Under the pieces are notes generated by a model, which was not told the origin of the DNA, did not search any database, and saw nothing but the letters and a program-made list of their open reading frames with translations. The position numbers and the translations under genes were made by a program. From Stenotrophomonas sp. SAU14A_NAIMI4_8 (GTDB lineage Bacteria; Pseudomonadota; Gammaproteobacteria; Xanthomonadales; Xanthomonadaceae), in assembly GCF_003086695.1 (NCBI RefSeq), contig NZ_CP025999.1, forward strand, positions 856,820 to 920,819: a DNA stretch of 64,000 bases, read 5' to 3'. Position 1 is the stretch's first letter, and each line of letters starts with the position of its first letter. Positions 1-64,000 of this stretch are shown piece by piece.

Positions 1-573
1 AACCAGGTCCGCATCTGGGACGAGTGGGCCGACGCCAACGGCGATCTCGGCCCGGTCTACGGCAAGCAGTGGCGCAGCTGGGCCACCGCCGATGGCCGCG
101 AGATCGACCAGATGCAGTGGCTGGTGGACGAGATCAAGCGCAATCCCGATTCGCGCCGGCTGGTGGTCAGTGCCTGGAACGTGGGCGAGCTTTCGCAGAT
201 GGCGCTGATGCCATGCCACAACCTGTTCCAGTTCTACGTGGTGGACGGCAAGCTGAGCTGCCAGCTGTACCAGCGCAGCGGCGACATTTTCCTGGGCGTG
301 CCGTTCAACATCGCCAGCTACGCGCTGCTGACCCACATGGTGGCGCAGGCCACGGGTCTGGGCGTGGGCGACTTCGTGCATACCCTGGGCGATGCCCATC
401 TGTATTCGAACCACTACGAGCAGGCCCGTGAACAGCTGTCGCGTGAACCGCGCGCGCTGCCCAAGCTGTGGCTGAACCCCGCGGTGACCGACCTGTTCGG
501 TTTCCAGTTCGACGACATCCGCATTGACGGCTACGACCCGCACCCGGCCATCAAGGCCCCGGTGGCGGTATGA
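1..573 (+). CDS. thyA: thymidylate synthase, C-terminal 190 residues (5' end outside the window)
   Basis: Methylates dUMP to dTMP with methylene-tetrahydrofolate, producing the dihydrofolate that FolA (encoded just downstream) recycles. The frame is open from base 1. It contains the catalytic-cysteine segment [14 protein letters not shown], the nucleotide-binding [12 protein letters not shown] stretch and the [12 protein letters not shown] motif near the end, all diagnostic of ThyA. Compared with the usual length of about 264 residues, roughly 74 N-terminal residues lie upstream of the window. Its stop overlaps the start of the next gene (ATGA), so the two are probably co-transcribed. Confidence 0.97.
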
Positions 574-1136
574 GGCTGCGCAGGTGTGTGCCCCCGCTGC
601 TGCTGCTGGCCGGCGTGCTGTGCACGGGCGCGTACGCGGCACCGGCCGATACGCTGGGCTTGGCCGGTGAAGTCAACGCACAGATCGTGCACAGACACAT
701 GCGCGAGGAAGCCCACGCGTTTGCCGCGGCATTCAACGGCAGCACGATGATGCCCGAGGACATCCCGGCAGGCTGCAAGGCGCAGATGCGCGAGGCGGTG
801 ACCGGCATGTACGCGGCGATGACCGAGCACCTCAAGGCGGGCATCGAAGAGCCGGAGTACCAGCGCGTGCTCGAGCAGCAGCTCGCCAGCGTCTACTCCA
901 GCGACCAGTTGCAGGCGTTTTTGGCGCGGGCTGCCGACACCGACACCGATAGGGCGGCGTTGTCCGCGGAGGTCCTGTCAGGCCCCGGCCTGAAGGACAT
1001 CGAGGAGGCGCAGATGCAGAAGATCGTCGATGGCATGGATGAGAAGTCCTCGTCCAGCCCGTCGCTGGCTGCGGCGTTGCGGGCCGCCAGCGCCGCCAAG
1101 GCGGCCTGCGATCGCCTGCAGACCGATGCCGGTTGA
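570..1136 (+). CDS. small exported protein of unknown function
   Basis: A 188-residue protein whose first 23 or so residues form a Sec-type signal peptide (MRLRR, then a leucine/valine core, ending near AYA-AP). The mature part is alpha-helical and charged, with stretches such as [22 protein letters not shown] that resemble DUF2059-type periplasmic proteins; that resemblance is weak and I do not assign a family. The start ATG overlaps the thyA stop by four bases, and folA begins 13 bases after its stop, so it sits inside a thyA-folA operon. Function unknown. Confidence 0.8.
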
Positions 1137-1149
1137 GGAGACCGCAGCG

Positions 1150-1641
1150 ATGAAACTTTCGATGGTCGTAGCGCTGGACCGCAACCGTGGCATCGGACAG
1201 GGCAATGCCATGCCTTGGCACCTGCCCGATGACTTCAAGCATTTCAAGGCGCTGACCCTGGGCAAGCCGATCCTGATGGGGCGCAAGACCGCCGAATCGA
1301 TCGGCCGGGTGCTGCCGGGGCGGACCAACCTGGTGCTGACCCGCAGCGGCCAGGTGCCGTTTGAAGGCATGCGCGCGGTGGCATCGCTGGACGAAGCCAA
1401 GGCCATTGCCGAAGGCGAGGGTGCCAGCGAGCTGTGCATCATTGGCGGTGGCGAGATCTTCCACCAGATGCTGGACCAGGCCAGCGACCTGTACCTGACC
1501 TGGGTGGACGCCGAGGTGCCGGCCGATACGCATTTCCCCGAGGTCGACCCGGCGGTGTGGCAGGAAACCAGCAGCGAGCCGCACCCGGCCGACGCACGCC
1601 ACGCCTACGCGTTCCGCTTCGCGCACTACACGCGCCGCTGA
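1150..1641 (+). CDS. folA: dihydrofolate reductase
   Basis: NADPH-dependent reduction of dihydrofolate to tetrahydrofolate, target of trimethoprim. 163 residues, the normal bacterial length. Visible landmarks are the N-terminal VVALDRNRGIGQGNAMPWHLPDD active-site loop (quoted only as a landmark: acidic residue after the W-H-L-P-D turn), MGRKTAESIGR for cofactor binding, and IIGGGEIF near residue 100. The start ATG is chosen because MKLSMVVA aligns with the FolA N-terminus; earlier in-frame codons run into the upstream gene. An AGGAG-like sequence (GAGGAG) lies about 9 bases upstream. Convergent with apaH, separated only by SMAG palindromes. Confidence 0.97.
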   Translation: MKLSMVVALDRNRGIGQGNAMPWHLPDDFKHFKALTLGKPILMGRKTAESIGRVLPGRTNLVLTRSGQVPFEGMRAVASLDEAKAIAEGEGASELCIIGGGEIFHQMLDQASDLYLTWVDAEVPADTHFPEVDPAVWQETSSEPHPADARHAYAFRFAHYTRR

Positions 1642-1647
1642 CCCTGG

Positions 1648-1780
1648 GTAGAGTCGACCGTTGGTCGACTGCTCGGGGCCGTAGAGTCGAGCTTGCTCGA
1701 CTGCGGCAAAGCAACGGCAGTCGAGCAAGCTCGACTCTACCAAGGCGTCGGCAACGGCAGTCGAGCAAGCTCGACTCTAC
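1648..1780. repeat. cluster of four SMAG (GTAG-headed) palindromes between convergent folA and apaH
   Basis: Two forward copies (GTAG at 1648 and 1681) and two reverse copies (ending CTAC at 1740 and 1780). The first carries the stem GTCGACCgttGGTCGAC; the other three carry GTCGAGCaaGCTCGAC-type stems. The forward copy at 1681 and the reverse copy at 1740 can also pair with each other into one long hairpin. The cluster fills the whole gap between the folA and apaH stops, a position fitting bidirectional mRNA 3'-end protection or termination. SMAG elements are an established repeat class of S. maltophilia. Confidence 0.9.
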
Positions 1781-1789
1781 CAAGCGGGG

Positions 1790-2800
1790 TCAGGCCTGCG
1801 GCGGTGCGCCGTTGTTGCCACCACCACCACCACCACCACCACCACGACGGCGGCGGCGGCGCGGGCCACGGTTGCCCGGCGCGGCTGGCTGGCCATTGCC
1901 GCCTTCCTTGCTCGGCGCAGCGGCCGGCGCACGCGGCTGCGGCGGGCGTGCCGGCGGCCGTGCGTTGGCGACCGGCGCCGGCACGTCACGCCCCGGCACC
2001 TGCACCACGCGCAGTTCATCGGTATCCAGCTGCAGGGCAGTCAGCTTGCCGCCCCAGACCGCGCCGGTATCGATGGCGTGCACGCCCTGGGTGATGGTCA
2101 GGCCCAGCGCCGACCAGTGGCCGCACACGACCTTCAGGTCGCGCTCGACCCGGCCGGGCACTTCGAACCAGGGGTACAGCCCCTGTTCCTGGGTGCCGGG
2201 CGTGCCCTTGTCTTCAATGCCGATGCGACCGCGCGGGGTGCAGTAGCGCATGCGGGTGAGCACGTTGATGATCGCGCGCGAGCGGTCATAGCCGGCCAGG
2301 TTCGGTGCCCAGCTGGGCTTGTCGCCGTACATGTTGCGGAACAGCTTGCGATAGCCGGCGCCGTGCAGCTGCACTTCCACTTCGGCGGCATGCTTTTCGG
2401 CCATCTGCGTGGTCCACTTCGGCGCCAGGCCGGCGTGCACCATCATCCAGCCCAGCTCGCGGTCCACGTGCACCAGCTTCTGCAGGCGCAGCCACTCCAG
2501 CAGCTCGTCGCGGTCTTCGGCCTGCACGATGCGCAGCAGGTCCGGGTTGACCTTGCGCTGCTCTTCCTCGGTGCGCGCACCCACGGCCAGCAGCGAAAGA
2601 TCATGATTGCCCAGTACCACCACGCTGTGCTCGCGCAGCGAATGCACCAGGCGCAGGGTTTCCAGCGATTGCCCACCGCGGTTCACCAAGTCGCCGCAGA
2701 ACCACAGGGTGTCCTGCGCCGGGTCGAAGCGGATCTTTTCCAGCAGGCGCTGGGTTACGTCGTAGCAGCCCTGCAGGTCGCCGATCGCCCACACACTCAT
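1790..2800 (-). CDS. apaH: bis(5'-nucleosyl)-tetraphosphatase (symmetrical) with an Arg/Gly-rich C-terminal tail
   Basis: Hydrolyses Ap4A to two ADP; in E. coli ApaH is also the enzyme that removes Np4 caps from RNA. Metallophosphatase motifs are present in order: GDLQGC near the N-terminus, GDLVNRG around residue 35, GNHD around residue 65, MVHAG, and GHWSALG with DTGAVWGG near residue 260. Normal ApaH is about 280 residues; this one has 336, because about 65 extra residues follow the core: proline/alanine-rich, then six arginines, nine glycines and NNGAPPQA. The glycine run is encoded by a trinucleotide microsatellite. The gene is last in the lptD-surA-pdxA-rsmA-apaG-apaH operon. Confidence 0.95.
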   Translation of the reverse strand: MSVWAIGDLQGCYDVTQRLLEKIRFDPAQDTLWFCGDLVNRGGQSLETLRLVHSLREHSVVVLGNHDLSLLAVGARTEEEQRKVNPDLLRIVQAEDRDELLEWLRLQKLVHVDRELGWMMVHAGLAPKWTTQMAEKHAAEVEVQLHGAGYRKLFRNMYGDKPSWAPNLAGYDRSRAIINVLTRMRYCTPRGRIGIEDKGTPGTQEQGLYPWFEVPGRVERDLKVVCGHWSALGLTITQGVHAIDTGAVWGGKLTALQLDTDELRVVQVPGRDVPAPVANARPPARPPQPRAPAAAPSKEGGNGQPAAPGNRGPRRRRRRGGGGGGGGGNNGAPPQA

Positions 2801-2815
2801 CGTCCGGCCTCCGTG

Positions 2816-3199
2816 TCAGTGCAGGGTACGCGGGATGGCCAGCACGAAAGGTGCGACCGGCGCGGCAAATTCAGTGCCATCGTCGGCAACCATGTCGTAG
2901 TGGCCCTGCATGGTCCCGTGGTCGGTGCCCAGCATGACACCCGAGGTGTAGTGGAAGTCTTCACCGGGGCGCAGGCGCGGCTGTTCGCCGATCACGCCAT
3001 CGCCATCGACATGCTCGACGCGACCGTTGGCGTCGGTGATGCGCCAGTGGCGCGCGACCAGGCGCGCGGCCACGCGGCCACGGTTGCGGATGCGGATCGT
3101 GTAGGCGAACGCATAGCGGCCGTCTTCCGGCGCGGATTGGTCGTCGAGGAAGCGCGGGGCAACTTCAACGGAGATGGCGTAAACGTCAGCGTCTTCCAT
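2816..3199 (-). CDS. apaG: ApaG, Co2+/Mg2+ efflux-associated protein family
   Basis: A 127-residue one-domain beta-sandwich protein of the ApaG family, conserved next to ksgA/rsmA and apaH in many proteobacteria; the biochemical role is unsettled (linked to metal-ion sensitivity in Salmonella). Family landmarks: [31 protein letters not shown] and GTMQGHY. I place the start at [12 protein letters not shown] because it matches the normal ApaG length; a longer in-frame extension would overlap rsmA. It starts 13 bases after the rsmA stop and ends 15 bases before apaH. Confidence 0.93.
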
Positions 3200-3212
3200 A
3201 CCGGCAGTGTAA

Positions 3213-4016
3213 TCAGGTGGCATTGGCCAAAGCGATGAATTCAGCCACATCCAGCTGTTCGGCACGGGCATCGGGGCGCACGCCGGCAGCGGCGAACTGT
3301 TCGGCGGTCACCACCTTGCTCAACGCGTTGCGCAGGGTCTTGCGGCGCTGGCCGAAGGCGGCCTTGACCACCTCGGCAAAGCGCGCGTGATCGTGGATGG
3401 CGATCGTGGCCGGGTCGCGCGGCACCAGCCGCACCACGGCCGAATCGACCTTCGGCGGCGGCCGGAACGCGCCCGGCGGCACCACGAACAGCGAGGTGAC
3501 CTGGCAGTAGGCCTGCAGCATCACGCTCAGGCGGCCATAGACCTTGCTGCCCGGGCCGGCGGCCATGCGGTCGACCACTTCCTTCTGCAGCATGAAGTGC
3601 ATGTCGCGGATGACCGCGGCATGTTCCAGCGCATGGAACAGGATGGGCGAGGAGATGTTGTAGGGCAGGTTGCCGACCAGGCGGATCGGCTGGCCGGCGG
3701 CCAGTTCGGTGAAATCCACGCGCAGCACGTCGCGGTGGACGATGGTCAGCTCGCCCAGCGGTTCGGCGGCCGCGGTGAGCGGCGCGATCAGGTCGCGGTC
3801 GAACTCGATCACCGTCAGCTTCGGGTGGACGCGCAGCAGGGGCAGGGTGATCGCGCCCTGGCCAGGGCCGATTTCGACCAGGCGGTCGCCATCCTTGGGG
3901 TTGACCGCCATCACGATCTTGTCGATGTAGTGGCGGTCGGCCAGGAAATGCTGGCCAAGCTGCTTCTTGGCCGGGGCGGTGAACACCGGGCCGGAGGGGG
4001 AATGCGGGGAATTCAT
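3213..4016 (-). CDS. rsmA: 16S rRNA (adenine1518-N6/adenine1519-N6)-dimethyltransferase
   Basis: Dimethylates two adjacent adenines in the helix-45 loop of 16S rRNA late in small-subunit assembly, using SAM; loss gives kasugamycin resistance. 267 residues. The SAM site appears as [14 protein letters not shown], the target-adenine motif as NLPYNISSP, and the C-terminal basic domain carries [12 protein letters not shown]. The N-terminus [10 protein letters not shown] is characteristic. The ATG at 4016 overlaps the pdxA stop (ATGA), which favours it over a start 12 codons upstream inside pdxA. Confidence 0.97.
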
Positions 4017-4993
4017 ACGCTCAGTGTACGTTGCCGGGCCAATTGCGCACACAGGGCCGTGGCGGCCTGCAGGCTGGACGGGTCGGCAATGCCCCGTCCG
4101 GCCAGGTCCAGCGCGGTGCCATGGTCGACCGCCACGCGCGGGTAGGGCAGGCCCAGGGTCAGGTTCACCGCCTGTTCGAAGCCCGAATACTTCAGCACCG
4201 GCAGGCCCTGGTCGTGGTACATGGCCAGCACGGTGTCGAACCCGGCCAGTTTGGCCGGCAGGAAGGCGGTGTCGGCCGGCAGCGGCCCGACCAGATCCAT
4301 GCCCTCTGCGCGCAGGCGCTGCAGTAGCGGGATGATCAGGTCCAGTTCCTCGCGGCCCAGGTGGCCGTCTTCGCCGGCATGCGGGTTCAGGCCCAGCACG
4401 GCGATACGCGGGGCAGCCAGACCGAACTCACCGCGCAACGCGGCATGCACCGTGCGCAGGGTGTGTTCCAGGGCGGGCGCGGTGATCGCATCGGCCACCT
4501 CGCGCAAGGGCAGGTGGGTGGTGGCCAGCGCAACGCGCACGATGTCGTTGGCCAGCATCATCACCACCTTCACCCCGGCTTGGTCGGCCAGCAGTTCGGT
4601 GGTGCCGCTGTAGGCAATGCCGCCTTCGTTGATGACCGCCTTGTGCACCGGGCCGGTGACCACGCCGTGCAGCTCGCCGGACAGGCAGGCCTGGCCGGCA
4701 CCGAGCAGGGCGCCGATGACGGCGCTGGCGTTGGCCGGGTCGGCCTGGCCGAAGCGGCTGGGCGCGGCATTGGCCACCACACGCAGGCGCAGATCGCCGG
4801 GCAGACGCGCGTGCGCATCTTCCGGCAGCAGTTGCAGGGGCAGCTTCAGCGCGGCAGCGGCCGCGCGCAGGGTCTCCGGGTCGGCGAAGGCGAGCAGCCG
4901 GCAATCATCGCGCGGCTGCTGTACCAGGCGGACACACAGTTCCGGACCGATCCCGGCGGGCTCGCCCGGTACCAGCGCGAGCTCGGGGCGCAT
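4013..4993 (-). CDS. pdxA: 4-hydroxythreonine-4-phosphate dehydrogenase
   Basis: Oxidises 4-phosphohydroxy-L-threonine in the DXP-dependent pyridoxal phosphate pathway. 326 residues, full length. The N-terminus reads PGEPAGIGPE, the family signature. Metal-binding histidines are visible in VTGPVHKAVIN, LGLNPHAGEDGHLG and AMYHDQGLPVLK. It begins three bases after the surA stop and overlaps the rsmA start, so it is translationally coupled in the six-gene operon, the same order as in E. coli. Confidence 0.97.
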   Translation of the reverse strand: MRPELALVPGEPAGIGPELCVRLVQQPRDDCRLLAFADPETLRAAAAALKLPLQLLPEDAHARLPGDLRLRVVANAAPSRFGQADPANASAVIGALLGAGQACLSGELHGVVTGPVHKAVINEGGIAYSGTTELLADQAGVKVVMMLANDIVRVALATTHLPLREVADAITAPALEHTLRTVHAALRGEFGLAAPRIAVLGLNPHAGEDGHLGREELDLIIPLLQRLRAEGMDLVGPLPADTAFLPAKLAGFDTVLAMYHDQGLPVLKYSGFEQAVNLTLGLPYPRVAVDHGTALDLAGRGIADPSSLQAATALCAQLARQRTLSV

Positions 4994-4996
4994 GGG

Positions 4997-6340
4997 TCAG
5001 GACTGCGGCGGGGTGGCGGTGTTTTCCGCCCGGTCGCCGCTGCGGAAGCTGACGTAGGCTTCGCCACGCAGTTCCTGCAGGAAGCGGTTGTATTCCTCTT
5101 CCAGCTTGCGGCGGCCGATGGTTTCACGCACCTGGGCACGCTGGTTGTCGCTGGTCACGTCGGTCTGGCGCGTGGCAACGCGCTGCACGATGTGCCAGCC
5201 GGCATCGGTACGGAACGGCTGGCTGACGCCGCCATCCTGGATGCCTTCGACCTGCTGGCCGAACGCCGGGCCGAAGGCATCGGCCGGGAACCAGCCCAGA
5301 TCGCCGCCCTGGCCCTTGCTGTTGCTGTCTTCCGACGATTCCTTGGCCACCTGCTCGAAGTCGGCACCACCGGCCACGCGGGCACGCAGCGTGTCGATCT
5401 TGGCCTTGGCGGCGGCATCGGTCTGGTTGCCGTCCACGCGCACCAGGATATGGCGGGCATGGTATTCGGTGACCGTGTGGGCACCGGCGGCGGCGTTGGC
5501 ATCACGCACTTCCACCAGCTTCAGCAGCTGGAAGCCGCTGGGGCCGCGGATCGGGCCAACCACATCGCCGGCCTTCATCTGCTGCATCATCTGCGCGAAT
5601 GCCGCCGGGATTTCGTCCAGCGTGCGCCAGCCCAGGTCGCCGCCTTCCAGCGCGTTGGGGCTGTCCGAATAGCGCACGGCGGCGGCGTTGAAGTCCAGCT
5701 CGCCCTTGTCCAGCAGGGCCTTCACGCCGTCGGCCTTCTTCTGGCCGGTGGCGATCTGGTCGGCGTTGGCGCCGTCGGGCAGGGCGACCAGGATGTGCGC
5801 CAGGTGGTACTGGTTGCCGGCGGTGGCCTGCTGCTTCAGCGCGGCGTCTACTTCACCCTCGCTCACGCTGATGCGGCTCTGCGCGAAGCTCTGGCGCAGG
5901 CGCTGCACGGTGATCTCGTCGCGCACCGAGGAACGGAATTCCTCGAAGTCGATGCCGTCATGGGCCAGGCGCTGGCGCAGGCTGTCCAGGTTGGAACCGT
6001 TCTGCTGGGCGATGGAGTTCATCGCCTGGTTCAGTTCCTGGTCGCTGACACGGATGCCGCTGCCCTGGGCGCGGGCCACCTGCAGCTTCACCAGCACCAG
6101 GCGCTCCAGCACCTGGCGGCTCAGCACGTCGTCCGGCGGCAGCTGGTTTTCGCGGCCCACGTACTGGGCCTTGATGTTGGCGATGGCGCGCTGCAGTTCA
6201 CTCTGCAGGACCACGTCCTCGTCGACGACCGCAGCAATGCGGTCCAGCGGCTGGGCCTCCTGCGCGATGACCTGCAGGGGGGCGGACACGCTGGACACCG
6301 CCAGCAGCGAGGCGAGAAGAACGGGGAAGCGCTTGGTCAT
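4997..6340 (-). CDS. surA: periplasmic chaperone / peptidyl-prolyl isomerase SurA
   Basis: Escorts unfolded beta-barrel proteins (including LptD) across the periplasm to the BAM complex. 447 residues: a signal peptide (MTKRFPVLLASLLAVSS, cleaved near the VIAQ region), an N-terminal chaperone domain, then two parvulin domains, seen as AHILVALPDG with GGDLGWRTLDEIP and as ARHILVRVDG with GGDLGWFPADAFG, and a short C-terminal helix. Codons upstream of 6340 belong to lptD, so this ATG is the real start; it overlaps the lptD stop (ATGA). Confidence 0.97.
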   Translation of the reverse strand: MTKRFPVLLASLLAVSSVSAPLQVIAQEAQPLDRIAAVVDEDVVLQSELQRAIANIKAQYVGRENQLPPDDVLSRQVLERLVLVKLQVARAQGSGIRVSDQELNQAMNSIAQQNGSNLDSLRQRLAHDGIDFEEFRSSVRDEITVQRLRQSFAQSRISVSEGEVDAALKQQATAGNQYHLAHILVALPDGANADQIATGQKKADGVKALLDKGELDFNAAAVRYSDSPNALEGGDLGWRTLDEIPAAFAQMMQQMKAGDVVGPIRGPSGFQLLKLVEVRDANAAAGAHTVTEYHARHILVRVDGNQTDAAAKAKIDTLRARVAGGADFEQVAKESSEDSNSKGQGGDLGWFPADAFGPAFGQQVEGIQDGGVSQPFRTDAGWHIVQRVATRQTDVTSDNQRAQVRETIGRRKLEEEYNRFLQELRGEAYVSFRSGDRAENTATPPQS

Positions 6341-8823
6341 GGGATCAGATTCGGATCGTAGTCGTCCCGGGTCACCCCGGTATTGCTGGGCGGCACCAGA
6401 TAAAGGTCGTCGCGGTTGTACCCGAGGATAGCACGGCGCAGGGTACGGTCCGTGTCCTGGCCCAGCGAGCTCAGGCCCTTCAGCACGAACTCGATCTGGA
6501 TGGAATTGTTCAGGTCGCCTTCGCGGTTGCGCACGTAACGGCGGGCCACGGCGCGCACGGCCAGGCAGCAGCTGTCCCACTGCACGCCGCCGATGATTTC
6601 CAGCGGCGCTTTGTCTTCCAGCGAGTAGTAGTAACGGCCAACCAGGCTCCAGCGCGCATTCAGCGGGTACAGGAACGACAGGTCGGCCTGCTTCAGCAGG
6701 TCGGTGCCGTCGGGGTTGATGCGGTGGCGGTAGGTCAGGTTGACCACGCCATCGTTGGACATCAGATAGCGGGCGCGGAAGCTGGCCAGGTCCTCACGCT
6801 TGTACTTGGGGTCCCACTGGTAGGTGGCGCTCAGGGTCCAGCGGTCGTTCACCATGTAGTTGGCGTCGGCGATCCAGGCCGACTTGCCCTTTTCAACCGG
6901 TGCGCCGCCCGGGGTGGTGGTCACCCGCGATTCGTCGAAGTACTGGATCTGGCCGATGCTGGCCGAGAACCGTTCCTTGCCGGTGGTCTGGTCGATGAAG
7001 CGGGTGCCCAGCGCCATGGTCAGCTGGTTGGCATCGTTCTGGCGGTCGGCGCCGGTGTAGCGCGAATCGCGGAACAGCTGGCCCCAGCTGAAGGTGAAGT
7101 CACGGGTGTCGAACAGCGGCAGGTCGTCCTGGTTGCGGTACGGCGTGCGCAGGTAGAACAGGCGCGGCTCCAGGGTATGCAGGAACGACTTGCCACCGAT
7201 GGTGGTTTCGCGGTCGAAGAACAGGCCGGCGTCCAGGCTGGCGATCGGCAGCGAGCGGCTGGGCGAGGTGTTGCCGCGCAGCTGTTCGGCGCTGGCCGTG
7301 GCCGGATCGATGCCCTGCGAGGTCAGCACCGTCCTGCGGATGCTGTCGGCCAGGCCACGTTCCAGGTCATAGGCGGTGTAGCGGTAGGCCAGGGTCGGGG
7401 TGACATACCAGGCCGCGCCGCTGAACGGGAAGGAGATCGACGGCTTGATGTCCAGGCGCGAACCGCCGTCCATGCGGGTCACGTTGCCGGTGCGCCCATA
7501 CTCCTGGTCCGCGCCGTACTTCTCATTCACGTCATCGTGGGTGAAGCGCACCGCCTCGGCGTACAGGCTGGTTTCCACCCAAGGCAGCAGCGGCTTGTCC
7601 CAGGTGAAGTACAGGCGCGGCTGACGGTTGTAGGCCAGTGCCGATTCGGTCAGGGTGTAGTCGGTCAGCTGCCAGCGGTCGGCCATGATGCCGGCGGTCC
7701 AGTCCTTGCCGGTGCCGTACAGGCCGATGGTGCTCTGCAGGTTCGACGCGGTCACCCCGACCAGACGGTTGGAGAAATCCTCCACGTAGCGCTCGTCGCT
7801 CACCCAGGCCAGGTTGGCGCGGGCCTGCCAGTGGCTGTCCACGTTGTGGTAGCCACTGAACATCACCCGGCCGCGGTCGCGGTCGCGCAGCTTGTCGTTG
7901 GGGATGTAGGCGGTCAGCAGCTCGCCGCGGCCGCCGTTGTAGAGATAGCGGAACTCGTTGTCCAGCATCAGCCCGCGCTCGCTCATGTAGCGCGGCATCA
8001 GCGTGTCGTCGTAGTTCGGCGCCAGGTTCAGGTAGATCGGCTGGGTGTAGTCGAAACCATTGCGGCCGGACATGCCCAGCTGCGGGAACAGCAGGCCGGT
8101 CTTGCGGCGGTCGTCGATCGGGAACTTGAAGTACGGCGCCCACAGCACCGGCACCTTGCCGATGCGCAGCACCGCGTTGCGGGCGGTACCGAAGCCTTCG
8201 TCGTTGTCCACGTCGATCTGCGGGGCGGTCAGCTTCCACACCGGCTGCGAGGGGTCGCAGGTGGTGTAGGTGGAGCGGTGCATCTGGCCCACGGCGCCCT
8301 GCAGGTCGACCGATTCGGCCTCGCCGTTGCCACGGCGCGACACCAGCTGGTACTGGATGTCGGTGATCTTGTGGGTGTCGCTTTCCTGGTTGCCCTCGGC
8401 GCGCTTGGCCACCATGCGGATCGAGGAATCCTGGTAGCGCACGTTGCCGTCGGCGATGTAGTTGCCGGTGTCGGTATCGAAGCTGAGTTTGTCGGTGCCC
8501 ACGAACTGGTCGCCGCGGCGCAGGGCCACGTTGCCCTGGTACTGCGGCACGGTGGTGGTGCCCAGCAGCTGGTCGCCTTCGATGTCGGTGGGCTGCTGCT
8601 CGCGCTGTGCGCTCGCGGCGGCCGCGTCCTGCCCCGGTACCGGGGTGGGGGCATCGGTGAAGGCGGGAATGACTTCGGTGGCCGGGCACAGGCCCCAGTT
8701 GAGCGGCTTGTCATCGGCCATCGCCGGCAGGCAGACAGCGATGCTCAGGGGCAGGGGAAGCAGGCGGAGGGCTCGGCGCACGCGGTTCGGATTCGGGCGA
8801 AAACGGACCGTAGATTGCCCCAT
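6337..8823 (-). CDS. lptD: LPS-assembly outer-membrane protein LptD
   Basis: Together with the lipoprotein LptE it inserts lipopolysaccharide into the outer leaflet of the outer membrane. About 828 residues from the chosen ATG: an arginine-rich signal peptide ending near PAMADD, a periplasmic OstA/LptA-like jellyroll (FVGTDKLSFDTDTGNYIADG and similar), then a large beta-barrel with repeated aromatic strands. Cysteines expected for the LptD disulfides are present (GLCPATEV near the start of the mature chain, TTCDPSQP, and SCCLAVRA near the end). The start is uncertain: an ATG at 8874 overlaps the preceding gene's stop but would put 17 residues before the signal peptide. Its stop overlaps the surA ATG. 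Confidence 0.95.
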   Translation of the reverse strand: MGQSTVRFRPNPNRVRRALRLLPLPLSIAVCLPAMADDKPLNWGLCPATEVIPAFTDAPTPVPGQDAAAASAQREQQPTDIEGDQLLGTTTVPQYQGNVALRRGDQFVGTDKLSFDTDTGNYIADGNVRYQDSSIRMVAKRAEGNQESDTHKITDIQYQLVSRRGNGEAESVDLQGAVGQMHRSTYTTCDPSQPVWKLTAPQIDVDNDEGFGTARNAVLRIGKVPVLWAPYFKFPIDDRRKTGLLFPQLGMSGRNGFDYTQPIYLNLAPNYDDTLMPRYMSERGLMLDNEFRYLYNGGRGELLTAYIPNDKLRDRDRGRVMFSGYHNVDSHWQARANLAWVSDERYVEDFSNRLVGVTASNLQSTIGLYGTGKDWTAGIMADRWQLTDYTLTESALAYNRQPRLYFTWDKPLLPWVETSLYAEAVRFTHDDVNEKYGADQEYGRTGNVTRMDGGSRLDIKPSISFPFSGAAWYVTPTLAYRYTAYDLERGLADSIRRTVLTSQGIDPATASAEQLRGNTSPSRSLPIASLDAGLFFDRETTIGGKSFLHTLEPRLFYLRTPYRNQDDLPLFDTRDFTFSWGQLFRDSRYTGADRQNDANQLTMALGTRFIDQTTGKERFSASIGQIQYFDESRVTTTPGGAPVEKGKSAWIADANYMVNDRWTLSATYQWDPKYKREDLASFRARYLMSNDGVVNLTYRHRINPDGTDLLKQADLSFLYPLNARWSLVGRYYYSLEDKAPLEIIGGVQWDSCCLAVRAVARRYVRNREGDLNNSIQIEFVLKGLSSLGQDTDRTLRRAILGYNRDDLYLVPPSNTGVTRDDYDPNLIP

Positions 8824-8870
8824 CCCTTGCATAGGGGCAATGAAGGCGTCCGGCCCAGACCGGTTCGGGT

Positions 8871-9809
8871 TCATCCTGGGCGCGCCGCAGCGGCCCCCTG
8901 CAGCAGGGTCTGCACGTGCGCCACGCTGCATTCGGCCAGCGCCTGCAGGTCGTAGCCGCCTTCCAGCATGGACACCACGCGGCCGGCCCCATGGCGCCGC
9001 GCCAGCGCATGCAGTTCGCCGGTGATCCAGGCGAAATCCTCGGTTTCCAGCATCAGGTCCGCCTGCGGGTCGCGCAGGTGGGCATCGAAACCGGCCGAAA
9101 TCAGCAGCAGCTGCGGGCGGAAGTCGTCGATGGCCGGCAGCATCTCGTCGGCCCAGACGTTGCGGAAGCGGAAGCCACCGCTGCCCGGCGGCAGCAGGAT
9201 GTTCATCAGGTTGCCGGCGCCACGGTCGCGGCGCAGGCCCGAGTTGGGGAACAGGCCGGCTTGGTGGGTGCTGTAGTACGACACCCGCGCGTCGTGCTGG
9301 AAGATGTCCTGGGTGCCGTTGCCGTGGTGCACGTCGAAGTCGACCACGGCAATCCGTTCCAGCCCGTGGCGGTCGCGCGCGTAGGCGGCGGCGATGGCGA
9401 TGTTGTTGAGCAGGCAGAAGCCCATGGCCGTACTGCTGGTGGCATGGTGGCCCGGCGGCCGCACCGCGCAGAACGCCAGCGGGTCATCGCCCAGCATCAC
9501 CGCGTCCACCGCGGCCACGCCAGCACCGGCGGCGTGCACGGCGGCGCTGGCCGAACCGGGCGAGGTCCAGGTGTCCATGTCCAGCTGGCGCAGCGGCAGG
9601 GTCTGCGGCTGCAGCACGAAGTCGAGCAGGGCGCTGTCGTGGACCCGGCTCAGCTCGCCGAACTTGGCCGGCGGGGCCTGCTGCCAGTCCAGTTGGCCGG
9701 GGAAGGCCTGCTGCAGGGCGTCGAGCACCACCTGCAGCCGTTGCGGGCATTCGGGATGGCCCGGGCCCGGGTCGTGCAGCAGGCAGGACGGATGAGTGAA
9801 GACCTGCAC
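8871..9809 (-). CDS. histone deacetylase-like (class II HDAC / acetoin utilisation) amidohydrolase
   Basis: A zinc-dependent deacetylase of the arginase/HDAC fold; bacterial members remove acetyl groups from polyamines or small molecules, and the substrate here is unknown. 312 residues from a GTG start. Motifs: RPPGHHAT with the two active-site histidines, GFCLLNNIAIAA, and the zinc-binding DFDVHHGNGTQ; SAGFDAHLRDPQ and MLEGGYDLQAL complete the site. The GTG at 9809 follows the adenosyltransferase stop by four bases; an upstream ATG (9860) would overlap that gene by about 50 bases. Its stop lies close to or overlapping the lptD start. Confidence 0.9.
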   Translation of the reverse strand: MQVFTHPSCLLHDPGPGHPECPQRLQVVLDALQQAFPGQLDWQQAPPAKFGELSRVHDSALLDFVLQPQTLPLRQLDMDTWTSPGSASAAVHAAGAGVAAVDAVMLGDDPLAFCAVRPPGHHATSSTAMGFCLLNNIAIAAAYARDRHGLERIAVVDFDVHHGNGTQDIFQHDARVSYYSTHQAGLFPNSGLRRDRGAGNLMNILLPPGSGGFRFRNVWADEMLPAIDDFRPQLLLISAGFDAHLRDPQADLMLETEDFAWITGELHALARRHGAGRVVSMLEGGYDLQALAECSVAHVQTLLQGAAAARPG

Positions 9810-9813
9810 GGGC

Positions 9814-10368
9814 TCAGGCCTGCCGGTGCTGTGGTTGCCACAGCGCTTCGCCGTGGCCATCGGCGCGGGCCAGTACCCGTGCCAGCACGAACAGCAGGTC
9901 CGACAGGCGGTTGAGGTAGTGCAGGGCTTCGCCGCGCACGGCCTGCGCCCGGGCCAGACTGACCGTTTCGCGCTCGGCGCGGCGCACGATGGTGCGGGCC
10001 AGGTGGCAGCGCGCCGCCGCCTCGCCGCCCGCGGGCAGGATGAATTCCTTCAGCATGGGCAGGCCGGCGTTGTAATGGTCCAGCTGCTGTTCCAGCGCGG
10101 AAACGTCGGCGGCATGGATGGCTGCATGGCCAGGCACGCACAGCTCGGCGCCCAGATCGAACAGCTGGTGCTGCAGATGCACCACCAGCGCACGCACGTC
10201 GTCGGGCAGTGGCACGGCCAGCAGCAGCCCCAGGGCGGCATTGGCTTCGTCCACGGTGCCATAGGCGGCGACCCGCAGATCGTCCTTGGCCACCCGGCTG
10301 CCGTCGCCCAGCCCGGTGCTGCCGTCGTCGCCGGTGCGGGTGTAGATGCGCGAAAGCCGATGACCCAT
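9814..10368 (-). CDS. cob(I)yrinic acid a,c-diamide (corrinoid) adenosyltransferase, PduO type
   Basis: Transfers the adenosyl group of ATP to reduced corrinoid, giving adenosylcobalamin. 184 residues. PduO-type hallmarks: IYTRTGDDGSTGLGDGSRV at the N-terminus (ATP-binding loop), YGTVDEANAALG, and AERETVSLARAQ with YLNRLSDLLFVLAR near the C-terminus. No cobalamin biosynthesis genes are visible in the window, so it probably serves scavenged corrinoids. It sits between a membrane protein gene (8 bases upstream) and the HDAC-like gene, in the same direction. Confidence 0.93.
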   Translation of the reverse strand: MGHRLSRIYTRTGDDGSTGLGDGSRVAKDDLRVAAYGTVDEANAALGLLLAVPLPDDVRALVVHLQHQLFDLGAELCVPGHAAIHAADVSALEQQLDHYNAGLPMLKEFILPAGGEAAARCHLARTIVRRAERETVSLARAQAVRGEALHYLNRLSDLLFVLARVLARADGHGEALWQPQHRQA

Positions 10369-10376
10369 GCCGGTGC

Positions 10377-10961
10377 TCAGTGGTGGATGTCGCGGCGGGC
10401 CTGGTGCAGCTTCAGCATCTGCTCCGCGGCCAATTGCAGCGCGGCAGCCAGGGCCACGTAGATGGCGGTGGTGCGCAGGTACGGCCCGAACCACTGGGCG
10501 TAGTTCTGTGCCCAGCCGGCCAGGGTCGGTTCGGCCACGTTGCGGCTGGTCCAGTAGAACCCGCCCTGGGCCAGCAGGTGGCACAGCGCCACCGAGACCA
10601 CCAGCAGCGGCACGCCCTTGGCCAGTACCGACCAGTGTGCGCCGTGGTAGTTGTGGCCCAGCAGCAGGCCGCCGGCCCACAGCGAGAAATACGCCGGCAA
10701 CAGCAGCCAATAGCCCGGCGACACGCAGTAGTGCTGCCAGAAGTCGAGCCCCGCGCTGCGGATCACGATCCAGTCCACCAGCACGGCGAACACCATCAGC
10801 AGCGGGAACGCCCAGCGGGTCCAGCGGGCCAGATAGAAGCCGCCGATGAAGAACACGGCCCACGAGGCATCGGGGATGGCCGCGAAGTGGTTCACCCGGG
10901 TCGCCGCCAGCAGCAGCACAAGCACGGACAGGACAAAGGCGCGATGGGCGGTGTCGGACAT
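10377..10961 (-). CDS. polytopic membrane protein upstream of the corrinoid adenosyltransferase
   Basis: 194 residues with about five or six hydrophobic segments (for example AFVLSVLVLLLAAT, WAVFFIGGFYLA, FPLLMVFAVLVDWIVI, YWLLLPAYFSLWAGG, GVPLLVVSVALCHLL). I do not recognise a named family with certainty. The layout of early helices (RVNHFAAIPDASWAVFFIGG) recalls small substrate-specificity subunits of vitamin transporters, and the tight linkage to an adenosyltransferase makes a corrinoid role plausible, but that is inference. The start MSDTAHRAF is preferred over an ATG 11 codons upstream. Confidence 0.75.
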   Translation of the reverse strand: MSDTAHRAFVLSVLVLLLAATRVNHFAAIPDASWAVFFIGGFYLARWTRWAFPLLMVFAVLVDWIVIRSAGLDFWQHYCVSPGYWLLLPAYFSLWAGGLLLGHNYHGAHWSVLAKGVPLLVVSVALCHLLAQGGFYWTSRNVAEPTLAGWAQNYAQWFGPYLRTTAIYVALAAALQLAAEQMLKLHQARRDIHH

Positions 10962-11070
10962 GGCGAAGACCCGTGGGGCGGATTCAGCTTCCATTCTAGC
11001 CCGCCGCGCGGCCCTGCGCAGGCGCGGCGTGTCGGGTCTGGACGGGGCGGCGAGCGCGTATCATGGGCCC

Positions 11071-12279
11071 ATGAGTGAACGACATGACGTGCTGATCGTC
11101 GGTGGCGGTCTGGTCGGGGCCAGCCTGGCCATCGCCCTGGACCGGCTGGGCCGCAACGTAGCGCTGCTGGAAGCCAGCCCGGCCGGTGAACTGCCGGCGG
11201 TGTTCGACCAGCGCAATCTCAGTTTCGCCGCGGCCACCGTGAACGCACTGAACGCGTTGGGGGTGATGCAGAAGCTGGCGATGCCGCCGGGGCCGATCCG
11301 GCGCATCCACGTCAGCCGCGCCGGCGACTTTGGCCGCGTGCAGATGGATGCGGCCGATTACGACCGGCCGTGGTTCGGCCAGGTGGTGGTGGCCCGCGAC
11401 TTCGGCCAGGCGCTGGAGGCGCGGCTGCAGGAACTGCCGCAGCTGCAGCGCTACCGCCCGATGCGTTTCATCGGCCTGGGTGCGGTGGTCGACGGTTACC
11501 GGCAGGTCCATGTGGCTGACGATGCGGGCGAGCGCGTGCTGCTGGCCCGGCTGGTGGTGGGGGCCGATGGCACCGCCAGTGGCGTGCGCGATGCGCTGGG
11601 CATTGCGGTGGACCGCCATGATTTCCAGCAGACCCTGTTCGTGGCCCGCGTGCGCAGCCAGCGCGCGCCCGATGGCAGCGCGTGGGAACGTTTCACCGAT
11701 ACCGGCCCGACGGCGCTGCTGCCGCGCGGCGACCGCCACTTCGGCTGCGTGCACGGGGTGGCCCGCGACCAGGCCGAGGCGGTGATGGCGCTGGACGATA
11801 TGGCCTGGCTGCAACGCCTGCAGCACACGCTGGGCTGGCGCGCCGGGCGCCTGCTGGAATCGGGCCCGCGCAGCGCCTACCCGCTGGTGCAGGTACTGGC
11901 GCGCGCGCTGGTGGGCGAACGCGCGGTGCTGCTGGGCAACGCCGCGCAGACCATCCACCCGTTGGGTGCGCAGGGCTTCAACCTGGGCCTGCGCGACGCG
12001 CTCACCCTGGCGGAGCTGCTGGAAGCGGCCGATGAAGATGCGGGCAGTGACGCGCTGCTGCGGGCCTATGTGGCTCGGCGCGCGGACGACCGGCAGCAGA
12101 CGGTGGCGTTTTCCGGTGGCCTGGCGCGGCTGACCAGCAATCCGGCACCGCTGCTGCGCCCGCTGCGCAGCCTGGGCCTGGTGGCGGCACAACGCGCCTC
12201 GGTGCAGTCGATGCTGGTAGGCGGTGCCATGGGCTTCCGGGGTGACGTACCGCGCCTGTGCCGTGGGGAGGCTGCATGA
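11071..12279 (+). CDS. ubiH: 2-octaprenyl-6-methoxyphenol hydroxylase-type FAD monooxygenase
   Basis: Aromatic-ring hydroxylase of ubiquinone biosynthesis. 402 residues. The FAD dinucleotide fold is LIVGGGLVGASLAIAL at the N-terminus, the DG motif is LVVGADGTASGVRDAL in the middle, and the C-terminal FAD motif is LLGNAAQTIHPLGAQGFNLGLRDA (landmark residues G-N-A and H-P; in UbiH an N replaces the D of other members, which favours the ubiH assignment). The next family member begins in a four-base ATGA overlap, so the two are coupled. Confidence 0.9.
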   Translation: MSERHDVLIVGGGLVGASLAIALDRLGRNVALLEASPAGELPAVFDQRNLSFAAATVNALNALGVMQKLAMPPGPIRRIHVSRAGDFGRVQMDAADYDRPWFGQVVVARDFGQALEARLQELPQLQRYRPMRFIGLGAVVDGYRQVHVADDAGERVLLARLVVGADGTASGVRDALGIAVDRHDFQQTLFVARVRSQRAPDGSAWERFTDTGPTALLPRGDRHFGCVHGVARDQAEAVMALDDMAWLQRLQHTLGWRAGRLLESGPRSAYPLVQVLARALVGERAVLLGNAAQTIHPLGAQGFNLGLRDALTLAELLEAADEDAGSDALLRAYVARRADDRQQTVAFSGGLARLTSNPAPLLRPLRSLGLVAAQRASVQSMLVGGAMGFRGDVPRLCRGEAA

Positions 12280-13457
12280 GCCGACGCATGCGACTGGATG
12301 TAGCCGTGGTGGGCGGCGGCGTTGTCGGCGCCGCGTGTGCACTGGCGCTGGCCGATGCCGGACTGTCGGTCGCCCTGGTCGAAGGCCGTGAGCCGCCGGC
12401 CTGGCAGGCCGCGCAACCGGATCTGCGGGTGTTCGCCTTCGCCGCCGACAACGTGCAGCTGCTGCAGCGCCTCGGCGTCTGGCCGGCCATTGCACAGGCG
12501 CGTGCCTGGCCCTACCGGCGCATGCAGGTGTGGGATGCGGCCGGCGGCGATGACCTGCTGTTCGACGCAGACCGCTTCGGTCGGCGCGAGCTGGGGTTCA
12601 TTGTCGAGAACGCGTTGCTGCAGGATCGCCTGTGGGCGGCATTGCCGGCGGCGGGCGTGCAGCTGCATTGCCCGGCGCGGGTCGAAGCGCTGGAACAGGA
12701 CGACGAAGGCGTACGCCTGCGGCTGGATGATGGGCGTCGGGTGGATGCCGCGCTGGCCGTGGCTGCCGATGGTGCCGATTCCACCCTGCGCCGCTTGGCC
12801 GGGATCGAGGTGGAATCGCACGATTATCACCAGCGCGGGGTGGTGGCTTACGTGGACAGCGCGCTGCCCAACCGGGCCACGGCCTGGCAGCGTTTCCTGC
12901 CGACCGGTCCGCTGGCCCTGCTGCCGGTGGCCGAGCGCCGCAGTTCGATCGTGTGGACCCTGCCGGAAGACGAGGCGGCACGCGTGCTGGCGCTGGACGA
13001 CGCCGCGTTCAACCGCGAGCTGACCCGCGCCTTTGCCGGCCGCCTGGGCGAACTGCGCCTGGCCTCGGCGCGCGCGGCGTTCCCGCTGCGCCGGCAGCTG
13101 GCCCGCCACTATGTGTCCGGTCGCGTGCTGGCGCTGGGCGATGCGGCGCACGTGGTGCACCCACTGGCGGGGCAGGGGGTGAACCTGGGCCTGCGCGACG
13201 TGGCCGCCCTGCAGCAATGGCTGGCGCCCTCGGCCGAGCGCCGTGGCCAGCCGCGCCTGTCGCCGCAGCGGTTGCAGCGCTGGGCGCGGGAACGGCGCAG
13301 TGACAACCAGATCGCCGCCTACAGTTTCGATGCGATCAACCGGCTGTTTTCCAACGACGAAATGCACCTGACCCTGGCCCGCGGCCGCGCGCTGGGCTGC
13401 GTGGGCAAGTGGCCGCCGGTGGTACAGGCATTCTGGAAGCGCGCCGCCGGCGTCTGA
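12276..13457 (+). CDS. UbiH/UbiF/VisC-family FAD-dependent ubiquinone hydroxylase
   Basis: Second flavin monooxygenase of the pair, 393 residues. N-terminal VAVVGGGVVGAACALAL, middle VAADGADSTLRRLAG and C-terminal LGDAAHVVHPLAGQG motifs are intact. It is clearly a paralogue of the preceding UbiH but carries GDAAH where the first has GNAAQ. Which ring position it hydroxylates (UbiF or UbiI type) cannot be told from sequence alone. Translation probably couples to ubiH through the ATGA overlap. The stop is followed directly by the 151-bp tandem array. Confidence 0.88.
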   Translation: MSRRMRLDVAVVGGGVVGAACALALADAGLSVALVEGREPPAWQAAQPDLRVFAFAADNVQLLQRLGVWPAIAQARAWPYRRMQVWDAAGGDDLLFDADRFGRRELGFIVENALLQDRLWAALPAAGVQLHCPARVEALEQDDEGVRLRLDDGRRVDAALAVAADGADSTLRRLAGIEVESHDYHQRGVVAYVDSALPNRATAWQRFLPTGPLALLPVAERRSSIVWTLPEDEAARVLALDDAAFNRELTRAFAGRLGELRLASARAAFPLRRQLARHYVSGRVLALGDAAHVVHPLAGQGVNLGLRDVAALQQWLAPSAERRGQPRLSPQRLQRWARERRSDNQIAAYSFDAINRLFSNDEMHLTLARGRALGCVGKWPPVVQAFWKRAAGV

Positions 13458-14280
13458 ACGGCACGTCGCTCTGGCACCTACCCACCGCGCGGTGCGTTGC
13501 CTTGGCACCTACCAACTGCGCGGTACGTTGCCCTGGCACCCACCGACCGCGCGGTACGCCGCTCTGGTAGGTGCCAACCTTGGTTGGCACGTCTGTCAGG
13601 CAACGTCGGCCCAGATGGGGCGAAGGTGTTTCCGAGGTTGTGCCAACCAAGGTTGGCACCTACCAACTGCGCGGTGCGTTGCCTTGGCACCCACCGACCG
13701 CGCGGTACGCCGCTCTGGTAGGTGCCAACCTTGGTTGGCACGTCTGTCAGGCAACGTCGGCCCAGATGGGGCGAAGGCGTTTCAGAGGTTGTGCCAACCA
13801 AGGTTGGCACCTACCAACTGCGCGGTACGTTGCTCTGGCACCCACCCACCGCGCGGTACGCCGCTCTGGTAGGTGCCAACCTTGGTTGGCACGTCTGTCA
13901 GGCAACGTCAGCCCAGATGGGGCGAAGGTGTTTGCGAGGTTGTGCCAACCAAGGTTGGCACCTACCGACTGCGCGGTACGTTGCCCTGGCACCCACCGAC
14001 CGCGCGGTACGCCGCTCTGGTAGGTGCCAACCTTGGTTGGCACGTCTGTCAGGCAACGTCGGCCCAGATGGGGCGAAGGTGTTTCCGAGGTTGTGCCAAC
14101 CAAGGTTGGCACCTACCGACTGCGCGGTGCGTTGCCTTGGCACCCACCGACCGCGCGGTACGCCGCTCTGGTAGGTGCCAACCTTGGTTGGCACGTCTGT
14201 CAGGCAACGTCGGCCCAGATGGGGCGAAGGTGTTTGCGAGGTTGTGCCAACCAAGGTTGGCACCTACCTACCGCGCGGTG
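13458..14280. repeat. tandem array of 151-bp units, each with two opposed GTAG palindromes
   Basis: Five copies begin at 13566, 13717, 13868, 14019 and 14170, exactly 151 bases apart, preceded by a partial unit and two shorter fragments. Each unit opens with GGTAGGTGCCAACCTTGG and ends with the same sequence inverted, and within each half the TGCCAACCttGGTTGGCA core is itself a palindrome. Between units sits a spacer with CCGCGCGGT-type palindromes. Copies differ at only a few positions. The array fills the whole gap between convergent genes. Because 151 is not a multiple of three, the open frames in it are artefacts. Confidence 0.95.
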
Positions 14281-14286
14281 TGCGCC

Positions 14287-15354
14287 TCAGCGCAGCGGCG
14301 AGGCCAGCACCGTGATCTCTTCACGGTCGTGGTACAGCTGCTTGGCCCGTACCACCAGCGGCTTGCCCGCCTGTTCCTGGAACAGGTCCAGGCACAACCG
14401 CGTCTCGTCCCAGCGCTTCTTCATCGGCAGCTTCAGGTTGAAGATCGCGTGCCGGCACCAGCCTTCGCGGAACCAGGTGGCCATGCGTTCGGCCACGCGG
14501 CGCGGCTGTTCGACCATGTCGCAGACCATCCAGTCCAGCGCCTGGTCCGGGTGCCAGTGGAAGCCGTCGGCGCGCAGGTGTTCGACCAGCCCGGTGTCCA
14601 GCACGTGCTGGCGCAGCGGGCCATTGTCGATGCTGAGCACATGCACGTGCTGGCGGGTCAGCACCCAGGTCCAGCCGCCGGGGGCGGCACCGAGGTCAGC
14701 CGCGCGCATGCCTGGTTTCACCAGCGCCTCGCGCTCGTCCGGTGCCAGCAGGGTCAGCAGTGCCTCGTCCAGCTTCAGCGCCGAACGCGACGGGGCTTCC
14801 GGCAGCAGCTTCAGGCGCGGAATGCCCAACGCCCACGGCGCGCTGTCGGCCGGGTCGGCCACGCAGACGAACGCATGGGTGCCATCGACGAAGACCACAT
14901 GCAGCCGCGGCAGGCGCGGGTTCGGCTTGTCGGTCAGCTTGCCGGCCTTGCGCAGCGCCGGGCGCAACGCATTGCCGAACGCGCGGGCCAGGCCGGACAA
15001 CGGCTTGCCGGCATCCGAATCGGGGTGTTCCACCCACAGATCGCCGAAGCGCGGCGCATCGGCCAGCACCTCCAGCATCGGGGTGATGCGGTCGCTCGGG
15101 TCCAGCTGCGGCAGCTCGGCCAGTACCACCAGCTTCTGCCGCGCGAAGATCAGTTCGCGCCACGGCAGGCGCGGGGCCAGCGCGGCAGCTTCGTCGCACA
15201 TGAACAGCACGTAGCCGTCATTGCGCTGGGCGCGTGCATAGCCGGCGAAACCAGCCTGGCCGGCGCGGTGCTGCAGTTCGCCGGCCAGCTCGGGCTCGAA
15301 GCCCTGCCGGCACAGGCAGAGCAGGCCGATTCCGGTCTCAGTAACGGGTGCCAT
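14287..15354 (-). CDS. rlmM: 23S rRNA (cytidine2498-2'-O)-methyltransferase
   Basis: Methylates the ribose of C2498 in 23S rRNA before subunit assembly. 355 residues: an N-terminal THUMP-like RNA-binding part (GLLCLCRQGFEPELAGEL), and a C-terminal Rossmann methyltransferase with AADLGAAPGGWTWVL as SAM motif and the K-D-K-type catalytic residues in VCDMVEQP and NLKLPMKKRW. The start is placed at MAPVTETG by comparison with RlmM lengths; it overlaps the end of the deaminase gene by 17 bases. Its 3' end abuts the 151-bp array. Confidence 0.94.
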   Translation of the reverse strand: MAPVTETGIGLLCLCRQGFEPELAGELQHRAGQAGFAGYARAQRNDGYVLFMCDEAAALAPRLPWRELIFARQKLVVLAELPQLDPSDRITPMLEVLADAPRFGDLWVEHPDSDAGKPLSGLARAFGNALRPALRKAGKLTDKPNPRLPRLHVVFVDGTHAFVCVADPADSAPWALGIPRLKLLPEAPSRSALKLDEALLTLLAPDEREALVKPGMRAADLGAAPGGWTWVLTRQHVHVLSIDNGPLRQHVLDTGLVEHLRADGFHWHPDQALDWMVCDMVEQPRRVAERMATWFREGWCRHAIFNLKLPMKKRWDETRLCLDLFQEQAGKPLVVRAKQLYHDREEITVLASPLR

Positions 15355-15898
15355 CGACTTCCCCATAGGCACGCAGCACGCTGCGCGCGGCATCGCGGTT
15401 CAGGCCCTGCACCACTTCAATGCCGCGCTTGTTCAGCTCGCCCACCCAGTCGGCCGGCAGCGGGCCTTCGTCGAACGGGGTCAGTTCTTCCACGTCGGCC
15501 GAGCTGGCACCGATCAGCAGGCGGTCAATGCCGGCCCACACGGTGGCGCCGTAGCACTGGCAGCACGGCTGCGAGCTGGTGGCCAGGGTGACCGGCGACA
15601 GCACCGCGTTCAGGCGCGGGGTCTGCAGGCGCTGCTGGGCCAGCATGTAGGCCATGTTTTCGGCGTGGGCCAACGAGGTGGCGTGCGGCACGACGCGGTT
15701 CACGCCGGCGGCGATCACCTTGTCATCGGGGCCGAACACGACGGCGCCGAACGGGCCGCCACTGGCGTGTTCGACATTCAGCCGCGACAGCTCGATCGCC
15801 AGTGCGACCTTGGCCTCGTCGCCCGGATAGCGACGATCCAGGTCGATCTGGTCGTGGATCCAGGCGGGAAGGGTCAGGTGGACTTGCGCGTACAGCAT
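15338..15898 (-). CDS. nucleoside/cytidine deaminase-family protein
   Basis: Zinc-dependent deaminase fold, 186 residues. The zinc and proton-shuttle motif is LAHAENMAY (HAE), and the second part is SQPCCQCYGATVW (P-C-x-x-C with C-C-Q-C). GGPFGAVVFGPD and VVPHATSLAH are typical of the guanine/cytosine/tRNA-adenosine deaminase superfamily, but the spacing and the C-terminal extension (about 50 residues) do not identify the substrate; a free-base or nucleoside deaminase is most likely. Start MLYAQVHL chosen over an ATG 14 codons upstream. Upstream of and overlapping rlmM. Confidence 0.85.
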   Translation of the reverse strand: MLYAQVHLTLPAWIHDQIDLDRRYPGDEAKVALAIELSRLNVEHASGGPFGAVVFGPDDKVIAAGVNRVVPHATSLAHAENMAYMLAQQRLQTPRLNAVLSPVTLATSSQPCCQCYGATVWAGIDRLLIGASSADVEELTPFDEGPLPADWVGELNKRGIEVVQGLNRDAARSVLRAYGEVDGTRY

Positions 15899-15994
15899 CG
15901 CGGGGGTGCCTCGTAGGGTGGAAAGGTGGGGCAGGAACAACAGCCGGCGCGCAGTGTAGCCGCAGCGGCATGCAGCGGGGGTGTCGGCGCGGGA

Positions 15995-16732
15995 TCAGGC
16001 GTCGGTTTCGGCGTCGGTGTCGGTGCGGATCACCACGTACTGCTTGCGGAACTCCAGCCCGGCCTGCGGCCAGCGCGCCGCGTAGGCGCGCAGCAGGGGC
16101 AGGGCGGCGGGGAAGTCATGGCCGTTCACCCGGCAGTCGGCCTCGCACTGGCCGTCGGCATCGCGCGAGGCGAACAGGCGGATGCCGAGGAACTGGCGGG
16201 TCTTCAGCAGATCGTTGAACGCCTCCAGGCTCTGGGTGAACAGGCAGCAGGGGCAGGAGCCGTGGTCGTCCTCGCTGCAGGCCGCTGCTTCATCGCGGGG
16301 TTCACTGCGGTAGTGGGCCAGCGGCCCCAGCACCACCGCGCGCGCCAGCGCCGTGCCGGTTTCTTCGGCCGGGTAGCGCAGGGTCAGCATCTGCAGTTCC
16401 GGCGCATCGTCGGCGCCGATGGCCGCCTGCAGGGTGGCCAGGTCGACCCGCACCCAGTTCTCGAAGCCGGACAGCACTGCATCCTGCTCGCTGTCGCCGG
16501 CGGCGTGCTGGTACTCGAACAGACCGTCGGCGAACAGTTCCGGATGGCGTACCTCGATCACCGTGGAGGTCTGCCAGCCGCCATTGTCGCGCGCGTTCGA
16601 CGCAACGCCATGCGCCACCAGGCGCAGGCCGCTGTCCAGCACCAGCTCGGTGCCGTCGACGGTGCAGGCGATGTCGCGGCCCTGCAGGACCTGCATCAGC
16701 AGGGGAAGAAACGGGTTGGCGGTAGCAGTCAT
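15995..16732 (-). CDS. uncharacterised soluble protein with a Cys-rich CPCCLFT motif
   Basis: 245 residues, no signal peptide or membrane segment. A central cluster, DDHGSCPCCLFTQSLEAF, contains three cysteines in a CxCC arrangement, with two more in GQCEADCRVNG, suggesting metal binding or a redox site. It may belong to the DUF6348 group, which I recall only from memory and cannot verify. Same strand and direction as the membrane protein gene upstream (gap about 30 bases), so a two-gene unit is likely. Function unknown. Confidence 0.75.
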   Translation of the reverse strand: MTATANPFLPLLMQVLQGRDIACTVDGTELVLDSGLRLVAHGVASNARDNGGWQTSTVIEVRHPELFADGLFEYQHAAGDSEQDAVLSGFENWVRVDLATLQAAIGADDAPELQMLTLRYPAEETGTALARAVVLGPLAHYRSEPRDEAAACSEDDHGSCPCCLFTQSLEAFNDLLKTRQFLGIRLFASRDADGQCEADCRVNGHDFPAALPLLRAYAARWPQAGLEFRKQYVVIRTDTDAETDA

Positions 16733-16763
16733 GTCAGGCCTGTCAGTGAAAGGGGGGCAGCGG

Positions 16764-17423
16764 TCACAGCGCATCGCGTTCGGCGCGATAGCGCTGCGCC
16801 TGTGCCTGCTGTTGCGGGTCATCGCCATGGTCGCGCAGCCAGGTATCCAGCTCGCGACGGTAATCGGCGCGGAAGGCGGGGTTGCCCGGGCTGAACTGCA
16901 GCCTGCGTGCAGCCACCTCCACCCGCTCGCGTGCGCGTGCGCGTGACTGGGCAATCCCATGCGGCGATTCGTTGGTGAGGATCACGATGCTGCGCGGGAA
17001 GCCTGGCGCGTACTTCACCACGAAGGGCTGGCCCTGCGCGGGGATGCGGATCGCGTTTTCCAGCGGCCACAGCGAGATCGTGTTGGTATGGAACACCACG
17101 TCCACATCCTGGCCATCGGCGGTGTGCACCACTGCCTCGTAACGCCAGATATAGCGGTCGTTGAGGGTGGAACTGGTTTCCTCGGCCTTGACGATCACCG
17201 CCTCGCCACGCTCGCCGATCCCGTTCACCCAGGCCGCGTTGACGAACGAACCCAGGAACACGTTCAGCATCGCCAGCGGAAACATGGCGATGAGGTAGAG
17301 CGGGGTGCGCCGCCACCACGACAGCAGCCCGGCCAGCGCCATCAGCACCGGCAATGCCAGCAACGGGTGCTGGGACAGGAACCAGAGCAGGGCGGAGGGG
17401 GCGGCGGTCATTGTCGCGGGCAT
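16764..17423 (-). CDS. membrane-anchored protein of unknown function
   Basis: 219 residues. Two adjacent hydrophobic segments at the N-terminus (LLALPVLMALAGLLSWW and LYLIAMFPLAMLNVFLG) precede a soluble domain of beta character (AVIVKAEETSS, YEAVVHTADGQDVDVVFH, FVVKYAPGFPRSIVI), an arrangement reminiscent of DUF3592 proteins. The C-terminal 60 residues are charged and helical. A second ATG four codons downstream (17411) is also possible, because a strong hairpin (17424-17446) abuts the first. Function unknown. Confidence 0.72.
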   Translation of the reverse strand: MPATMTAAPSALLWFLSQHPLLALPVLMALAGLLSWWRRTPLYLIAMFPLAMLNVFLGSFVNAAWVNGIGERGEAVIVKAEETSSTLNDRYIWRYEAVVHTADGQDVDVVFHTNTISLWPLENAIRIPAQGQPFVVKYAPGFPRSIVILTNESPHGIAQSRARARERVEVAARRLQFSPGNPAFRADYRRELDTWLRDHGDDPQQQAQAQRYRAERDAL

Positions 17424-17446
17424 GCGGGCGCCGTCCTGGCGCCCGC
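17424..17446 (-). terminator. hairpin between glnS and the downstream membrane protein gene
   Basis: Perfect nine-base stem (GCGGGCGCC with GGCGCCCGC) around a five-base loop, in the 31-base gap after the glnS stop. There is no T-run following it on the minus strand, so it is a weak terminator or an RNA 3'-end stabiliser rather than a complete intrinsic terminator. Confidence 0.5.
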
Positions 17447-17454
17447 GCGGTTCC

Positions 17455-19203
<1,749 letters not shown>

Positions 19204-19350
19204 GAGTCTGGGGCGAAAAAAGGGCAGAAAGACCAACAGTCTAGCGCGTACCGGCCAGGGCTGCCGGGGTTTGCCGCCATGCCCGGCGGGCGCAGCGGCG
19301 CGATTCAGGCCCCGGGCGTATGCTGGAACCCTGCCCCGAGGAGCTGCCCC

Positions 19351-19614
19351 ATGCACATCGTGTACAAGGCCGACAACCTGTTCGACGCCCACCTGGTGAA
19401 GCACGCGCTGGAAGACGCAGGCATTCCCGCCTTCGTGTTCGGCGAATCGCTGCTGGGCGGCATGGGTGAGCTGCCGCTGTTCGGCGTGCTGCGGGTCGGC
19501 ATACCCGACGCGGCGCGGCCGCAGGCCGAAGACATCGTGGCCGGGCTGGACTTGGGCCAGGAGCCGGCCGACCCCATTTCCGGTGCAGACGATTGGGCCG
19601 GACAGCCGGCGTAG
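19351..19614 (+). CDS. DUF2007-family small protein
   Basis: An 87-residue protein beginning [20 protein letters not shown], the typical DUF2007 start (a ferredoxin-like fold also called putative signal-transducing protein). [14 protein letters not shown] and [17 protein letters not shown] are the conserved parts. A GAGGAG Shine-Dalgarno sequence lies about ten bases upstream. It precedes msrA by nine bases and probably shares its transcript. Biological role unknown. Confidence 0.88.
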
Positions 19615-19623
19615 GAGCGCATC

Positions 19624-20310
19624 ATGTTGGGAATTGGCCAGGGCATCCTCGGCATCGGGGCCTTCAAGCAGCGTCTTCCGCGGGCGGAGGAGGCGCTGCC
19701 GGGGCGCGACCAGCCGTTGCCGCTGCACAGCAACCAGCACTTCGTGAACAGCCACCCGCTGAAGGACCGCTTCGCCGGCCTGCAGCAGATCCGTTTCGCG
19801 CTGGGCTGTTTCTGGGGCGCCGAGCGCAAGTTCTGGAGCGAGCCGGGCGTGTACAGCACCTCGGTGGGCTATGCCGGTGGCATCACCCCGAACCCGACCT
19901 ACGAAGAGGTCTGTTCGGGTCTTACCGGCCACACCGAAGTGGTGCAGGTGGTGTTCGATCCGGCGGTGGTCAGCCTGGAGCGGCTGCTGCAGCTGTTCTG
20001 GGAAAGCCATGACCCGACCCAGGGCATGCGCCAGGGCAACGACACCGGCACCCAGTACCGTTCGGCCATCCACGCCACGAGCGAGGCGCAGTACGCCGCC
20101 GCGCTGGCCAGCCGCGAGGCCTACCAGGCACAGCTGGATGCGGCCGGTTACGGGCCGATCACCACCGAGATCGTGTACCCGGCACCGGCGTACTACTACG
20201 CCGAGGATTACCACCAGCAGTACCTGGCGAAGAACCCGAACGGCTACTGCGGCATTGGCGGCACCGGCGTGAGCTGCCCGATCGGGCTGGATGTGGAGGC
20301 GCCGCGCTGA
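19624..20310 (+). CDS. msrA: peptide-methionine (S)-S-oxide reductase
   Basis: Repairs oxidised methionine (S-epimer) in proteins. 228 residues. The catalytic motif GCFWGAER has its cysteine at residue 62; [18 protein letters not shown] and YRSAIH follow, and [23 protein letters not shown] with [12 protein letters not shown] near the end carries the recycling cysteine region. The N-terminal 55 residues match the long (E. coli-type) MsrA. Preceded by GGAGCGC; co-directional with DUF2007. Confidence 0.96.
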
Positions 20311-20378
20311 CGCGCGGAGGTCCGCCTGCGGCGGGCAATATCAACATCAACATCAACATCCAAACCGGCTCTGGGTTT

Positions 20379-20500
20379 TGATCGGTTTGGCAGGGCGGGC
20401 ACAGATGGCGGGACACGCCGTAAACCCGTCCATGGGGGCTCGGCCACGGCATCCATGCCGTGGACGGTCCCGCCATCTGCGCCCGCCCTGCCTTCGATCA
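20379..20500 (+). repeat. branched structured element, copy 1 (long stem plus two internal hairpins)
   Basis: The outer stem pairs 20389-20414 with 20467-20492 (26 bases, one mismatch), with an additional TGATCG/CGATCA pair beyond a small internal loop. The 60-base core (20411-20470) opens GGACACGCCG and holds two hairpins: CCCG/TGGG around TCCA, and a seven-base CCACGGC/GCCGTGG stem around the loop ATCCAT. The core aligns without gaps to copy 2 (20731-20790, opposite strand), and the stems co-vary. No gene overlaps it. Confidence 0.85.
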
Positions 20501-20550
20501 TTTCCCGGTGACGGTGGGTAAGAACAGTGGGTTGGTGACGAGCTGATGGA

Positions 20551-20590
20551 AAAGAAAAAGGACGCGGCCTTCGCCGCGTCCTTTTTCTTT
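20551..20590. terminator. strong bidirectional intrinsic terminator
   Basis: A nine-base GC-rich stem (GGACGCGGC with GCCGCGTCC) around CTTC, flanked by AAAAGAAAAA on the left and TTTTTCTTT on the right, so it works in both directions. It lies between convergent msrA and tal, and between the two branched elements. It is 240 bases from the msrA stop and 310 from the tal stop. Confidence 0.85.
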
Positions 20591-20710
20591 GGTTCTGCAT
20601 TGCTCTTGTAAAGCCGAGCCATGCTCGGCTGCGAGCAAGCGAAGCGCGCGACCCGCTGTTGCTCTTCCCTCTTTCTTCCGTGGCGGGCGGCCACCGGAAA
20701 CTGTCAAAGG

Positions 20711-20810
20711 GCGGGCGGGTTGGGTTCGCGGGACCGCAGGCGCCATGGATGGCGCCTACGAGCCTACACGGATGTACTTGCGGCGTGTCCCGCGAACCCA
20801 ACCCGCCCGA
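20711..20810 (-). repeat. branched structured element, copy 2 (opposite orientation)
   Basis: A perfect 23-base outer stem pairs 20712-20734 with 20787-20809. Read on the minus strand, the core (20790 to 20731) starts GGACACGCCG, is exactly 60 bases like copy 1 and has the same two hairpins with the loops TCCG and ATCCAT, but different paired bases (TACA/TGTA and AGGCGCC/GGCGCCT). A smaller palindrome (AGCCGAGCATGGCTCGGCT type) lies at about 20612-20632. Confidence 0.85.
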
Positions 20811-20836
20811 CCCAGCGCGGCTGTTGTCCCAGAGGT

Positions 20837-20859
20837 CAGTCGAGCAAGCTCGACTCTAC
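20837..20859 (-). repeat. single SMAG palindrome downstream of tal
   Basis: A reverse-oriented GTAG element (ending GACTCTAC) with the GTCGAGCaaGCTCGAC-type stem, 44 bases beyond the tal stop. It is identical in stem sequence to the copies near folA, prmC and ilvE. Confidence 0.85.
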
Positions 20860-20903
20860 CGAGCCGAACAGCCCGCCACGAGGGGCTCAGCCGTTGGCTG
20901 GAA

Positions 20904-21860
20904 TCACAGTTCCGAGCGGATGCGCTCGCGCAGCGCCTGCAGGTCTTTGGCGAAGGCGTCGATACCGGTGGCCAGCTTCTCGGTCGCCATCGGATCAGCC
21001 GCCAGGTCGGCCGCGAACTTCGCCGCGTCGATCGGGGTCACCGCCACGCCGTCGGCCGCACCGGCCACCAGCTTGCGCGGCAGCTCGCCGTGGTCGGCGT
21101 CAAGCTTTTCCAGCAGGTCCGGCGAAATGGTCAGGCGGTCGCAGCCGGCCAGCGCTTCGATCTGTGCGGTGGAACGGAACGAGGCGCCCATCACCACCGT
21201 CGGCGAACCACGGCGCTTGAACTCGGCGTACACGCCGCGCACGAACTTCACGCCCGGGTCTTCGTCGATGTTGGCCGGGGTCTGGCCGTTGGCCACGTAC
21301 CAGTCCAGGATGCGGCCCACGAACGGCGAGATCAGGAACGCGCCGGCCTCGCTGCAGGCCAGCGCCTGGGTCGGGTTGAAGATCAGGGTCAGGTTGCAGT
21401 CGATGCCTTCGGTCTGCAGGATGCGCGCCGCTTCCACGCCTTCCCAGGTGGCGGCGATCTTGATCAGGATCTTTTCGCGCGGCACGCCGGCGTCGGCGTA
21501 CATCTGGATGAACTGGCGGGCCTTGGCCACCGTCGCAGCGGTGTCGTGGGCCTGGTCGGCGTCCACTTCGGTGGACACGCGGCCCGGCACCAGCGTGCTC
21601 AGCAGGGCGCCCACGCCGATGGTCAGGCGGTCGGCCACGGCATGCACCACGGCTTCGCGGTCGCCGCTCTGCTGGCGGCCCCAGGCCAGTTCGCGCTCGA
21701 TCAGTTCGGCATAGACCGGCAGGTCCAGTGCCTTCTTCACCAGGGTCGGGTTGGTGGTGCAATCCACCGGCTGCAGGCGCTTGATCGCGTCGTAGTCACC
21801 GGTATCGGCAACGACCACCGACAGTTCGCGCAGCTGGGACAGTTTGGACGTGTTGCTCAT
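20904..21860 (-). CDS. tal: transaldolase
   Basis: Pentose-phosphate pathway enzyme that moves a dihydroxyacetone unit from sedoheptulose 7-phosphate to glyceraldehyde 3-phosphate. 318 residues, the TalB length. The Schiff-base lysine is K134 in [22 protein letters not shown] near residue 35, [24 protein letters not shown] and TVVMGASFR complete the signature. An AGGAG sequence lies upstream of the ATG. Fifty bases downstream of the rnk stop in the same direction. Confidence 0.96.
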
Positions 21861-21910
21861 TACGGCTCCTGGTGCAGGGAAATCGGATCGCGCGCGGTGC
21901 GCAGCGGGTT

Positions 21911-22315
21911 TCAGGGGCGGTCGTTGTGGACCGCGGTCACGCGCAGCCGCAGCTTGCGGCCGCCGGGGGCGTTCCAGTCGATGCTCTGGCCAACGGCCAG
22001 GCCCAGCAGGGCGCTGCCCACCGGGGCCAGCACGGACACCTTGCCCTCGTCGACATTAGCTTCGCGGGGGAAGACCAGGGTCAGCACGTGTTGCTCGCCG
22101 GACACCTCATCTTCGCACTCCACGCGCGAATGCATCATCACGATGCCTTCGGGAATCTGATCCGGCGCCAGCACGGTGGCCCGGTTGAGTTCCTGGGAAA
22201 GCGCGAGCGCGGCAGGCGTCTGGCTCAGCGCGGGGGAATCGAGCATGGCCTCCAGGCGGTCCATGTCGAAGCTGGAAACGGTGATCGACGGCGGCAGGCC
22301 GCTGGCGGTGTTCAT
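21911..22315 (-). CDS. rnk: nucleoside diphosphate kinase regulator (Rnk, GreA/GreB C-terminal-like)
   Basis: 134 residues. A short N-terminal coiled segment ([15 protein letters not shown]) is followed by the GreA/B-type FKBP-like domain ([23 protein letters not shown] in pieces, and [18 protein letters not shown]). Rnk binds RNA polymerase and influences nucleoside diphosphate kinase levels in E. coli and Pseudomonas; the role here is inferred from the family. It is preceded by an AAGGAGCACC ribosome-binding sequence. Located between tal and oxyR, same strand. Confidence 0.9.
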
Positions 22316-22437
22316 GGTGGTGCTCCTTGGTTGAAAGCCATGCAAAAGGCGGCGCTTCGAGCGCCGCCTGGGACTATTGTGGGGACAAATGTGGCCGGAA
22401 TCGACTCCCGGCCGTGCCGCGGCAGGTTCGACGGGGT

Positions 22438-23403
22438 TCAGCCGTTCAGCAGCGGCTGCGCCACCACCGGCGCTTCGCCGGCCGGCACGCCCTGGTCGTC
22501 CAGGGTGAACAGCGCCTGCGGCAGCTGTTTGAACTGTTCGGCCAGGTCCATCAGGAAGCCATGCATGGCCGAGCTGCGCCGCCAGATCATGGCGATGCGG
22601 CGGCTGGGCCGGCCTTCGCCGACGAAATCGATCAGGCGGATGTTGCTCGAGCGCGGTACCGGCGGCTGCACCGACAGGCTGGGCAGCAGGGTGATGCCCA
22701 CGTCGGCGGCGACCATCTGCCGCAGGGTTTCCAGGCTGGTGGCGCGGAATTCGGATTTCTCGTTGGCGCCGAACAGGCGGCACACTTCCAGTGCCTGGTC
22801 GCGCAGGCAATGGCCGTCTTCCAGCAGCAGCAGCTTCTGCGTGGCCAGCTCCTGCACATCCATGTGTTCGCGCCGGGCCAGCGGATGGCGGCCGGAAACG
22901 GCCAGCAGGAACGGCTCTTCAAACAGGAATTCGGCATGCAGCTGGTCGTCCACCACCGGCAGTGCCAGCAGCGCCGCGTCCAGCCTGCCATCGCGCAGGC
23001 GCTCCAGCAGCACGTCGCTCTTTTCTTCCACCAGCAGCAGTTCCAGCTCCGGGAAGCGGCTGCGGATGCGCGGAATGACGTGCGGCAGCAGGTACGGCCC
23101 CAGGGTGGGGAAGATGCCCAGGCGCACGGTGCCGGCTTCCGGGTCGCGGTTGCGCCGCGCCGCTTCCTTCAACTGCTCCACTTCGGACACGATCACCCGC
23201 GCCCGCGCGGCCGCTTCCTGGCCGGCAGGGGTCAGCATCACCTTGCGCGGCGCACGTTCCACCAGCGGCAGCCCCAGTTCTTCCTCCAGCTTGCGGATCT
23301 GGGTGGACAGCGTGGGCTGGCTGACGAAACAGGAGGCGGCGGCCCGGCCGAAATGCTTGTGATCGGCCAGGGCCACCAGGTACTTCAGATCGCGTAGGTT
23401 CAT
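22438..23403 (-). CDS. oxyR: peroxide-sensing LysR-family regulator OxyR
   Basis: A 321-residue activator of the peroxide response. The N-terminal winged helix (MNLRDLKYLVALADHKHFGRAA) is typical, and the redox cysteines C199 and C208 sit in EDGHCLRDQALEVC at exactly the E. coli positions, so it should form the regulatory disulfide. It lies directly downstream of ahpF on the same strand, the Xanthomonas-type ahpC-ahpF-oxyR order. A matching OxyR half-site is found before ahpC. Confidence 0.96.
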   Translation of the reverse strand: MNLRDLKYLVALADHKHFGRAAASCFVSQPTLSTQIRKLEEELGLPLVERAPRKVMLTPAGQEAAARARVIVSEVEQLKEAARRNRDPEAGTVRLGIFPTLGPYLLPHVIPRIRSRFPELELLLVEEKSDVLLERLRDGRLDAALLALPVVDDQLHAEFLFEEPFLLAVSGRHPLARREHMDVQELATQKLLLLEDGHCLRDQALEVCRLFGANEKSEFRATSLETLRQMVAADVGITLLPSLSVQPPVPRSSNIRLIDFVGEGRPSRRIAMIWRRSSAMHGFLMDLAEQFKQLPQALFTLDDQGVPAGEAPVVAQPLLNG

Positions 23404-23490
23404 CCTTCAGACCCCAGGGAAAACGGACCGGCGGTCGGCATGGTCGACCCAGCAGGCTAACGATGTTCCCGGTGGGCTGGGAACGGTGGA

Positions 23491-25083
23491 TCAGGCCGCT
23501 TCGGCCACCGCACCACTGCCGGTGCTCACCGACGTGCGGATCAGGTGGTCGAAGGCGCTGAGAGCCGCAGTGGAACCGGCGCCCATGGCGATGATGATCT
23601 GCTTGTAGGGTACCGTGGTGCAATCACCGGCGGCGAACACGCCCGGCACGTTGGTCTGGCCACGGTCGTCGATCACGATCTCGCCGCGCGGCGACAGCGC
23701 CACGCTGTCCTTCAGCCATTCGGTGTTGGGCAGCAGGCCGATCTGCACGAAGATGCCTTCCAGCTCGACGCGGTGGGAATCGCCGCCCGCGCGGTCCTTG
23801 TAGACCAGGCCGGTCACCTTGCTCCCATCGCCCAGCACTTCGGTGGTCTGCGCGCTGGTCAGCACGGTCACGTTGCCCAGGCTGCGCAGCTTCTTCTGCA
23901 GCACTTCGTCGGCACGCAGGCTGGAATCGAACTCCAGCAGCGTCACATGCGACACGATGCCGGCCAGATCGATGGCCGCTTCCACGCCGGAATTGCCGCC
24001 GCCGATCACCGCCACGCGCTTGCCCTTGAACAGCGGGCCATCGCAGTGCGGGCAGTAGGCCACGCCCTTGTTGCGGTACTGGTCTTCGCCCGGCACGTTC
24101 ATCTGCCGCCAGCGCGCGCCGGTGGACAGGATGACCGAACGCGACTTCAGTACTGCGCCATTTTCCAGCTGCACCTGCACCAGGCCGTCTTCACCGGCCG
24201 GCACCAGCGCGCTGGCGCGCTGCAGGTTCATGATGTCCACTTCGTACTCGCGCACGTGCTGTTCCAGCGCCGTGGCCAGCTTCGGGCCTTCGGTTTCCTT
24301 CACCGAAATGAAGTTCTCGATGGCCATGGTGTCCAGCACCTGGCCACCGAAACGCTCGGCGGCGATGCCGGTACGGATGCCCTTGCGCGCGGCATAGATG
24401 GCCGCTGCGGCACCGGCCGGGCCACCGCCCACCACCAGTACGTCGAAGGCGTCCTTGGCGGCGATCTTCTCGGCATCGCGCTTGCCGGCGTTGGTGTCCA
24501 GCTTGGCCACGATCTGCTCCAGGGTCATGCGGCCCTGGTCGAACACTTCACCGTTGAGGTAGACGGTGGGCACGGACATGATCTCGCGCTTTTCCACTTC
24601 TTCCTGGAACAGCGCGCCGTCGATGGCCACGTGCTGGATGCGCGGGTTCAGCACCGCAGCCAGGTTCAGCGCCTGCACCACGTCCGGGCAGTTCTGGCAG
24701 GACAGCGAGAAGTAGGTTTCGAACTTGTATTCGCCTTCCAGGTTCTGCACCTGCTCGATCAGCTCGGCGGTGGCCTTGGACGGATGGCCGCCCACCTGCA
24801 GCAGGGCCAGCACCAGCGAGGTGAACTCGTGGCCCATCGGCAGGCCGGCAAAGGTCAGGTGGATGTCCTGGCCCGGGGTGCCCAGGTCGAACGAGGGCAC
24901 GCGGCCCTGGCCGTCGCGCAGCACCTGCAGCGAAATCTTGTCCGACAGGCTTTCCAGGGTCTGCAGCAGTTCCAGCATTTCCTGCGACTTGGCGCCATCG
25001 TCGGCGCGCGCGGTGATCTGGATCGGGCGGGTCACGCGTTCCAGATAGGTCTTCAGCTGCGACTGCAGGTTGGCGTCCAACAT
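23491..25083 (-). CDS. ahpF: alkyl hydroperoxide reductase subunit F
   Basis: NADH-dependent flavoprotein that reduces AhpC. 530 residues: an N-terminal tandem thioredoxin-like domain with the CQNC active pair ([13 protein letters not shown]), then a thioredoxin reductase-like part with FAD motif [17 protein letters not shown], redox pair CPHC ([15 protein letters not shown]) and NAD motif [17 protein letters not shown], and C-terminal GVFAAGDCT. An AGGAG sequence precedes the ATG. Separated from ahpC by 222 bases that hold a long inverted repeat. Confidence 0.97.
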
Positions 25084-25154
25084 GGTTCTCTCCTGGTTTC
25101 AGGCAAAGCGTGGGCGTGGCACCGCTGTAGAAGGTAGCGGACCAGCAGGGGGTA

Positions 25155-25233
25155 GGGGTGAACCCAAGACAGCGACCGTGGAAGGGGCTGGCTGGCCAAG
25201 GCTGGCGTGCGTTGGCTGTCTTGGGTTCACCCC
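25155..25233. repeat. long inverted repeat in the ahpC-ahpF gap
   Basis: Perfect 19-base arms at 25155-25173 (GGGGTGAACCCAAGACAGC) and 25215-25233, separated by 41 bases that contain a GGCTGGCCAAGGCTGGC stretch. It lies 71 bases upstream of the ahpF start and 72 bases after the ahpC stop. Further GC-rich palindromes (GCCGGCGTGGGGCCGGC and GCGCTGGCGTGGGGCCAGCGC types) follow up to about 25294. It could reduce read-through from ahpC to ahpF or stabilise ahpC mRNA. Confidence 0.8.
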
Positions 25234-25305
25234 CACGCCGGCGTGGGGCCGGCACGGGGATGAGGGGCGCGCGCTGGCGTGGGGCCAGCGCAGGCCGGTA
25301 GCGCT

Positions 25306-25869
25306 TTAGATCTTGCCGACCAGGTCCAGCGACGGGGTCAGGGTCTTCTCGCCTTCCTTCCACTTGGCCGGGCAGACCTGGTTCGGGTTGGCGGCGGTGA
25401 ACTGGGCGGCCTTCAGCTTGCGCAGGGTCTCGGCCACGTCACGGGCGATCTCGTTGGAGTGGATCTCCTGGGTCTTGATCACGCCTTCCGGGTTGATGAT
25501 GAAGGTGCCACGCAGCGCGAGGCCTTCTTCTTCAATGTGCACGCCGAAGGCGCGGGTCAGCTTGTGGGTCGGGTCGCCCACCAGCGGGAACTGGGCCTTG
25601 CCCACGGCCGGCGAGGTTTCGTGCCAGACCTTGTGCGAGAAGTGGGTATCGGTGGTGACGATGTAGACCTCGGCGCCGGCCTTCTTGAATTCGGCGTAAT
25701 GGTCAGCTGCGTCTTCGATCTCGGTCGGGCAGTTGAAGGTGAAGGCGGCCGGCATGAAGATCAGGACGGACCACTGGCCCTTCAGGCTGTTGTCGGAAAC
25801 CTTGATGAACTCGCCGTTGTGGTAGGCATTGGCTTCGAACGACTGGATCGGAGTGTTGATCAGGGACAT
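25306..25869 (-). CDS. ahpC: alkyl hydroperoxide reductase subunit C (2-Cys peroxiredoxin)
   Basis: Reduces hydrogen peroxide and organic peroxides. 187 residues, the typical AhpC1 length. The peroxidatic cysteine is C47 in FTFNCPTE and the resolving cysteine C166 in VCPAKW. The ATG is preceded by an AGAGGAAAAA ribosome-binding sequence. First gene of the ahpC-ahpF-oxyR block; a sigma70-like promoter and OxyR half-site lie 45-110 bases upstream. Confidence 0.97.
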   Translation of the reverse strand: MSLINTPIQSFEANAYHNGEFIKVSDNSLKGQWSVLIFMPAAFTFNCPTEIEDAADHYAEFKKAGAEVYIVTTDTHFSHKVWHETSPAVGKAQFPLVGDPTHKLTRAFGVHIEEEGLALRGTFIINPEGVIKTQEIHSNEIARDVAETLRKLKAAQFTAANPNQVCPAKWKEGEKTLTPSLDLVGKI

Positions 25870-25914
25870 CGTTTTTCCTCTGGGTGAAGGGGAGTGGGTG
25901 AATCGACAGGAGCT

Positions 25915-25980
25915 AGGTTACCGATTCCGAATCGATAAGAACAATGCATTGATTTCATCTATTTAATAGATGCCATCTAT
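25915..25980 (-). promoter_or_regulatory. ahpC promoter with an OxyR-type binding site
   Basis: On the minus strand, TTGTTC (25944-25939) and TAACCT (25920-25915) are spaced 18 bases apart as -35 and -10. Immediately upstream, 25980-25966 reads ATAGATGGCATCTAT, which fits the OxyR half-site consensus ATAGnTnnnAnCTAT at every fixed position. A second, weaker half would lie at 25958-25944, seven bases further on and touching the -35, the usual class I activator geometry. The promoter assignment is inference; the half-site match is seen directly. Confidence 0.65.
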
Positions 25981-26123
25981 TGCAATTCAATGGGTAGCTT
26001 GCTGATTGGACGCTGACGTTCCTGCAACTATCTGTATGGAAAGGAAAATTTACTGAACCGGCGGCGTAGTGCTGATAGCCCGCCCTTATCCCATTCCCGC
26101 CAACCTGAACGAACCCCGCTTTT

Positions 26124-26194
26124 GTAGAGTCGAGCTTGCTCGACTGCTTTTGCTCGACCGCTTTGCCGAAGCAGTCGAGCAAGCTCGACTCTAC
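26124..26194. repeat. SMAG inverted pair immediately before prmC
   Basis: A forward GTAG palindrome at 26124 and its inverted copy ending CTAC at 26194, together able to form one long hairpin. The right edge is nine bases from the prmC ATG, so any ribosome-binding sequence would fall in or beside the stem. The rest of the 334-base ahpC-prmC gap holds the OxyR/ahpC promoter and AT-rich sequence (25950-26060). Confidence 0.85.
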
Positions 26195-26203
26195 AATTGC
26201 GGC

Positions 26204-27061
26204 ATGTCCTTTGAATCCGAATCCTCGCTGCGCCAGGTCGTGGCCGCGGCCAGCGCCCGCCTTGGCGGCCTCGACGCCCGCCACGAGGCCGAACTGCTGC
26301 TGCTGCACGTGCTGGAGCGCCCGCGCAGCTGGCTGTTCGCCCACGCCACCGATCCGCTGCCGGAAGCTGAACAGGCCGCCTTCGAGGCGCTGCTGGCCCG
26401 CCGCATGGCTGGCGAGCCGGTGGCCTACCTGACCGGCCGCCGTGGCTTCTGGACCCTGGATCTGGACGTCGACGCCGCTACCCTGATCCCGCGACCGGAA
26501 ACCGAGCTGCTGGTGGAGCTGGCGCTGGAGCGCCTGCCGCTGGACCGCGCCCTGCAGGTGGCCGACCTCGGCACCGGCAGCGGTGCGATCGCCCTGGCCC
26601 TGGCCAGCGAGCGCCCGCAGGCGCAGGTGCTGGCCACCGATGCCAGCCCCGCTGCGCTGGCCGTCGCCGCGCGCAATGCCACGCGCCATGAACTGCGCAA
26701 CGTGCGCTTCGCCGAAGGTGGGCAGGACTGGTATGCGCCGCTGCGGGGCGCGCGCTTCGACCTGATCGCCAGCAATCCGCCCTATATCGCCAGTGACGAT
26801 CCGCACCTGCAGCAGGGCGACCTGCGCTTCGAACCGGCCACGGCACTGGCGTCGGGTGTGGATGGCCTGGACGACATCCGCGCCATTGCCGAAGGGGCCT
26901 GCGCGCACCTGCAGCCCGGTGGCTGGCTGCTGGTTGAACACGGCTGGGACCAGGGCGCGGCGATCCGCGCGCTGTTCGACGCCGCGGGCCTGGCCGAGGT
27001 AAGCACCGCGCAGGACCTTGAACAGCGCGACCGGGTCACCCTGGGGCGGCGACCGGCCTAG
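26204..27061 (+). CDS. prmC: peptide chain release factor N5-glutamine methyltransferase
   Basis: Methylates the GGQ glutamine of RF1 and RF2 (prfA is at 52420-53502). 285 residues: N-terminal helical domain ([20 protein letters not shown]), then the SAM fold with [28 protein letters not shown] and the catalytic NPPY in [11 protein letters not shown]. Codons upstream of 26204 lie in the SMAG pair, so this ATG is taken. No clear Shine-Dalgarno sequence is present. Confidence 0.95.
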
Positions 27062-27110
27062 AATGGGGGTTCTCCTGCCAGCGGCAGGGCACCACCACGG
27101 AGCTGCAAGC

Positions 27111-28052
27111 ATGCGTACGCTGTACCCCGCCATCACCCCCTACGACGTCGGCACCCTGAAGGTCGACGACCGCCACACGCTGTACTTCGAACAGTGCGGC
27201 AACCCGGACGGCAAGCCGGTGGTGATGCTGCACGGTGGCCCGGGTGGCGGCTGCAGCGACAAGATGCGCCAGTTCCACGACCCGGCCAAGTACCGCATCA
27301 TCCTGTTCGACCAGCGCGGCGCTGGCCGTTCCACCCCGCACGCGGACCTGGTCGACAACACCACCTGGGATCTGGTGGCTGATATCGAAAAGCTGCGCGA
27401 GCACCTGAAGGTGGATCGCTGGCAGGTGTTCGGCGGCAGCTGGGGGTCGACCCTGGCGCTGGCCTATGCCGAAACCCACCCGCAGCGGGTGACCGAACTG
27501 GTGCTGCGCGGCATCTTCATGCTGCGCCGCTGGGAACTGGAATGGTTCTACCAGGAAGGCGCCAACCGCCTGTTCCCCGATGCCTGGGAGCACTACCTGA
27601 AGCCGATTCCGGCGGTCGAGCGCCATGACCTGATCTCGGCGTTCCATCGCCGCCTGACCAGCGAAGACGAAACCACCCGGCTGGAAGCGGCCAAGGCGTG
27701 GGCGGTGTGGGAAGGCGCGACCAGCTTCCTGCACGTGGACGACGACTTCATCAACAGCCACGAAGATCCGCACTTCGCCCTGGCGTTCGCCCGCATCGAG
27801 AACCACTACTTCGTCAACGGCGGCTTCTTCGAGGTGGAAGACCAGCTGCTGCGCGACGCGCACCGCATTGCCGATATTCCCGGCGTGATCGTGCACGGCC
27901 GCTACGACGTGGTCTGCCCGCTGGCCAATGCCTGGGACCTGACCAAGGTGTGGCCGAAGGCGAAGCTGGAAATCACCCCGGCGTCGGGTCATTCGGCGTT
28001 CGAAGCCGAAAACGTGGACGCGTTGGTGCGCGCCACCGACAGCTTCGCGTAA
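27111..28052 (+). CDS. pip: proline iminopeptidase
   Basis: Alpha/beta-hydrolase that removes N-terminal proline from peptides. 313 residues, the normal length. The oxyanion-hole motif HGGPGGG is at about residue 40, the nucleophile serine is in FGGSWGS at about residue 110, and the catalytic Asp and His are in GRYDVVCP and SGHSAFE near the end. An ACGGAG sequence lies 7 bases before the ATG. Fifty bases downstream of prmC on the same strand. Confidence 0.95.
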   Translation: MRTLYPAITPYDVGTLKVDDRHTLYFEQCGNPDGKPVVMLHGGPGGGCSDKMRQFHDPAKYRIILFDQRGAGRSTPHADLVDNTTWDLVADIEKLREHLKVDRWQVFGGSWGSTLALAYAETHPQRVTELVLRGIFMLRRWELEWFYQEGANRLFPDAWEHYLKPIPAVERHDLISAFHRRLTSEDETTRLEAAKAWAVWEGATSFLHVDDDFINSHEDPHFALAFARIENHYFVNGGFFEVEDQLLRDAHRIADIPGVIVHGRYDVVCPLANAWDLTKVWPKAKLEITPASGHSAFEAENVDALVRATDSFA

Positions 28053-28059
28053 TGCCGAA

Positions 28060-28197
28060 GGGGTCAGATCCCTTTCCCGCGGAAAGGGCGCTGACCCCGT
28101 GCGCAAGCATCCACGCATGGCGTGGATCTACTGTGGGTCGCATCCACGCATGGCGTGGATCTACTGTGGGTCGCATCCACGCATGGCGTGGATCTAC
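28060..28197. repeat. GGGGTC hairpin followed by three GTAG palindromes
   Basis: 28060-28098 is a GGGGTCAGatcCCTTTCC / GGAAAGGgcgCTGACCCC hairpin. It is followed by three copies of ATCCACGCATGGCGTGGATCTAC, palindromes with a GTAG head on the minus strand, at intervals of about 33 bases. The last copy's CTAC (28194-28197) contains the stop codon of the LysR gene. It separates convergent pip and the LysR gene. Confidence 0.9.
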
Positions 28198-29093
28198 CAG
28201 TGCCCGGCCAGCAGGGCTTCGGCCAACACCTGCAGCTTCGGTGAGTGCTGCCGCGACGGCGGGTAGATCAGCGACAGGGCGCGGCTGCGGCCTTCGAACG
28301 GCTGCAGCACGCGCTGCAGGCGGCCGTCGGCCAGGGCGTGGGCCACGGCGAAATCCATCACCTGCACGATGCCGATGCCGGCGATGGCGGCTTCCACCAG
28401 CGGGTCGCCGCTGTCGAACACCATGCGGGTGGCGGGCGCCATTTCGCACAGCTGGCCGTTCTGCATGAACTGCCAGTCCACCACGCGCCCACTGCGCAGA
28501 TTGCGTACTGCCAGGCAGGCGTGGGCCTGCAGATCGGCCACCTGCAGGGGCGTGCCACAACGGGCCAGATAGGCCGGGCTGGCCACCGTGACCCAGCGCA
28601 GCGGTCGCAGCGCGCGCGCCACCATGCGCTGGTCGGCGATCGGGCCGGTGCGCAGGGCCGCATCGAAGCCTTCTTCCACCAGGTCCACCAGCCGGTCGCT
28701 GAGCACGGCTTCTACTTGCAGCTGCGGATGCCGTTCCAGCAGTGGCCCCAGCATCGGCACCAGTACCTTGCGCCCGAACATCGAGGGTGCGCTGATCTTC
28801 AGCACGCCCGAGGGCATGCACGGGCGATCGGCCAGTTGCCGTTCGGCGTCTTCCAGCCCGCACAGCAGGGGCGTTACCTGCTCCACGAACTGGCGGCCAT
28901 CCGGGGTCAACGCCACGTTGCGGGTGTTCCGCTGCAGCAGCTTCACCCCCAGTGCGGCCTCCAGCCGCCCAATGGCGCGCGACAGGCCCGACTGACTCAG
29001 CCCGAGCTGGCCGGCGGCCACGGTGAAACTGCGCGCTTCGGCCACTTGGACCAGCATGCGCACGGCGTTGAGATCGGTTGACGGTCCATTCAT
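28194..29093 (-). CDS. LysR-family transcriptional regulator
   Basis: 299 residues. N-terminal winged helix-turn-helix LNAVRMLVQVAEARSFTVAAGQLGLSQSGLSRAI (landmarks only) and a substrate-binding domain with GVLKISAPSMFGRKVLVPML. Closest in style to the LysR subfamily that controls divergent quinone/drug-responsive transporters. It is divergent from the MFS gene, and a 20-base dyad lies in the 90-base gap, so it most likely regulates that transporter. Its TAG stop is supplied by a GTAG palindrome. Confidence 0.92.
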   Translation of the reverse strand: MNGPSTDLNAVRMLVQVAEARSFTVAAGQLGLSQSGLSRAIGRLEAALGVKLLQRNTRNVALTPDGRQFVEQVTPLLCGLEDAERQLADRPCMPSGVLKISAPSMFGRKVLVPMLGPLLERHPQLQVEAVLSDRLVDLVEEGFDAALRTGPIADQRMVARALRPLRWVTVASPAYLARCGTPLQVADLQAHACLAVRNLRSGRVVDWQFMQNGQLCEMAPATRMVFDSGDPLVEAAIAGIGIVQVMDFAVAHALADGRLQRVLQPFEGRSRALSLIYPPSRQHSPKLQVLAEALLAGHW

Positions 29094-29130
29094 GCGAAAA
29101 ATCATCGCAGATATCGACGTGGAGGGGTTT

Positions 29131-29150
29131 ATTGATCGTGCTGCATCAAT
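29131..29150. promoter_or_regulatory. candidate LysR-type operator
   Basis: ATTGAT-N8-ATCAAT, a perfect six-base dyad matching the T-N11-A rule for LysR regulators, located 37 bases from the LysR ATG and 33 bases from the MFS ATG. It is the only dyad of this kind in the divergent gap. Confidence 0.55.
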
Positions 29151-29183
29151 GAGACTGCGCTCCCCCCTTGTTCCAGACCACCG

Positions 29184-30596
29184 ATGCCTCCCCTCAAGTA
29201 CCCCCGCTGGGCGCTGACCCTGCTTGCCACCGCGCAGCTGATCATCGCCCTGGATGCCACCATCATCTTCGTCGCCCTGCATGACATGGGCCGCGCGCTG
29301 CAGATCAACGCGCAGCAGCTGCAGTGGGTGGTCAGCGCCTACACCGTGGCGTTCGGCGGCAGCCTGCTGCTGGGCGGGCGCGCGGCCGACCTGATCGGGC
29401 GCCGCCGCTTCTACCGGCTGGGCATGCTGCTGTTCGCGCTGGCCTCGCTGCTGGGCGCGCTGGCACCCAATGCCACGCTGCTGATCATCGCGCGGGCGGC
29501 CCAGGGCATCGGCGCCGCGCTGTTGTTCCCGGCCACGCTGGCACTGATCAACACGCTGTATGCCGAAGGCCCGGTGCGCAACCGCGCGCTGGCGATCTGG
29601 AGCATGGCCAGCGCGGTCGGTCTGGCGCTGGGCACCCTGCTGGGCGGGGTGCTGACCCAGGCCTTCGGCTGGCCGGCGGTGTTGGCGGTGATCGTGCCGC
29701 TGGCCACCGCATGTGCCATCGCCGCCGGTGCGTGGCTGCCGGCCGATGGCCCGCGTGCGCAGGGCCGTTCATTCGACCTGGCTGGCTGCATCACCGTCAC
29801 CCTGGGCGGCAGCCTGCTGGTGACCACCCTGGTGCAGGGGCCGGAATGGGGCTGGACCGCGCCGGCCACGCTGGGCTGCCTGGTGCTGTCGGCGCTGCTG
29901 CTGGTGGCCTTCGTGCAGATCGAGCAGCGCAGCCGCGATCCGCTGATGCAGTTCGCGCTGCTGCGCCTGCCGGGCCTGCGCGCAGCGCTCGGCCTCACCT
30001 TCGCTTTCATGAGCAGCTATGGCGTGCAGTACTACTTCATGGCGCTGTACTTCCAGGATGGCTACGGCTGGAGCCCGCTGCAGGCCGGTCTGGCGTTCCT
30101 GCCAGCCACGGCGGTGTGCACGCTGGGCATCCAGCTGGCCGAATGGGCGTTGCAGCGCTGGAGTGCACGCAAGGTGCTGGTGCTGGGGCAACTGGCCGGT
30201 GCCCTGGGCATCGCCTGGGTGGCGGCCACCCTGCCGCACGGATCGAACTTCTGGCCGCTGCTGCCGGGCGTGGTGGTGTTGAGCATCGGCCAGGGCATGA
30301 CCTGGACCTCGATGTGGATCGTGGCCGGGCAGGGCGTGCCGGCTGCACAGCAGGGCGTCGCATCTGGCATGGCCGCCACCGCGCAGCAGATCGGCGGCGC
30401 GCTGGGCCTGGCGGTGCTGGTGATGGTGGCCAATGCCGGCGCCGGCGCGGCGGGGTCGGCCACTGCGTTGGATGGCCTGGTGCGTGCCGAATATGGTGCC
30501 GCGTTGTTCGCCCTGTTCGGTGTGCTGATCGCGCTGGGCCTGCGCCCGGCAGCGGTAGACTCGAACGCCCCTGCCTGCCTGGCCAATGACGCATGA
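29184..30596 (+). CDS. MFS drug:H+ antiporter (DHA2, 14-helix type)
   Basis: 470 residues with about 14 hydrophobic segments. The family A motif after helix 2 is GGRAADLIGRRRFYRLG, and the helix 1 DHA2 motif is LIIALDATIIFVAL. Helix 5 carries the motif C-like stretch SAVGLALGTLLGGVLTQ. Substrate unknown; efflux of toxic small molecules is the usual role. It is divergent from a LysR gene and overlaps the next gene by four bases (ATGA). Confidence 0.92.
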   Translation: MPPLKYPRWALTLLATAQLIIALDATIIFVALHDMGRALQINAQQLQWVVSAYTVAFGGSLLLGGRAADLIGRRRFYRLGMLLFALASLLGALAPNATLLIIARAAQGIGAALLFPATLALINTLYAEGPVRNRALAIWSMASAVGLALGTLLGGVLTQAFGWPAVLAVIVPLATACAIAAGAWLPADGPRAQGRSFDLAGCITVTLGGSLLVTTLVQGPEWGWTAPATLGCLVLSALLLVAFVQIEQRSRDPLMQFALLRLPGLRAALGLTFAFMSSYGVQYYFMALYFQDGYGWSPLQAGLAFLPATAVCTLGIQLAEWALQRWSARKVLVLGQLAGALGIAWVAATLPHGSNFWPLLPGVVVLSIGQGMTWTSMWIVAGQGVPAAQQGVASGMAATAQQIGGALGLAVLVMVANAGAGAAGSATALDGLVRAEYGAALFALFGVLIALGLRPAAVDSNAPACLANDA

Positions 30597-31264
30597 TCGA
30601 ACTGCTGGACCTGGAACAGACGCTGCAGGCCTTCGCGGCCTGCAACGATGACCACGACGTGTACGCATCCTTCGGCTGGGTGCATGCCAGCGAAGGCGAT
30701 CTGCTGCAGGCGCGCTTCTGGCTGCCGCCCGACGAAGACACCGCCTTCGACGATGACAGCGACGTGCCGGCCGAGGCGCGTGCGCTGGGGCTGACCACCT
30801 ACCTGGAGCCGGCCACGTTTGCCGACGTGCTGGACGTGCAGAAGCGCCAGCATCCGTTGTCCGGCCTGGCCGACTACGCAGCGGCGCTGGCGTACTACCA
30901 CGAGTACGACGCCTTCCAGCAGGTCGAGGGCATTGACGAGGCGCTGGGCGAAGCCACGGCCGAAGCGCAGGCGGCGGCGCGCGCGGCCGGTGTGGGCGCG
31001 GGCATCTTCGCCTCGTTCGATCTGCAGATGGTGGCCTGTCCGGACGCTCAGCTGAAGGCCGCTGCACAGCGCGTGGCCCGTCTGCACGAGGTGCCGGTGG
31101 CCGAGGCGCTGGCACGTTGCCGTGCACTGCCGCTGCTGGTGGGCGAAGCGCTGGACCGCAACCGCGCGCAGGCGATCAAGCAGGACTTCGAGGCGATCGG
31201 CGCGACCGTGCAGGTGCGCGGGTTCAAGCCGTTCCCGTGGATGGACGCGCCCCGCCTGCGGTAG
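30593..31264 (+). CDS. two-domain protein of unknown function (DUF7716-like N-terminal, bL12 C-terminal-like)
   Basis: 223 residues, acidic. Residues 1-110 (FWLPPDEDTAFDDDSDVPAEARALGL in parts, then ALAYYHEYDAFQ) resemble DUF7716 proteins. Residues 165-215 (EALARCRALPLLVGEALDR, then QDFEAIGATVQVRG) follow the pattern of the ribosomal protein bL12 C-terminal domain, also seen in ClpS folds. Both assignments are pattern recognition, not searched. The start overlaps the MFS stop; its own TAG stop lies in a GTAG palindrome head. Confidence 0.8.
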   Translation: MIELLDLEQTLQAFAACNDDHDVYASFGWVHASEGDLLQARFWLPPDEDTAFDDDSDVPAEARALGLTTYLEPATFADVLDVQKRQHPLSGLADYAAALAYYHEYDAFQQVEGIDEALGEATAEAQAAARAAGVGAGIFASFDLQMVACPDAQLKAAAQRVARLHEVPVAEALARCRALPLLVGEALDRNRAQAIKQDFEAIGATVQVRGFKPFPWMDAPRLR

Positions 31265-31337
31265 CGCCGGGCCATGCCCGGCGAGGCGCAACGCGACGGT
31301 GGATTCCGATGCCGCCGGGCATGGCCCGGCGCTACCG
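31261..31337. repeat. pair of opposed GTAG palindromes (GCGCCGGGC type)
   Basis: Forward copy GTAGCGCCGGGCCATGCCCGGCG at 31261-31283 (seen as GTAG plus a GCCGGGCatGCCCGGC stem) and an inverted copy ending CGCTAC at 31336. The pair can fold into one long stem. It sits between convergent genes, and its first four bases contribute the TAG stop of the upstream gene. Confidence 0.9.
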
Positions 31338-31360
31338 TCCTTTGATTACGTGGATGGCGC

Positions 31361-32170
31361 TCATGCCGCCGCCAACAACGCCGGCTGCAGTGCGCTGAAC
31401 ATCCGCGCCAACCGCTGCGCCCATGCCTGCTGGCCGGCGGCATCGGCAATCAGGTCCTGGCGGATCTCCAGTTCCACATGCACCAAGCCACGGTCTTCGC
31501 CGTGCACCGGCACTGCGTAGTCGCTGCTGCGGTTCACCGAATACGGTTCGTTGTCGCCCACCACCAGATCGCCTTCGTTGCGCAGGGCCTGCAGCAGCGC
31601 CTGTGCGAAGCGGGTGTCCTGGTGGTACAGCACCCCGGCGTGCCACGGTCGCTGCACGCCGTTCATTACCGGGGTGAAGCTGTGCATCATCACCAGCAGG
31701 GTCGGCCGGCCCGCATCGCGGCGTGCGTCCAGTTCGGCATCGATGCGCGCGTGGTAGGGCGCGTGGATCGCGTCGATGCGCTGCTGGCGCTGCGCTGCCG
31801 ACAGCCCGGCGTTGCCCGGCACCACCGTGTGGTCGCTCACTTCCGGAATCAGCGTGGGCGACGCCAATGGGCGGTTGCAGTCGATCAGCAGGCGCGAATA
31901 GGTCTGTTCGATCGCCCAGGCATCAAGCAGCCCGGCCAGTGCACGGGTGGTACCGGCAATGCCGATGTCCCAGCCGATGTGGCGATCCAGTTCGTGCTGC
32001 GGCAGGCCCAGCTGTGCCAGGCCGCGCGGTACCTGCTGGCCGGCGTGGTCGGCCAGCAGCAGGTAGGGCGACGCCCCCTGTGCGCGGTGGACGGTGTAGA
32101 TGGCCGGGTCGTCGGCACCCAGCAGTGCCGGCAGCCCGTGCAGGTCGGCGTCAGCCACGCGGGCGCCCAT
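31361..32170 (-). CDS. N-formylglutamate amidohydrolase family protein
   Basis: 269 residues. Motifs of the FGase/HutG zinc amidohydrolase family: LLLADHAGQQVPRGL, HIGWDIGIAG, LIDCNRP, and LLVMMHSFTPVMNG (the HSFTP signature). Members hydrolyse N-formyl- or related amides of glutamate/aspartate; no histidine-utilisation genes are nearby, so the physiological substrate is open. It overlaps the Nudix gene by 20 bases, same strand, so it is the last gene of a four-gene unit starting at 34236. Confidence 0.88.
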   Translation of the reverse strand: MGARVADADLHGLPALLGADDPAIYTVHRAQGASPYLLLADHAGQQVPRGLAQLGLPQHELDRHIGWDIGIAGTTRALAGLLDAWAIEQTYSRLLIDCNRPLASPTLIPEVSDHTVVPGNAGLSAAQRQQRIDAIHAPYHARIDAELDARRDAGRPTLLVMMHSFTPVMNGVQRPWHAGVLYHQDTRFAQALLQALRNEGDLVVGDNEPYSVNRSSDYAVPVHGEDRGLVHVELEIRQDLIADAAGQQAWAQRLARMFSALQPALLAAA

Positions 32171-32705
32171 CCAGGTGGTGTTCGATCATCCACAGCCCCG
32201 CCCACAGCTTGGCGTCCAGCGCGTAGCCTTCGCCCATCTTCTGCACCAGCCAGGCCGCCGCGTCGCTGCGCGGGATCTCGTGCACGGTGATGTTCTCGCT
32301 GTCATCGCCGCCGCCGCTGCCCACCCGGCGCAGGCCGGTGGCGCGCACGAAGGCGATCTTTTCGCTGCTGGCGCCGGACGAGGTCGGGCCGATCATCAGC
32401 ACTTCGGCATGGTCGGCGGTCCAGCCGGTTTCTTCCTCCAGCTCGCGCACCGCCGATGCTTCAATCGATTCGCCCGCATCCACGTCGCCGACCAGGCCAG
32501 CCGGCATTTCGATGGTCGGGGCCTGCAACGGCACGCGGAACTGTTCGACGAACAGCACCTTGTCCTCGGGAGTGACCGCAATGATGATCGCGGCCAGGCC
32601 GCCGGCGTGGGTGCGTTCGCTGTATTCCCAGGTGCCGCGCACCACCATGCGCTGGTACTTGCCTTCGTAGACGACACGCGGTGCTTCAGTGTTGCGCTGG
32701 CTCAT
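32151..32705 (-). CDS. Nudix hydrolase (ADP-ribose/ADP-sugar pyrophosphatase type)
   Basis: 184 residues. The Nudix box is complete: G at the start of GLVGDVDAGES, then REL-EEETGW (GX5EX7REUXEEXGU). The N-terminal GTWEYSERTHAGGLAAIIIAV and the post-box PTSSGASSEKIAFV resemble NudE/NudF-type ADP-sugar diphosphatases. ATG at 32705 overlaps the stop of the exonuclease gene (ATGA). Substrate cannot be fixed from sequence. Confidence 0.88.
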   Translation of the reverse strand: MSQRNTEAPRVVYEGKYQRMVVRGTWEYSERTHAGGLAAIIIAVTPEDKVLFVEQFRVPLQAPTIEMPAGLVGDVDAGESIEASAVRELEEETGWTADHAEVLMIGPTSSGASSEKIAFVRATGLRRVGSGGGDDSENITVHEIPRSDAAAWLVQKMGEGYALDAKLWAGLWMIEHHLDGRPRG

Positions 32706-33643
32706 GCGGGCTCGCTGGGTGTGGGAAGAGGGTCGGCCATGCCGGTGGCGGCGAACAGGCGGCGCCGGGTCAGCGGCCCGAAACGCAGGGTCTGGCACAG
32801 GCCATCCAGCAGTTCCGGGTCGGCGGGCTGGCGCAGCAGGCCCAGTGCGCTGCCGTCCAGCGGCGCGTCCAGGGCAATGGTGGTCAGCTGCCGCCACAGC
32901 AGGGCGTGCTCGCGCTGTTCGCGCAGGCGCACGGCCATCTGTGCCGCACCGCGCAGGCGCAGGAACGGCACTTCATCGATACGTTCGAACAGCGCATCCA
33001 TGCTGCCGAAATGGGCCAGCAGCACCGCCGCCGACTTGGCGCCCACGCCGCTGACGCCGGGAATGTTGTCCACGGCATCGCCGCACAGCGCCAGGTAGTC
33101 GGCAATCTGGTGCGCGTGCACGCCGTGGCGGGCCTTCACCCCGGCCACGTCCCAGCGCTGGTTGCGCGCGTAGTCCCACTGCTCGTCGTGGTCCAGCAGC
33201 AGCTGCGACAGGTCCTTGTCGGCGGAAATGATCACCCCGCGGTGGCTGCCGCGGTGGCGGTGCAGGGCGCTGCCGATCAGGTCGTCGGCCTCGAAATCAT
33301 GACGGGCCAGCACCGCCAGCCCCAGCGCGGCGCACAGCGCCTTGCAGTGCACGAACTGGCGCTTCAGCGCTTCCGGTGCCGGGTCGCGGTTGGCCTTGTA
33401 GGCCGGGTAAAGGCGGTGGCGGAAGCCGCTGTCCAGGGCTTCGTCGAAGGCGATGGCGATATGGCGCGGACGCTCGCGTTCCAGCAGGTCCAGCAGGAAA
33501 CGGGCAAAGCCGTGCACGGCATTGGTCGGCCAGCCCTGGCTGTCCTGGAACTCGTCCGGCAGCGAGTGCCAGGCGCGGAACACGTAGATGCTGGCATCGA
33601 CCAGGTACAGCGGCGGCGCGGGCTGGGCGCTCACGGCATTCAC
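32702..33643 (-). CDS. 5'-3' exonuclease / flap endonuclease (PIN-like, Xni/PolI N-terminal type)
   Basis: 313 residues from a GTG start that overlaps the nitroreductase stop. Standalone relative of the DNA polymerase I 5'-nuclease. Metal-binding acidic residues appear in YLVDASIYVFRAW, IAFDEALDSGFRH, FEADDLIGSAL and ISADKDLSQLL, and the helix-hairpin-helix in LCGDAVDNIPGVSGVGAKSAAVLL (split as landmark). The two-metal active site therefore looks intact. It is not the E. coli Xni by length (251) and may act in flap or lesion processing. Confidence 0.88.
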   Translation of the reverse strand: MNAVSAQPAPPLYLVDASIYVFRAWHSLPDEFQDSQGWPTNAVHGFARFLLDLLERERPRHIAIAFDEALDSGFRHRLYPAYKANRDPAPEALKRQFVHCKALCAALGLAVLARHDFEADDLIGSALHRHRGSHRGVIISADKDLSQLLLDHDEQWDYARNQRWDVAGVKARHGVHAHQIADYLALCGDAVDNIPGVSGVGAKSAAVLLAHFGSMDALFERIDEVPFLRLRGAAQMAVRLREQREHALLWRQLTTIALDAPLDGSALGLLRQPADPELLDGLCQTLRFGPLTRRRLFAATGMADPLPTPSEPA

Positions 33644-34236
33644 GGTGCGGTCCAGTCCTGCAGCAGGGCCGCCGCATCCGGGCGTTCGCGCTCGGGCACG
33701 GCCGCCTTGGGCGTGCCGATATGGATGAAGCCGGCAATCCGCTCGCCGTCGGCCAGGCCCAGGTGCGCGTGCACGGCCGGGTCGAAGGCCATCCACGCGG
33801 TCAGCCACTGGGCGCCGAAGCCCAGCGCCTGCGCGGCCTGCAGCAGGGCGAAGCAGACGCAGCCGGCGGTCATCAGCTGTTCCTGCTCGGGCACCTTGGC
33901 GTCCGGGCGTGGGCTGGCCACCACCACGATCACCAGCGGGGCGTGGCTGAAGCGCTGCCGGTCCTTTTCGAACACGGCATCGCCGGCGTGCGGATCGCGT
34001 TCGCGGCTGCGTTCGGCCAGGAAGTCGCCCAGAGTGTGACGCGCATCGCCGGCGATCTTCAGGAAGCGGAACGGCACCCGCTTGCCGTGGTCGGGCACGC
34101 GCACCGCCGAGGTCAGCATGCGCAGCAGGGTGGCCGGGTCCGGTCCGGGTTCGCCCAGCTGCCGCGAGGGCACCGAGCGGCGGGCATCCAAGGCGAGCAG
34201 GGCAGCGGGGTCGGGCATGGAGTCTGAACCGGTCAT
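33640..34236 (-). CDS. nitroreductase-family FMN oxidoreductase
   Basis: 198 residues of the FMN-dependent nitroreductase fold: ARRSVPSRQL near the start (phosphate-binding arginines), PDHGKRVPFRFLKIAG, and QLMTAGCVCFALLQAAQALGFGAQW, the typical helix at the dimer interface. Similar to YdjA-like small nitroreductases. The start is uncertain between 34236 and the ATG at 34218 (MPDPAALL), and neither has a clear ribosome-binding site. First gene of the four-gene minus-strand unit. Confidence 0.88.
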   Translation of the reverse strand: MTGSDSMPDPAALLALDARRSVPSRQLGEPGPDPATLLRMLTSAVRVPDHGKRVPFRFLKIAGDARHTLGDFLAERSRERDPHAGDAVFEKDRQRFSHAPLVIVVVASPRPDAKVPEQEQLMTAGCVCFALLQAAQALGFGAQWLTAWMAFDPAVHAHLGLADGERIAGFIHIGTPKAAVPERERPDAAALLQDWTAP

Positions 34237-34549
34237 CACGGGCACATGATTATAGTCGGGGTGGTTGATGACGCCCGTCGTGTCGCGTCTGCCATTCAAA
34301 TAACAAACTGTGATGAACGTCATGCCACTGGCGCGGCGCCGAACGCCGCTTCCCCTCGCCTCGCAGGCCCCGCACGGCTTACGATACCCGTCTTGCCGGG
34401 CCGCCGGTCGTGAGGTTTGAAGTGAGGACTGTTTCACTGTCCGTGACAGGCTGGCCGGCCTACCATCGGCGTACCGGTGCATGGGGTGCACCGGCCGTCG
34501 CGATGTCCATGATGTCAGTCGCAATAGAGAAGGTGGGGAGCCTTCCCGA
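34237..34549. promoter_or_regulatory. divergent gap with a Clp/CRP-like half-palindrome
   Basis: 313 bases without a gene, between the nitroreductase and DUF1631 genes. At 34309-34324, TGTGA-N6-TCATG matches the CRP/Clp consensus (TGTGA-N6-TCACA) in the left half and three of five bases in the right half. GGGGTGCACCGG/CCGGTGCATGGG-type short palindromes lie at 34475-34496. I see no clear -10/-35 pair. A GAAGGTGGGGAG ribosome-binding region precedes the DUF1631 ATG. Confidence 0.35.
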
Positions 34550-36868
34550 ATGATGAGCGCGCCCACTCCGATGGGATCGCCGGGTCGTGACCCGGCCCAG
34601 CTTCAGCTTGCCCGGGACATGGTCCTGCCGGCGCTGTGCCAGGCATTTGCCGCGGCACTGGCCCGCTTCGACGATGCCCTGTTCGACCGTGCCGGCAATG
34701 CCGGCGCGTCGCAGCTGCTGTTTCTGGATGCCATGCGTGAACTGCGCCGCCGTCGCGCCGAGATCGAGGCCGCCTATGCCGGCCACCTGCAGCGGGCCTG
34801 GGCCGCATTGGCCACGGGCGAACCGCTGTCGGCTGAGGCCACCCTGTCCGGGCCGGCCGAAGAAGGCCTGAGCCTGATTCCCGAACATGTACTGGAATCG
34901 CGGCTGGCCGTGCGCAACTTCGCCACGGTGCTGCTGCGCGATTTCAAGCCGGTGCTGGCGCGCCTGGACCGCCGGCTGGGCTGGCTGGTCGGCGCCGGCG
35001 AACTGGATGCCGACCGCAATCCGGTCAGCCCCGAGCACCTGGGCGTGGCCATCCACGAGGCGTTCGCGCACTGCGAGCTGGCCCCGGAAGTGCACCTGGT
35101 GCTGATCAAGCTGTGCGAGCGCGACCTGCGCGTGCCGGTGGGGCGCATCTACGAAAAGCTGGACGAACAACTGGCTGCCGCCGGGGTGATGCCGCAGATG
35201 GGCGCGCCGCGTCGTGTCCCCTCCGCCGCGCCGTCGCGGCCGCCGCCGGGCCTGGATGACCTGGTCGAACAGCGCGCCGCGCCTGGCTTCGACACCGATT
35301 TCAGCGACGAGGAACAGGCCGCGCCGGCCTGGGCGCAGCGCTTTGCCGCGCGCTGGTCCGAGCGCCGCGGGCACATGCAGCAGCACCTGGGCATGGAAGA
35401 AGGCCCGGCCGGTGAAGGCTACGGTGGCCAGCAGGGCATGCTGCTGGAAGCCCTGCATGAACTGCTGCAGCAGACCCGCCACGTGCGCGAAGACGCAACG
35501 TCGGCCGCGCAGGTGGCCGTGGGCCAGCATCGCCCGCTCAGCCAGCGCGAGATGATGTCGGTGCTGTCGCTGCTGCAGGCCACGCCCAGCGCCACGCTGC
35601 GGGCGGCCATCGGCGAAGACGGCGAATCGCTGGCGCAGCGCCTGAAGAGTGAAGTGCTGTCCAGCGCGACCCGGCTCGGCGCCGATCCCGGCCAGACCCG
35701 CCTGGACCCGCAGGACGAGGATGCGATCGATCTGGTCGGCATGCTGTTCGACGTGATGCTGGACGAGCGCGAGCTGGAAGGCCGTTCGCGCGAGCTGATC
35801 GGCCGCCTGGTGGTGCCGTTCGTGAAGGTGGCCATGCTCGACCGCCGCATGTTCGTGCAGAAGACCCACCCGGCGCGCAAGCTGCTCAATTCGCTGGCCG
35901 AGGCCTGCGAGGGCAACACCGGCGAAAGCCAGGCCGAGCGCATGCTGATGGCCAAGGTGGAAGAAATCATCGAACGCCTGGTGGCCGAGTTCAACGAGAA
36001 CCTGGCCATCTTCCTGACCCTGGAAGAAGAGTTCCGCGAGTTCCTGGTGCAGCACCGCCGCCGCGTGGAAATCGCCGAGCGTCGTGCCGCCGAGACCCAG
36101 CGCGGCCAGGAAAAGCTGGAAATGGCCCGTAGCCGGGCCGGTGCCGAACTGGACCGGCGCATCGGCGATGCCACGCTGCCATCGGCCATTGCCGAATTCC
36201 TGCGCCAGCCGTGGCAGCACCACCTGACCCTGGCGCTGCTGCGCGAGGGCGAAGAAGGCAGTTCGGTGGCCGAGGCCCTCAGCCTGGGCGATGGCCTGCT
36301 GGAAGAAGTGGCCGAAGCGCGCCGCCAGATCGTCGGTAAGCCGTGGCTGCAGGCCTGGCAGCCGGCGCTGGCCAAGGTGTTTGCCAGCGTGGGCGTGCAC
36401 GGCGATGCCGCCAGCGCGGCGATCGATGCACTGCACGACACGCTGCAGGGCATTGCCGAATCGCGCCCGGAACTGCAGCGCGCGCTGCCGGAGCTGCCGC
36501 AGGTGGCGCTGCCGACGCCGCCGGCGCCGGAAACGGCGGCCGTCGAACTGGGCGGGCAGGTGGATACCGACGATTTCGACAATGCCGACGCCGATCGCTT
36601 CCGCCGCATGGAAATCGGCAACTGGCTGGACTTCGTCGACAAGGACGGCAAGGTGCAGGCCGGCAAGCTGTCCTGGGTCAGCCCGATCTCCTCGCGCCTG
36701 CTGTTCGTCAACCGCCGCGGCGTGCGCTTCTGCGTGGCCTCGCCGGAAGAACTGGCGGTGATGGTGCGCCTGGGCCGCCTGCGCGCCCACGTGGACGATG
36801 GCGCCTTCGACAGCGCCATGCAGGGCGTGATCGACCGCCTGGACCCGGGCAGCGCCACCCTGCACTGA
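34550..36868 (+). CDS. large DUF1631-family cytoplasmic protein
   Basis: 772 residues with no signal peptide or membrane segment, rich in glutamate, arginine and alanine. Recognised by the DUF1631 pattern: SRLAVRNFATVLLRDFKPVLARLDRRLGWL (landmarks), HPARKLLNSLAEACEGNTGES in the middle, and a C-terminal PilZ-like beta part (GNWLDFVDKDGKVQAGKLSW, then LLFVNRRGVRFCVASPEEL). Residues 230-260 are a proline/alanine linker. A role in signalling, perhaps nucleotide binding through the C-terminal part, is conjecture. Monocistronic, with its own promoter region upstream. Confidence 0.88.
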   Translation: MMSAPTPMGSPGRDPAQLQLARDMVLPALCQAFAAALARFDDALFDRAGNAGASQLLFLDAMRELRRRRAEIEAAYAGHLQRAWAALATGEPLSAEATLSGPAEEGLSLIPEHVLESRLAVRNFATVLLRDFKPVLARLDRRLGWLVGAGELDADRNPVSPEHLGVAIHEAFAHCELAPEVHLVLIKLCERDLRVPVGRIYEKLDEQLAAAGVMPQMGAPRRVPSAAPSRPPPGLDDLVEQRAAPGFDTDFSDEEQAAPAWAQRFAARWSERRGHMQQHLGMEEGPAGEGYGGQQGMLLEALHELLQQTRHVREDATSAAQVAVGQHRPLSQREMMSVLSLLQATPSATLRAAIGEDGESLAQRLKSEVLSSATRLGADPGQTRLDPQDEDAIDLVGMLFDVMLDERELEGRSRELIGRLVVPFVKVAMLDRRMFVQKTHPARKLLNSLAEACEGNTGESQAERMLMAKVEEIIERLVAEFNENLAIFLTLEEEFREFLVQHRRRVEIAERRAAETQRGQEKLEMARSRAGAELDRRIGDATLPSAIAEFLRQPWQHHLTLALLREGEEGSSVAEALSLGDGLLEEVAEARRQIVGKPWLQAWQPALAKVFASVGVHGDAASAAIDALHDTLQGIAESRPELQRALPELPQVALPTPPAPETAAVELGGQVDTDDFDNADADRFRRMEIGNWLDFVDKDGKVQAGKLSWVSPISSRLLFVNRRGVRFCVASPEELAVMVRLGRLRAHVDDGAFDSAMQGVIDRLDPGSATLH

Positions 36869-36920
36869 GCCCGGCACCCCTGCTAGGATCGGGAAAACTC
36901 ACCGATCAGCGGGGACCTGC

Positions 36921-38000
36921 ATGGCCGTGGCGTTGCTGGGGATGAAGGAGACCGCGCCGGGCGAACGGCGCGTGGCGCTGACGCCGGAAACGGCGAAGAA
37001 GCTGGGCGCACTGGGCATCACCGTCTGGTACGAAGCCGGCGCCGGCCTGGCTGCCGGTTTCCCTGATGCCGCCTATGACGATGCCGGCGCACGCGCGTTC
37101 GACGCGGCGCGCTGGCCCGAGATCGATATCCTGCTGTGCGTGCAGAACCCGCCCGCGGCGCAGTTGAACCTGCTCAAGCCCGGTGCCAGCGTGGTCGGCC
37201 TGCTCGCGCCGGCGGCCGATCCCGCCCTGGCTGCGCTGGTGGCCGACGACCGCCTGCGACTCTTCCCGCTGCAGCAACTGCCGCGCACCACCCGTGCGCA
37301 GGCCATGGACGTACTCAGTTCGCAGGCCGGCATGGCCGGCTACAAGGCGGCGTTGATCGCCGCCGATCGCGCGCCGCGCTTCTTCCCGATGCTGACCACC
37401 GCCGCCGGCACGGTGCGGCCGGCCAAGGTGCTGGTGATCGGCGCAGGCGTGGCCGGGCTGCAGGCCATTGCCACCGTGCGCCGTCTCGGTGCACAGGTGG
37501 AAGGCTTCGATGTGCGGCCGGAAACCCGCGAGCAGATCCAGTCGCTGGGCGCGCGTTTCCTCGACCTGGGCGTGAGCGCGGTGGGCGAGGGCGGCTATGC
37601 GCGCGCGCTGACCGACGAAGAACGCGCCGAACAGCAGCGGCGGCTGGGCGAGCACCTGCGCAGCGTGGACGTGGTGATCTGTACCGCCGCGGTGCCGGGG
37701 CGACCGGCGCCGACGATCGTCACGGCGGCCATGGCCGAAGGCATGGCGGCGGGCAGCGTGATTGTCGACCTGGCCGCCGAAAGTGGCGGCAACTGTGCAC
37801 TGACCCAGCCTGGCCAATGCATCGAACACCACGGCGTGGTGATCGACGGGCCGCTGCACCTGGCCAGTCGCGGCGCCACCCAGGCCAGCGAGATGTATGC
37901 GCGCAACCTGCTGAACTTCGTGGCGCTGTTCGTGCGCGAAGGACAGGTCGCGTTCGATTGGGACGACGAACTGCTGGCGAAAACGCGCTGGCAGCCGTGA
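36921..38000 (+). CDS. pntAA: NAD(P) transhydrogenase alpha-1 subunit (soluble NAD-binding part)
   Basis: 359 residues: the NAD(H)-binding component of proton-translocating transhydrogenase, in the split (alpha-1, alpha-2, beta) form. KETAPGERRVALTPETAKKL at the start and the nucleotide fold VLVIGAGVAGLQAIATVRRLGA (landmark G-A-G-V-A-G-L) are diagnostic, with DLAAESGGNCALT near the end. The partner genes pntAB and pntB are 1.5 kb away, beyond three minus-strand genes. Followed at 38015 by a GGGGTC hairpin. Confidence 0.95.
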   Translation: MAVALLGMKETAPGERRVALTPETAKKLGALGITVWYEAGAGLAAGFPDAAYDDAGARAFDAARWPEIDILLCVQNPPAAQLNLLKPGASVVGLLAPAADPALAALVADDRLRLFPLQQLPRTTRAQAMDVLSSQAGMAGYKAALIAADRAPRFFPMLTTAAGTVRPAKVLVIGAGVAGLQAIATVRRLGAQVEGFDVRPETREQIQSLGARFLDLGVSAVGEGGYARALTDEERAEQQRRLGEHLRSVDVVICTAAVPGRPAPTIVTAAMAEGMAAGSVIVDLAAESGGNCALTQPGQCIEHHGVVIDGPLHLASRGATQASEMYARNLLNFVALFVREGQVAFDWDDELLAKTRWQP

Positions 38001-38014
38001 ACCGCGCGGGGCCA

Positions 38015-38054
38015 GGGGTCGGATCCCTTTGCGCCAGCAAAGGGCTCTGACCCC
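38015..38054. repeat. GGGGTC...GACCCC hairpin after pntAA
   Basis: GGGGTCGGATCCCTTTGC and GCAAAGGGCTCTGACCCC pair with small internal mismatches into a 17-18 base stem. Same family as 28060-28098, 41334-41422 and the 89-bp array. Located between convergent pntAA and the DUF3106 gene, where it could serve as 3'-end signal. Confidence 0.85.
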
Positions 38055-38078
38055 GTTCCCGGCCCCGTTCCCGGCGTC

Positions 38079-38540
38079 TTACCGCGGCCTGGCCGGCGGC
38101 GGGTTGTCGCGCACCCAGTCGCTGCGCTGCTCGGGTGTCATCTGCGACCAGCGCTCGCGCAGCGCATCGCGCTGGGCCGGGCTCAGCTGGCGCATCTGCC
38201 CGAACAAGGCGCGGGCCTGCTCGCGCTGTTCCGGGCTCATGTGCTCGAAGCGGCGCAACCCGCGCCGCGCCTTGTCACGTTCTTCCGGGCTCATCGACTG
38301 CCAGCGCTGGCCGTGCGACAGCATGCGCTGGCGCTGCGCGGCGTCGGCGCCGTTCCAGCGGTCGCGCAGTGGCGCCAGCAGGGCCTCACGCTGGGCCGGA
38401 CTCAGCTGTTCCCACGCCGGCAGCGGCGCAGCGGGTGCCACGCGCGCGGGCGCGGCCGGTGCGGAGGACTGGGCCAACGCTGGCGCCGCCGGCAGCACGG
38501 CCAGGGCGATCAGGATCGGCAGGGTTGAAACTCGCAGCAT
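38079..38540 (-). CDS. exported DUF3106 protein with LSPxQR-type repeats
   Basis: 153 residues: signal peptide (MLRVSTLPILIALAVLPAAPALA), proline/alanine linker, then about five repeats of a LSPAQRE / MSPEERD / MSPEQRE / LSPAQRD / MTPEQRS pattern spaced 15-25 residues apart, each followed by a basic/aromatic helix. The repeat resembles LTxxQ motifs of Spy/CpxP periplasmic chaperones. It is the last gene of a sigma factor cassette (gap of three bases to the preceding gene), suggesting an envelope-stress role. That role is inference. Confidence 0.85.
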   Translation of the reverse strand: MLRVSTLPILIALAVLPAAPALAQSSAPAAPARVAPAAPLPAWEQLSPAQREALLAPLRDRWNGADAAQRQRMLSHGQRWQSMSPEERDKARRGLRRFEHMSPEQREQARALFGQMRQLSPAQRDALRERWSQMTPEQRSDWVRDNPPPARPR

Positions 38541-38543
38541 GGT

Positions 38544-38870
38544 TCACTCCATCGCCAGGTCGGTGTCGCCCAGCCACAGGTACAGATCGGGATTCTCGTC
38601 GTACAGCGCGCCGTTGTCGTCCACCGCGGCCACGGCAGGCGGCGCCACCGGCGCAGTATGCGGGGCAGTACCGGTGAACTGCACGCCGATGCCCAGCGCC
38701 ACCACCAGCGAACACGCCGTAGCCAGCCACCAGCGGCCACGGTCGCGGCGCGCCCCTGCAGCGCCGTGGCGGGCCTGGCGCAGCCGCGCCAGCGTGGCCG
38801 GGGAAAGCGACTGCAACGCGTGCCCGTGCAGGCTGCGCAGGGCGTCGTCGGAAGGCAGGGAGCGGTTCAC
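38544..38870 (-). CDS. single-pass membrane protein, putative anti-sigma factor
   Basis: 108 residues from a GTG start that overlaps the sigma factor stop (GTGA). Residues 1-45 are cytoplasmic and basic; a hydrophobic segment WWLATACSLVVALGIGV follows at about 48-64; the C-terminal 45 residues (ending NPDLYLWLGDTDLAME) would be periplasmic. No zinc-binding anti-sigma HXXXCXXC motif is present. Position directly after an ECF sigma gene and topology suggest an anti-sigma factor, but the sequence family is not one I recognise. Confidence 0.75.
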   Translation of the reverse strand: MNRSLPSDDALRSLHGHALQSLSPATLARLRQARHGAAGARRDRGRWWLATACSLVVALGIGVQFTGTAPHTAPVAPPAVAAVDDNGALYDENPDLYLWLGDTDLAME

Positions 38871-39451
38871 GGGTCGATCTCCAGATGGTCCTGCAGCGCC
38901 TGTCGGGCGCGTGCCAGATGGGTTTTGACGGCACCTTCGCTGCAGCCCATGGCGCGCGCGGTGGTGGCGCCGTCCAGGTCCTGCAGCACGCGCAGGGTGA
39001 AGGCTTCGCGCTGGCGCGCGGGCAGGGTGCGCAGCGCCTGCACCAGCTGCTGGTACTGCTGGCGCTGCTCGTGCGCCTGCGCCGGGTCCGGGCCGGGGTC
39101 GGCCCAGTCGATCTCGCCGCCGTCGGCGTCCTGGTTGTCGCGCCAGAACGGCAGGCGGAAGCGCCGTCGCCGCTGCATGTCGATCACCCGCCGGCGCAGG
39201 ATGCTCCAGAACAGCGGCGCCCACTCGGTGGCGGGCTTGTCGGCGTAGTCCAGCATGCGCATCAGCGCATCCTGCACGGCGTCCAGCGCATCGTCGCGCT
39301 GGCGCAGTCCGGCTTCGGCGAAGCGGAACGCGCGCGGGCCGACGCCGGCCAGGAACGCCTCCAGCGACGCCGGCAAGGCCTCGCTGTCAGCGGTCGGGGG
39401 AAGAGGGCTGCTCACCAGCACAGGGTACGGTTCCTCGCTCACGGTCACCAT
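38867..39451 (-). CDS. ECF-type RNA polymerase sigma factor
   Basis: 194 residues. Region 2 contains QRDDALDAVQDALMRMLDYAD and WAPLFWSILRRRVIDMQRRR; region 4 contains LRTLPARQREAFTLRVLQDL and GCSEGAVKTHLARARQAL, the recognition helix-turn-helix. The start MVTVSEEP is chosen over one 14 codons upstream because it keeps the intergenic space free. First gene of a three-gene unit with a membrane protein and a DUF3106 protein, lying between pntAA and pntAB in the opposite direction. Confidence 0.92.
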   Translation of the reverse strand: MVTVSEEPYPVLVSSPLPPTADSEALPASLEAFLAGVGPRAFRFAEAGLRQRDDALDAVQDALMRMLDYADKPATEWAPLFWSILRRRVIDMQRRRRFRLPFWRDNQDADGGEIDWADPGPDPAQAHEQRQQYQQLVQALRTLPARQREAFTLRVLQDLDGATTARAMGCSEGAVKTHLARARQALQDHLEIDP

Positions 39452-39549
39452 CGACAACGCGTGAGCGCGCCCGTGGTTGACCGGGCCGCGCACCGGGTTC
39501 AGCCCGTGGTTATGATGGGGCGACGAAGACAGAGCGGGAGGCGTTGCCG

Positions 39550-39866
39550 ATGAGTGACGGGTTCGTGGCGCTGTACATCTTCATGCTGGCCGCCATTGCC
39601 GGCCACGTGATCATTTCGCGGGTGCCGGTCATCCTGCATACCCCGCTGATGTCGGGTTCCAACTTCATCCACGGCATCGTGCTGATCGGTGCCATGGTGG
39701 TGCTGGGCCACGCACAGACACCGCTGGAAAAGGCACTGGGCTTCCTGGCCGTGGTGCTGGGGGCGGGCAATGCCGCCGGTGGCTACGTGGTGACCGCGCG
39801 CATGCTGGAAATGTTCAAGCCCAGCGCGCCCAAGGGCGGCAAGGATGCAGCCAAGGAGCCGCAGGC

Positions 39867-39870
<4 letters not shown>
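39550..39870 (+). CDS. pntAB: NAD(P) transhydrogenase alpha-2 subunit (membrane part)
   Basis: 106 residues with three hydrophobic segments (ALYIFMLAAIAGHVIISRVP, FIHGIVLIGAMVVLG and LGFLAVVLGAGNAAGGYVV in pieces). The HTPLMSGSNFIHGIV motif is the hallmark of PntA membrane domain II. Start at ATG 39550, with AGCGGGAGG upstream; a TTG six bases earlier is less likely. The next gene overlaps by four bases. Two direct copies of CCCGTGGTT (39470 and 39503) lie in the gap to the sigma factor. Confidence 0.93.
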
Positions 39871-41327
<1,457 letters not shown>

Positions 41328-41333
41328 GAGGCC

Positions 41334-41422
41334 GGGGTCGGATCCCTTTCCGCAGGAAAGGGCTCTGACCCCAGATCCCGAACGTGGGTCAGAGCCCTTT
41401 CCTGCGGAAAGGGATCCGACCC
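41334..41422. repeat. two inverted GGGGTC hairpins
   Basis: A forward copy (41334-41372) and its inverted copy (41385-41422) of the GGGGTCGGATCCCTTTCC hairpin family. Each copy folds by itself, and the two can also pair over some 37 bases. It lies directly after pntB and ends 11 bases before the stop of the next, convergent gene. Confidence 0.9.
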
Positions 41423-41432
41423 ATGCAGGTGA

Positions 41433-41852
41433 TCAGCGCGCCAGCCAGGCGCCGACCACCACGCCCACCGCCAGCCAGATCCATTCCATCGCCCCGTTGG
41501 CCAGGTTGGTCAGGGTCCAGGCCAGGTGCGGGCCCATGCGCAGCGAGGCATCCATCGGGTTCAGCCCGATCGAGCCGCCCATCCACGCACTGGCAATGCT
41601 CCAGTACGCCACCGCGCTCACCAGCAGCGTGCCCAGCACCACCAGGGCAATGCGCAGCCGGCCCGGACCCAGCGTGCCCAGGCGCAGCATGAACACCAGT
41701 TCCAGCGCGGTCACCACCGCCATCCAGCCGACCTGGCGGCCGGTCATCAGGGCCAGCAGCACCCAGGCCATGGGAGCAACAAGCAGGCCCAGCAGCAGCA
41801 TGAAGGGCCAAAGCCAGGTCACGGTCCTGGCACGTGTGGCATTGGAGGACAT
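41433..41852 (-). CDS. four-helix inner-membrane protein of unknown function
   Basis: 139 residues with about four hydrophobic segments (WLWPFMLLLGLLVAPMAWVLLALM, WMAVVTALELVFML, IALVVLGTLLVSAVAYWSI and MEWIWLAVGVVVGAWL in parts). I recognise no family. The start MSSNATRARTV is preferred because it gives a short basic N-terminus before the first helix; an in-frame start 17 codons upstream would reach into the sufT promoter. Divergent from sufT. Confidence 0.75.
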   Translation of the reverse strand: MSSNATRARTVTWLWPFMLLLGLLVAPMAWVLLALMTGRQVGWMAVVTALELVFMLRLGTLGPGRLRIALVVLGTLLVSAVAYWSIASAWMGGSIGLNPMDASLRMGPHLAWTLTNLANGAMEWIWLAVGVVVGAWLAR

Positions 41853-41974
41853 CGAAGCTTCCTGAAGGTCAGCCACAGGATACTGTGGTTTGCCGCAGCG
41901 CACCGGCGTCGGTGGGGCGGGCGGGGTAGAATGCAGGCTTGCGCGGCCCGGTCCGCGGCCCCATAACGATCCCC

Positions 41975-42526
41975 ATGTATTCCCGTAGCAGCGAACCTGT
42001 CCACTTCGAACGCGACTGCGAGGCCGTGATGGTCCCGCAGGGCGACACCGTCACCCTGCCTGCCGGCAGCTATGGGTACATCACCCAGGCCCTGGGCGGC
42101 AGCTATTCGGTGTTTGTCGAAGGCAATCTGTTCCGTATCGCCGGCAAGGACGGCGACGCCATCGGCAAAGAGGCGCCGGCGCCGCTGGAGCTGCCCGACG
42201 ACGCCACCGACGAGCAGGTCGAACAGCTGGTGTGGCAGCAGCTGCGCACCTGCTTCGACCCGGAAATTCCGGTCAACATCGTCGAACTGGGCCTGGTCTA
42301 CGAGGTGGAGATCAAGCACCTGGACGAAGGCCAGCGCGAGATCGACGTGAAGATGACGCTGACCGCGCCGGCCTGCGGCATGGGCGACATCCTGGTGGAC
42401 GATGTGCGCAGCAAGCTCGAAATGATCCCGACGGTGGCCCAGGCCGACGTAGAGCTGGTGTTCGACCCGCCGTGGAACCAGCACATGATGTCCGAGGCTG
42501 CGCGGCTCGAAACCGGCATGCTTTGA
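41975..42526 (+). CDS. sufT: putative Fe-S assembly factor SufT (DUF59/MIP18 family)
   Basis: 183 residues. An N-terminal extension (residues 1-75, PAGSYGYITQALGGSYSVFVEG) precedes the MIP18/DUF59 domain: LRTCFDPEIPVNIVELGLVYEVEI, LTAPACGMGDILVDDVR with the conserved cysteine, and VFDPPWNQHMMSEAAR. SufT helps maturation of certain Fe-S proteins under high demand; here it is outside a suf operon. Start MYSRSSEPVHF is chosen over an upstream in-frame codon. Confidence 0.9.
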   Translation: MYSRSSEPVHFERDCEAVMVPQGDTVTLPAGSYGYITQALGGSYSVFVEGNLFRIAGKDGDAIGKEAPAPLELPDDATDEQVEQLVWQQLRTCFDPEIPVNIVELGLVYEVEIKHLDEGQREIDVKMTLTAPACGMGDILVDDVRSKLEMIPTVAQADVELVFDPPWNQHMMSEAARLETGML

Positions 42527-42585
42527 CCCACGGCCCCGCAACTGGCGGGGTCGGCACTACCCGCAACCAGAACAGGAATCCTCCG

Positions 42586-43680
42586 GTGTCCCAGTCCATC
42601 CCCAGCTTCGCCGTCACCCGTTCGGACCACCCGCGCAGCGCTGAAGAGCGCGCCCAGATCCTGGAGAAGCCGGGCTTCGGCCTGCACTTCACCGACCACA
42701 TGGTGGAAGTGCGCTGGGACAAGGATGCCGGCTGGCACAACGCCAACGTGCGTGCCTACGGCCCGCTGCAGCTGGACCCGGCCGCCGCCGTGCTGCACTA
42801 CGGCCAGGAAATCTTCGAAGGCATCAAGGCCTACCGCCATGCCGACGGTTCCATCTGGACCTTCCGCCCGGACGCCAACGGCCGTCGCCTGCAGCGCTCG
42901 GCCCAGCGCCTGGCGCTGCCGGAACTGCCGGTGGAGATCTTCGTTGAATCGCTCAAGCAGCTGATCGCGCTGGACAAGGACTGGGTGCCGTCGGCCGACG
43001 AATCCAGCCTGTACTTCCGTCCGTTCATGATCGGCGACGAGGCCTTCCTCGGCGTGCGCGGCGCGCACAAGGCCGGCTACTACGTTATCGCCAGCCCGGC
43101 CGGCCCGTACTTCGCCAAGGGCGTTGCCCCGGTCTCGATCTGGCTGTCCACCGAATACGCGCGTGCGGCCAAGGGCGGCACCGGTGCGGCCAAGTGCGGC
43201 GGCAACTACGCCGCTTCCCTGCTGCCGCAGCAGAAGGCGCAGGCGCAGGGCTGCTCGCAGGTGCTGTTCCTGGACCCGGTGGAAGGCAAGTACCTGGAAG
43301 AACTGGGCGGCATGAATGTCTTCCTGGTCTACAAGGACGGCACCCTGGTCACCCCGGAACTGTCCGGCAGCATCCTGGAAGGCATCACCCGCGAAAGCAT
43401 CCTGCAGCTGGCACGCGACCGTGGCATGAAGGTCGAAGAGCGCAAGGTCACCATCGATGAGTGGAAGCAGGGCGTGGCCTCGGGCGAGATCGCCGAAGTG
43501 TTCGCCTGCGGTACCGCCGCCGTGGTCACCCCGATCGGCCAGCTGAAGGGCGAAGGCTTCTCGGTGGGCGACATCAACGCACCGGCCGGCGAAGTCACCA
43601 TGTCGCTGCGCAAGGAACTGACCGACATCCAGTACGGCCGCCTGCCGGACCGCCACAACTGGCTGGTCAAGCTGGGCTGA
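42586..43680 (+). CDS. ilvE: branched-chain amino acid aminotransferase
   Basis: Final PLP-dependent step of valine, leucine and isoleucine synthesis. 364 residues, the longer (BCAT-like) class. Signature: VLHYGQEIFEGIKAYR, FRPDANGRRLQRSAQRL, KCGGNYAASLLPQQKAQ with the region after the PLP lysine, YLEELGGMNVFLVY and FACGTAAVVTPIG. The GTG at 42586 (VSQSIPSFAVTR) follows an AGGAATCCTCC ribosome-binding region; no ATG fits. Followed by a SMAG palindrome and a strong terminator. Confidence 0.95.
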   Translation: MSQSIPSFAVTRSDHPRSAEERAQILEKPGFGLHFTDHMVEVRWDKDAGWHNANVRAYGPLQLDPAAAVLHYGQEIFEGIKAYRHADGSIWTFRPDANGRRLQRSAQRLALPELPVEIFVESLKQLIALDKDWVPSADESSLYFRPFMIGDEAFLGVRGAHKAGYYVIASPAGPYFAKGVAPVSIWLSTEYARAAKGGTGAAKCGGNYAASLLPQQKAQAQGCSQVLFLDPVEGKYLEELGGMNVFLVYKDGTLVTPELSGSILEGITRESILQLARDRGMKVEERKVTIDEWKQGVASGEIAEVFACGTAAVVTPIGQLKGEGFSVGDINAPAGEVTMSLRKELTDIQYGRLPDRHNWLVKLG

Positions 43681-43697
43681 TCGCCCTCCGCGCGTCT

Positions 43698-43721
43698 GTA
43701 GAGTCGAGCTTGCTCGACTGC
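43698..43721 (+). repeat. SMAG palindrome after ilvE
   Basis: GTAGAGTCGAGCTTGCTCGA followed by CTGC, 17 bases after the ilvE stop. The stem is the same as in the copies near folA, tal and prmC. Confidence 0.88.
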
Positions 43722-43740
43722 TCTCCGCTTGGTTTCCCCA

Positions 43741-43769
43741 GAAAGCCCGTCCCCGCGACGGGCTTTCTG
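43741..43769. terminator. intrinsic terminator after ilvE
   Basis: A perfect 12-base stem (AGAAAGCCCGTC with GACGGGCTTTCT) around a five-base loop, the stem itself supplying the short T-tract. Symmetric, so it could act in both directions. It ends ilvE transcription before the protease gene. Confidence 0.8.
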
Positions 43770-44107
43770 CGTTGTGGTGACCCATCCCGGCGGCCCCACC
43801 GCCGATGTCAGCAAAGACATCGCAGGACAGCCCAAGTCCCAGTCATGTCCGTGCACGTGACGTGAAAGTTCCTTCACCTTCACAAACCCTCCACACGGAA
43901 AGTCTCAGAACAGACATTTCATGTTGCTGAAAAGACACTGAAAATCTTGTGGTGTCCGGATCGAGCCTTTAGCGTCATCTGACAGCGGATCGACAGGGGA
44001 ATCCGCTGACTCACCGGACGCCGAGCCGCGCCCTCGTTCCTTGCCAAGCGCTCGCGCCGGTGCTTCTGCCGATTCCGGCATTCACACCACTAGAAAGGGA
44101 AATTCCG
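43770..44107 (+). promoter_or_regulatory. 338-base upstream region of the secreted protease gene
   Basis: No gene. It holds a perfect 5+5 palindrome GTGAA-N6-TTCAC at 43862-43877 followed by a further TTCAC, an AT-richer stretch at 43905-43970 where a promoter would be expected, and an eight-base stem CAGCGGAT/ATCCGCTG (43983-43990 and 44001-44008) that would lie in the 5' leader. Immediately before the ATG is AAAGGGAAA. Length and content suggest regulated transcription. Confidence 0.45.
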
Positions 44108-45856
44108 ATGTCCCAGGTTTCGCATCTGCGTGCGCGCAAGTCGTGGGTGGTTCTCAGTGCGTCTGTTGTCACCTCCCTGCTGCTGGCCGCCCCGGCCTTC
44201 GCCGGTGACGTCCAGCTCAGCGGCCTGCAGTCCGCCCCGACGCACCAGCGTTTCATCGTGAAGTACCGTGAAGGCAGTGCCCCGGTGGCCAACACCACCG
44301 CACTGGCCTCGTCCCTGAAGACCGCCGCGGCCGGTCTGTCCAGCAGCCAGGGCCGCGCTCTGGGCCTGCAGGAAGTCCGCAAGCTGGCCATCGGCCCGAC
44401 CGTGGTCAAGACCGACCGCGCGCTGGACCAGGCCGAATCCGAGCTGCTGATGCGCAAGCTCGCCGCCGACCCGAACGTGGAATACGTGGAAGTCGACCAG
44501 ATCATGCGGCCGACCCTGGTGCCCAACGACGCCCGCCTGAGCGAACAGTGGGGCTTCGGCACCTCCAACGCCTCGATCAATGTCCGCCCGGCCTGGGACA
44601 AGGCCACCGGCACCGGCGTGGTCGTGGCGGTGATCGACACCGGCATCACCAGCCATCCGGATCTGAACGCCAACATCCTGCCCGGCTATGACTTCATCAG
44701 CGATGCCGCGATGGCCCGCGATGGCGGTGGCCGTGACAGCAACCCGAACGACGAAGGCGACTGGTACGCCGCCAACGAATGTGGCGCCGGCTATCCGGCC
44801 TCCAACTCCAGCTGGCACGGTACCCACGTGGCCGGCACCATCGCCGCGGTGACCAACAACAGCACCGGCGTGGCCGGTACCGCCTTCAACGCCAAGGTCG
44901 TGCCGGTGCGCGTGCTGGGCAAGTGCGGCGGCTACACCTCCGACATCGCCGACGCGATCGTCTGGGCCTCCGGTGGCACCGTCAGCGGCGTGCCCGCCAA
45001 CGCCAATCCGGCCGAAGTCATCAACATGTCGCTGGGTGGCAGCGGCAGCTGCTCCACCACCTACCAGAATGCGATCAACGGCGCCGTTGGCCGTGGCACC
45101 ACCGTGGTGGTCGCCGCCGGCAACAGCAACACCAACGTGTCCTCGGCCGTGCCGGCCAACTGCCCGAACGTGATCGCGGTGGCCGCCACCACCTCGGCCG
45201 GCGCCCGCGCCAGCTTCTCCAACTACGGCACCGGCATCGACGTGTCGGCACCGGGTGCCAACATCCTGTCCACCCTCAACACCGGCACCACCGTGCCGGC
45301 CAGCGCCAGCTATGCCTCCTACAACGGCACTTCGATGGCGGCACCGCACGTGGCCGGCGTGGTCGCGCTGATGCAGTCGGTGGCACCGAGCCCGCTCAGC
45401 CCGGCGCAGGTGGAAAGCATCCTGAAGAGCACCGCGCGTGCGCTTCCGGGCGCCTGCTCCGGCGGTTGCGGCGCGGGCATCGTCGACGCCGATGCAGCGG
45501 TCACGGCCGCCATCAACGGCGGCGGTGGCACCACCCCGGAACCGGGTGGCACCGTGCTGCAGAACAACGTGCCGGTGACCGGCCTGGGCGCGTCCAGCGG
45601 CGCCTCGCTCAGCTACACCGTGCAGGTGCCGGCCGGCAGCAGCCAGCTGCGCGTGGCCATCAGCGGTGGCAGCGGTGATGCCGATCTGTACATCCGCCAG
45701 GGCAGCGCCCCGACCGATACCACCTACACCTGCCGCCCGTACCTGAGCGGCAACAACGAGACCTGCACCGTCAACAGCCCGGCCGCTGGCACTTGGCACG
45801 TGCGGGTGAAGGCCTACAGCACCTTCTCGGGCCTGACCCTCAACGCCCAGTACTGA
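44108..45856 (+). CDS. secreted subtilisin-family serine protease (StmPr-like)
   Basis: 582 residues: signal peptide to about residue 33 (VVTSLLLAAPAFAG), an I9-like inhibitor propeptide (HQRFIVKYREG to VEYVEVDQIMRP, residues 47-134), the S8 catalytic domain with D177 (VAVIDTGI), H237 (SSWHGTHVAGT) and S409 (YNGTSMAAPHVAG), and a C-terminal PPC (prepeptidase) domain from about residue 495 (LSYTVQVPAGSSQLRVAISG, GDADLYIRQG). Resembles the extracellular StmPr proteases of S. maltophilia and Xanthomonas subtilases; which StmPr it matches is not certain. Probably secreted by the type II system. Confidence 0.95.
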   Translation: MSQVSHLRARKSWVVLSASVVTSLLLAAPAFAGDVQLSGLQSAPTHQRFIVKYREGSAPVANTTALASSLKTAAAGLSSSQGRALGLQEVRKLAIGPTVVKTDRALDQAESELLMRKLAADPNVEYVEVDQIMRPTLVPNDARLSEQWGFGTSNASINVRPAWDKATGTGVVVAVIDTGITSHPDLNANILPGYDFISDAAMARDGGGRDSNPNDEGDWYAANECGAGYPASNSSWHGTHVAGTIAAVTNNSTGVAGTAFNAKVVPVRVLGKCGGYTSDIADAIVWASGGTVSGVPANANPAEVINMSLGGSGSCSTTYQNAINGAVGRGTTVVVAAGNSNTNVSSAVPANCPNVIAVAATTSAGARASFSNYGTGIDVSAPGANILSTLNTGTTVPASASYASYNGTSMAAPHVAGVVALMQSVAPSPLSPAQVESILKSTARALPGACSGGCGAGIVDADAAVTAAINGGGGTTPEPGGTVLQNNVPVTGLGASSGASLSYTVQVPAGSSQLRVAISGGSGDADLYIRQGSAPTDTTYTCRPYLSGNNETCTVNSPAAGTWHVRVKAYSTFSGLTLNAQY

Positions 45857-45878
45857 GCCCAAGTCCCTCTCCAAGGGC

Positions 45879-45908
45879 ACGCCCCGGCTTCGGTCGGGGT
45901 GTTTTTTT
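45879..45908 (+). terminator. intrinsic terminator after the protease gene
   Basis: A ten-pair stem (ACGCCCCGGC with GTCGGGGTGT, including two G-T pairs) around TTCG, followed by TTTTTT. It is 22 bases after the protease stop on the plus strand, and 46 bases before the stop of the convergent asparaginase-like gene. Confidence 0.88.
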
Positions 45909-45954
45909 GGGGCTGCGCGGTGGTGGGTGCCGACCTGGGGCGGCACGCTGTTGC

Positions 45955-46440
45955 TCAGACCGATTCGAAGCGGTTGGCGGCCACGTTCTTGCGCACTTGC
46001 TGCGGATCGAAGATGCGGCCGTTCATGGCGATGTACACGCCCGACGGCAGCGACTGCACCGCGCCGATCGCACAGCCGATGTTGAATTCGGCATCCGAAC
46101 CGCGGAAGCGCGCCGGGCTGAGCGCACCGGTCATCACGATGGTCTTGTCGGCGATGGTCGACAGCACCTTGCCGGTCTGCACCATCGAATCGGTGCCGTG
46201 GGTGACCAGCACGTGGCGGGTAGGCTGTGCGGCGATGGTGGCCCGGATCAGCTCACGGTCCTCATCGTTGATGTGCAGCGAATCCTTGCGCAGGATCGGA
46301 ATCACGTTGAAACGGAAGGTCACCCCCAGCTCGCGCAGGATCATGCCGATCTGCGGGTCGCCGATCTGGTAGTCCGACTTGTCGTCGAAGTAGATCTTGT
46401 CGATCGTGCCACCGGTGGTGACGACCAGGAGTTCTTCCAT
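45955..46440 (-). CDS. one-domain asparaginase-like protein
   Basis: 161 residues matching only the N-terminal domain of type I/II L-asparaginases: LLVVTTGGTIDKIYFDD with the catalytic TGGTI threonine, and VLVTHGTDSMVQTG with the second-triad HGTDT-like motif (here HGTDSM). The C-terminal domain of ordinary asparaginases (about 330 residues) is absent, and no remnant follows, so this is a natural short family member rather than a truncation. MTGALSPARFRGSDAEFN is intact. Substrate unknown. Several ATGs (46449, 46443, 46440) could start it. Confidence 0.85.
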   Translation of the reverse strand: MEELLVVTTGGTIDKIYFDDKSDYQIGDPQIGMILRELGVTFRFNVIPILRKDSLHINDEDRELIRATIAAQPTRHVLVTHGTDSMVQTGKVLSTIADKTIVMTGALSPARFRGSDAEFNIGCAIGAVQSLPSGVYIAMNGRIFDPQQVRKNVAANRFESV

Positions 46441-46519
46441 CATGTGCATGCGCGAAACCAGGACAGGTACAGCGGCGCGGGGCCGGGAACACAGATGATA
46501 CGGCCCGGCGGGCGCAGCG

Positions 46520-47460
<941 letters not shown>

Positions 47461-47522
47461 TCATCGTGTGGACGCCAGTATGGCTATCCTGCACGCATTC
47501 CGCATCGGGTACCCTTGCGCCG

Positions 47523-48797
47523 ATGGAACCTCTGGATACGCTCAACCTGTGGATGGAGCGCGCGCGGGATCGCGCACGGACCGCCAGCTTCGGCCGCTTC
47601 CTGTGGCGGCGCTTTCTCGACGACCGCCTGTTCCAGGCCGCCGCCGCGCTGGCCTACACCACCGTGTTCGCGCTGGTGCCGCTGGCGATTGTCGTATTCG
47701 GCGTGCTGTCGGCCTTCCCGGTCTTCGACCGCTGGAGCGACCAGCTCAGCGACTACGTGTTTTCCAACTTTGTGCCCAGCGCCGCGCGCGCGGCCGAAGG
47801 CTACCTGCGGCAGTTCTCGGCCAGTGCCGGCCAGCTCACCGCCGCCGGCTTCATCGCCCTGGTGGTGTCGCTGCTGATCACGCTCAACAGCGTGGAAGAA
47901 ACCTTCAACCAGATCTGGCGGGTCGGTTCGACCCGGCCCAAGCTCACCCGCTTCCTGGTGTACTGGACCGTGCTGACCCTGGGCGCGATGCTCGCTGCAG
48001 CGTCGCTGGCGGTGTCGGCGCGGGTGCTGGCGCTGCCGCTGTTCGGCACCCAGGAAGGGCGCTGGCTGGCCGACCTGGGCCTGCGGCTGGCGCCGGTACT
48101 GATCGAATTCATCTGCATCATGCTGGTCTACCGCGTGGTGCCGCACCACACGGTGAAGTGGCGCCACGCGATTCCCGGCGCCGTGCTGGCCGCGGTGATG
48201 CTGGAGCTGGTGAAGTGGGGCATCGGTGCCTACCTGGGCAGTTTCCAGTCGTACCAGAAGCTGTACGGCACCGTGGCCTTCGTGCCGATCCTGCTGCTGT
48301 GGATCTACCTGTGCTGGGTGGCCGTGCTGCTGGGCGCGTCGCTGGCCTCGTCGATGGCCGCCTTCCGCTACCAGCCGGTGGAGCTGCGCCTGCCGCAGGG
48401 CTACGAGTTCTATGGCCTGCTGCGCCTGCTCGGGCGCTTCCACTACGCGCGCGCCGCCGGCAAGGGGCTGGATGACGATGAAATCCTGCGCATGGAGCCG
48501 ATGCTGACCGACTCGCTGCTGCAGGACCTGGTCTGCAACTTGCAGGACATCGGCCTGCTGCGCCGCGATGAGCGTGGCGAATGGTTGCTGGCGCGTGACC
48601 TGGAACAGGTCAGCCTGGCCGATCTGTACGAATGCACCCAGCTGCGCATTCCGGTGGCCGAGCAGCACCTGCCTTACCGCGACGACAGTCTGGGCCAGGC
48701 CGCGCTGGCGGCGCTGGACGAACTTCGCCTGCCGCTGCGCGAGCGCTTGAAGCGGCGCGTCAGCGATATCTATTCCGCTCCCGGAGACACCCCATGA
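47523..48797 (+). CDS. YihY/BrkB-family membrane protein
   Basis: 424 residues: about six helices in residues 35-275 (AALAYTTVFALVPLAIVVFGVLSAF in parts; LNSVEETFNQIWRVG is the family signature; FVPILLLWIYLCWVAVLLGA near the end), then a C-terminal cytoplasmic winged-helix-like domain of about 130 residues. Formerly annotated as ribonuclease BN, which is not supported. Function unknown. The following TlpA-like gene starts in a four-base overlap. Confidence 0.92.
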   Translation: MEPLDTLNLWMERARDRARTASFGRFLWRRFLDDRLFQAAAALAYTTVFALVPLAIVVFGVLSAFPVFDRWSDQLSDYVFSNFVPSAARAAEGYLRQFSASAGQLTAAGFIALVVSLLITLNSVEETFNQIWRVGSTRPKLTRFLVYWTVLTLGAMLAAASLAVSARVLALPLFGTQEGRWLADLGLRLAPVLIEFICIMLVYRVVPHHTVKWRHAIPGAVLAAVMLELVKWGIGAYLGSFQSYQKLYGTVAFVPILLLWIYLCWVAVLLGASLASSMAAFRYQPVELRLPQGYEFYGLLRLLGRFHYARAAGKGLDDDEILRMEPMLTDSLLQDLVCNLQDIGLLRRDERGEWLLARDLEQVSLADLYECTQLRIPVAEQHLPYRDDSLGQAALAALDELRLPLRERLKRRVSDIYSAPGDTP

Positions 48798-49357
48798 TGC
48801 ACAAGACCCCGTTGCTGCTGGCCCTGCTGCTGGCCCTGGCGGCCTGCAAGCCGGCACAGGAACCAGCGCCCGTCAGCAGCGCGCCGCCGGCGCAGGCGCC
48901 CACCCCGGCCGCACCGGCGCCGGTTGAAGAGGCCCCGGCCGAGCGCACCACGGCCGAATTTCCCACCCTGAAGATGAAGGCGGTGGACGGCAGCGACTAC
49001 GACCTGGCCGCCCATCGCGGCAAGTGGGTGGTGGTGAACTTCTGGGCGACCTGGTGTGCGCCGTGCCGCAAGGAAATGCCGGAGCTGTCGGCGCTGCACG
49101 CCATGCGCAACAACATCGAAGTGGTGGGCCTGGCCTATGAAGAAATCGAAGTGCCGGAGATGCAGGCGTTCCTGGGCAAGCATCCGGTGACCTATCCGAT
49201 CGTGGTGGTCGATCCCTTCGACCCGCCGGCCGATTTCGCCATTCCGCGCGGGCTGCCGCTCACCCATCTGATCGCCCCCGATGGCAAGCTCGCGCACACC
49301 TTCCTGGGCCCGGTCACCGCCGCCGACATCGAACAGCAGATCGCCGCAGCCCGGTAG
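48794..49357 (+). CDS. TlpA-like thioredoxin-fold lipoprotein
   Basis: 187 residues. A lipoprotein signal ends LLALAAC with the lipidated cysteine at residue 18, followed by a 30-residue proline/alanine linker and a TlpA/AhpC-TSA domain. The redox pair is in [16 protein letters not shown] (C88 and C91). [15 protein letters not shown] carries the cis-proline region. Probably reduces periplasmic thiols at the membrane. Start overlaps yihY; the TAG stop is part of a SMAG head. Confidence 0.9.
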
Positions 49358-49780
49358 AGTCGACCGTTGGTCGACTGAAAACACGGCGGGGTCGGATCCC
49401 GTTGCCACGCAACGGGCTCTGACCCCTTCCCGATCCATCCACGCATGGCGTGGATCTACCGCGCCCAAGCCACGGCGGGGTCGGATCCCGTTGCCACGCA
49501 ACGGGCTCTGACCCCTTCCCGGATCATCCACGCATGGCGTGGATCTACCGCGCCCAAGCCATGGCGGGGTCGGATCCCGTTGCCACGCAACGGGCTCTGA
49601 CCCCTTCCCGGATCATCCACGCATGGCGTGGATCTACTGCGCCCAAGCCATGGCGGGGTCGGATCCCGTTGCCACGCAACGGGCTCTGACCCCTTCCCGA
49701 TCCATCCACGCATGGCGTGGATCTACCGCGCCCAAGCCATGGCGGGGTCGGATCATCCACGCATGGCGTGGATTTACCGA
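49354..49780. repeat. SMAG palindrome plus tandem array of 89-bp composite units
   Basis: A GTAG palindrome at 49354-49377 is followed by four 89-base units starting at 49388, 49477, 49566 and 49655, and a fifth, truncated one at 49744. Each unit joins a GGGGTCGGATCCCGTTGCC hairpin (ending CTGACCCC) to an ATCCACGCATGGCGTGGATC palindrome. The fifth unit has lost most of the first hairpin. The gap lies between convergent tlpA-like and ppk2 genes; the last palindrome overlaps the ppk2 stop. Confidence 0.93.
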
Positions 49781-50559
49781 TCCTCGACCGGGAACGCCTC
49801 GATCGGCTTCAGCACGTCGTAGTGCTCGCGGTGCAGCTTGCCTTTCAGCGCCGGCAGTTCCGGCAGTGGTGCATCCACCCGCGTGTCCGGCAGCCGGTCC
49901 AGCAGGTTGCGCACCAGGGTCAACCGCCCCAGCCGCTGGTCGTTGAAATCCACCAGGGTCCACGGCGCCTGCTCGCGGTGCGTCGCCCGCAGCATCGCCT
50001 CGCGCGCCTCGGTATACGCGCTGTACTTGCTGCGCGATTTCAGATCCACCGGTGACAGCTTCCAGCCCTTCAGCGGATCCACGTGCCGCTCGGCGAAGCG
50101 TTTTTCCTGCTGGGCCTGGTCCACGCACAGCCAGTACTTGAACAGCAGGATGCCTTCATCCACCAGCAATTGCTCGAACACCGGTGCCTGGCGCAGGAAG
50201 CGCTGGTACTCGCCCTCGCTGCAGTAGCCCATCACCCGTTCCACGCCGGCACGGTTGTACCAGCTGCGGTCCATCAGCACGATCTCGCCCGCGGCGGGAA
50301 GATGGCTGGCGTAACGCTGGAAGTACCACTGGGTGGCTTCGCGGTCGGTCGGCTTGGGCAGGGCCACCACCCGGCACTGGCGGGGGTTCAGGTGCTGGCT
50401 GATCGCCTGGATCGCGCCCCCCTTGCCGGCGGTATCGCGGCCCTCGAACAGCACCAGCAGGCGCTGCCCCGTGTGCTGTACCCAGCGCGCCATCGCCGTC
50501 AGTTCCAGCTGCAGCGGCTGCAGCAGTGCGTCGTAGTCCTTGCGTTTCAGCTTGCCCAT
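49774..50559 (-). CDS. ppk2: polyphosphate kinase 2 family protein
   Basis: 261 residues, the one-domain PPK2 (class I-like) length. Uses polyphosphate to phosphorylate nucleoside diphosphates, or the reverse. Walker A is FEGRDTAGKGGAI, Walker B/lid region is VLMDRSWYNRAGVERVMGYC, and KYWLCVDQAQQEKRFAER and WTLVDFNDQR match the family. The TAA stop lies in a GTAA variant of a GTAG palindrome. Direction convergent with the TlpA-like gene. Confidence 0.94.
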   Translation of the reverse strand: MGKLKRKDYDALLQPLQLELTAMARWVQHTGQRLLVLFEGRDTAGKGGAIQAISQHLNPRQCRVVALPKPTDREATQWYFQRYASHLPAAGEIVLMDRSWYNRAGVERVMGYCSEGEYQRFLRQAPVFEQLLVDEGILLFKYWLCVDQAQQEKRFAERHVDPLKGWKLSPVDLKSRSKYSAYTEAREAMLRATHREQAPWTLVDFNDQRLGRLTLVRNLLDRLPDTRVDAPLPELPALKGKLHREHYDVLKPIEAFPVEDR

Positions 50560-50626
50560 GGGTGCACCACGCGGGAAGGAAACCCGAGCCTAGCGCAGCA
50601 CTTGCCCACGCAATGTCGACGCCGGG

Positions 50627-50714
50627 GTAGAGTCGACCGTTGGTCGACTATCGCGCGCAGCGCGGGCTGTTCCTGGGCTCCTGCGAAGGGCAGTCGACCA
50701 ACGGTCGACTCTAC
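50627..50714. repeat. SMAG inverted pair between ppk2 and the OGT gene
   Basis: A forward copy (GTAG at 50627, stem GTCGACCgttGGTCGAC) and its inverted copy (CTAC at 50711-50714) flanking a GCGCGCAGCGCG palindrome. The inverted copy's CTAC contains the TAG stop of the OGT-like gene on the minus strand. Confidence 0.88.
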
Positions 50715-52414
50715 CCAGCCACGCCTGTCCAGCCGTGCTCACGCGCCAGCGCCTGCAACAACGCGGACAGATCCAACGCAAACCCGGCCATGTCGAACAC
50801 GCCGCTGCGCTCGCGCGCCTGCGCCAGCTGCGCGCGCAGTGCCGACAGGGCCGCCGGGTCGTTGCCCAGCGCGCTTGCGGTCGCCACGAAGGCGGCATCG
50901 TCAGCCACGTTCATCGCATCCAGGCCCAGGTGATGGTTCAGGCTGCCGGCCACGCGTGCGGCGAAGGTGTCGCCCGGACAGGTCAGCACCGGACAACCGG
51001 CCCACAACGCATCTGATGCAGTGGTGTGCGCGTTGTAGGGATGGGTGTCCAGGAACAGGTCGGCCAGGGCGTAGCGCGCCAGGTACTGGGGATGCGCGAG
51101 CTTGGCCATGAACACCAGTCGCGTCGGGTCCACGCCCGCGGCCCGTGCGGCATCGCGCAGGCGCGCATCGGCCTTGCCCGGCCCGGACAGCAGCCACAGC
51201 ACGCTGCCCGGTACCGCCTGCAGCACGGCAAAGGCGCGCGCCATGCTGCGCGGATTGAGCTTGTAACTGTTGTTGAAGCAGCAGAACACCACGCCCTGTG
51301 CGGGCAGGCCGCAGTCGGCGCGGCTGGGCGCCGGTTCCACAACGCGGGTGTTGTCCGAGGGCTGGAACGCGCGCGGCAGGCGCAGCACGCGTTCGCTGTA
51401 ATGCGGTTCCAGCGCAGCGGGCAGGGCGAAGGCATCGGCTACCACGGCATCCAGCCACGCCGCACCGGACGTGCCTGGATACGCCAGCCAGTTCAGCTGC
51501 AGCGGGGCAGGGCGCATGGCCAGGACTTCGGGCGTGCCGCCGCCGCCCCAGCCGCGCAGGTCGAACAGCAGGTCGATGCCCTGCGCGCGGATGCGTGCGG
51601 CGGTCTCGGCGTGGCGCAGCCCCGCTACGTCGTGCAGCGTGGTCGCCGCCTGCAAGCGCTGGCGGATGCGGCTGCCGTCATCGCGGTTCAGGGCAAACAG
51701 GTGCAGCTGCAGAGCGGGATCGGCACGCAGCTGTTCGAACAGCGCCACTGTCAGCAGGCCGGTCGGATGCGCACCGAAGCCGTTGGACAGGAATCCCACG
51801 CGAAGCGGACCGCGCTGCCGCACCTGCGCCGGCGGCAGCGGCCGCACCGAGGCAGCCACGGCCGTTGCCCGGCTGCGCGCGCAGGCCAGCTGTTCGGCCG
51901 CGCTGGCGTCTTCGCTCAGGAAAGCAAACGGTTCAACTACACCTTGGCCGGAAGCCACCGCACGGCGGACCTGCGCGGCCAGCGTATCCAGATCCCGCCA
52001 ATCGCACAGGCGGCGCTGCCAGGCCAGGCGCTGGGCGGCGATATAGGGCTCACCCGGCATCAGGGTGTGCGCGCGCCGGTAGGCCTCGGCGGCGCCTTCG
52101 GCATCGTTGGCATCTTCCAGCGCATGGCCCAGCCACAGGGCAATGCCCGGATGCTGCGGCGCCAGCGTGGATGCCTGGCGCAGCAGGGTAGCTGCATCGG
52201 CATGGGCGCCGGCCATCCAGGCCACGCGGCCCAGCCGTGCCAGCGCTTCGGGGTGGTCGGGGCGCAGCTGCAGTGCGCGCCGCGCGGCGCGTTCACCGGC
52301 GGCGATGTCGCCCGCTTCCAGTTCCACGTCGGCCAGCATCACCCAGGCAACGAAATCGCCCGGCTGGCGGGCCAGCGCCTGCTGCAGTTGCTGCCGTTGC
52401 TGCCAGGCCGACAC
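50711..52414 (-). CDS. O-GlcNAc transferase-like TPR glycosyltransferase (GT41)
   Basis: 567 residues from a GTG start six bases after the prfA stop. Residues 1-110 are tetratricopeptide repeats (WVMLADVELEAGDIAAGERAARRAL and HPEALARLGRVAW in pieces). The rest is the GT41/SPINDLY catalytic region: GFLSNGFGAHPTG with the catalytic-type histidine, DLLFDLRGWGGGGTPEV, LQLNWLAYPGTSGAAWLD, FCCFNNSYKLNP and LDTHPYNAHTTASDALWAG. The size and order match the structurally studied Xanthomonas campestris OGT homologue (568 residues). The native acceptor in these bacteria is unknown. Confidence 0.92.
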   Translation of the reverse strand: MSAWQQRQQLQQALARQPGDFVAWVMLADVELEAGDIAAGERAARRALQLRPDHPEALARLGRVAWMAGAHADAATLLRQASTLAPQHPGIALWLGHALEDANDAEGAAEAYRRAHTLMPGEPYIAAQRLAWQRRLCDWRDLDTLAAQVRRAVASGQGVVEPFAFLSEDASAAEQLACARSRATAVAASVRPLPPAQVRQRGPLRVGFLSNGFGAHPTGLLTVALFEQLRADPALQLHLFALNRDDGSRIRQRLQAATTLHDVAGLRHAETAARIRAQGIDLLFDLRGWGGGGTPEVLAMRPAPLQLNWLAYPGTSGAAWLDAVVADAFALPAALEPHYSERVLRLPRAFQPSDNTRVVEPAPSRADCGLPAQGVVFCCFNNSYKLNPRSMARAFAVLQAVPGSVLWLLSGPGKADARLRDAARAAGVDPTRLVFMAKLAHPQYLARYALADLFLDTHPYNAHTTASDALWAGCPVLTCPGDTFAARVAGSLNHHLGLDAMNVADDAAFVATASALGNDPAALSALRAQLAQARERSGVFDMAGFALDLSALLQALAREHGWTGVAG

Positions 52415-52419
52415 CGTGC

Positions 52420-53502
52420 TCAGCCCGCCGAAAGCTGGGCCAACGCGTCCACCTGGTGCTCGTGGCTCAGGCGCTGCAGCAGCGGGTCCAGATCGCCCGC
52501 CAGCACATTGGGCAGGTCGTACAGGGTCAGCCCTTCCACGCGATGGTCGGTGATCCGGCCCTGCGGGAAGTTGTAGGTGCGGATGCGCTGGCTGCGATCG
52601 CCGCTGCCCACCTGCAGGCGGCGTGATTCGGCCTGCGCGGCGTCCTGGCGCTGGCGTTCGGCATCCAGCAGCTGCGCCTTCAGGCGCTTCATCGCCTTGT
52701 CCCGGTTGGCGTGCTGGCTGCGCTCGGTCTGGCATTCCACCACCACGCCGGTCGGCACGTGGGTGATGCGGATGGCCGATTCGGTCTTGTTCACGTGCTG
52801 GCCGCCGGCACCGGACGAACGGAACGTATCGACCTTCAGGTCGGCCGGGTTGATGACGATCTCATCCACCTCGTCCGCTTCGGGAATGATCGCCACCGTG
52901 GCCGCGGAGGTATGGATGCGGCCCTGCGATTCGGTGGCCGGCACGCGCTGCACGCGGTGCGTGCCCGATTCGAATTTCAGGCGCGAGAACGCACCGCGGC
53001 CGACCACGCGGGCCACCACTTCCTTGTAGCCGCCATGTTCGCCGGGGCTGTCCGATTCGATCTCGACCTTCCAGCCCTGGCGCTCGGCATAGCGGGCATA
53101 CATGCGGAACAGGTCGCCGGCGAAGATCGCCGCTTCGTCGCCGCCGGTGCCAGCGCGCACTTCCAGGAACAGGTTGCCGTCGTCGCGCGGGTCGCGCGGC
53201 ACCAGCAGCAGCGCCAGTTCCTGCTCCAGTTCCTGCAGGCGGGCCTGGGCAGCGGCGATCTCTTCGTCGGCCAGCTCGCGCAGGTCCGGATCGGCGCGCA
53301 TGCCCTCGGCGGCCGTCAGGTCGGCCTTGGCGCGGGCTTCTTCGGCCAGCGCGGTGGCGATCGGTTCCAGTTGGGCGAATTCGCGCGAAAGATCGCGGAA
53401 ACGCGCATTGTCGGCGACCACGTCGGGTTCGGCGAGCAGGCGTTCCAGTTCTTCGCGGCGCTCGGCCAGCGCTTCCAGCTTACGGCGCAGGGTCGGCGTC
53501 AT
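52420..53502 (-). CDS. prfA: peptide chain release factor 1
   Basis: Terminates translation at UAA and UAG. 360 residues. The GGQ tripeptide is at residues 233-235 in [12 protein letters not shown], and the stop-codon recognition region contains [14 protein letters not shown] (the PxT-type motif PAT). The start overlaps the hemA end by 23 bases, the conserved hemA-prfA linkage. Its GGQ glutamine is the target of PrmC, encoded at 26204. Confidence 0.97.
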
Positions 53503-54763
53503 CGGGTCTCACGGGGGGATGGTGGTAGCCCGGCGTTGCCGGGAACAGGCGCTGCGCGGCGCGGGTCAGCTCGGCATCGCCGCTGAGTGCGGCCGCGCGC
53601 AGGGCCGCTGTGGGTGGGTGCAGCAGGCGGTTGGTCAGGCCATGGGCCAGCAGTTCCAGGACTTCATCGGCCGACTTGCCGTTGGCCAGCTGCTGGCGCG
53701 CACGCTCCAGCAGTTCGGCGCGGGTGGCTTCGCCGAACGCGCGCAGCTGCCGCAGCGGCGCCTGGTGGGCGCTGGCCTGCAGGGTTTCCACATAGCGGGA
53801 AACCTGCAGGTCGATGATCGCCTCGGCCTCGGCGGCGGCCTCGCGACGCCCGCGGCGGTTGTCTTCCACCGCGCGCTCAAGATCGTCCACCGTGTACAGG
53901 AAGGCGTCGTTCAGCGTGGCGACATCGGCTTCGATGTCGCGCGGCACGGCCAGGTCGAACAGCAGCATCGGCTTGTGCCGGCGCGCGCGCAGGGCATTGG
54001 CCACGGCAGCGCGGTGGATCACCGGCTCACGCGCGGCGGTGGCCGAGAACACCACGTCGGCCTCGGCCAGGTGGCGCTCCAGCTCGGTCAGGGGCAGGGC
54101 CACACCGCCGTGGCGGCTGGCCAGTTCCTGGGCATGGGCCAGGGTGCGGTTGGCGATCAGCAGGCGCCGCACCTTGCCTTCGCTCAGGTGCCGGGCGGCC
54201 AGTTCGATGGTCTCGCCCGCGCCGACCAGCAGCACAGTGGATTCATCCAGGCGCGCGAACGCGTTCTGCGCCAGGCGTACCGCCGCCGAGGCCACCGACA
54301 CCGGGTTGGCGCCGACCTGGGTATCGGTACGGGCGCGCTTGGCCACCGAGAAGGTCTGCTGGAACAACTGGTCCAGGCGCTGGCCCAGCAGGCCGTGATC
54401 GCGGGCGGTGGACCAGGCGTCCTTCACCTGGCCCAGGATCTGCGGTTCACCCAGCACCATGGAATCCAGCCCGGTGGCGACCCGGAACAGATGGCGCACG
54501 GCATCGGCGTCGGCATGCTGGTACAGGTAGCCCTGCAGATCGCCGGCCTGCTGCTGCAGCCACTGGTCCAGCGCCTGCGCCGAATCGGCGACCGCATACA
54601 GTTCAGTGCGGTTGCAGGTGGACAGCAGCACCGCCTCGGCGATCTGCGGGGTGTCGCGCAGCGAACCGAGCGCGCGCGGCAGCGCCTCACCGGCGAAGGC
54701 CGCGCGTTCGCGCAGTTCCACCGGTGCGGTCTGGTGATTCAGTCCGAGCACCCACAGGGTCAT
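53480..54763 (-). CDS. hemA: glutamyl-tRNA reductase
   Basis: First committed step of C5 tetrapyrrole synthesis. 427 residues: catalytic cysteine C50 in [33 protein letters not shown] domain [17 protein letters not shown] with [12 protein letters not shown], and a C-terminal helical dimerisation domain. Divergent from the TPR gene, with a 54-base gap. Confidence 0.97.
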
Positions 54764-54817
54764 TGTTCAGTTGCTTGCGATAAGCTGCTGGCCATTGGAC
54801 GACATTTTAAGGCCCCG

Positions 54818-56512
54818 ATGCCGACGATGCCCGCATTGATTCGCATCCCCAGTGTTCTGCTGCTGTCCCTGGCCTGTGCCCAGGCGGTGTCGGCAGCGCC
54901 GGCCAAGGCCCCCACACGGGCCCCGGCCGCCGGAGCACTGGCCCTGGAACCGGTGATCGCCGGCGAATTCGCCCTGCAGGCCGGCAAGCTGGCCGAGGCC
55001 GCGCGCTGGTACCTGCAGGCGGCCCAGCAGACCGACGGCGACGCTGGCCTGGCCGAGCGTGCCACCCGTATTGCCATGCTGGCCAACGAGGATGCCAATG
55101 CCGCAAAGGCGCTGGCCCTGTGGCAGCAGCGTGCCCCGGCGTCCCTGCCGATGCGCAGCGCCGCGGCCGCCCTGGCCATGCGCCAGGGCAATGTGAAGAC
55201 GGCCCGCAGCGAACTTCAATCACTGCTGCAGGACCGCGACGAGCAGGGCTGGAAGTTCGCCCTGGCCGCCCTGATCGGTGGCGGGCGCGATCCGGCAGTG
55301 CCGGCGCAGGTGCTGGGCGAGCTGGTCGATGCCAATGCCATTCCGGCCAGGATCGAGGCCTGGCAGGAGTTCGGGCGGCTGGCCCTGCGCATGGAAAAGC
55401 CGGAGCTGGCGCAGCGCATGATCGACGAGGTGGTGCGCCGCTTCCCGCAGGAACCGCGGGTGGCGCTGCTGCGCGCCAGCCAGTTGCAGCAGGCCGGGCA
55501 GACCGGGCAGGCGCTGACGCTGCTGCAGGGCGTGGAGCCGCAGACCCGCCAGGACCCCGAACTGCGCAACGCGGTGGCCATTGCCTATGACAGCCTGGGC
55601 CAGCCGGCCGCGGCCGAACGCGTGCTGGCATTCGGCCCGCAGGACGTGCAGACCTGGGGCATGCGCGCATCATTGCTGGCCAAGCAGGGCGACAAGGCCG
55701 CGCTGGGCAATCTGTACAACGAACTGTCGCGCCAGGCGGCCAAGCCGGATCCGGCGCAGCGCCTGCTGCTGGGCAAGATTGCCGAATACCTGCAGCGCTA
55801 CCCGGAGGCGGTGAACTGGTACCACAGCGTGCCCGGCGGTGAAGAACTGAGCGAGGCGCGGCTGCGTGCGGCCAACGCGCAGGGCCTGGCCGGTCGCCAG
55901 GACCTGGCGTTGCAGGAGGTGCATGCCATCCAGTCCGACGCGACGGTGGACGATGACGTGCGCCGCGATGCCTATCTGCTGGAAGCCGAACTGCGCCAGC
56001 GCGCCGACGATCTGCCCGGTGAGCTGGATGCCCTGGCGCGTGGCCTGGCCGCCTATCCGGATGAAAACGCGCTGCTGTACGCGCGCGCCCTGGCCTGGGA
56101 ACGTCGCGACGATATCGCCCGTGCCGAGGCCGACCTGCGCAAGATCCTGGTCACCGAGCCGGAAAACGTGCCGGCGCTGAATGCACTGGGCTACACCCTG
56201 GCCGACCGTACCGGGCGTTACCAGGAGGCCTTGGAACTGATCGACCGCGCGCGCGTGGCCGAACCGGACAACGCCGCCATCGTCGACAGCTACGGCTGGG
56301 TGCTCTACCGCCTGGGGCGCAACGAAGAGGCCCTGGTGCAGCTGCGCCGTGCCTGGACCCTGGCCAAGGACCCGGAAATCGCCGCCCACGTGGGCGAAGT
56401 GCTGTGGGTGCTCGGCAAGCATGACGAGGCCCGCCACTTCTTCGACGAAGCGGCCAAGCTGGACCCCGAGAACCGCGCGCTGCTGCGCGCCCGCGAGAAA
56501 TTCAATCCATGA
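54818..56512 (+). CDS. exported tetratricopeptide-repeat protein
   Basis: 564 residues: signal peptide (MPTMPALIRIPSVLLLSLACAQAVSA), then many TPR-like helices across the whole length; clear ones are EPENVPALNALGYTLADR and EPDNAAIVDSYGWVLYRLG near the end. Same position (between hemA and lolB) and type as a conserved pseudomonad TPR protein, so it may assist envelope assembly. A second ATG three codons in is possible. The lolB start overlaps its stop (ATGA). Confidence 0.9.
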   Translation: MPTMPALIRIPSVLLLSLACAQAVSAAPAKAPTRAPAAGALALEPVIAGEFALQAGKLAEAARWYLQAAQQTDGDAGLAERATRIAMLANEDANAAKALALWQQRAPASLPMRSAAAALAMRQGNVKTARSELQSLLQDRDEQGWKFALAALIGGGRDPAVPAQVLGELVDANAIPARIEAWQEFGRLALRMEKPELAQRMIDEVVRRFPQEPRVALLRASQLQQAGQTGQALTLLQGVEPQTRQDPELRNAVAIAYDSLGQPAAAERVLAFGPQDVQTWGMRASLLAKQGDKAALGNLYNELSRQAAKPDPAQRLLLGKIAEYLQRYPEAVNWYHSVPGGEELSEARLRAANAQGLAGRQDLALQEVHAIQSDATVDDDVRRDAYLLEAELRQRADDLPGELDALARGLAAYPDENALLYARALAWERRDDIARAEADLRKILVTEPENVPALNALGYTLADRTGRYQEALELIDRARVAEPDNAAIVDSYGWVLYRLGRNEEALVQLRRAWTLAKDPEIAAHVGEVLWVLGKHDEARHFFDEAAKLDPENRALLRAREKFNP

Positions 56513-57165
56513 GTGTTTCCTCGATCCGCCCGCTGCTGCTGGCGGCGGTGACCCTGGCGGTCAGTGCCTGCACCAGCGTCGGCACCCAGAAGACCCCGGC
56601 GCCGGAAGTCGTCTACACCGTTTCGCCGGCCGCTGAGCGCGCCGAAGAGGCGCGCGTGCAGGCGCTGCGTGCGCAGCCGGATTACGCCTTCCAGGGCCGG
56701 GTCGCGGTCAGCAAGGGCAAGAACGGCGGCAGTGGCCGCATCGACTGGGTGCAACAGGGCAGCGAGTACCGCGTGCAGCTGAGCGCGCCGGTCACCCGCC
56801 AGAGCTGGACCCTGCAGGGCGACGCATTGCAGGGTGGGGCGCGGCTGGAAGGGCTGGGCGACGGCCCGCGCACAGGCGACGACGCGCGCCTGTTGCTGCT
56901 CGATGCCACCGGCTGGGACATCCCGGTCAGTGAACTGTCCGACTGGACCCGCGGCCTGGTGCTGCGCGGCAGCGGTGAAAGTGCCGTGGAGCGTGATGCC
57001 GAGGGCCGCCCGCGGCGCATGCAGCAGGCCGGCTGGCTGATCCAGTACCTGGATTGGTACCCGGCGCAGGACGGACGCCCGGCCCTGCCGCGGCGGATCG
57101 AGGCCAGCCGCGAGGACGCCAAGGTACGCCTGCTGGTGGACCAGTGGGGCGCCGACGCCCCATGA
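56509..57165 (+). CDS. lolB: outer-membrane lipoprotein insertion protein LolB
   Basis: Receives lipoproteins from LolA and places them in the outer membrane. 218 residues. Lipoprotein signal with lipobox LAVSAC (lipidated cysteine at residue 21). The family pattern [20 protein letters not shown] and [16 protein letters not shown] is visible. The gene order lolB-ispE-tRNA-Gln-prs is conserved in gammaproteobacteria. Start and stop overlap both neighbours by four bases. Confidence 0.95.
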
Positions 57166-58031
57166 CTGCGCAGATTGACGCCGACGGCTGGTCCTGGTGG
57201 CCGGCCCCGGCCAAGCTGAACCTGTTCCTGCATATCACCGGCCGCCGCGCCGACGGCTACCACGAACTGCAGACGGTGTTCCGTCTGCTGGACTGGGGCG
57301 ACCGCATTGGCCTGCGCCTGCGTGAAGACGGTCAGGTGCGCCGCGAGGGTGACGGCCTGGCCGGCGTGGCGGAAGACCAGGACCTGGCCGTGCGCGCAGC
57401 GCGCTTGCTCAAAAAAGTGGCCAATGTCGCCCAGGGTGCTGACATCATCGTCGAAAAGCATGTGCCTGCGGGTGGCGGCTTCGGCGGTGGCTCGTCCGAC
57501 GCAGCCACCGTGCTGGTGGTGCTGAACCGGCTGTGGCAGGCCGGCCTGGACGAAGATGCGCTGGCCGAACTGGGCCTGCAGCTGGGGGCCGACGTGCCGG
57601 TGTTCGTGCGCGGCCGCAATGCCTGGGCCGAAGGGGTGGGCGAGCGCCTGCAGCCGATCGCGCTGCCCGCGGCCTGGTATGTGATCGCCGAACCGGGCGT
57701 TCATGTTCCGACCCCGGCCCTGTTTGCTGACCCGGATTTGACGCGCGACAGCCCAGTTGCGAAAATAGAGGACTTCGCTTCCGGCGCTCTGGTCGGAAAC
57801 GTGTTCGAGCCGGTGCTGCGCCGTCGCGAGCCTGCCGTCGAGGCGGTGCTTGCCGCGTTGAGCCGCATAGGCCGGGCACGTTTGACCGGGTCCGGAAGTG
57901 GTTGTTTCGTCGAGTTCGATTCGCAGGCTGCCGCAGAGCAGGGACGAGCGAAATTGCCGAAGGAGTTGCGGGCAAGGGTGGCAGCGGGCGTCATGCGTTC
58001 GCCACTGCTGGAAGCACTCGAGCAACACTGA
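57162..58031 (+). CDS. ispE: 4-diphosphocytidyl-2-C-methyl-D-erythritol kinase
   Basis: Phosphorylates CDP-ME in the MEP isoprenoid pathway. 289 residues of the GHMP kinase fold: [24 protein letters not shown] (landmarks PAPAKLNL and DGYH), ATP loop [16 protein letters not shown] and C-terminal [15 protein letters not shown] overlaps the lolB stop. GC content falls slightly over the last 250 bases, which I take as normal variation. Confidence 0.96.
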
Positions 58032-58042
58032 TTCATCACTGC

Positions 58043-58119
58043 AGGGGCGTCGCCAAGAGGCCCAAGGCACCAGGTTTTGATCCTGGCATTCGTAGGTTCG
58101 AATCCTACCGCCCCTGCCA
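58043..58119 (+). tRNA. tRNA-Gln (anticodon TTG)
   Basis: 77 bases including an encoded CCA. Acceptor stem AGGGGCG/CGCCCCT, anticodon arm CCAGG-TTTTGAT-CCTGG with anticodon TTG (reads CAA/CAG), and T-arm GTAGG-TTCGAAT-CCTAC. It lies 11 bases after ispE and before prs, the same place as in E. coli relatives, and is charged by GlnS (17455-19203). Confidence 0.97.
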
Positions 58120-58257
58120 ATTGCGGCTGTGTCCGCGCCTTCCAGCGCATCGACCGCGCGGGACGTGGAAACAGCCGCGGTGTTGTCAGCAGCAAGGGCC
58201 CAACGGTCCTTGCCGCTACCGGATCCCCGCCACTCGTCCCCGCCCGAGACAATCATG

Positions 58258-59217
58258 ATGCAAGAGTCCCCGAACCTGCTGGTATTTTCCGGCAACGCCA
58301 ACAAACGTCTGGCGCAGAACATCTGCAAGGAACTGGGGGTTCGCCCGGGCAAGGCACTGGTCTCGCACTTCTCCGATGGTGAAGTGCAGGTGGAAATCGA
58401 AGAGAACGTGCGCAAGCAGGACGTCTTCGTGATCCAGCCGACCAGCGCGCCGAGCGCGGAAAACCTGATGGAACTGCTGGTGCTGATCGACGCGCTCAAG
58501 CGCGCATCGGTGAACAGCGTGACCGCCGTGGTGCCGTACTTCGGTTACTCGCGTCAGGATCGCCGCATGCGCTCCTCGCGCGTGCCGATCACCGCCAAGC
58601 TGGCGGCGAAGATGTTCAGCACCGCTGGCGCTGATCGCGTGCTGACCGTCGACCTGCACGCCGACCAGATCCAGGGTTTCTTCGATATCCCGGTGGACAA
58701 CGTGTATGCGTCCCCGCTGCTGCTGGCCGACATCTGGCGCGCCTACGGCACCGAGAACCTGATCGTCGTTTCGCCGGACGTGGGTGGCGTGGTCCGCGCC
58801 CGCGCCGTGGCCAAGCGCCTGGATGATGCCGACCTGGCCATCATCGACAAGCGCCGCCCGCGCGCCAACGTCTCCACCGTGATGAACATCATCGGTGACG
58901 TCGAAGGCAAGACCTGCGTGATGGTCGATGACATCGTCGATACCGCCGGCACCCTGTGCGCTGCTGCCGCTGCCCTGAAGGCGCGCGGTGCGCTGAAGGT
59001 CGCCGCGTACTGCACCCACGCGGTGCTGTCGGGCCCGGCGGTGGACAACATCACCAACTCGCAGCTGGACGAACTGGTGGTGACCGACACCATCCCGCTG
59101 AAGGACGCCGCGCGCGTGTGCAGCAAGATCCGCCAGCTCAGCGTGGCGGAAATGCTGGCCGAAACGATGCGCCGCATCGCCTTCGGCGAGTCGGTCAGCT
59201 CGCTGTACGTCGATTGA
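58258..59217 (+). CDS. prs: ribose-phosphate pyrophosphokinase
   Basis: Makes PRPP for nucleotide, histidine and tryptophan synthesis. 319 residues counting from the second of two adjacent ATGs (58255 and 58258). Landmarks: [48 protein letters not shown] and the PRPP loop [16 protein letters not shown]-rich 135-base leader separates it from tRNA-Gln; a CCCCTGCCGGCAACGGCGGGGG hairpin (given as landmark CCCC/GGGG) follows the stop. Confidence 0.97.
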
Positions 59218-59327
59218 GAATCCGCCCCTGCCGGCAACGGCGGGGGCATGCCCCGGATGCTTCTGGTCGCGGAAGCATCTTCAAACCGCCTCGCCGCACG
59301 GCAAGGCAACAACCTGAGTAGTCGAAA

Positions 59328-59942
59328 ATGTCGAAGACCCATGAAATCAAGGTCACCAAGCGTGAACTGCAGCGTAAGGGTGCGAGCCGCCGCCTGCGTC
59401 ACGCTGGTGTGATCCCGGCCATCGTGTACGGCGGCAACGCCGAGCCGGTCGCCATCAGCCTGGACCACAACGAAATCTGGCTGGCCCAGCAGAACGAGTG
59501 GTTCTATGCCTCCATCCTGGACCTGAACCTGGACGGCCAGGTGCAGAAGGTGCTGCTGCGTGACATGCAGCGCCACCCGTACAAGCAGCTGATCATGCAC
59601 CTGGACTTCCAGCGCGTGAACGAGAACGAAGCCCTGACCGCTTCGGTCCCGCTGCACTTCATCAACGAAGACACCTCGCCGGCTGGCAAGGCTGCCGACG
59701 TCGTGGTCACCCACGAACTGAAGGAAGTGACCATCACCTGCCTGCCGAAGGACCTGCCGGAGTCGATCGAAGTCGACCTGGGCGAGCTGAAGGCCGGTGA
59801 CGTGGTGTACCTGTCCAACATCAAGCTGCCGAAGGGCGTGGAAATCCCGGCCCTGGCGCTGGGCAAGGACCACGACGACGCCATCGTCACCGCCAAGGCC
59901 GGCAAGGGCGACGCGGCCGACGAAGAAGCGGCTGCCGAGTAA
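59328..59942 (+). CDS. rplY: 50S ribosomal protein bL25 (CTC form)
   Basis: 204 residues, the long bL25/CTC form with an N-terminal 5S rRNA-binding domain (GASRRLRHAGVIPAIVYGG) and a C-terminal beta domain (FINEDTSPAGKAADVVVTHEL in parts, and DLPESIEVDLGELKAGDVVYL). The acidic C-terminus (GDAADEEAAAE) is typical. It lies between prs and pth, the standard position. Confidence 0.96.
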   Translation: MSKTHEIKVTKRELQRKGASRRLRHAGVIPAIVYGGNAEPVAISLDHNEIWLAQQNEWFYASILDLNLDGQVQKVLLRDMQRHPYKQLIMHLDFQRVNENEALTASVPLHFINEDTSPAGKAADVVVTHELKEVTITCLPKDLPESIEVDLGELKAGDVVYLSNIKLPKGVEIPALALGKDHDDAIVTAKAGKGDAADEEAAAE

Positions 59943-59950
59943 TACCCAAG

Positions 59951-59976
59951 CGGTGCCTGCCTTCGGGCAGGCACCG
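59951..59976 (+). terminator. hairpin between rplY and pth
   Basis: An 11-base stem (CGGTGCCTGCC with GGCAGGCACCG) around a tight TTCG loop, eight bases after the rplY stop. No T-tract follows, so partial termination or mRNA protection fits better than full termination. The pth ribosome-binding site (GGAAGGAA) lies just behind it. Confidence 0.6.
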
Positions 59977-59990
59977 TGCTGGAAGGAACC

Positions 59991-60569
59991 ATGGCAGGAT
60001 TGCGACTGATCGTCGGTCTGGGCAACCCCGGATCGGAACACGCCCGGACCCGGCACAATGCCGGGTTTCATTTCGTTGAGGCCCTGGCTGAAAAAGCCGG
60101 TGCGCGCTGGAACGTGGACAGCAAGCTGTTCGGCGAGACCGCCAAGGTCGAAATCGCCGGGCAGACGGTCTGGCTGCTGAAGCCGGCCACCTTCATGAAC
60201 CTCAGCGGCAAGTCGGTGACCGCCGCACAGCGGTTCTGGAAGATCGAACCGGAAGAAACCCTGCTGGCCCACGACGAGCTGGACCTGCCGCCGGGTGCGG
60301 TACGGCTGAAGTTCGACGGCGGCCACGGCGGCCAGAACGGCCTGCGCGACACCATGCGCCTGCTCGGCCACGGCAAGTTCCACCGCCTGCGCGTGGGCAT
60401 TGGCCACCCCGGCCACAAGGACCGCGTGGTGGGCTGGGTGCTCGGTCGCCCGAGCAAGGACGACGACGTCCTGATTGCCCGTGCCATCGACGATGCCATC
60501 GACGTGCTGCCGCTGGCTGTACAAGGCGATTTCAACGAAGCGATGAAGCGCCTCCACACCCCGAAATAG
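59991..60569 (+). CDS. pth: peptidyl-tRNA hydrolase
   Basis: Recycles peptidyl-tRNA released prematurely from ribosomes. 192 residues. [20 protein letters not shown] carries the catalytic histidine (in TRHN), followed by [23 protein letters not shown] and [11 protein letters not shown]. The start MAGLRLIVG has GGAAGGAA upstream. Followed by a GTAG palindrome and ychF. Confidence 0.97.
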
Positions 60570-60576
60570 CGCTTTT

Positions 60577-60602
60577 GGTAGGTGCCAACCTTGGTTGGCA
60601 CA
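60577..60602 (+). repeat. GTAG palindrome (GTGCCAACC type) between pth and ychF
   Basis: GGTAGGTGCCAACCTTGG followed by TTGGCACA; the same sequence as one half of each unit in the 151-bp array at 13458-14280, here as a single copy. Confidence 0.88.
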
Positions 60603-60684
60603 CAATGATCGACACCGAGATGGATTGGCCAAGCAGCGCGCGCGCTGCTTCCCCAATCACTTTCACCCCAGAGAGCTGTCACCC

Positions 60685-61776
60685 ATGGGTATCAAATGCG
60701 GCATCGTCGGCCTGCCCAACGTCGGCAAGTCGACCCTGTTCAACGCGCTGACCAAGGCGGGCATCGCCGCGGCGAACTTCCCGTTCTGCACCATCGAACC
60801 GAACGTCGGCATCGTGCCGGTGCCGGACCCGCGTCTGGGCGAACTGGCCGGCATCATCAATCCGCAGAAGGTCATCCCGACCGCGGTGGAATTCGTCGAC
60901 ATCGCCGGCCTGGTCGCCGGTGCCGCCAGCGGTGAAGGCCTGGGCAACAAGTTCCTGGCCCACATCCGCGAAGTCGATGCGATCACCCACGTGGTGCGCT
61001 GCTTCGAGAATGCCGACGTCATCCACGTCAACAACAAGGTCGACCCGATCTCGGACATCGAAACCATCGATACCGAGCTGGCGCTGGCCGACCTGGACAG
61101 CGTGGAAAAGGCCCTGAACCGCGCCGAGCGCGCCGCCAAGGGTGGCGACAAGGAAGCGGCCGCGCGCAAGCCGGTGCTGGCCAAGCTGCAGGCCGCCCTG
61201 TCCGACGGCAAGTCCGGCCGTTCGGTCGGCCTTGACGAGGAAGAGAAGGCGCTGGTCCGTGACCTGTTCCTGCTGACCCTCAAGCCGGTGATGTACATCG
61301 CCAACGTGCTGGAAGACGGTTTCGAGAACAACCCGCACCTGGACGCCGTGCGCGCCCACGCCGCCGCCGAAGGCGCGCAGGTGGTGCCGGTGTCGGCCGC
61401 GATCGAAGAAGAGCTGTCCCAGCTCGACGACGAAGACCGCGACACCTTCCTGGCCGACCTGGGCCTGAGCGAGCCGGGCCTGAACCGCGTGATCAACGCG
61501 GCCTACAGCCTGCTGGGCCTGCAGACCTACTTCACCGCTGGCGTGAAGGAAGTCCGCGCATGGACCGTGCGCAAGGGCGCCACCGCCCCGCAGGCCGCCG
61601 CCGTCATCCACACCGACTTCGAGAAGGGCTTCATCCGCGCCGAAACCATCGCGTATGACGACTTCATCAAATACAAGGGCGAAGCCGGCGCCAAGGAAGC
61701 CGGTCGCCTGCGCCTGGAAGGCAAGGAATACCGCGTGCAGGAAGGCGACGTGCTGCACTTCCGCTTCAACGTCTGA
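60685..61776 (+). CDS. ychF: redox-regulated ATPase YchF (Obg-like)
   Basis: 363 residues, full length. Universally conserved Obg-family P-loop protein that prefers ATP and binds ribosomes. P-loop [14 protein letters not shown], switch [24 protein letters not shown]-like VNNKVDPI, and the C-terminal TGS domain ([18 protein letters not shown] and [10 protein letters not shown]). A conserved partner of pth. Ends with a strong terminator. Confidence 0.97.
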
Positions 61777-61799
61777 TCCTGCCGCACCGGATCGACCCC

Positions 61800-61834
61800 G
61801 AACGCCCCGCCCTGTGCGGGGCGTTCGCGTTTCT
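61800..61834 (+). terminator. intrinsic terminator after ychF
   Basis: A perfect 11-base stem (GAACGCCCCGC with GCGGGGCGTTC) around CCTGT, then GCGTTTCT. It lies 23 bases after the ychF stop. Confidence 0.8.
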
Positions 61835-61851
61835 GGCGGCGGGCCGAGCGT

Positions 61852-62216
61852 TGGACAAAAAATGACCATGCGCTGAAACGCTTGCGCCGCAGTACTCGCG
61901 CACACTTGTCCACACCAAACCCCCACCACTTTCCACGCGCGGTGTGGAAAACCATGGGGTGCCCGCCAGGTAGGTGCCGACCTTGGTTGGCACAGCGCGA
62001 GGTGGATAAATTTTCACCACGTCCCGGAACGCCTGCGCCGCAACGCTCGCACCCACTTGTCCACACCAAGTTCCCATCGCTTTCCACGTGCCGTGTGGAA
62101 AACAAACATGGGCATGGACAAAAAATAACCACCCCTGCAAACGCTTGTACGGCAATGCTCGCACCCACTTGTCCACACCAAGTTCCCATCGCTTTCCACG
62201 CGTGGTGTGGAAAACC
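61852..62216. repeat. three-copy array of paired DnaA-box-like sequences
   Basis: Units of about 102 bases start at 61852, 62003 and 62115. Each begins TGGACAAAA or TGGATAAA, contains TTGTCCACA (61906, 62057, 62169) and, always 37 bases later and inverted, TGTGGAAAA, i.e. TTTTCCACA on the other strand (61943, 62094, 62206). TTTTCCACA fits the DnaA-box consensus TTWTNCACA, and TTGTCCACA is the preferred box in Streptomyces. The second box is also one arm of a TTTCCAC/GTGGAAA hairpin. A GTAG palindrome (61970-61993) interrupts the first gap. No gene is present. Confidence 0.75.
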
Positions 62217-62230
62217 CTGGCGGCGCGCCC

Positions 62231-62580
62231 TGGTAGTCGCCCATCTTGGTGGGCGCGCGGCACGTCCATGCCCACCAAGGTGGGCATCTACCAAAGCCCG
62301 GTTCCCCTCGCATCCTGTGCTCCGGTGGTCGCCCACCTGGGTGGGCGCGCGGCAGGTCCATGCCCCACCAAGGTGGGCATCTACCAAAGCCCGGTTCCCC
62401 TCGCACTGTGCTCTGGTAGTCGCCCACCTTGGTGGGCGCGCGGCAGGTCCATGCCCCACCAAGGTGGGCATCTACCAAAGCCCGGTTCCCCTCGCACTGT
62501 GCTCTGGTAGTCGCCCACCTTGGTGGGCGCGCGGCACGTCCATGCCCACCAAGGTGGGCATCTACCAAAGCCCGGTTCCC
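62231..62580. repeat. tandem array of about 91-bp units with GTAG/GTGGGC palindromes
   Basis: Four copies begin at 62231, 62323, 62414 and 62505. Each holds GGTAGTCGCCCACCTTGG, a GCGCGCGGCA spacer and an inverted CCAAGGTGGGCATCTACC, and ends AAAGCCCGGTTCCC. It is built like the 151-bp array but with a different palindrome. A GGCCCGCCaatGGCGGGCC hairpin at 62592-62611 lies between it and the TonB receptor stop. Confidence 0.92.
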
Positions 62581-62640
62581 AAACGAACAGGGCCCGCCAA
62601 TGGCGGGCCTTGTCCTCCACAGCCTGCGCTGCAGCCCGCC

Positions 62641-64000
62641 TTACAGCGCGCTGCCACCAAACTTGTGCGTGTACTGCAGGTTGATCGTGCGCCCCACCGT
62701 GTCGAACCAGGAAACGTCGTAGTAGGGGTACGCCGTGTACGAGGCGTCCTTCGGCGGCATCTTGTTGAACACGTTCACCACCGACAGCGACAGCCGCGCG
62801 TGGTCGTCGAAGCGGTACTGCACCGACGCGTTGTAGCGGTAGGTCGCCTTGATGTACGGGCTGTCACCGCTGTCCCAGTCGAACACCTGGTCGTAGCTGT
62901 CCGAGGTCGGCAGCTTGCCCAGCCGCGAGCCGTACACCGTGGCCGACCAGGCGGCCTTCTCCCAGGTCACGCTCAGGCTGGTCTTGGTGCGCGGAATGTC
63001 GAAGCCACTGTTCACCGCGAACTGGTCTTCCACCGGGTCGCCCGGGAACTGCTGGAAGTCGTGCTTCTTCACCCAGGTGTGGTTGCCGTTGAAGGAGAAC
63101 TCGCCGATGCCGGTCTGCACGCGCCAGCGCAGGCCCACGTCCACGCCCTGGGTGCGCTCGCGGGCAATGTTCACCGGGTTCACGTGCACGCCGTACAGGC
63201 GGCCGTCGTCGGTGCGGGTCACCCGGGCCAGGGCGTCCACGCAGGTGGCCGAGGTGGCGTCCAGCTCGCCCAGGCGGCAGGCCGCCTCGTCGCGCAGGAT
63301 CGCGTCCACGTTCATGTCCTGCACCTGGTTGCGCATGTCGATGTCGAACCAGTCCGCGCTGATGTCGAAGCCGCCGCCGGGCGACCAGACGAAGCCGGCG
63401 CTCCACGAAGTGCTGGTTTCCGGATCGAGGCGACGGTTGCCTTCGCGGCTGCGCACCAGGTTCTCTTCGTAGTCGCTGCAGTCATCGGCGCCGTCGCTCA
63501 GGCAGCCGTAGTAGTCGTTGCCGGCGGTCTCGTCATTGCCGGGGCCGGCGTACACGTAGTGCAGGTCCGGCGCGCGGAACGCGGTGCCGTAGGAACCGCG
63601 CACCAGCAGGGTGTCGATCGGGCGCCACTCCAGGCCACCACTCCAGGTGGCCTTGCCGATCGTATTGCCCGAATAGCGGTACTGGTCGTAACGGCCGGCC
63701 ACGCTCAGGTTCACGCTGTCAAGCAGCGGCATGCGCAGCTCGGCGGCGCTGGCCCAGCGGTTGCGCGAGCCTTCGCCGTTGGAATCCTTCCAGCTGTAGT
63801 AGTAGTACTGCGTGGCCAGCGGATCGGGATTCAGCGCGTAGGCCTGCTGGCCCAGTTCCACGGTGGCGGCAAAGCCGGCATCGCCGCCGGGCAGGCCGAA
63901 CAGTGCGCCGTTGGTCAGGGTGAAGGCCGCCGTTTCCGTGCGCGACTTCGGCGTATAGGTGGTACGCGCGGCGATCGAATCGTACTCGGCGCGGGTCAGC
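62641..64000 (-). CDS. TonB-dependent receptor, C-terminal part (5' end beyond the window)
   Basis: About 452 residues of the beta-barrel of an outer-membrane active transporter; the plug and TonB box lie beyond base 64000. Landmarks: VRGSYGTAFRAPDLHYVYAG (S-Y-G-T-A-F-R-A-P, the conserved barrel motif), WSAGFVWSPGGGFDISADWFDIDM, LSLSVVNVFNKMPPKD near the C-terminus and a terminal aromatic strand. Extracellular loops contain paired cysteines (YYGCLSDGADDCSDYEE; CRLGELDATSATC). It resembles the large oar/peptide or carbohydrate receptors common in Stenotrophomonas; substrate cannot be assigned. Confidence 0.93.
   Translation of the reverse strand, partial: LTRAEYDSIAARTTYTPKSRTETAAFTLTNGALFGLPGGDAGFAATVELGQQAYALNPDPLATQYYYYSWKDSNGEGSRNRWASAAELRMPLLDSVNLSVAGRYDQYRYSGNTIGKATWSGGLEWRPIDTLLVRGSYGTAFRAPDLHYVYAGPGNDETAGNDYYGCLSDGADDCSDYEENLVRSREGNRRLDPETSTSWSAGFVWSPGGGFDISADWFDIDMRNQVQDMNVDAILRDEAACRLGELDATSATCVDALARVTRTDDGRLYGVHVNPVNIARERTQGVDVGLRWRVQTGIGEFSFNGNHTWVKKHDFQQFPGDPVEDQFAVNSGFDIPRTKTSLSVTWEKAAWSATVYGSRLGKLPTSDSYDQVFDWDSGDSPYIKATYRYNASVQYRFDDHARLSLSVVNVFNKMPPKDASYTAYPYYDVSWFDTVGRTINLQYTHKFGGSAL

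Follow-up and report, generated by a model that had tools for sequence, protein, structure and literature searches.

The Csr/Rsm small RNAs (CsrB, CsrC, RsmX/Y/Z/V/W, and RsmU of Xanthomonas) present GGA in hairpin loops at several sites per RNA, within the motif CANGGAYG or CAGGA(U/A/C)G, according to the available parts of PMC7652899, PMC9308961 and PMC7694677. Each of these RNAs is a single locus with several to about 20 sites. In the same partial texts, the consensus for RsmA/RsmF in RsmV is given as CANGGAYG (PMC9308961) and the repeat unit of CsrB as CAGGA(U/A/C)G; SELEX yielded the consensus RUACARGGAUGU, and two sites can be bridged by one CsrA dimer when 10 to 63 nt separate them, with an optimum above 18 nt (PMC7652899). 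The accessible text of PMC9788540 deals with two other CsrA-related sRNAs, which are distinct from the repeat family reported here. Among DNA repeats, the REP/BIME families (SMAG in S. maltophilia; GTAG and CGTC families) are described in the available passages of PMC3733652 and PMC2613905 as intergenic, palindromic, present in high copy and paired or alternating, with some REP dimers lying within long palindromes; REPs measure 20 to 40 bp and carry a terminal GTAG or CGTC. MITEs (ERIC, NEMIS, RUP) are short, non-coding inverted repeats dispersed between genes and share terminal repeats. Titles, abstract openings and some passages of the literature searched contained no report of the present repeat or of a dispersed repeat with RsmA/CsrA sites; Xanthomonas, Stenotrophomonas and Xylella are not mentioned in PMC2267715.

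In the window, by which we mean the whole 64,000-nt stretch of Stenotrophomonas DNA analyzed, two inverted-repeat elements facing each other occupy the intergenic gap between msrA and tal (Table 1). The best 20 matches of the tal product, a transaldolase, were all from Stenotrophomonas or near kin (94 to 98% identity), which assigns the chromosome to the S. maltophilia complex. The original prediction placed two oppositely oriented elements here, with 60-base cores at 20411-20470 on the plus and 20790-20731 on the minus strand, about two-thirds identical and linked by compensatory stem changes. Indeed, both elements were found at these positions, their cores agreed at 42 of 60 positions, and the compensatory changes held. 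The outer stems, predicted to span 26 and 23 bases, comprised 26 pairs in element 1, as expected, and also 26 in element 2, with a single mismatch in each (A.C at 20401/20480 and G.A at 20711/20810, respectively). When the core was written as a degenerate 28-nt pattern, the window contained two occurrences, compared to a mean of 0.05 in 100 shuffled sequences. Hereafter, the first-read strand is the plus strand for element 1 and the minus strand for element 2, and the complement is the opposite strand in each case.

Table 1. Genes and element parts in and around the msrA-tal gap (window positions)
Feature	Position	Strand	Remarks
msrA	19624-20310	plus	convergent with tal
Element 1 outer stem, 5' arm	20389-20414	plus	pairs with 20467-20492
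Element 1 60-base core, two hairpins	20411-20470	plus	42/60 identity to element 2; family consensus fold
Element 1 hairpin 1 loop CATGGACG	20427-20434	minus	RsmA/CsrA-type motif
Element 1 hairpin 2 loop CATGGATG	20450-20457	minus	RsmA/CsrA-type motif
Element 1 outer stem, 3' arm	20467-20492	plus	partner of 20389-20414
Spacer between facing elements	20493-20708	no strand	sequence by eye
Element 2 outer stem, 5' arm on plus	20709-20734	plus	pairs with 20787-20812; plus is the proposed RNA strand
Element 2 60-base core	20731-20790	minus	first-read strand of element 2 is minus
Element 2 hairpin 2 loop CATGGATG	20744-20751	plus	RsmA/CsrA-type motif
Element 2 hairpin 1 loop CACGGATG	20767-20774	plus	20 nt between the two GGAs
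Element 2 outer stem, 3' arm on plus	20787-20812	plus	partner of 20709-20734
tal	20904-21860	minus	convergent with msrA

At gathering score, no Rfam family other than a tRNA and mraW was recognized in the whole window; the mraW RNA model matched on either strand at almost coinciding positions (41321-41435). A permissive Rfam scan of 20300-20900 returned 35 matches, none of which reached its gathering score, and this held for the CsrB/Rsm clan too: the RsmW model reached 14.5 bits on the plus strand of element 2 (E = 5.8), while 52 are needed. An automatic scan of 20250-20950 listed neither a promoter-like nor a terminator-like site (no GC hairpin with a trailing run of T, as in an intrinsic terminator). 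By eye, the spacer contains midway a palindrome with terminal A/T runs (20551-20590), which resembles a two-way terminator and was likewise absent from the automatic list. SMAG-like REP hairpins, also seen by eye, lie beside the elements at 20608-20632 (plus) and 20837-20859 (minus); one starts with GTAG, the other with GTAA. These SMAG-like units adjoin the elements as separate repeats, and identity of the elements themselves with SMAG/REP was ruled out by their size and the missing terminal tag.

Both elements are members of a dispersed repeat family. An exact pattern was found in 38 copies in the 4.48-Mb genome and in none when it was read backwards. The covariance-model search suggested with the original prediction was carried out on this genome and on relatives and recovered the family: with a model built from 22 copies and 150 first-look candidates scored, the genome yielded at least 124 matches at E ≤ 1, at least 113 at E ≤ 3e-4 and at least 108 at E ≤ 6.1e-9. 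Thus the surmise that this might be a known dispersed repeat was right as to dispersal, while no Rfam family corresponds to it at gathering score. No copy had its midpoint inside a called gene of this genome. Several genomes each hold about a hundred copies; G336, a genome of 2.4 Mb, has 104. Counting the own genome each time, the repeat was present in 32 of 61 sampled relatives, in 57 of 198 sampled genomes of the family (16 of 54 genera) and in 45 of 274 sampled genomes of the class, taken as Gammaproteobacteria (40 of 221 genera). Its distribution is patchy even within the genus, where 9 of 36 genomes had no copy at E ≤ 0.01. Phage and plasmid collections, each searched with one short query, and viral contigs, searched with two exact patterns, gave no match, which is a weak negative.

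The unit is about 110 bp long; within it, some 60 nt of core fold into a three-way junction that sits on the long outer stem. In 43 diverse copies, 97.4% of the cells were paired, compared to 69.4% after shuffling, and none of 500 shuffles reached the observed value. Changes on both sides were seen in 25 of the 31 pairs, and the covariation score was 0.706, compared to 0.164 in shuffled alignments and at most 0.121 when the partners were slid. The proposed selection for a branched fold is therefore supported, and the wider alignment retained both the covariation and the 60-base core. The unpaired core bases were kept in distant members of the class, and the outer stems were unrelated between groups; the outer stem changes freely in sequence yet stays paired. 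In summary, the branched repeat is real and widely spread, covaries strongly and corresponds to no Rfam family. It differs from REPs in its length, its branched core and the lack of a fixed tag, and from MITEs in that the outer stem is its most variable part and only the center is conserved.

The mismatches in the stems were informative about the strand. Isolated mismatches, read on the first-read strand, were A.C in 86 and G.T in 15 distinct alleles of 227 copies, and A.C in 116 and G.T in 24 distinct alleles of 287 copies. Since they are A.C and not G.T on the first-read strand, the strand that tolerates wobble pairs is the complement, as these statistics show. The excess was strong in foreign copies (67 A.C, 6 G.T) and weaker in own copies (22 and 9; p = 0.029); it amounted to 20 versus 7 cells in G336 and was not significant in G342 (12 versus 6). 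It was present in both genome orientations and in both mutational routes (33 G>A versus 10 C>T; 17 T>C versus 2 A>G). Deamination or replication bias as its source was tested and judged insufficient. Furthermore, the more stable RNA was that of the complement in 157 of the 227 copies and that of the first-read strand in 65. In the msrA-side element, stem pair 3 runs from G-C (L135) through A.C (window) to A-T (L146); on the complement this series corresponds to G-C, G.U and A-U, so that the window copy is itself an intermediate.

On the complement, the loops carry a known type of protein-binding motif. Among the 227 copies, C-ANGGAY-G was found in hairpin 1 of 215, in hairpin 2 of 225 and in both hairpins of 214. 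The N of the hairpin 1 motif takes all four bases and its neighbors hardly vary; in hairpin 2, N is T in 224 of the 227 copies. Both loops carried the motif in 28 of 30 loci of G336, in 24 of 30 loci of G342 and in 16 of 19 class loci, a set that overlaps the G336 and G342 sets by two loci. In the window copy, the 20 nt between the GGAs fall within the bridging range of 10 to 63 nt given in the accessible part of PMC7652899. The genome encodes an RsmA with L4 and R44. The csrA gene was found in 32 of 32 element-bearing and in 26 of 29 other sampled genomes, and as it is present nearly everywhere in the sample, its co-occurrence with the element says little.

Some copies (L139, L140, L130, L131, L066, L089, L092, L097, L101, L107, L108, L117 and L118) have the loop of hairpin 2 replaced by inserts of about 85 nt, which are themselves composed of hairpins. 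All 13 distinct inserts have a CAGGACG loop, by construction, because the search pattern required it; all 13 also have a second AGGA loop, outside the search pattern, on a changing stem. Other inserts occupy the loop of hairpin 1, for example in L132, L156 and L135. The loops of the element thus seem to be insertion targets.

Taken together, stem wobbles and loop motif point to the complement as the probable functional strand, rather than to the strand first read. The best-supported mechanism, to which we give an even chance, is an RNA of the complement that would offer two RsmA/CsrA sites to one dimer. The conserved cargo of the inverted-repeat family would then be a branched RNA; the complement would be transcribed, its two C-ANGGAY-G loops, with GGAs 20 nt apart, would be bridged by one RsmA/CsrA dimer, and the copies would serve as scattered binding or sequestering sites. 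Judged from their sequence, the repeats may be scattered docking or decoy sites for RsmA/CsrA. Somewhat short of an even chance, and put forward tentatively, is the idea that a class-wide repeat with a dual site and about 100 copies per genome acts as a distributed decoy or is a selfish element exploiting the regulator; as a distributed decoy, it would set the free level of RsmA/CsrA. Like the Csr/Rsm sRNAs, the repeat has GGA in hairpin loops, but unlike them it is an inverted repeat in about 100 copies, with two sites per copy and a long, variable stem. If the loops bind RsmA/CsrA, an element-rich genome would contain dozens to more than 100 extra sites for its main posttranscriptional regulator that models of Csr and lists of its targets do not take into account, and an RNA-binding protein would have shaped a dispersed repeat.

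Several findings count against such an RNA. Most SELEX ligands in the available part of PMC7652899 have at most 4 pairs, fewer than the 6 or more of hairpin 2. The scanned interval around the elements is devoid of listed promoter- and terminator-like sites, and the A.C bias is weaker in the own genome and not significant in G342. The facing pairs of this genome, found in every gene orientation, leave no host transcript fixed. The relation to neighboring genes is inconsistent: the complement was the sense strand for 43 of 64 single copies amid tandem genes of this genome and G124 (p = 0.008), and among 30 loci of G336, in contrast to this lean, 28 had the proposed RNA strand antisense to their tandem genes, five of these 28 with a further overlapping frame. 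Moreover, near-perfect stems of at least 25 pairs exceed what RNA function should need, and it is therefore likely that a DNA-level process keeping the stems perfect is also at work.

This last point leads to the main rival of the RNA, a mobile palindrome of the REP/BIME type acting at the DNA level. Here, a nuclease or transposase would recognize the folded complementary single strand, the loops would be its contacts, RNA would be unneeded, and template switching or inter-copy conversion would keep renewing the stems. We regard this as possible but on balance doubtful. It is favored, besides the overly perfect stems and the patchy presence within the genus, by the arrangement of the copies. 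In this genome, neighbors less than 2 kb apart (n = 43) were facing in 41 cases, the present pair among them, in tandem in two (one ++, one --) and never back to back. In G123 (n = 65), 45 were facing and 18 back to back, forming alternating arrays, and in G124, 60 of 62 copies were solitary. High copy number and paired or alternating orientation are thus shared with REP/BIME, except for the single copies of G124. In G336 (L351, L364-L392), 85 of 92 copies on multi-copy contigs share the majority strand of their contig, and such same-strand runs argue that orientation there follows transcription or replication. In addition, copy number correlated with the count of Y1 transposases (PF01797; partial r = 0.43, p = 0.008), in a comparison in which PF01797 is broader than RAYT, the top element counts are at least 74 and the species are not independent. 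However, none of the four PF01797 genes of this genome lies within 5 kb of a copy, the G.T polarity of the complement is explained more simply by RNA pairing, and the loops match a known RNA-protein site, including the position expected to be free. The searches of phage, plasmid and viral sequences, weak as these negatives are, also lend the mobile palindrome no support.

Orthologous slots bear on the same question. At the tal-side slot, 14 related loci with an 84-nt match fell into 8 with one stem type, 5 with a second, unrelated type and 1 that was poorly paired, and the surroundings were conserved although the stem types differed. That stem types differ as a unit at one slot suggests conversion or cassette exchange among copies, as a DNA palindrome would predict. 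At a second locus, the element was kept in 10 of the 12 loci with both flanks (own included), with cores or stems exchanged, and was absent in 2 without a clean boundary; 18 further loci could not be judged. No target-site duplication at a clean empty site was seen at the two orthologous loci compared, which may count against a mobile palindrome and against a MITE. Stem exchange at orthologous sites makes the upkeep of perfect palindromes testable, and even if the element acts as DNA, what remains is a branched repeat in many genera that covaries strongly and matches no Rfam family.

An ordinary 3'-end structure on the first-read strand, i.e., a terminator or an mRNA-stabilizing hairpin at gene ends, is improbable: in many copies the stop of the upstream gene that is sense to this strand does lie about 80 to 100 nt before the model start, and in G336 the first-read strand is sense to the tandem genes in the same 28 of 30 loci, but the facing pairs of this genome lie between tandem (22), convergent (12) and divergent (7) genes, the first-read-strand mismatches are A.C and not G.T, the automatic scan listed no terminator-like site, and a plain hairpin does not need unpaired core bases conserved throughout the class. 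For this genome, a function confined to gene 3' ends was rejected on the basis of these facing pairs in every gene orientation, from which it also follows that facing is a property of the unit.

One long facing pair encloses a called gene, and several others enclose tandem repeats. The long spacers of L079 (3037118-3038064 of the genome), L080 and L083 contain tandem arrays of SMAG-like units and of GGGGTC-palindrome units. Finally, L188 is on a contig titled Bacillus subtilis SK7B5, the tal and msrA genes of which are Stenotrophomonas-like; this is probably a mislabeled or mixed assembly.
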